A DNA stretch of 18,059 nt, from assembly GCA_028711875.1 (NCBI GenBank), contig JAQTRJ010000007.1:1-18059 (forward strand). Direction: 5' to 3'. Numbering within the stretch: the stretch's first letter is position 1; every line of letters begins with the position of its first letter. Under the pieces are notes generated by a model. The model was given only the letters and a program-made list of their open reading frames with translations. It did no database searches and was not told the origin of the DNA. The position numbers and the translations under genes are program-made. Origin of the DNA: a bacterium (lineage in GTDB: Bacteria > Electryoneota > RPQS01). Below, piece after piece: positions 1 through 18,059 of the stretch.

Positions 1-1
1 C

Positions 2-1837
2 TGCGATCCGCAGACGATCAAGGAAGCGATCATCGCCACGGCCATCCGCGACGGCTACGTGACGGCGCCCGCCACTGAGAACAATACCTTCGGCAACGGC
101 TTCATTGACGCCTACGCCGCCGTGCTGGCCGTGTACAATCTGGGCGGCGTGGAAGGCGTGGTGAACGACGCGTCGAGCCAACCGCTGGAGGGAGCGCTCG
201 TGCGCAATCCGGCGGGATCGCAGCAAACGACGACCCTTGCCGGCGGCTATTATTTTCTGCCGATCAGCGAAGGAACGTACTCGCTGGAGTATTCCAAGTT
301 CGGCTATGTGACGCAGACCATTCCGGGCGTTTCCGTCACGGCGGGAGACACCACGGAGCAGAACGCGACGCTAAGTGCGGTGCCGACGGCTCCGCTCTAT
401 GGATACGTTTACGATCCCGACAATCTGCCGCTTTCGGGCGCGCAGGTGCGGGCGGTGGGCGTGCCGATTGATCCGGTCTCCACGAATGGAGCGGGGTATT
501 ATACATTGAACCTGCCCGTTGGCGACAACTACACGGTGCGCGCCGACGCTTCGGGATTCGGCAGCGAGCAGCACGCGATCGTATTCAACGGCACCATGCA
601 GCAGGATTTCCATCTATCCTCGATTCAGGTGGAGGACTACGAGTCCGGCGGTTTCTCGCTCTTCCCGTGGTACGTAACCGGAAGCGTTCCGTGGCAGGTC
701 GTGTCCAGCGGAGCTTATGAGGGGACGTACTGCGCTCAGTCGGGGGCTATTGCCGACGCTCAATCCTCCGAGATGTCGGTGAGTATGAACGTCACGACGG
801 CCGCGTCGTTCTCATTCTACTACAAAGTCTCGTCGGAAGAGGGCTACGATTTTCTGGTGTTCCTGATTGACGGCGCGCAACAAAGCGAATGGTCGGGCGA
901 AATCGCGTGGACGCAAGCCAGCTACAACCTCACCGCCGGACACCACACGTTCACCTGGAGATACACCAAAGACGGTAACGCCGCTTCGGGCAGCGACGCG
1001 GCATGGGTGGACTACGTGTTGTTCCCGCCGTCTTCCGCACTGCCCACTCTGCCGACTCTGGCCTGCTACGATTTCGAGTTGAGCGCGCAGGGCTGGGTAA
1101 GCGGAGCGACCGGCGATAACGCAACTACCGGACAATGGGAACGCGGCGATCCTGAGGGCACATGGAACAGCGACCGCCCGGTCCAGCCGGAAGATGATCA
1201 CACGGCCTCGGGCGTGAATTGCTGGGCAACGGGACGATTGGCGGGAACAGCTCTGGGCACCTATGACGTGGACGGCGGCAAGACCACGCTGCTCTCGCCG
1301 GTCTGGAACCTGCAAACCAATAGCTCGGCGTGGATTGAGCTGTGGAGCTGGTATTCCAACGACGAAGGCGGCGGCCCCGACGAGGATTACTTCGTCGTGA
1401 GTTTTTCTTCCGACGGCGGAACGAACTGGGTGGACGCGCTGAGCACGCACTACGATTGGGAATACTGGCGGCGCGACGTGTTCTATGTTGAGGACTTCGT
1501 GACGCTGAGCAGTCAGGTGCGGATGCGGGTGATCGGGCAGGATCAGAGCACCGGTTCGCTGGTGGAAGCGGCGGTGGACGACGTGTGTCTGTACGCGGGA
1601 ACGGCGGCACCGCCCGATCCGCCGCAAGCGCTGACCATCATCCGGGAGGGTGACGATTTGCATTTATATTGGGAGTCGTCGCCGGGCGCGACCAGCTACA
1701 CCATTCAACGAGCGCCGGAAGCGGGCGGCAGCTATAGCGACGTCGCGACGGTGGGAGCCGGCGTGACGGACTGGATTTGTGTGGGATGTGTTGATGACGG
1801 AGAGTTCGCATCGTTCCGCGTCTATAGCGAAAACTGA
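2..1837 (+). CDS. Subtilisin-like serine protease, C-terminal part (5' truncated)
   Basis: The frame is open from base 2, so the gene starts left of the window; 611 residues are visible. Residues 1-45 match the end of an S8 (subtilase) catalytic domain: a D-P-Q-T-I-K-E-A-I helix, then G-N-G-F-I-D-A-Y-A-A-V, the usual last helix of bacillopeptidase-F-like enzymes. The catalytic residues lie outside the window. Two carboxypeptidase-regulatory-like beta-sandwiches follow (about 48-125 and 133-206, each with the G-x-V/Y...G-A-x-V...G-Y-Y pattern), then two jelly-roll/MAM-like domains (about 213-342 and 354-532) and a fibronectin-III-like domain (about 538-609). The inferred role is a secreted protease. 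There is no type IX sorting tail, unlike the cupredoxin at 7059-7688, so export or anchoring may differ. The GTG at 59 is an internal codon. A terminator follows the stop within 25 bp. The family is fairly sure; the exact domain labels are less so. Confidence 0.8.
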   Translation, partial: CDPQTIKEAIIATAIRDGYVTAPATENNTFGNGFIDAYAAVLAVYNLGGVEGVVNDASSQPLEGALVRNPAGSQQTTTLAGGYYFLPISEGTYSLEYSKFGYVTQTIPGVSVTAGDTTEQNATLSAVPTAPLYGYVYDPDNLPLSGAQVRAVGVPIDPVSTNGAGYYTLNLPVGDNYTVRADASGFGSEQHAIVFNGTMQQDFHLSSIQVEDYESGGFSLFPWYVTGSVPWQVVSSGAYEGTYCAQSGAIADAQSSEMSVSMNVTTAASFSFYYKVSSEEGYDFLVFLIDGAQQSEWSGEIAWTQASYNLTAGHHTFTWRYTKDGNAASGSDAAWVDYVLFPPSSALPTLPTLACYDFELSAQGWVSGATGDNATTGQWERGDPEGTWNSDRPVQPEDDHTASGVNCWATGRLAGTALGTYDVDGGKTTLLSPVWNLQTNSSAWIELWSWYSNDEGGGPDEDYFVVSFSSDGGTNWVDALSTHYDWEYWRRDVFYVEDFVTLSSQVRMRVIGQDQSTGSLVEAAVDDVCLYAGTAAPPDPPQALTIIREGDDLHLYWESSPGATSYTIQRAPEAGGSYSDVATVGAGVTDWICVGCVDDGEFASFRVYSEN

Positions 1838-1859
1838 TCGCGTACGACAGACCAACAGC

Positions 1860-1896
1860 AAGCGGGCGCTTCGGAATTCCGGAGCGCCCGCTTTTT
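1860..1896 (+). terminator. Rho-independent terminator after the protease gene
   Basis: A perfect 10-bp stem, AGCGGGCGCT (1861-1870) with AGCGCCCGCT (1883-1892), encloses a loop that is itself self-complementary (CGGAATTCCG). It is followed by five T residues (1892-1896). It lies between convergent genes. The minus-strand side lacks a good T run, so it mainly serves the plus strand. Confidence 0.85.
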
Positions 1897-1923
1897 GTCG
1901 GAAAAATTCTGCGGCTCGGACGA

Positions 1924-2457
1924 TTAGCGAGGCGGCGCGCGCAGACAATCGGTCACGGATGTGTTTTTCCCGCCGGGAAATGCGGCCGGATAGTCGAGGA
2001 AGGCGTCGCTGTCGGGCGGCGCGGACGCTTCGAGCGGAACCCAGACCATGACGTCAGTTCCGGGCGGCGTCACCATCACTCCGGAGGGAAGAAACGACGG
2101 GCCGCCGCGCGGGGCGTGCGCGAACAGCGAGTCCCTTGACTTCAGAGTGGGATCGGCGGTGCAGCGTTCGCGGAAAAACGGCGGCGATACCCGCGGCGTG
2201 TCGGGCCGGCGCGCGGGAGACGAAGCGATTTCGGCGGGCCTCGGCTGCGGGGATGGTTTCTCCGTTACGAAGGACTCGGCCGCCGCGACGGGCGCCGGAG
2301 CGCGGACGTGTTCGGGAGCGACAGTCTGAGACGGCGCGGGCGGCGAATTTTCGCGGCGCAGAACGAGCACCATCAGCCCGCCGATGGCCAGAGCCATAAG
2401 GATCCACGCATCCCACGGACGGCGGCGACGGGGAGAATTGTCAGGTGAACTACTCAT
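1924..2457 (-). CDS. Proline-rich single-pass membrane protein, unknown function
   Basis: I do not recognise this 177-residue protein. An arginine-rich N-terminus (residues 10-13) is followed by one hydrophobic segment (about 15-33). By the positive-inside rule, the rest would lie in the periplasm. Residues 38-100 are rich in Pro, Ala and Arg, like a linker that spans cell wall or periplasm. The C-terminal 70 residues look more ordered, with a V-M-V-T-P-P-G-T-D-V-M-V-W-V-P stretch. The ATG lies six bases after the stop of the upstream hybrid kinase gene, so the two are probably co-transcribed and translationally coupled; a GAGG lies almost against the ATG. The arrangement suggests an accessory to the kinase or porin, which is inference. 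Other frames here are also open because the DNA is GC-rich, so the gene is probable rather than certain. Confidence 0.6.
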   Translation of the reverse strand: MSSSPDNSPRRRRPWDAWILMALAIGGLMVLVLRRENSPPAPSQTVAPEHVRAPAPVAAAESFVTEKPSPQPRPAEIASSPARRPDTPRVSPPFFRERCTADPTLKSRDSLFAHAPRGGPSFLPSGVMVTPPGTDVMVWVPLEASAPPDSDAFLDYPAAFPGGKNTSVTDCLRAPPR

Positions 2458-2463
2458 ACCTCA

Positions 2464-5133
2464 TTACGACACCGGCGCATCTTTTCCGTTCATGGCGCGG
2501 CGGATCGCGGCGGCCATTTCCCTGCCGACCAGCGGCTTCATCACCAAATCGCGGATTCCCAGCTGGCGGAAATTGTCGAGCGTCACGGTTTCGCTGAAGC
2601 CGGTAATCAATATGACCGGCAGATCGGGACGGATGGCGTGGAGTTCCTTGGTCAGGCGATCTCCCGTCAGGTGCGGCATGGTCTGGTCGGTCATCACCAC
2701 GTCGAAGGAATCGGGAGCGGCGCGGAACGCATTCAGAGCCTCGGCGCTGTCGGTATAGACGACCATGTCGTAGCCGTAGCGCTTCATCACGCGGGCCGCC
2801 ACGTCGGTGATCTCCGGCTCGTCGTCCACGAACAGAATCCGTTCCGTGCCGCGCACGTCAACCGGATCGGTTTTCTCCCGTTGTGTCGGTTTCACGGCGG
2901 GCGCGGCGGGCAGATAGACGCGGAAGGTGCTGCCTTCGCCGGGCGTGCTCTCGACCGATACGGTTCCGCCGTGGGCGGTGATGATGCCGTGCACGACCGA
3001 AAGCCCCAGTCCGGTTCCCGAGCCGGGCGGCTTGGTGGTGAAGAACGGTTCAAAAATCCGCGAGAGTGTCTTGGAATCCATGCCGCTGCCGCTGTCGCGC
3101 ACCGTCAGGCAGACGTAGGTTCCCGGTTTGATCTGCGGCAGCTTCGCGCGCAGATCGTCGTCCGCCTCCACCGTGTCCATTCCCACTTCAATCACGCCGT
3201 CGTTTTCGCCGATGGCGTGCGCCGCGTTGGTGCAAAGATTCATGAGCACCTGATGAAGCTGCGAGGGATCGGCCAGCACCTCCGGGCAGTTCGTGTCCAC
3301 CAGATCCACGATGTCAATGGTGGTCGGCACCGACGCCCGCAGCAGTTTGAGCGTTTCCTTGACCACAAACTGGAAGCGCACGGCGATCCGCTCCTCCTCC
3401 GATTGCCGGCTGAAGGCCAGAATTTGCTTGACCAAATCCTTGGCGCGATTGGCGGCACGGATGACATGATCGAGTTCTTCGCGGGAAGGGCAGCCCTCGG
3501 GAGTATTCTTCATCGCCAGTTCGGTGTAGATCAGAATCGGCACGAGGATGTTGTTGAAGTCGTGAGCAATCCCTCCGGCGAGCGTGCCGATGGTTTCCAT
3601 TTTCTGCGACTGTCGCAGCTGAGCGGCCATCGCCTCGCGCAGTTGTTCGCTGTGCCTGAGTTCGGTGATATCGCGCTGGATGGCCAGATACCCTTCGATG
3701 TTGCCGTCCGCGCCGATGACCGCATTCACGGACACGCTGACGTCAATGATCTCGCCGTTCTTGGTGAGGTTTTTCAGTTCTTGCCGCACGACTTCCTTGT
3801 CGTGCAGACTGTTCCAGAAGTCCCGATAAAGTTCCTCATCATGGGTTTCGCTAATGAGAATGCGCGGGGTGTACTTGCCGACCACTTCCTCGGAGGAATA
3901 GCCGTAGAGACGGGTGAATTCTGAGTTGATATAGGTGAAGACGCCCTTGGAGTCGGTCATGAACACCACGGCGCCCGACGATTCGACGGCCTTTTGCAGG
4001 CGAATCCTCTCCTCGTCGGCCTGCTGATGCGCCAGCATTTCCTCCTTCAGCGCGGCATGACTGGCCTTCAGCGCGGCGGCGTTTTTTTCGAGCGCTTCCA
4101 GCGTTGCGTTTACATCGCCGGCAAGCCGAGCGATTTCGTCGCTTCCGGTCGCCGCCACGCGCGCCGACAAATCCTTGTTCCGTCCGATCTCTTGAACGCG
4201 TCTGGCCAGCGCTTCCACCCGCCGCACGACCTGCTTGTCGAGCAGCACCGAGATCGCCGCCCAGCAGGTCACACCCATAATGATCAGCAATGCAAAAAAG
4301 TAAGTCAAGCTGGCGCGGCCTTGTCCGTAAACAATCCGCGGCTGGTGCGTGCGCATCACGAACGCCGGTTCGCCGTAAAGACCACGGATCATCCCGTAGC
4401 CAGCGACGGTGCGTTCGTTTTCCGCTTCCACGAGCGGGCCGCGACCGAGCGCCAGCAGGTCGCGGTGCTCTTGGCAGTTCAGGGAGCAGCGTGGATGATC
4501 GAACGGCAAAATTTCCAGACGCAGCCGGGTGCGCTTCGCGATCATCTTGATCATTCCCGCGTCCAGAAACCGTCCCATGATCAGCGTGCCGCGGATCGGC
4601 CCCTGATAATCGCTGGTCACGATCGGCTGGGAAGCGATCAGCATCGGTCCTTCGGGAAGATCGAGAAGCCCGCGAATCGAGCTGTTGGTGGTGTCGTGTT
4701 TCAGCAGCGTGTCGTAAGCGAGAATATGCCCAATAAGCTCGGGCGGAACCGGGCTCAGTTCTTTGGTTTGGGAATCGTAGATCTCTCCGTAAACGATCCG
4801 TCCCGTCGAGTGCACGAACAGCATCAGGCTGATATCCAGATTCTCGAAGGTTACCGGCAAGCAGTTGCCGATGAGAAACTCCTCGTTGCCGTCCTCGATA
4901 AACTGGTACACATCATCCCACGGTGCCCAGTCCCCGACGTCAGATTCGAGATTGTTCAGATCGGCAGTCACCGCTTCCAGCGCACGATGCACGTTGGTCT
5001 GTACGTCCCGCTGTTCCAGTTCGAGGAAGCGGTTGAGCATTAAATTCCGCGAGATGCCGTACAGCGCGGCGACGAGCGCCACGATGGTGATTCCCACCGC
5101 CGCAAGGGTCTTTTGACGGAGTGTCATGGACAT
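2464..5133 (-). CDS. CHASE4-HAMP-PAS hybrid histidine kinase with C-terminal receiver
   Basis: An 889-residue membrane sensor kinase. The first transmembrane segment is about 10-30. An extracytoplasmic CHASE4-type sensor follows (about 35-265, with the diagnostic D-W-A-P-W-D-D-V-Y-Q-F near 68-78). A second membrane segment is at 275-298, then HAMP (about 299-352), a short coiled coil and a PAS domain (about 378-492). The HisKA domain carries phospho-acceptor His524 (G-I-A-H-D-F-N-N). The ATPase domain has an N box (Asn632, Asn636), D-S-G-S-G-M (680-685), F-E-P-F-F-T-T and G-T-G-L-G-L-S (706-712). A receiver domain (about 764-880) has Asp770/Asp771, phospho-acceptor Asp816, Thr844 and Lys866. 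All catalytic positions look intact. No output domain is attached, and no separate regulator or phosphotransfer protein is nearby. It sits 31 bp downstream of the porin-like gene. The ATG at 5133 and one two codons later are both possible starts. Confidence 0.93.
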   Translation of the reverse strand: MSMTLRQKTLAAVGITIVALVAALYGISRNLMLNRFLELEQRDVQTNVHRALEAVTADLNNLESDVGDWAPWDDVYQFIEDGNEEFLIGNCLPVTFENLDISLMLFVHSTGRIVYGEIYDSQTKELSPVPPELIGHILAYDTLLKHDTTNSSIRGLLDLPEGPMLIASQPIVTSDYQGPIRGTLIMGRFLDAGMIKMIAKRTRLRLEILPFDHPRCSLNCQEHRDLLALGRGPLVEAENERTVAGYGMIRGLYGEPAFVMRTHQPRIVYGQGRASLTYFFALLIIMGVTCWAAISVLLDKQVVRRVEALARRVQEIGRNKDLSARVAATGSDEIARLAGDVNATLEALEKNAAALKASHAALKEEMLAHQQADEERIRLQKAVESSGAVVFMTDSKGVFTYINSEFTRLYGYSSEEVVGKYTPRILISETHDEELYRDFWNSLHDKEVVRQELKNLTKNGEIIDVSVSVNAVIGADGNIEGYLAIQRDITELRHSEQLREAMAAQLRQSQKMETIGTLAGGIAHDFNNILVPILIYTELAMKNTPEGCPSREELDHVIRAANRAKDLVKQILAFSRQSEEERIAVRFQFVVKETLKLLRASVPTTIDIVDLVDTNCPEVLADPSQLHQVLMNLCTNAAHAIGENDGVIEVGMDTVEADDDLRAKLPQIKPGTYVCLTVRDSGSGMDSKTLSRIFEPFFTTKPPGSGTGLGLSVVHGIITAHGGTVSVESTPGEGSTFRVYLPAAPAVKPTQREKTDPVDVRGTERILFVDDEPEITDVAARVMKRYGYDMVVYTDSAEALNAFRAAPDSFDVVMTDQTMPHLTGDRLTKELHAIRPDLPVILITGFSETVTLDNFRQLGIRDLVMKPLVGREMAAAIRRAMNGKDAPVS

Positions 5134-5164
5134 GCACCCGATTTTTGTCGTTCTCTTCTTCCCG

Positions 5165-5968
5165 TCACCATGTGAAGCCGAACTGAAGGCCGACGTTCAC
5201 AGGCTGTTTGTTCGCGTCCTCGGACAGATCGTGGTCGAGCAGCGAGAAAAATTCGGCATGAGGCCGGATAAACAAGTAATCGGTCGGACTCCAACGCAGA
5301 GCGGCATCCACCGACCACAGCGAGAGCGTGGCGCGCGGCGCTCCCCAGTAGGACTCGTTGAACTTTCGCGACGCCCAGCCCAATCCCACGCTTGCTTCGC
5401 CGGCCACGGTTTTCCCCAGCGTCCATCCGGCGGACACCCCGCCTTCGCCCCAGTAGCCGCCCTCGTATTCGAGATAGTCCACCATGTGCCGTGTGAACAG
5501 CGACAAGACGCCGATAGAATACTCGCCGCCCAGCATGATCTCGCCCGTTGAGGGCGCGTCTTCCTGCTTCGGGTAGTGGAAGTAACTGACGGAAGCCAGC
5601 GCGGTGTAGGGACCCCAGCCGTGCGCGAAGTCCAGCGTCGCGTCCACTTCATCCAAAACGGCGGGTCCGTATCGCTCTTCCAGTCCACGATTCCCCCACA
5701 CCGATAGCGACCAGTCGGACAGCGCGATCCACGCCGACGGCTGAGCGACCGCCCGATCGTTGCAGACCATTCCCCGCCATAGATAGCGCGAGTTTATATC
5801 CAGATCGCTGCCATAGCTCAAGGCCGGACCGGAATTCTCTTCTTCGGGCGGGAACGAAGCGGCTGCAGGAATCGTGCAGATGCTCAGGGGTAGGGTGAAA
5901 AGAGCCACCCAGATAACGTGGGAATAGCACTTTTTCAAGCGATGGATGTTCTTGACGGTTTCACCCAT
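5165..5968 (-). CDS. TorF-like outer-membrane beta-barrel protein
   Basis: A 267-residue protein with a signal peptide: basic start, hydrophobic core about 18-33, likely cleavage after A-A-A near residue 37. The mature part is made of alternating amphipathic strands rich in Tyr, Trp and Gly. It contains N-S-R-Y-L-W-R-G-M near 59-67, the typical first-strand motif of TorF-family putative porins, and ends in F-T-W, an aromatic C-terminus as expected for barrels inserted by the BAM machinery. The inferred role is diffusion or binding of small molecules across the outer membrane; the substrate is not readable. It is the first gene of an operon with the hybrid kinase. That could mean the kinase senses what this porin admits, or envelope state, which is inference. 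No clear Shine-Dalgarno sequence precedes the ATG. Confidence 0.75.
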   Translation of the reverse strand: MGETVKNIHRLKKCYSHVIWVALFTLPLSICTIPAAASFPPEEENSGPALSYGSDLDINSRYLWRGMVCNDRAVAQPSAWIALSDWSLSVWGNRGLEERYGPAVLDEVDATLDFAHGWGPYTALASVSYFHYPKQEDAPSTGEIMLGGEYSIGVLSLFTRHMVDYLEYEGGYWGEGGVSAGWTLGKTVAGEASVGLGWASRKFNESYWGAPRATLSLWSVDAALRWSPTDYLFIRPHAEFFSLLDHDLSEDANKQPVNVGLQFGFTW

Positions 5969-6132
5969 ATTCGAACCAGTCCGTTATCCATGTTTTTACA
6001 AAGATTTAAGAATTGCGCTCTCGGTCAGGCTTCCAGGGTACGAGAATTCATGGCAACCAACATGCCAGATGGGAACCACAGCCTCACAGCGGCGTTGGCA
6101 AAGAGAAGAACCATCCCCACAAGAGACACACC

Positions 6133-6690
6133 ATGCGAAAAGTCGTTTTATCTCTAACCGGCCTCGCCCTCCTGCTGGGCGGCTGCCTGACCGTTTCGCT
6201 TCAACCGCTGTACACAGACAAGGATATCGTCTTCGAGCCGCTGATGATCGGCCGCTGGGGAGACCCCGATGACGACCGCAAAGAGCAGTGGGTGTTCGAA
6301 GACGCGGGCGACGATTCCTACACGGTAACGCTTCAGGAAGACGGCACGGCCAAGGCGGCGTTCGAAGGGCGGCTGCTCCGGCTGGGGGATCACTTGTTTC
6401 TCGATCTGTTTCCCAAGCCCTCCGGCGGGAACGATGGTTTCTACAACAGCCATCTTGTCCCCGCGCATTCCATCTGGCGGGTCGAGATTTCCAAGGGATC
6501 GCTGCGGCTGGCGATCATGAAGCGCGACTGGCTGGAGCTGGAAATGCGCGAAGGCCGTTTGAACCTTCCCCATGAAGACCGCAAGGAGGCTCTCGTGCTG
6601 ACCGCTTCCACGCCCGAGCTTCAGAACCTTGTCCGTTCCCATCTGGAGGAATGCTTCGAGTGGACTGATCCTCTTCTGCAGATGCCATAG
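6133..6690 (+). CDS. Putative outer-membrane or periplasmic lipoprotein
   Basis: A 185-residue protein that starts with a lipoprotein signal peptide: M-R-K, hydrophobic core, lipobox L-G-G-C with lipidated Cys18. The longer open frame starting at 6013 is rejected because the signal peptide begins exactly at the ATG at 6133. The mature part starts V-S-L-Q-P-L-Y-T-D-K-D, followed by an I-G-R-W segment and alternating beta-type sequence. This pattern recurs in uncharacterised bacterial lipoproteins, and I cannot assign a function. The gene is divergent from the TorF-like operon and separated from it by about 165 bp, which must hold both promoters. It has its own terminator, so it is monocistronic. 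Confidence 0.75.
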   Translation: MRKVVLSLTGLALLLGGCLTVSLQPLYTDKDIVFEPLMIGRWGDPDDDRKEQWVFEDAGDDSYTVTLQEDGTAKAAFEGRLLRLGDHLFLDLFPKPSGGNDGFYNSHLVPAHSIWRVEISKGSLRLAIMKRDWLELEMREGRLNLPHEDRKEALVLTASTPELQNLVRSHLEECFEWTDPLLQMP

Positions 6691-6714
6691 CCCTCGGACA
6701 TTCCCGATATCCCG

Positions 6715-6750
6715 GCCGGAAGGTAATCCTACCTTCCGGCTCTTGTTTTT
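6715..6750 (+). terminator. Rho-independent terminator after the lipoprotein gene
   Basis: A perfect 11-bp stem, GCCGGAAGGTA (6715-6725) and TACCTTCCGGC (6730-6740), with a 4-nt loop, is followed by TCTTGTTTTT. Confidence 0.9.
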
Positions 6751-6815
6751 CAGGGGATTGACAGCTCCCGAGGCAACCTTCTCGATGCCCGGTTTTGCGC
6801 TTGTGAAACTATGGT

Positions 6816-6862
6816 ACAATTTTACAAAATAAATTGTTGGAACAAGACCTTTTTTGTATAGT
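6816..6862 (+). promoter_or_regulatory. Candidate promoter with overlapping inverted repeat, upstream of the cupredoxin gene
   Basis: TTGTTG (6834-6839) and TATAGT (6857-6862) are separated by 17 bp, a reasonable sigma-70-type match in a locally AT-rich stretch. An inverted repeat, ACAATTT (6816-6822) with AAATTGT (6831-6837) and an 8-nt spacer, overlaps the -35 element and could be an operator. Transcription from here would give a leader of roughly 190 bases before the cupredoxin ATG. This is sequence inference only. Confidence 0.4.
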
Positions 6863-7058
6863 ATAAAGAGTGAATCTGGGAAGAAAGTGGAAGTGTCCGA
6901 TGGATGGGACTTGGAATCGCTGGTTTGAGCAGAAATAAGACTGCTCCGTGCGGCCGGCGCGGCGATCGGGTGTGATAGGTCGCGAGACCGTTGTTTTCCT
7001 ATCGAGTTTGGTTTTTCAACGCATGTTCACAAGAAGAGGACAATGGAAGGAACCGGAC
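6863..7058 (+). other. Long untranslated leader region of the cupredoxin gene
   Basis: The 368 bp between the lipoprotein stop and the cupredoxin start hold a terminator, the candidate promoter and this leader. I see no convincing gene in it. There is some pairing potential: GATAGG (6974-6979) with CCTATC (6998-7003), enclosing GGTCGCGAGACC. I could not match any known riboswitch class. A GGAAGG Shine-Dalgarno sequence at 7045-7050 fixes the downstream start. Confidence 0.3.
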
Positions 7059-7688
7059 ATGAGCCAAAGCATGAAAGCTGTTTTGTTGTTGGTGATCGCT
7101 GCCGCATCGGGAGGACATCTTTGGGCGGCACAGCATACCGTCACGGTCCAGAATTTCTCGTTCGATCCGGCGAATCTTTCGATAGCGCACGGCGACACGG
7201 TGATCTGGCAATGCACCAGTGGATTCCACAACGTGCATCATTTGGGGACTCCCAGTTTATTCGGAAACACCGCCGCAAGCTCGCCCTGGACCTATATGTT
7301 CGCGTTCAGCGACATTGGCGACAGCGTCTTTCACTATGATTGTGAAATCCACCCGGCTATGATGCAGGGCACGGTTACGGTGCTGCCCTTGTCCGCACCC
7401 GAGCCGCGAACGCCAGCCTCCGGGACGTCCCACTCGCTCGGTCAGAACTATCCGAATCCGTTCAACCCAACCACGAGTCTCGTCTTCGATCTGAGCGAAC
7501 CGGGGCATGCCCGTCTCGCCGTCTTTAACGTGCTGGGTGAGCAGGTGGCGGTGCTGGCGGAAGGCGAGTTCACCGCCGGGCGGCACGAGTTCGCTTTCGA
7601 TGGCACCGGTCTCGCGTCGGGAGTTTATATCTATCGGCTGGAAACCAACGGCCGAGTCGCCGAGAAAAAGATGGTGATGATGAAGTAG
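7059..7688 (+). CDS. Secreted cupredoxin (plastocyanin/amicyanin-like) with type IX sorting domain
   Basis: A 209-residue protein. The signal peptide covers about 1-24 (cleavage near W-A-A). A cupredoxin domain at about 25-109 has type-1 copper ligands His57 (F-H-N-V-H), Cys95, His98 and Met101. The C-x2-H-x2-M spacing is that of amicyanin-type sites. A roughly 85-residue C-terminal domain (125-209) begins S-L-G-Q-N-Y-P-N-P-F-N-P-T-T, a FlgD/Por-type secretion tail typical of FCB bacteria that directs export by the type IX system. The inferred role is an exported or surface copper electron carrier, or a copper-binding protein. The start at 7059 is chosen for its GGAAGG at 8-bp spacing and because the signal peptide begins there; the in-frame GTG at 6948 and ATG at 7023 lack this. 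No redox partner gene is adjacent. Confidence 0.88.
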   Translation: MSQSMKAVLLLVIAAASGGHLWAAQHTVTVQNFSFDPANLSIAHGDTVIWQCTSGFHNVHHLGTPSLFGNTAASSPWTYMFAFSDIGDSVFHYDCEIHPAMMQGTVTVLPLSAPEPRTPASGTSHSLGQNYPNPFNPTTSLVFDLSEPGHARLAVFNVLGEQVAVLAEGEFTAGRHEFAFDGTGLASGVYIYRLETNGRVAEKKMVMMK

Positions 7689-7731
7689 ATGCGATGGATG
7701 TGCTTGCCGAGGCGGCTCGGCGGTCTTTGCG

Positions 7732-7762
7732 AAGGGCGAACGTGGAAGCGTTCGCCCTTTGT
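7732..7762 (+). terminator. Hairpin terminator after the cupredoxin gene
   Basis: An 11-bp stem, AAGGGCGAACG (7732-7742) with CGTTCGCCCTT (7749-7759), has a 6-nt loop. Only a short T tract follows, so the terminator is of moderate strength. It is 44 bp after the stop codon. Confidence 0.65.
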
Positions 7763-7781
7763 CGTATCATGGATTTATTTC

Positions 7782-7798
7782 CCCCCACTCCGTGGGGG
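7782..7798 (+). repeat. Short palindromic repeat, family A copy 1
   Basis: A 7-bp perfect stem, CCCCCAC/GTGGGGG, with loop TCC, followed by AGTGAAGGAGAG. It is one of six related hairpins in this window (others at 8008, 8062, 14842, 15829 and 17661). Confidence 0.8.
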
Positions 7799-7841
7799 AG
7801 TGAAGGAGAGTTTTCCGTTGTCATTCTGGACACCGCGCGAC

Positions 7842-7863
7842 CCCACACGCCGGAGCGTGTGGG
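7842..7863 (+). repeat. Short palindromic repeat, family B copy 1
   Basis: A 9-bp perfect stem, CCCACACGC/GCGTGTGGG, with loop CGGA, followed by CTAGTG. It matches the hairpin at 17255-17276 on both flanks. A stem position that is C:G here is G:C there, so pairing is conserved. Confidence 0.8.
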
Positions 7864-8007
7864 CTAGTGCCGGTTCTTGAAAGGTCGTGTCGTTGTTGCC
7901 GCGGCCGCCGCCGCATCCTTAGCGCGAAAACCTTCTTGGAAGCAGCACCAGTGGGTGAAGGAGCGCGGGCGTCCGGAACCTCGATTCACCTGAACTCCCC
8001 CATCTAA
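7864..8007. other. Non-coding stretch between hairpin repeats
   Basis: The 467 bp from 7689 to 8155 contain no gene that I can support. They hold the terminator, three family A hairpins, one family B hairpin and the promoter/operator of the next operon. This middle part includes a GC-rich CCGCGGCCGCCGCCGC tract near 7898 and nothing else recognisable. Confidence 0.5.
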
Positions 8008-8030
8008 CTTCCCCCACAAAGTGGGGGAAG
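8008..8030 (+). repeat. Short palindromic repeat, family A copy 2
   Basis: A 10-bp perfect stem, CTTCCCCCAC/GTGGGGGAAG, with loop AAA. It is the longest perfect stem of this family in the window. Confidence 0.8.
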
Positions 8031-8061
8031 AAAAAGAACAGAAATCTCCTCTCCTCTTCCT

Positions 8062-8088
8062 CCCCACTCCGTGGGGGGATCAAGGGGA
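8062..8088 (+). repeat. Short palindromic repeat, family A copy 3
   Basis: The arms are CCCCAC/GTGGGG with loop TCC, followed by GGATCAAGGGG, close to the ATTAAGGGG tail of the copies at 14813-14870 and 17653-17709. It ends about 30 bp before the Zur-like palindrome. Confidence 0.75.
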
Positions 8089-8115
8089 GGCTCTGGTTTT
8101 TTATTTCCATGAATT

Positions 8116-8133
8116 CTGTTATATTGATAACAG
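8116..8133 (+). promoter_or_regulatory. Zur-like operator overlapping a candidate -10 element
   Basis: CTGTTATATTGATAACAG is a perfect 7-4-7 inverted repeat. It contains TGTTAT and ATAACA half sites, as in the enterobacterial Zur box (TGTTATAnTATAACA), though the centre differs in length. TATATT (8120-8125), a possible -10 element, lies inside it, so a bound repressor would block transcription. No good -35 is visible. The site lies 22 bp before the first ATG of the operon containing the metal ABC transporter. The palindrome is observed; the regulator is inferred. Confidence 0.55.
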
Positions 8134-8155
8134 AGGCTCCGGCCCAGTTGCTGCC

Positions 8156-8770
8156 ATGTCCGGTCAGGAGACCGACAGCGGCGGAAGAATCACCACCCAC
8201 AACCCCGCCATGCGCTACGTCAGCGTCTATCGTCACTCGCGTTCGCTGCGCGCCGCTTTCACCGCGATTCAGGTGATGGTGTTGCTCGCGCCGGTGGCGA
8301 TGATCGCGTTCACGGTGATGATCCTGCGCAGCACCGGGCTGGGCTGGGACGCGCTGCCGGCGAAGGTCTGGTGGATGCTGGCCGCCATGCTCACGCTGAG
8401 TCTCTTGGTGTACGTGCTGCTGCGGTCGTTTTTCCAGCGGCATCTGTCGCTGACGGTGGACGTCGGTGACGAGGGAATTCATCACGTGGCTCCGCCGCCC
8501 GCGCGAATGATTCTCTGGCGGGACGTGCTGCTCGTTCGCCGCGTACCCTATGGCAGGGGCGTGGCCGCGCTGCAGCTGCGCACCCGCGATCAGCGCTACA
8601 CGTTTTCGCCGCAACTCGTGCCCGAGTCGCCCGCGGCTCCGCGGCTGCGCGTCGGCGCGCGCGGCCAGTTCTGGGAATATCCCGACGGCAACATCGAGCC
8701 GTTCGATCTTGAACACAGCTATGGTTTTCGTCTGGTTATGGAGCACCGGCCCGATTTGCTGACGGCATGA
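8156..8770 (+). CDS. Two-helix membrane protein, possible bacterial PH-like domain, first in zinc operon
   Basis: I do not recognise this 204-residue protein with certainty. A soluble N-terminus of about 30 residues is followed by two membrane helices (about 35-57 and 71-93). The cytoplasmic C-terminal domain of about 110 residues is beta-rich, with L-S-L-T-V-D-V-G-D-E-G-I and I-L-W-R-D-V-L-L-V-R-R segments. That two-helix plus beta-domain layout resembles bacterial PH-like/YcxB-type membrane proteins, a tentative comparison. The ATG at 8156 is chosen because it follows the operator directly; an ATG at 8210 is possible, and neither has a good ribosome site. The gene is 22 bp upstream of the substrate-binding protein gene and behind the Zur-like palindrome, so a role linked to metal uptake or zinc limitation is plausible but unproven. 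Confidence 0.7.
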   Translation: MSGQETDSGGRITTHNPAMRYVSVYRHSRSLRAAFTAIQVMVLLAPVAMIAFTVMILRSTGLGWDALPAKVWWMLAAMLTLSLLVYVLLRSFFQRHLSLTVDVGDEGIHHVAPPPARMILWRDVLLVRRVPYGRGVAALQLRTRDQRYTFSPQLVPESPAAPRLRVGARGQFWEYPDGNIEPFDLEHSYGFRLVMEHRPDLLTA

Positions 8771-8792
8771 TTTCACTTTCCGGTTTTCGCAA

Positions 8793-9713
8793 ATGAAAAT
8801 TTCCGCACTTCGGTTTCTTTTCACGGCCTTGGTTTTTCTGCCGCTGATCCCGTCGTTTGCCGAAGAACCTCCCGCGCCGCTGGAAATTCTGGCAACGAAC
8901 ACGATCATCGCCGACGTGGCGCGGCAGGTCGGAGGCGAATACGTCCGGGTGGAATCGCTGCTCGCGCCCGACACCGATCCGCACAGCTTTCAGCCCGCGC
9001 CGTCCGACGTCTCGCGCATCGTGTCTTGTGACGCGCTGCTGATGAACGGACTCGGTCTCGAGCAATCGCTGGCGACGCTGATCGCGAATTCCGGCAGCCG
9101 CGCCGTGATGGTCGAGCTGTCGGCGGGACTCCCCGCGCGCCGCCTCGGACGCGATTATGACGGTCATCACGACCACGACCACGGTGATTTCGATCCGCAC
9201 GTGTGGTTCGATCCGAATCTGGTTATGCTGTGGGCCGGGAAAATCGCGGACGCGCTCGCCGGACTGGACTCGCTCCACGCCGGAGTTTTTTACGACAACG
9301 CCGAGCGCTATCGCGCCCAGCTCGTCGAGCTTGACGCGTGGATCCGTGCGCAGGTGGAAACCATTCCGCCCGGGCGGCGCAAACTGGTCAGCGATCACGA
9401 TCAGTTTGGCTATTTTTGCGACCGCTACGGATTGGAAAGCGCCGGCGCGGTCATTCCCGGATTCAGCACGCTCAGCGAGCCTTCGGCGCGCGAACTGGCC
9501 GCGCTTGAAGACGCGATCCGCGCGCAGAAAGTGACCGCCGTGTTCGTCGGCAATACGGTCAGTCCCGTGCTCGCCAAGCGCGTCGCCGACGACACCGGAG
9601 CTCGGCTGATCACGCTCTATACGGGGTCGCTGACCAGCGCGGACGGCGCGGCTCCGACCTACCTTGCGTTCATGCGCCACGACGTCGCGACCATCGTGGA
9701 TGCGCTGAAGTGA
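8793..9713 (+). CDS. znuA: Metal ABC transporter substrate-binding protein (ZnuA/TroA family)
   Basis: A 306-residue cluster-9 (TroA-fold) periplasmic binding protein that captures a divalent metal for the ABC transporter. The signal peptide is about 1-23. Metal ligands by family alignment are His64 (D-P-H-S-F), His136 (D-P-H-V-W-F-D) and His202 (S-D-H-D-Q-F-G-Y-F). A third His, rather than the Glu of manganese-type PsaA/MntC proteins, favours zinc. A short His-rich loop (residues 125-130, H-H-D-H-D-H), typical of ZnuA proteins, precedes the second ligand. At the usual fourth-ligand site (the T-D-S motif) this protein has T-G-S, with Gly278, so coordination there must differ. It lies between the membrane protein gene and the ATPase gene (13-bp gap). 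No Shine-Dalgarno sequence is seen. The fold and role are sure; zinc specificity is likely. Confidence 0.92.
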   Translation: MKISALRFLFTALVFLPLIPSFAEEPPAPLEILATNTIIADVARQVGGEYVRVESLLAPDTDPHSFQPAPSDVSRIVSCDALLMNGLGLEQSLATLIANSGSRAVMVELSAGLPARRLGRDYDGHHDHDHGDFDPHVWFDPNLVMLWAGKIADALAGLDSLHAGVFYDNAERYRAQLVELDAWIRAQVETIPPGRRKLVSDHDQFGYFCDRYGLESAGAVIPGFSTLSEPSARELAALEDAIRAQKVTAVFVGNTVSPVLAKRVADDTGARLITLYTGSLTSADGAAPTYLAFMRHDVATIVDALK

Positions 9714-9726
9714 CTGGCGCCGCTTT

Positions 9727-10563
9727 ATGTCCACTTTTTTGCAAAAACTGAGCCGCACCGTCGGCCACCACTTCAGCCCGCACGTGCATGGCGCTCCGAT
9801 TCTGCGCCTGCGCGATGTGCGCGTCGAGTACGAGCAAACGGTCGCACTGGACAACGTCTCGTTCGAGATTCAGCGCGGCGACCGGGTGGCGGTGGTCGGC
9901 CCCAACGGCGCGGGCAAGAGCACGCTGTTCAAAGTGATCGCGGGAGTGGAGCGGGCGAGCGCGGGAACGGTGGAAATATTCGGCAACGAACCGGAAGGAC
10001 ACATCTGCATCGGCTACGTTCCGCAGCGCAGTCAGATTGACTGGAATTTTCCTGTGAACGTCGCCGACATGGTGATGATGGGACGGGTAAGCAAGATCGG
10101 ACTGTTCCGTCAGCCGCGGCGCGAGGATCGTGAACACGTGCGGCGCGCGCTGGAACAGGTCGGACTGACCGATCTGGCGAAGCGGCGGATCAACCGGCTC
10201 TCGGGCGGGCAGCAGCAGCGGATTTTTATCGCCCGCGCGCTGGCCCAGGAGGCGGAACTCTTGCTGCTCGACGAGCCGTTCATGGGTCTCGACGCCGCCG
10301 CGCAGCAGAGTATTTTCGAGATTCTCGAACGACTTGGAACGCGCGGCGTGACGATTCTGGTTTCGCTGCACGATCTCAATATGGCATCGAAGCATTTCGG
10401 GAAAGTCATGCTGCTGCGCTCGCGGCTGCTCGGATACGGCGCGGCGGCCGGCGTGATTACGGCAGAGCATCTTGTCGCCGCTTACGGAGCGCATCTGCAC
10501 ATGGTGAAAACCGCGGACGGAGCGCTGATGGTAAGCGATACTCACTGCGAAGGCTGCGAGTAG
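9727..10563 (+). CDS. znuC: Metal ABC transporter ATP-binding protein (ZnuC/MntB-like)
   Basis: A 278-residue ATPase that powers metal import at the inner membrane. All ABC motifs are present: Walker A G-P-N-G-A-G-K-S (58-65), Q loop Gln100 (V-P-Q-R-S-Q-I-D-W-N-F-P, typical of metal-type ATPases), signature L-S-G-G-Q-Q-Q-R (158-165), Walker B L-L-L-L-D-E-P (178-184), D loop G-L-D (187-189) and switch His215. The N-terminus has about 25 extra residues with His-His (14-15) and H-V-H. The C-terminus ends H-C-E-G-C-E, a small His/Cys cluster that could bind metal. The gene starts 13 bp after the substrate-binding protein stop. A 125-bp gap with a stem-loop separates it from the permease gene. Confidence 0.93.
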   Translation: MSTFLQKLSRTVGHHFSPHVHGAPILRLRDVRVEYEQTVALDNVSFEIQRGDRVAVVGPNGAGKSTLFKVIAGVERASAGTVEIFGNEPEGHICIGYVPQRSQIDWNFPVNVADMVMMGRVSKIGLFRQPRREDREHVRRALEQVGLTDLAKRRINRLSGGQQQRIFIARALAQEAELLLLDEPFMGLDAAAQQSIFEILERLGTRGVTILVSLHDLNMASKHFGKVMLLRSRLLGYGAAAGVITAEHLVAAYGAHLHMVKTADGALMVSDTHCEGCE

Positions 10564-10613
10564 CCGAATAATTTCCCGCCGCCGAGCCGGGTCAGCGCAG
10601 GAAATTCATTCGG
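10564..10613 (+). other. Stem-loop between the ATPase and permease genes
   Basis: CCGAATAATTTCC (10564-10576) pairs with GGAAATTCATTCGG (10600-10613), giving 13 bp with a single bulged C and a 23-nt GC-rich loop. It starts right after the ATPase stop codon, and no T run follows. It may stabilise or segment the transcript, altering permease expression relative to the upstream genes. The remaining 75 bp to the permease ATG show no promoter that I would defend. Confidence 0.5.
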
Positions 10614-10688
10614 AGTTGAAAGGTTGTTCCGCGCGTAACCCGGCCGGAATCTCCGCTCTGCCGAAACATTATCACACACCATCCACTC

Positions 10689-11519
10689 ATGTTTGACCTT
10701 CTGCTCGAACCGCTTCGTTACCCCTTCATGCTGCGCGGCCTGTGCGCGGCGGCGACGGTCGGCGTGGTCTGCGCGGTGGTGGGATCGTTCGTGGTGCTGC
10801 GCGGTCTCGCGTTCTACGGCGACGCGCTCGCGCACACGATTCTGCCCGGCGTGGCGGTGGGCTATCTGATCGGCGGCGGCGCGCGCAAACCGCTCTTCTG
10901 GTGGGCGATGCTGGCGGCGCTGGCCAGCGCGCTGGGCATCGGTTTCATCGCCCGCTCGACACGGCTCAAGGAGGACACGGCGGTGGGGATCGTGTTCGCA
11001 GGGATGTTCGCGCTGGGAATTGCGGTGATCTCGTCCGTGCGGAACTACGCGGTGGACCTGACGCACTTCCTGTTCGGCGATATTCTCGGAGTGGCGGCGG
11101 CGGACCTGTGGTTAATTGGGATTTTCGGAGCCGCTATCGTGCTCGTGGTGCTCGCGCTCTATAAGGAATTCCTGCTCGTGTCGTTTGACCCGGTGCTGGC
11201 GGCTACGCTGCGGCTGCCCGCCAAGCTGATTGACTTTCTGCTGCTCGTATTGATCGCGATGGCGATTGTGGTCTCGCTGCAGACGGTGGGGATCGCGCTG
11301 ATGGTGGCGATGTTGGTGACTCCCGCGGCCACGGCCTATCTGCTTACGCAGCGGCTGCCGGCGATGATGGCGCTGGCCTCGCTGCTCGCGGTGCTGTCGG
11401 GTGTCATCGGATTATACGTATCGTTCTTCGCGGGGATCGCATCCGGAGCGGCGATTGTCCTCGTCACTACGGCGTTTTTTGGACTGGCATGGCTCGTGCG
11501 AACGATTGCCGGACGATAG
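10689..11519 (+). CDS. znuB: Metal ABC transporter permease (ABC-3 family, ZnuB/MntC-like)
   Basis: A 276-residue inner-membrane permease of the ABC-3 family with about eight or nine hydrophobic segments. The family motif G-S-F-V-V-L-R-G-L-A-F-Y-G-D-A-L-A-H-T-I-L-P-G-V is near residues 32-55. The S-L-Q-T-V-G-I-A-L-M-V-A-M-L-V-T-P-A-A-T-A segment in the C-terminal half is the usual membrane stretch with the Pro before the last helices. It forms the channel for the metal delivered by the binding protein and is the last gene of the operon. Two hairpins follow (11526-11544 and 11566-11596). The ATG at 10689 fits the family's usual N-terminus; no Shine-Dalgarno sequence is visible. Confidence 0.93.
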   Translation: MFDLLLEPLRYPFMLRGLCAAATVGVVCAVVGSFVVLRGLAFYGDALAHTILPGVAVGYLIGGGARKPLFWWAMLAALASALGIGFIARSTRLKEDTAVGIVFAGMFALGIAVISSVRNYAVDLTHFLFGDILGVAAADLWLIGIFGAAIVLVVLALYKEFLLVSFDPVLAATLRLPAKLIDFLLLVLIAMAIVVSLQTVGIALMVAMLVTPAATAYLLTQRLPAMMALASLLAVLSGVIGLYVSFFAGIASGAAIVLVTTAFFGLAWLVRTIAGR

Positions 11520-11525
11520 ATTGCG

Positions 11526-11544
11526 GCAGGGACGCAGTCCCTGC
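11526..11544 (+). repeat. Small perfect hairpin downstream of the permease gene
   Basis: GCAGGGAC (11526-11533) and GTCCCTGC (11537-11544) form an 8-bp stem with loop GCA. It looks like another dispersed intergenic palindrome. No T run follows, so it is not a terminator by itself. Confidence 0.5.
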
Positions 11545-11565
11545 TCGGCGAAATGGTATTCCACA

Positions 11566-11596
11566 ACAATCCCCCGGTCAAAGACCGGGGGATTGT
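11566..11596. terminator. Hairpin between convergent operons, probable bidirectional terminator
   Basis: A 13-bp perfect stem, ACAATCCCCCGGT (11566-11578) with ACCGGGGGATTGT (11584-11596), has a 5-nt loop. It lies between the ends of the zinc operon (+) and the zinc-ribbon operon (-). T-rich tails are weak on both strands (slightly better on the minus strand), so termination efficiency is uncertain. Confidence 0.5.
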
Positions 11597-11623
11597 GCAT
11601 GACGTTGCGGCCAAGTGCCGCGA

Positions 11624-11863
11624 TCAACCGGCCCCAACGAAACACACAGCCGTGTGAAGCTGCCGACGGGCAAGGAAATCGGCGGCGGATGCGGATGATG
11701 CCGGATGTCCGTTCGCCCGCTGGCAAATGAATACACCGAACAGGAGAAAAATGAGCAACAGGGCAAGCAGCAGATAGGAAATGTTTTTCACCGTCCTGCG
11801 ATCCACGACCTTCACCACGATGAAGACGACGATCGCCAACAGGCAGAGAATGAGCCAGATCAT
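11624..11863 (-). CDS. Small two-helix membrane protein, unknown
   Basis: A 79-residue protein with two hydrophobic helices (about 2-19 and 28-47), joined by a charged loop (D-R-R-T-V-K-N), and a short soluble tail with two Cys residues (47 and 74) and a few His. I do not recognise it. Its ATG overlaps the stop of the upstream zinc-ribbon gene (ATGA at 11863-11860, read on the minus strand), which is good evidence that it is translated and coupled. It is the third and last gene of the operon, and a hairpin follows downstream. Confidence 0.65.
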   Translation of the reverse strand: MIWLILCLLAIVVFIVVKVVDRRTVKNISYLLLALLLIFLLFGVFICQRANGHPASSASAADFLARRQLHTAVCFVGAG

Positions 11864-12153
11864 CAGCGTTTCTGCTTGCCGCAGATTTCGCAGGTGGTCT
11901 TGATCTTAAGGCTCTGCTCACCGCAGAAGGGACAAATCTCCCAATCGCTGCCCGAACTCGCGCTCGCTGCGCCGGCGGCGGTTCCCGCGACACTGACGGT
12001 CGAGTTGCGCGCCGACAGGCTGGACTGAATCTCCTCGAGCAGCGAGACCATTTTGTTGATCTTCCAGTACCAGCACATGAGTTCCCGCAGAATCAGGAAC
12101 ACGACAAAAAGAATGACCAGTACAACCAGCACACCGCCAATCAAATTGCCCAT
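11863..12153 (-). CDS. Membrane-anchored zinc-ribbon protein
   Basis: A 96-residue protein: one membrane helix at the N-terminus (about 4-24), a helical, possibly coiled-coil part (about 25-47), an Ala/Ser linker (50-68) and a C-terminal Cys4 zinc ribbon (C74-P-F-C77 ... C88-E-I-C91). The function is unknown; such ribbons bind structural zinc. The ATG at 12153 has a strong AGAGGAG ribosome site five to six bases upstream, so the longer frame starting with TTG at 12168 is rejected. It is co-transcribed with the gene at 12624-12175 (21-bp gap) and overlaps the next gene by four bases. Confidence 0.78.
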   Translation of the reverse strand: MGNLIGGVLVVLVILFVVFLILRELMCWYWKINKMVSLLEEIQSSLSARNSTVSVAGTAAGAASASSGSDWEICPFCGEQSLKIKTTCEICGKQKR

Positions 12154-12174
12154 GATCGCTCCTCTCAATGTCGG

Positions 12175-12624
12175 TTAGTTGGTGAAGTAGTCCTTGCGAC
12201 GCACCAGATAATAGACGATGTAGCCAAGCACGGCGATGGTGAGAAGTCCCGTCAGAGAACCGCCCACTGTAATCAGCGAACTGAGGATGACGAATCCCGC
12301 CAGCCAGAGGAAGATGCGCCGCGCCTGCGCCTTCTGTTTCAGAAATCCGAGACCACAATAGAGAGCCAGTCCGCCGAGGATCAACATCACCAGCCCATTG
12401 ACGACGTCGGGAATTCTGATGCCTAGTATCACTGAACATCCGAAATGTCTCCGAAACAACATCCCGATTGCGCTGATCAGAATTTGAGCCGCGCCGAGCA
12501 ATGTCAGCGCGGCAATGACGGTCACGCCGATGGGACGCTGGGGCGTGCCGATGGTGGCATGACAGTGTTTGCAGACGACCGCGCTATCTGCGATCTCCTT
12601 ACCGCACTTGGGACATAGGGCCAT
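12175..12624 (-). CDS. Zinc-ribbon protein with four-helix membrane domain
   Basis: A 149-residue protein. An N-terminal Cys4 zinc ribbon (C4-P-K-C7 ... C18-K-H-C21), of the type often found at the ends of bacterial membrane proteins, is followed by about four membrane helices (roughly residues 32-52, 69-92, 101-120 and 122-141). Its biochemical role is unknown. The start is well supported by GGGAGGAG four bases before the ATG. It is the first gene of a three-gene operon with its own promoter at 12666-12694. The operon runs convergently towards the zinc ABC transporter; the shared zinc theme may be coincidence. Confidence 0.8.
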   Translation of the reverse strand: MALCPKCGKEIADSAVVCKHCHATIGTPQRPIGVTVIAALTLLGAAQILISAIGMLFRRHFGCSVILGIRIPDVVNGLVMLILGGLALYCGLGFLKQKAQARRIFLWLAGFVILSSLITVGGSLTGLLTIAVLGYIVYYLVRRKDYFTN

Positions 12625-12665
12625 GCTACTCCTCCCTGCACTTGTATAAGATGGATGAATGTCTC

Positions 12666-12694
12666 ATAATATGGCAGTTTATCCGAAAAGTCAA
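12666..12694 (-). promoter_or_regulatory. Sigma-70-type promoter of the zinc-ribbon operon
   Basis: On the minus strand TTGACT (12694-12689) and TATTAT (12671-12666) are spaced by exactly 17 bp, a near-consensus housekeeping promoter. Transcription would start near 12659, leaving a leader of about 35 bases with a strong ribosome site. There is no inverted repeat over it, so it looks constitutive. Confidence 0.75.
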
Positions 12695-12811
12695 GGGTAT
12701 CAGCCATCACGGCGAAAATATTCCCTCCGATGCGCAATGGGGATGATTATTCATTTCATTCTCCAGATTGTCGCATTTTCTGCAGATCGCGAACTACTCT
12801 ACGAGACATAG

Positions 12812-12833
12812 AAAAGGCGCGATGAATCGCGCC
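12812..12833 (-). terminator. Rho-independent terminator after the antiporter gene
   Basis: Read on the minus strand, an 8-bp stem GGCGCGAT/ATCGCGCC (12833-12816) with a 2-nt gap is followed by TTTTC (12815-12811). It would end the SpoIID-antiporter transcript about 70 bp after the antiporter stop. The 277 bp from 12625 to 12901 otherwise hold only the promoter of the zinc-ribbon operon and one palindrome. Confidence 0.7.
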
Positions 12834-12858
12834 CAATGGATTTTCGATGCCAGAACGC

Positions 12859-12878
12859 GGGCACGGCATGCCGTGCCC
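12859..12878. repeat. 20-bp perfect palindrome of a GTAGGGGC-type repeat
   Basis: GGGCACGGCATGCCGTGCCC is a perfect palindrome followed by CCTACG. The GGGC...GCCCCTAC form matches a type of intergenic palindrome that I recall from many bacterial genomes. A related copy with a different core is at 16364-16392, also followed by CCTAC. Confidence 0.75.
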
Positions 12879-12901
12879 CTACGCGTAAACTCCCTCTTCG
12901 T

Positions 12902-14110
12902 CTATGCCGTTTTTTCGATGCGGCGCACGCCGAGCGTGATCGCCAAATTGGTGAGGAGGATGACCAGCACAGAGACGGTCACGAAATCCTGCGTGCCAGA
13001 GAGTCCGTAGGCGGCGGGCAGCGTGGCCAAGACGGCGGTGGCCAGACCGCGCGGCATAAACAGGAACAGCACCCGCGCGCCGTGCCAGCTCTGCGGATCC
13101 TGCCGCTGTAAAAAGCTGAACTTCACCGCCGCCGCCCGCGCCGCCAGCACCACCACGTAGATCGCCACGCCTTCGAGCAGCAGCCGCGGCGTGAGGTGAC
13201 GGAAATCGAATAGCATTCCGAGAAAAACAAAGAAGAAAGTGCGGACGAGAAACGTGAGTTCGGCATGGAAACGCTTGATGTCCGCGCCACCCAGTTCATT
13301 GGTGATGAACTCACGATTGAAGTGGGGAAAGATCCGCGCGATGATCTTCGGCCCGTTGCAAAACGTGAGCGCGAACACGAACACGCCGAACACGCCCGAA
13401 CTGTGCAGCGCTTCGCTCACGGAATAGATCATGAGCATACCGGCAAAGGTCATGAGATAGAGCAGCGGCTGGCCGGACAGTTTTTTCAGCACCCACATCC
13501 ATGCCAGTCCCGCGCCGATGCCCACCACCAGTGCGCCGGTGAGCGAGGCGAAAATCACCGGCCCGATCGCGTCCACCATCTCCGCGCCGCCGCGCACGAG
13601 CTGCAGTACCGTCACCGTGAACAGCACCGCCACCGCGTCGGAGAGCGAACTTTCAAGCTCGAGAATCGTTCTCACCGCCGGATCGGTTTTCACTTCGCGG
13701 ATCAGCGGAATCACGATGGCCGCGCTGGTGCAGGCTACGGCCGAAGCGAGCAGCGCCGCGTGCAGCGGCGGACGACCGAACACGAAATGCGTGAGAACGA
13801 AGATCAGGGCGAACGACAACAGAAACGACAGCGCGAGCAGTTTCAGCGTCTGCCGCCAACTGCGCAGCATGTTTTCGAAATCGAGATGGAGTCCGCCTTC
13901 GAATAATATTACCAGCAGCGCAAAGGCTCCGAAATAGGGCGCGGCGACGTGGACGATTTCAATGTCCACGTGCAGCACCATGCGCAAGATCAAGCCGGCG
14001 GCAATGAGCAAGAGCGCATCGGGAATGCGCGTCAGCCGGAACATCCAGCTCCCGGCAAAGCCGAGGCAGATAACGGCGGCGATCAGAAAAAAAAGAATGA
14101 ATGGAGTCAC
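12902..14110 (-). CDS. Cation:proton antiporter (CPA/NhaP-like)
   Basis: A 402-residue inner-membrane protein with about 11-13 hydrophobic segments and the layout of the Na+/H+ exchanger family. Recognisable parts are F-E-G-G-L near 70-74, the unwound-helix segment C-T-S-A-A-I-V (127-133), the ion-binding segment E-L-E-S-S-L-S-D (151-158), conserved Arg290 in V-R-T-F-F-F-V-F-L-G, and M-P-R-G-L-A (352-357). The usual Asn-Asp pair of CPA1 proteins is Ser157-Asp158 here. It probably exchanges Na+ or K+ for protons; the ion is not predictable. There is no TrkA or other regulatory domain. The start is a GTG preceded by TTGGAGG at four bases, and no better ATG exists. It lies 40 bp after the SpoIID-domain gene, so the two are probably one transcript. 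Confidence 0.88.
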   Translation of the reverse strand: MTPFILFFLIAAVICLGFAGSWMFRLTRIPDALLLIAAGLILRMVLHVDIEIVHVAAPYFGAFALLVILFEGGLHLDFENMLRSWRQTLKLLALSFLLSFALIFVLTHFVFGRPPLHAALLASAVACTSAAIVIPLIREVKTDPAVRTILELESSLSDAVAVLFTVTVLQLVRGGAEMVDAIGPVIFASLTGALVVGIGAGLAWMWVLKKLSGQPLLYLMTFAGMLMIYSVSEALHSSGVFGVFVFALTFCNGPKIIARIFPHFNREFITNELGGADIKRFHAELTFLVRTFFFVFLGMLFDFRHLTPRLLLEGVAIYVVVLAARAAAVKFSFLQRQDPQSWHGARVLFLFMPRGLATAVLATLPAAYGLSGTQDFVTVSVLVILLTNLAITLGVRRIEKTA

Positions 14111-14150
14111 GGGGCCTCCAACTCGAAATCGCGGGGCGATGAATCGGCGG

Positions 14151-15782
14151 TTACAGATTCATCAGTTCGGTTCGCGGATAGTAATGATTCAAGATACTCT
14201 CGACGTTCCAGCCTGCGCGGGCCATGGCGGCGGCTCCGAGTTGGCAGAGACCCACGCCGTGACCCCAGCCGCCGCCGGAAAGGATGATCCGATCGGCGCG
14301 CTCGTCCACAACGAAAAATGACGACGGCAGATGCGATTTCGAAAGCGCGCGGCGGATATTGAGTTCGCCGTAGATATGCTGCGTTCCCGCTTCGCCGACG
14401 ATTTCCAGAATTAAAATTCTTCCCGACTTGCCACGGCGAATCGCGTTGAGTTCTTGCACACGGCCAACATCGTGACCGGTTTTCTCGGCAATCAAATCGC
14501 CCAACTCCTTCCTCGTGTATTCGAAAGTCCAACGGAAGAGCGGATCTTTATCCCACGGATCGGGATAGGGATGAAGTCGCGGATTGCACCACGCGGGCGA
14601 ATCACTCTTCAAAAATTCTCGCGCGCTGTCTTCACGGGAGAGATCGGGAACGGAGAACTCCCCGCAGGCGCGCACTGTAAAATAGTCCGGGCCTTCACCG
14701 CCCCACGCCGCTTCGTAGCGCTCGGACACGCCGCCGCACGATTTCGCGTAGCGGGCGTCCACCACGCGAGGAAGCGATGAACGATGAACGATGAACGATG
14801 AAGCATCGTTCGGTAGCGCCGCACGGCTATGCGCTCCAGTCTCCCTCCACTTTGTGGGGGGATTAAGGGGGGTAGACAAGGGAGAAACGAGAATTATTCC
14901 GGATGACTCTCGAATCGGAGCGACGACGGCGTCTGCTTCGCGTAAAATTCCCTGATAGCATTGACAGTGATCGTCATGGCAGAGATCAAAGCCGTCGGCG
15001 AAGTGGTGGCGGTTCGCGGTGGCGAGCACGGTCGAGCGCGCGGCGATGGCCTGCGCCTGCGAAAACGCGGCGGGCAGATCGCTGCGCATTTCGCTGCCGA
15101 CCGCGCTTTCGAGATAGCTTTCGAGTTCGAGCCGGTTCACGGCGGAGAGTCCCGCGCCGCCCGGATGAAATAGCCGCAGGCTTCCGCGATAGTCGAGCGA
15201 TTCCTTGCGCTGCCAGTGAAAGCCGCGGCCGATGGGAACGTCGTGCAGGCGAAAGAAACTCTCGGGCGAAAGCGGCGTCGTCCAGATTTCGAGCGCGCGG
15301 CCCGAAAAACTTCCGAAGCGAAACTCGAACGGTAAATCAGGCACGGCGCGGTCGAGCCGCACGAGCGCGAGACCCAGCGGATCCAGGCCCGGCATGGCGC
15401 GCAGCTCGTCGAGAGTTTTTTCCGCGTCACTCAGCGAGTCGAGCTTCACGATCGGCCACCACACGCGAATATCGAATTGTTGCCCGCCGCTCTCCCACGT
15501 TCGTCCGGCTTCCACGATGTCCACGTCGAATTTTTGCGCAAGTTCTTTCGGTTCGCTGAGAGTCCTTTCGGCGTGCGCGGGCGAAAGCGACTCGCAAAGG
15601 CGGATCGCATAGTCGTGCTGCCGTCGTCCCGGTTCGGAGAAAGCCTCGAAGGCTCCGGCGGTTTCGTCGAGGGTCAGAAAGCGGCAGCAATCCACGCGGC
15701 AGCGCACGAGAAATTCACCCGCGAATTCGCCGCGAATCGCCGGTTCATCCCACAAGAGGCCGATGTGAACTTCGAGAGACAT
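14151..15782 (-). CDS. SpoIID/LytB-domain protein, interrupted in frame by a repeat element
   Basis: A 543-residue protein. Residues 195-300 and 340-535 form a SpoIID/LytB domain: Y-L-E-S-A-V-G-S-E-M with putative catalytic Glu231, Q-A-Q-A-I-A-A-R-S (242-250), C-H-D-D-H-C-Q-C-Y (268-276), S-C-G-G (348-351) and the C-terminal W-G-H-G-V-G-L-C-Q-L-G-A-A-A-M-A (506-521). SpoIID cleaves peptidoglycan glycan strands as a lytic transglycosylase, and homologues in non-sporulating bacteria are thought to remodel the wall. The N-terminal 190 residues form extra domains that I do not recognise. There is no signal peptide or membrane segment, which is odd for a wall enzyme; the start could be mis-set or export may differ. 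About 40 residues (near 299-339) are encoded by repeat DNA at 14775-14870 and separate S-G-I-I-L-V from D-A-R-Y-A-K-S-C-G-G, which are normally almost adjacent. The frame is intact. Confidence 0.85.
   Translation of the reverse strand: MSLEVHIGLLWDEPAIRGEFAGEFLVRCRVDCCRFLTLDETAGAFEAFSEPGRRQHDYAIRLCESLSPAHAERTLSEPKELAQKFDVDIVEAGRTWESGGQQFDIRVWWPIVKLDSLSDAEKTLDELRAMPGLDPLGLALVRLDRAVPDLPFEFRFGSFSGRALEIWTTPLSPESFFRLHDVPIGRGFHWQRKESLDYRGSLRLFHPGGAGLSAVNRLELESYLESAVGSEMRSDLPAAFSQAQAIAARSTVLATANRHHFADGFDLCHDDHCQCYQGILREADAVVAPIRESSGIILVSPLSTPLNPPTKWRETGAHSRAALPNDASSFIVHRSSLPRVVDARYAKSCGGVSERYEAAWGGEGPDYFTVRACGEFSVPDLSREDSAREFLKSDSPAWCNPRLHPYPDPWDKDPLFRWTFEYTRKELGDLIAEKTGHDVGRVQELNAIRRGKSGRILILEIVGEAGTQHIYGELNIRRALSKSHLPSSFFVVDERADRIILSGGGWGHGVGLCQLGAAAMARAGWNVESILNHYYPRTELMNL
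14775..14802. repeat. Four perfect tandem copies of a 7-bp unit inside the SpoIID-domain gene
   Basis: The unit CGATGAA is repeated four times without error (28 bp), followed by GCATCGTTCG, which can pair with the last unit. It lies 10 bp from the palindromic element at 14813-14870. Slippage by one unit would shift the reading frame. Confidence 0.9.
14813..14870 (+). repeat. 58-bp composite palindromic element (family A, long form) in coding sequence
   Basis: It runs from GTAGCGC to GGATTAAGGGG and contains the hairpin TCCCTCCAC/GTGGGGGGA (loop TTT, one G-T pair). By hand alignment about 51 of 58 positions match the element at 17653-17709 in opposite orientation. Here it is read on the minus strand as part of the SpoIID-domain protein, encoding L-N-P-P-T-K-W-R-E-T-G-A-H; the other copy would encode L-N-P-P-T-E-W-R-E-T-R-A-H in the same frame. 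Confidence 0.85.
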
Positions 15783-15797
15783 TGAAGAGAAGATTTA

Positions 15798-15818
15798 AAA
15801 CTTCAAACTTAAAACTTG
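15798..15818. repeat. Three tandem 7-bp units upstream of the SpoIID-domain gene start
   Basis: AAACTTC, AAACTTA and AAACTTG lie side by side, 15 bp from the ATG of the SpoIID-domain gene (its 5' side on the minus strand). They lie 10 bp from the family A hairpin at 15829. Confidence 0.75.
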
Positions 15819-15828
15819 GAATTCTGTC

Positions 15829-15857
15829 TCCCTCCACCTCGTGGGGGGATGAAGGGG
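15829..15857 (+). repeat. Short palindromic repeat, family A copy 5
   Basis: The hairpin TCCCTCCAC/GTGGGGGGA with loop CTC is followed by TGAAGGGG. It has the same one-wobble stem as the copies at 14842 and 17661. It lies between the SpoIID-domain gene start and the end of the gene at 16337-15894. Confidence 0.8.
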
Positions 15858-15893
15858 TTCTATTCCCCTGCATTTAATCTTTGAGCAGCTTCT

Positions 15894-16337
15894 TTATTGC
15901 GATTGCGTGCCAAAAAGAATCACTTGAATATCTGCATCATCCACTGCATGTTTCTTCTTGTACACTTCATTGCGTACCGTCCTACAAACGCTTATTAATG
16001 CATTTGCCGCATTGGGATCACTCATCTTCATGGATGTTCGTTCTAACGATGCAAGTGCTTGAACAACGCTTGGTGATCCATATACACACAACTTGACCTT
16101 TGCTTCCGTCTGAAGAGAAAGTGCCTCTAACTGCTCTGATAAATCCTCAGACTGAACAGCAAACTTCGCACGTGCGATCCCCTCAACAAAATCACTAAAT
16201 GCACTTGCTATAAGCTCCGCATTACGCTTCTGCCTCTCCATTTTCTGAGCGAAAACCGCCTGCATCAATGTCCCGACAAGAAATCCTACCACTGGACCAA
16301 GAACGGAAATCACAATGATCAGAACCTGCGTGTCCAT
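15894..16337 (-). CDS. Small membrane-anchored protein, unknown, AT-richer than neighbours
   Basis: A 147-residue protein: one membrane helix (about 5-28), a charged helix (30-45, Q-K-M-E-R-Q-K-R-N-A-E-L) and a cytoplasmic helical domain. It belongs to an uncharacterised type with one helix followed by an A-F-S-D-F-V-E-G-I-A-R-A-like segment (46-58); I cannot name the family. The ATG at 16337 is chosen because AAGGAAAAG lies just before it; the GTG five codons upstream is rejected. Base composition and codon choice are visibly AT-richer than in all neighbours, with dispersed repeats on both sides (15829 and 16364). This suggests acquisition by horizontal transfer or insertion at a repeat. Confidence 0.7.
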   Translation of the reverse strand: MDTQVLIIVISVLGPVVGFLVGTLMQAVFAQKMERQKRNAELIASAFSDFVEGIARAKFAVQSEDLSEQLEALSLQTEAKVKLCVYGSPSVVQALASLERTSMKMSDPNAANALISVCRTVRNEVYKKKHAVDDADIQVILFGTQSQ

Positions 16338-16363
16338 GACTTTTCCTTTCACAAATCAAACAT

Positions 16364-16392
16364 GGGCGGGTTGCGCTTCGCTTAACCCGCCC
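16364..16392. repeat. Hairpin repeat of GTAGGGGC type
   Basis: GGGCGGGTT (16364-16372) pairs with AACCCGCCC (16384-16392) around an 11-nt centre containing GCGCTTCGC, followed by CCTAC. It shares the outer GGGC...GCCCCTAC form with the palindrome at 12859-12878. On the minus strand it lies between the methyltransferase stop and the next gene start. Confidence 0.7.
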
Positions 16393-16412
16393 CTACAGCA
16401 TTATGCTAAATT

Positions 16413-17162
16413 TTACGACATTGCAAACGCGGCGACGGCGGCGGCGGTGACGAGGTTCAGGCTCTCGGCCGGCCCGCGAGGTTCGAGAGTCAGGCGGTGC
16501 GTGCAGAGCGCGGCAAGTTCGTCGGATAGACCGCGCGTTTCGTGGCCGAGAACCAAGAGCGTCGGCGGTTTCAGATTCATGCTCTTTGTCAATGGCTCGC
16601 CGCCATGCGAGACCAGCGCGACGGACACGCCTTTCCACTCGCGGATCACATTCTGCAGATCGCAATCCGCGCGTACCGGTTGATGAAAGAGCGAACCCAT
16701 GCTGCCGCGCACGACCTTGCCGATCCAGATTTCCGCCGAATCTTGGCCGAGGAAGAGTTCGCCCGCGCCGAAAAAATCCGCCACGCGAATGAGCGCGCCG
16801 CAATTGCCGGGATCGGAGACCTGCTCGCAGGCAATACAGAGTATCGACTCGCGGGCCGGCAGCGAAAACGTGCGCGCGACGGCGAGAATCCCTTGACTGC
16901 TCTCGACCTTCGAGAAGCGACTGAAACTCTCCGTGTTCAGAGCATAGAGCGGAATTCGGGAAAGCTCTTTACGCGCGCGCCACGAATCAAACTCGCTTTT
17001 CAACACAAGCGCGGCTTCGATCGGCACGCGCGAGCGCAGAGCTTCGAGAACGCAGACGGTTCCTTCGACGAGAAACTGCCCGCGCTCGCGGCGGAATTTT
17101 TTTTGAGTCAGCCGCGCCCATTCGGAGAGTTCGCGGCGGGTGGGGGAGAGAGGGTCGGTCAT
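16413..17162 (-). CDS. TrmH/SpoU-family RNA 2'-O-methyltransferase
   Basis: A 249-residue SPOUT-superfamily enzyme that transfers a methyl group from S-adenosylmethionine to a ribose 2'-OH in rRNA or tRNA. An N-terminal substrate-binding domain (about 9-95, with K-K-F-R-R-E-R-G-Q-F-L-V-E-G) precedes the knotted catalytic domain. Motif 1 is D-P-G-N-C-G-A-L-I-R-V-A-D-F-F-G (117-132, Asn120, Arg126), motif 2 is V-L-G-H-E-T-R-G-L-S (204-213) and motif 3 is E-S-L-N-L-V-T-A-A-A (233-242). All key residues are present. The start at 17162 gives the family's normal N-terminus; an extended frame to 17261 is rejected because it runs into repeat DNA. The exact RNA target cannot be told. Degenerate 7-bp tandem units and two hairpins lie directly upstream. 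Confidence 0.9.
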   Translation of the reverse strand: MTDPLSPTRRELSEWARLTQKKFRRERGQFLVEGTVCVLEALRSRVPIEAALVLKSEFDSWRARKELSRIPLYALNTESFSRFSKVESSQGILAVARTFSLPARESILCIACEQVSDPGNCGALIRVADFFGAGELFLGQDSAEIWIGKVVRGSMGSLFHQPVRADCDLQNVIREWKGVSVALVSHGGEPLTKSMNLKPPTLLVLGHETRGLSDELAALCTHRLTLEPRGPAESLNLVTAAAVAAFAMS

Positions 17163-17170
17163 GGGGAAGA

Positions 17171-17191
17171 AAACTTCAAACGTAAAACTGA
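17171..17191. repeat. Degenerate 7-bp tandem units upstream of the methyltransferase gene
   Basis: AAACTTC, AAACGTA and AAACTGA lie side by side, perhaps with a fourth, AAATGAA. The sequence is nearly the same as the array at 15798-15818, in the same position just upstream of a minus-strand start codon. The hairpin at 17208 lies 16 bp further. Confidence 0.6.
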
Positions 17192-17207
17192 AAATGAAAA
17201 TCACTTG

Positions 17208-17229
17208 GCAACACGCTCCCGCGTGTTGC
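17208..17229 (-). repeat. Short palindromic repeat, family B copy 2
   Basis: GCAACACGC/GCGTGTTGC is a 9-bp perfect stem with loop TCCC. Read on the minus strand the loop is GGGA, matching family B copy 3 at 17255-17276. The two copies are inverted relative to each other, 25 bp apart. Confidence 0.75.
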
Positions 17230-17254
17230 TCACTTTTCAGTAGTATCACACGAC

Positions 17255-17276
17255 CCGACACGCGGGAGCGTGTCGG
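17255..17276 (+). repeat. Short palindromic repeat, family B copy 3
   Basis: CCGACACGC/GCGTGTCGG is a 9-bp perfect stem with loop GGGA, flanked by CGACC and CTAGTG, as in copy 1 at 7842-7863. The stem base that differs between the two copies is matched by the complementary change in the other arm. Confidence 0.8.
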
Positions 17277-17283
17277 CTAGTGG

Positions 17284-17634
17284 CTAAATGAATTCTATGG
17301 CTCTCTTCGGTATCCAGCCATGCTCGCCGGAATCGGTGGTGCAAAGTAGCCAGCCGGATTCTTCGCATTCAACAGAGAGGATATCTCCTTCGTTCACGGT
17401 CAATTCTCGCGCATCATAATCACGCAGAAGTATGGCATGATCGCCGTGAATTTCAAGATAAGATTCGGGAGTCCAACTGCTCTTGCCGCGCGGATCGGTG
17501 CACCAAATCCAGCCGGGAAATTCGTCGTCGTGTTTGCCGAGCGCGAGCGCCTCGCCTTTGGAAGCGCAAAGCGGATCGGAGCAAGAAGCAGTGTAAGATT
17601 CGACAACGCGGATTCTGCCACGCTCCTCTTTCAT
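17284..17634 (-). CDS. Tandem SH3-domain protein
   Basis: A 116-residue soluble protein made of two SH3-like beta-barrels, about 8-62 (with G-W-I-W-C-T-D at 41-47 and S-W-T-P-E-S-Y-L) and 66-115 (L-R-D-Y-D-A-R-E-L-T-V, E-E-S-G-W-L-L-C and G-W-I-P). Similar bacterial proteins are annotated as ligand-binding SH3 proteins; the ligand is unknown. There is no signal peptide, so it is probably cytoplasmic. Its ATG lies within a pair of 7-bp tandem units (17630-17643), whose GGATGAAGG part also offers a ribosome site. It is separated from its neighbours by repeats on both sides, so its operon context is unclear. Confidence 0.8.
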   Translation of the reverse strand: MKEERGRIRVVESYTASCSDPLCASKGEALALGKHDDEFPGWIWCTDPRGKSSWTPESYLEIHGDHAILLRDYDARELTVNEGDILSVECEESGWLLCTTDSGEHGWIPKRAIEFI

Positions 17635-17643
17635 CCTTCATCC
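17630..17643. repeat. Two tandem 7-bp units covering the SH3-protein start codon
   Basis: TTCATCC is repeated twice (GGATGAA on the coding strand) and includes the ATG at 17634-17632. The unit differs by one base from the CGATGAA unit at 14775-14802. The array lies 9 bp from the element at 17653-17709. Confidence 0.7.
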
Positions 17644-17652
17644 TTTCCGAAT

Positions 17653-17709
17653 CCCCTTAATCCCCCCACAGAGTGGAGGGAGACCAGAGCGCACGCAGTG
17701 CAGCGCTAC
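17653..17709 (-). repeat. 57-bp composite palindromic element (family A, long form)
   Basis: It is the same element as at 14813-14870, in the opposite orientation, with the hairpin TCCCCCCAC/GTGGAGGGA (17661-17681, loop AGA). Its GTAGCGC end supplies the TAG stop codon of the symporter gene (17708-17706), so it appears to define that gene's 3' end. It fills most of the gap between the symporter and SH3-protein genes. Confidence 0.85.
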
Positions 17710-18059
17710 GCATGAGTCTTAAGAAATCCCGATTTCCATAAGCCGACGGCGCCGCCGATGGTGACGAGATACCAGAACGCCGCGGCGGGAGCGTTCAGCA
17801 GAACGGTGTAGCCAATGGCGAGCGTGAGCCCGACAACGAGCATCACCCCCCACAGCCAGCCGGCGAGTGGTCGCGCAATTCGCTCGGGAGTCGGAGTAAC
17901 CTGTCCCTGCGCGCGTGAATATTTTCTAACCACCTCCCACACACCGACGGGCCGGGTGCGACGATAGAAATCGGCGAGCGCGTTCATCCGCGCGGGTCTG
18001 GTCAGAACCGTGACGAGAATCGACACCGCCGCCGAGCCGCAGCTGATGATGAGCAGCCG
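17706..18059 (-). CDS. Probable sodium:solute symporter, C-terminal part (5' end outside window)
   Basis: The frame is open to the right edge, and 117 residues are visible. A membrane segment at the edge (L-L-I-I-S-C-G-S-A-A-V-S-I-L-V-T-V-L-T-R-P) is followed by N-A-L-A-D-F-Y-R-R-T-R-P-V-G-V-W, a pattern I associate with the C-terminal tail of SSS-family symporters from FCB bacteria (...T-x-P-x-x-x-x-x-L-x-x-F-Y-x-x-x-R-P-x-G-x-W). Two more membrane segments complete the end (about 70-88 and 93-108). The substrate is unknown. The assignment rests on that single motif, since the conserved transport core is outside the window. The stop codon lies in a repeat element. Confidence 0.6.
   Translation of the reverse strand, partial: RLLIISCGSAAVSILVTVLTRPARMNALADFYRRTRPVGVWEVVRKYSRAQGQVTPTPERIARPLAGWLWGVMLVVGLTLAIGYTVLLNAPAAAFWYLVTIGGAVGLWKSGFLKTHA

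Follow-up and report, generated by a model that had tools for sequence, protein, structure and literature searches.

How did a stretch of dispersed repeat DNA come to be translated as part of a SpoIID protein, and what could have carried it there? The question is raised by a window of 18,059 nucleotides, the whole stretch of DNA analysed here (contig JAQTRJ010000007.1 of assembly GCA_028711875.1), in which a minus-strand gene at 14151..15782 encodes a 543-residue protein with a SpoIID/LytB domain. The first-pass annotation, made from the letters of the DNA, had described four CGATGAA units and a 58-bp palindromic element inserted in frame in this gene, and had likened their behaviour to that of the Rickettsia palindromic elements (RPEs).

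The host protein carries both the domain and the fold of SpoIID/LytB proteins: its open reading frame matches Pfam PF08486 (E 6.6e-17), and the SpoIID structures 5i1t and 4rwr are the nearest to it by VIA-align and fold matching, with VIA-align returning no dependable family besides the SpoIID and SPOR folds. The proposed placement of the organism in the FCB group is plausible, since related proteins occur in metagenome-assembled genomes of Calditrichaeota, KSB1 and Zixibacteria, although the presence of 'Candidatus Puniceispirillum sp.' among the closest matches does not fit it. A C-terminal QNYPNPFNP stretch in the open reading frame at 6948-7688 resembles a type IX secretion sorting tail.

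A repeat mosaic gained in frame in a SpoIID gene

In the following, G000 denotes the genome of the window, G001 a genome of the same genus and other G-numbers further genomes included in the comparison. Alignment with G001 delimits a net in-frame insertion of 35 codons, corresponding to residues 302-336 of the host protein and to 105 nt at 14775..14879 on the minus strand. The insert is flanked on both sides by protein matching G001, and the flanks of the homologues show no loss. As the annotation had proposed, the insert is repeat DNA gained in frame; the empty site is seen in G001. Three repeats lie within the 105-nt gap. The heptamer array at 14775..14802 (minus), recognized from its sequence and its matches elsewhere in the genome, consists of four CGATGAA units that read FIVHRSS on the coding strand. 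It is followed at 14813..14834 (plus) by a 22-nt REP-like palindrome with GTAG at one end; its length falls in the 20-40 bp range of GTAG-tagged REPs, and it is present in multiple dispersed copies at other loci of the genome. The third component, at 14840..14870 (minus), is a 31-nt palindrome of the form CCCCTTNATCCCCCCAC-loop-GTGGAGGGAGA, with C6/G6 architecture, designated PAL, which was identified by pattern and by matches in its own genome and is able to form a hairpin.

A near-copy of the PAL and REP parts, and of these parts only, is found on the plus strand at 17653..17709 in non-coding DNA, between two minus-strand open reading frames (17284-17634 and 17706-18059), with 88% identity over 58 nt (E 1.5e-13), in agreement with the earlier observation. 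The TAG stop of the open reading frame at 17706-18059 is supplied by the GTAG tag of this REP copy (17706-17709). A third PAL copy lies just upstream of the SpoIID gene (15826..15857, minus), and the PAL pattern (at most three mismatches) thus has three matches in the window, compared with none in 200 dinucleotide shuffles. Folding of PAL yields a hairpin (z -1.94) and the non-coding PAL+REP compound folds more strongly (z -3.06); the fold of the in-gene REP is no better than that of shuffled sequences (z 0.14). Further palindromes of the window include one at 16365-16395 with a GTAG end on the minus strand, GGGCGGGTT...AACCCGCCCCTAC, and another, ACACGC-GGAGCGTGT, present in two copies (7838-7869 and 17251-17282) that are 91% identical.

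A search of the genome with the insert as query gave at least 53 matches (40 of 91 candidates scored), and these fall in separate blocks of the query; the insert is consequently a mosaic of three dispersed families, namely PAL, the GTAG-tagged REP-like palindrome and the heptamer array. Where the annotation saw a 58-bp element and heptamers, the insert thus has three adjoining families. PAL and REP are nevertheless found again as a compound, with three copies in G000 and others in G001 and G003. Since G001 and G008 carry a single heptamer-like unit at the insertion site, the heptamer part may be the product of local growth and not necessarily of a separate arrival.

The same loop has been filled more than once. 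Among the 11 SpoIID homologues of the family and order (G000-G002 and G005-G012; the matches in G003 and G004 do not span the loop in the orthologue), eight are devoid of repeat DNA at this position, and the other three carry different repeat DNA: the mosaic of the window, two heptamer blocks in G002 and a PAL in G005. Homologues having a similar loop of ordinary sequence were not found in this set, and the extra loop residues of G002 and G005 are themselves repeat DNA. The G002 spoIID gene contains repeat-like inserts in four additional places.

The structure model of the host protein (mean pLDDT 75.2, pTM 0.79, 10 sequences) assigns pLDDT values below 50 to residues 303-335, immediately after the strand formed by residues 296-300, and the insert is accordingly predicted to sit in a disordered loop. 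Over the 285 codons shared by G000 and G001, dN is 0.15 and dS 0.80. With G008 as the reference, 14 unique replacements were counted in the protein with the insert and 15 in that without it, 32 sites being unresolved. Taken together, these values indicate a gene under constraint that changes no faster with the insert than without it. The insert itself is presumably neutral.

Copies, reading frames and other host genes

The 53 matches and two heptamer arrays gave 55 copies that were examined in the genome of the window, a lower bound in which the three families are mixed and cluster neighbours are included, the copies therefore not being independent. By the preset rule, which called a copy in-gene when the codon score exceeded 0.12 on both flanks, none of the 55 lies in a gene; a looser cut together with homologue support gives two, contrary to the heavy coding use implied by the comparison with RPEs. 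These two copies, in the SpoIID gene (scores 0.19 and 0.09) and in a gene for a type ISP restriction enzyme (0.08 and 0.24), were counted because homologues confirm them. The type ISP gene (L013, G000:C17, 1-2220; PF18135) harbours three in-frame repeat inserts without counterpart in G031 and G032; in G012, other sequence occupies the first two sites and is partly alike at the second.

It had also been noted that both copies of the element in the window are open in the same frame. This turns out to be uninformative, as most PAL frames are open: among 17 PAL copies of the genome, 15-16 are open in each of four frames and nine in each of the remaining two. Open PAL frames are mostly a matter of composition. 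A favoured frame is not seen either, since PAL occurs in several reading frames and in both orientations, and its peptides vary accordingly (TPLNPPTKWRET, SPPTSSGGTKGG, SGLPPYPMGGLRGE and SPHSVGGLRGV). The heptamer lacks stop codons on one strand; on the other, TGA turns up in all frames. The survival of those insertions that keep the frame accounts for both the variety of PAL frames and the strand pattern of the heptamer, and a special coding design is unnecessary. Target-site duplications were looked for, with no clear case.

Repeat inserts are also found in genes of other genomes. Six paralogues in G002 (L130, L135, L139, L140, L147 and L149), one of which was scanned and matched DUF7948 in Pfam, each contain two in-frame PALs, which were probably multiplied along with the gene. 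They contribute 12 of the 15 copies that pass a cut of 0 among 73 in G002, the others being two in spoIID and a doubtful one; this count covers 40 of 67 scored candidates, three of 76 listed places being without sequence, and the rule missed mnmE. The MnmE GTPase gene of G002 nevertheless contains C6/G6 palindromes and heptamers, that of G008 contains C6/G6 palindromes, and the QueG gene of G008 contains heptamers with a net gain of six residues. A further count placed 12 of 33 rows within genes, with palindromes counted on both strands, corresponding to nine distinct loci. The Pfam scan covered QueG, a DAO-family oxidoreductase and MnmE, all of which it supports, and L111, for which it gave no match; the gene of the window was already known, and L079, L093, L113 and L118 are the other four loci.

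DUF559 genes, palindromes and the origin of the insert

In two genomes of one genus, the mnmE gene holds more than a solo palindrome. The MnmE proteins of G006 (G006:C82, L323; 598 residues) and G009 (G009:C73, L325; 642 residues) share an arrangement in which a DUF559 nuclease domain is set in frame at a loop, with Pfam TrmE_N split into two stretches on either side of it and no splicing domain listed by Pfam. Both DUF559 copies have C6/G6 palindromes at their two ends, which match each other when inverted. A PAL profile that included G002 copies did not call these ends, and they are PAL-like by their C6/G6 architecture. A Caulobacter DUF559 protein has been described as a Vsr-like PD-(D/E)XK endonuclease (PMC12907096).

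The mnmE arrangement led to a wider survey of DUF559 genes, which covered 41 genomes and gave 46 matches in 25 of them. An earlier PAL profile found PAL at nine of 19 DUF559 genes of the family and order and at none of 36 controls, but it included G002 copies lying beside DUF559 genes; for this reason, we relied on a profile built from the genome of the window and applied to the other genomes of the family and order, with the two DUF559 loci of its own genome left out. At E<=0.1, PAL was detected within 300 nt of seven of the 17 DUF559 genes (the remaining ten had no match at this level) and of one of the 36 controls (p 8e-4), as well as of two of 13 DUF559 genes further out. At E<=1 the counts rise to 12 of 17 and eight of 13, with the controls unchanged at one of 36. 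Control genes with PAL inside (L032, L037, L292, L295 and L296) had initially been omitted; L032, L037 and L292 were restored, and L295 and L296 stayed out.

The association is also seen when the flanks of each gene are compared with each other. Among the best 32 of the 46 DUF559 matches, the repeats on the two sides of the gene match at 25 loci, and at 27 of 35 when three more are added (the other 11 being partial or weak), with a threshold set at the level of 95% of cross-locus pairs, inverted or direct, at which two tests lead one to expect about three in 32. None of 14 SpoIID and QueG controls passed, their maxima being 18 (inverted) and 23 (direct) against a level of 36, and none of 10000 permutations reached the total of inverted matches observed for DUF559. 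The stronger match is inverted at 13 of the 32 loci and direct at 19. A simple model of terminal inverted repeats for DUF559 was rejected, the mean for a locus's own direct match being 64.0 and that for its own inverted match 38.9. In one genome representing an independent phylum, L362 just passes (37 against 36) and L363 fails. In G002, a PAL core, ACATCCAGT, is common to the flank of one DUF559 gene and spoIID, and a second, AGCTTGACT, lies beside another DUF559 gene and occurs three times in mnmE. The two DUF559 genes found in the genome of the window have other cores, and neither has the PAL core of the window. Separately, a gene for an N6/N4 DNA methylase in G003 (L319, G003:C434) contains a DUF559 domain together with a Hint domain below the Pfam cut-off, has the appearance of an intein that carries a DUF559 homing nuclease and also contains a PAL-like peptide.

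These observations suggest a joint explanation that we regard as probable, namely that repeat DNA was captured in frame in the SpoIID gene and that solo PALs are likely to be non-autonomous partners of DUF559 genes. A PAL and a GTAG-type REP palindrome would have entered the SpoIID loop, and a short heptamer run would have expanded beside them. The insert would have persisted because the result was free of stops, a multiple of three in length and placed in a loop that tolerates changes in length, selection presumably keeping only such in-frame, stop-free loop insertions. PAL belongs to a class of palindromes often found on the flanks of genes for DUF559, a Vsr-like nuclease, so that solo PALs would probably stand to these genes as REPs stand to RAYTs. 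The nuclease is thus a candidate mover of PAL, RAYTs may move the REP part, and the repeats as a whole are presumably mobile. Our confidence in this explanation is tempered by the mnmE ends, whose likeness to PAL is only one of architecture, and by RAYT flanks, which also match, at five of 12 loci.

The latter point bears on a rather unlikely but more conventional explanation, that of an ordinary intragenic REP/BIME, with RAYT (Y1 HUH) transposases as the movers of both palindromes and the link to DUF559 as a by-product of the location of DUF559 genes in repeat-rich intergenic DNA. Five Y1_Tnp matches were found in the genome of the window, with palindrome arrays visible by eye beside several of them, and one (L283) adjoins the repeat that is also present in the type ISP gene; moreover, the GTAG motif is cleaved by an E. 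coli RAYT (PMC3733652). Matched flanks at five of 12 RAYT loci in either test, four of which exceed 36 in the inverted one, are expected for REPtrons. On the other hand, PAL lies within 300 nt of none of the nine RAYT genes in the control rows, as opposed to seven of 17 DUF559 genes, the DUF559 domain between PAL-like ends in mnmE is situated inside a real gene and not in intergenic DNA, and two PAL cores found within genes of G002 are those beside two of its DUF559 genes. The REP of the window, at up to two mismatches, was found at none of seven RAYT loci, five of them from its own, incomplete assembly. Each of the RAYT-like genes L280, L282, L284 and L286 has its own set of palindrome arrays around it.

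Two other explanations carry far less weight. It seems highly improbable that selection favoured the extra loop because it gave SpoIID a new property. Three genera do have repeat DNA in this loop, and purifying selection acts on the gene; against this, the peptide in the loop is not the same from one genus to the next, disorder is predicted for the loop, unrelated proteins contain identical repeat peptides and most of the copies examined lie outside genes. Even less credible is a wrong joining of repeat-rich ends in what is a metagenome assembly of 367 contigs; repeats are indeed where assemblers fail, but the reading frame runs unbroken through the insert, both of its flanks match homologues without loss, and inserts of the same kind are present in the long-contig assemblies G002 and G008.

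Returning to in-frame capture with DUF559 as the candidate partner, a broader proposal can be put forward more tentatively, at somewhat less than even confidence: DUF559 and C6/G6 palindromes may form a REPtron-like mobile system lacking a transposase of any usual kind, from which solo palindromes, or in some cases the complete nuclease gene, insert in frame into protein genes and are kept as translated loops without splicing, the SpoIID insert being a solo example. If the link to DUF559 is true, a widespread class of palindromes gains a candidate enzyme, and another route from mobile DNA to protein is added to those of REP/RAYT and RPE. Orthologous loops that have been filled repeatedly offer a natural experiment on where proteins tolerate new sequence.

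Comparison with known mobile repeats

Heptamers such as CGATGAA have a parallel in cyanobacteria, in which short tandem units of seven bases, of another sequence, are dispersed in the genome. In-frame palindromes in genes are well described in Rickettsia (PMC10969869, PMC3767692), and RPEs and the elements of the window are alike in being dispersed palindromic DNA that enters real genes in frame and in that orthologues carry different elements close to a common site (PMC3767692, PMC10969869). The SpoIID insert also shares with RPEs an in-frame insertion that leaves the gene intact. The RPE-like behaviour first suggested for it holds as regards mostly non-coding palindromic DNA, in-frame entry into a loop and homologues without the insert, and fails as regards a favoured frame and heavy coding use: nearly half of the first-reported RPEs were in open reading frames (PMC10969869), compared with two of 55 copies here. 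RPEs, reported as about 100-150 bp long, further differ from the 31-nt PAL and 22-nt REP in having one conserved encoded peptide, PAL giving several, and, unlike them, the window elements have no favoured frame and form a mosaic with heptamers. The insert is RPE-like in behaviour, which falls short of identifying it as an RPE.

Nor had such behaviour been peculiar to Rickettsia until now, as the annotation implied, since a 2013 report had described GTAG and CGTC REPs within open reading frames in several other species, with Xanthomonas providing REP insertions near the same recB site in two species (PMC3733652). The 22-nt GTAG palindrome of the insert resembles the GTAG REP/RAYT system (REPtron) in its many dispersed copies and clusters and in its use in open reading frames, and REPs in which the GTAG tag gives a TAG stop to the next open reading frame, as at 17706-17709, are likewise on record (PMC3733652). 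PAL, on the contrary, is without a GTAG tag, and the gene that it adjoins is DUF559 and not RAYT.

For DUF559 itself, two precedents are relevant. A DUF559 gene of Thermosynechococcus has been assigned to the EDxHD homing endonucleases, under intein-containing genes (PMC9403480). The G003 methylase gene, with its DUF559 and sub-cut-off Hint domains, is similar to this, unlike the mnmE genes of G006 and G009, with their PAL-like palindromic ends and no Pfam splicing domain. In Legionella, recombination hot spots coincide with repeated segments that contain a transposase and DUF559; DUF559 adjoins a transposase there, unlike here, and the passages describing these segments mention no palindromes (PMC12308824). 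A literature search, which left most subscription papers outside its reach, found no title or abstract that joins DUF559 with palindromes, and the recurrence of PAL-type palindromes beside DUF559 genes may be new. As an in-frame palindrome, the SpoIID insert adds one more case to a known kind; what goes beyond that kind is its composition as a mosaic, the fact that identical loops were filled repeatedly and the association with DUF559, including the whole nuclease domain read in frame in mnmE.
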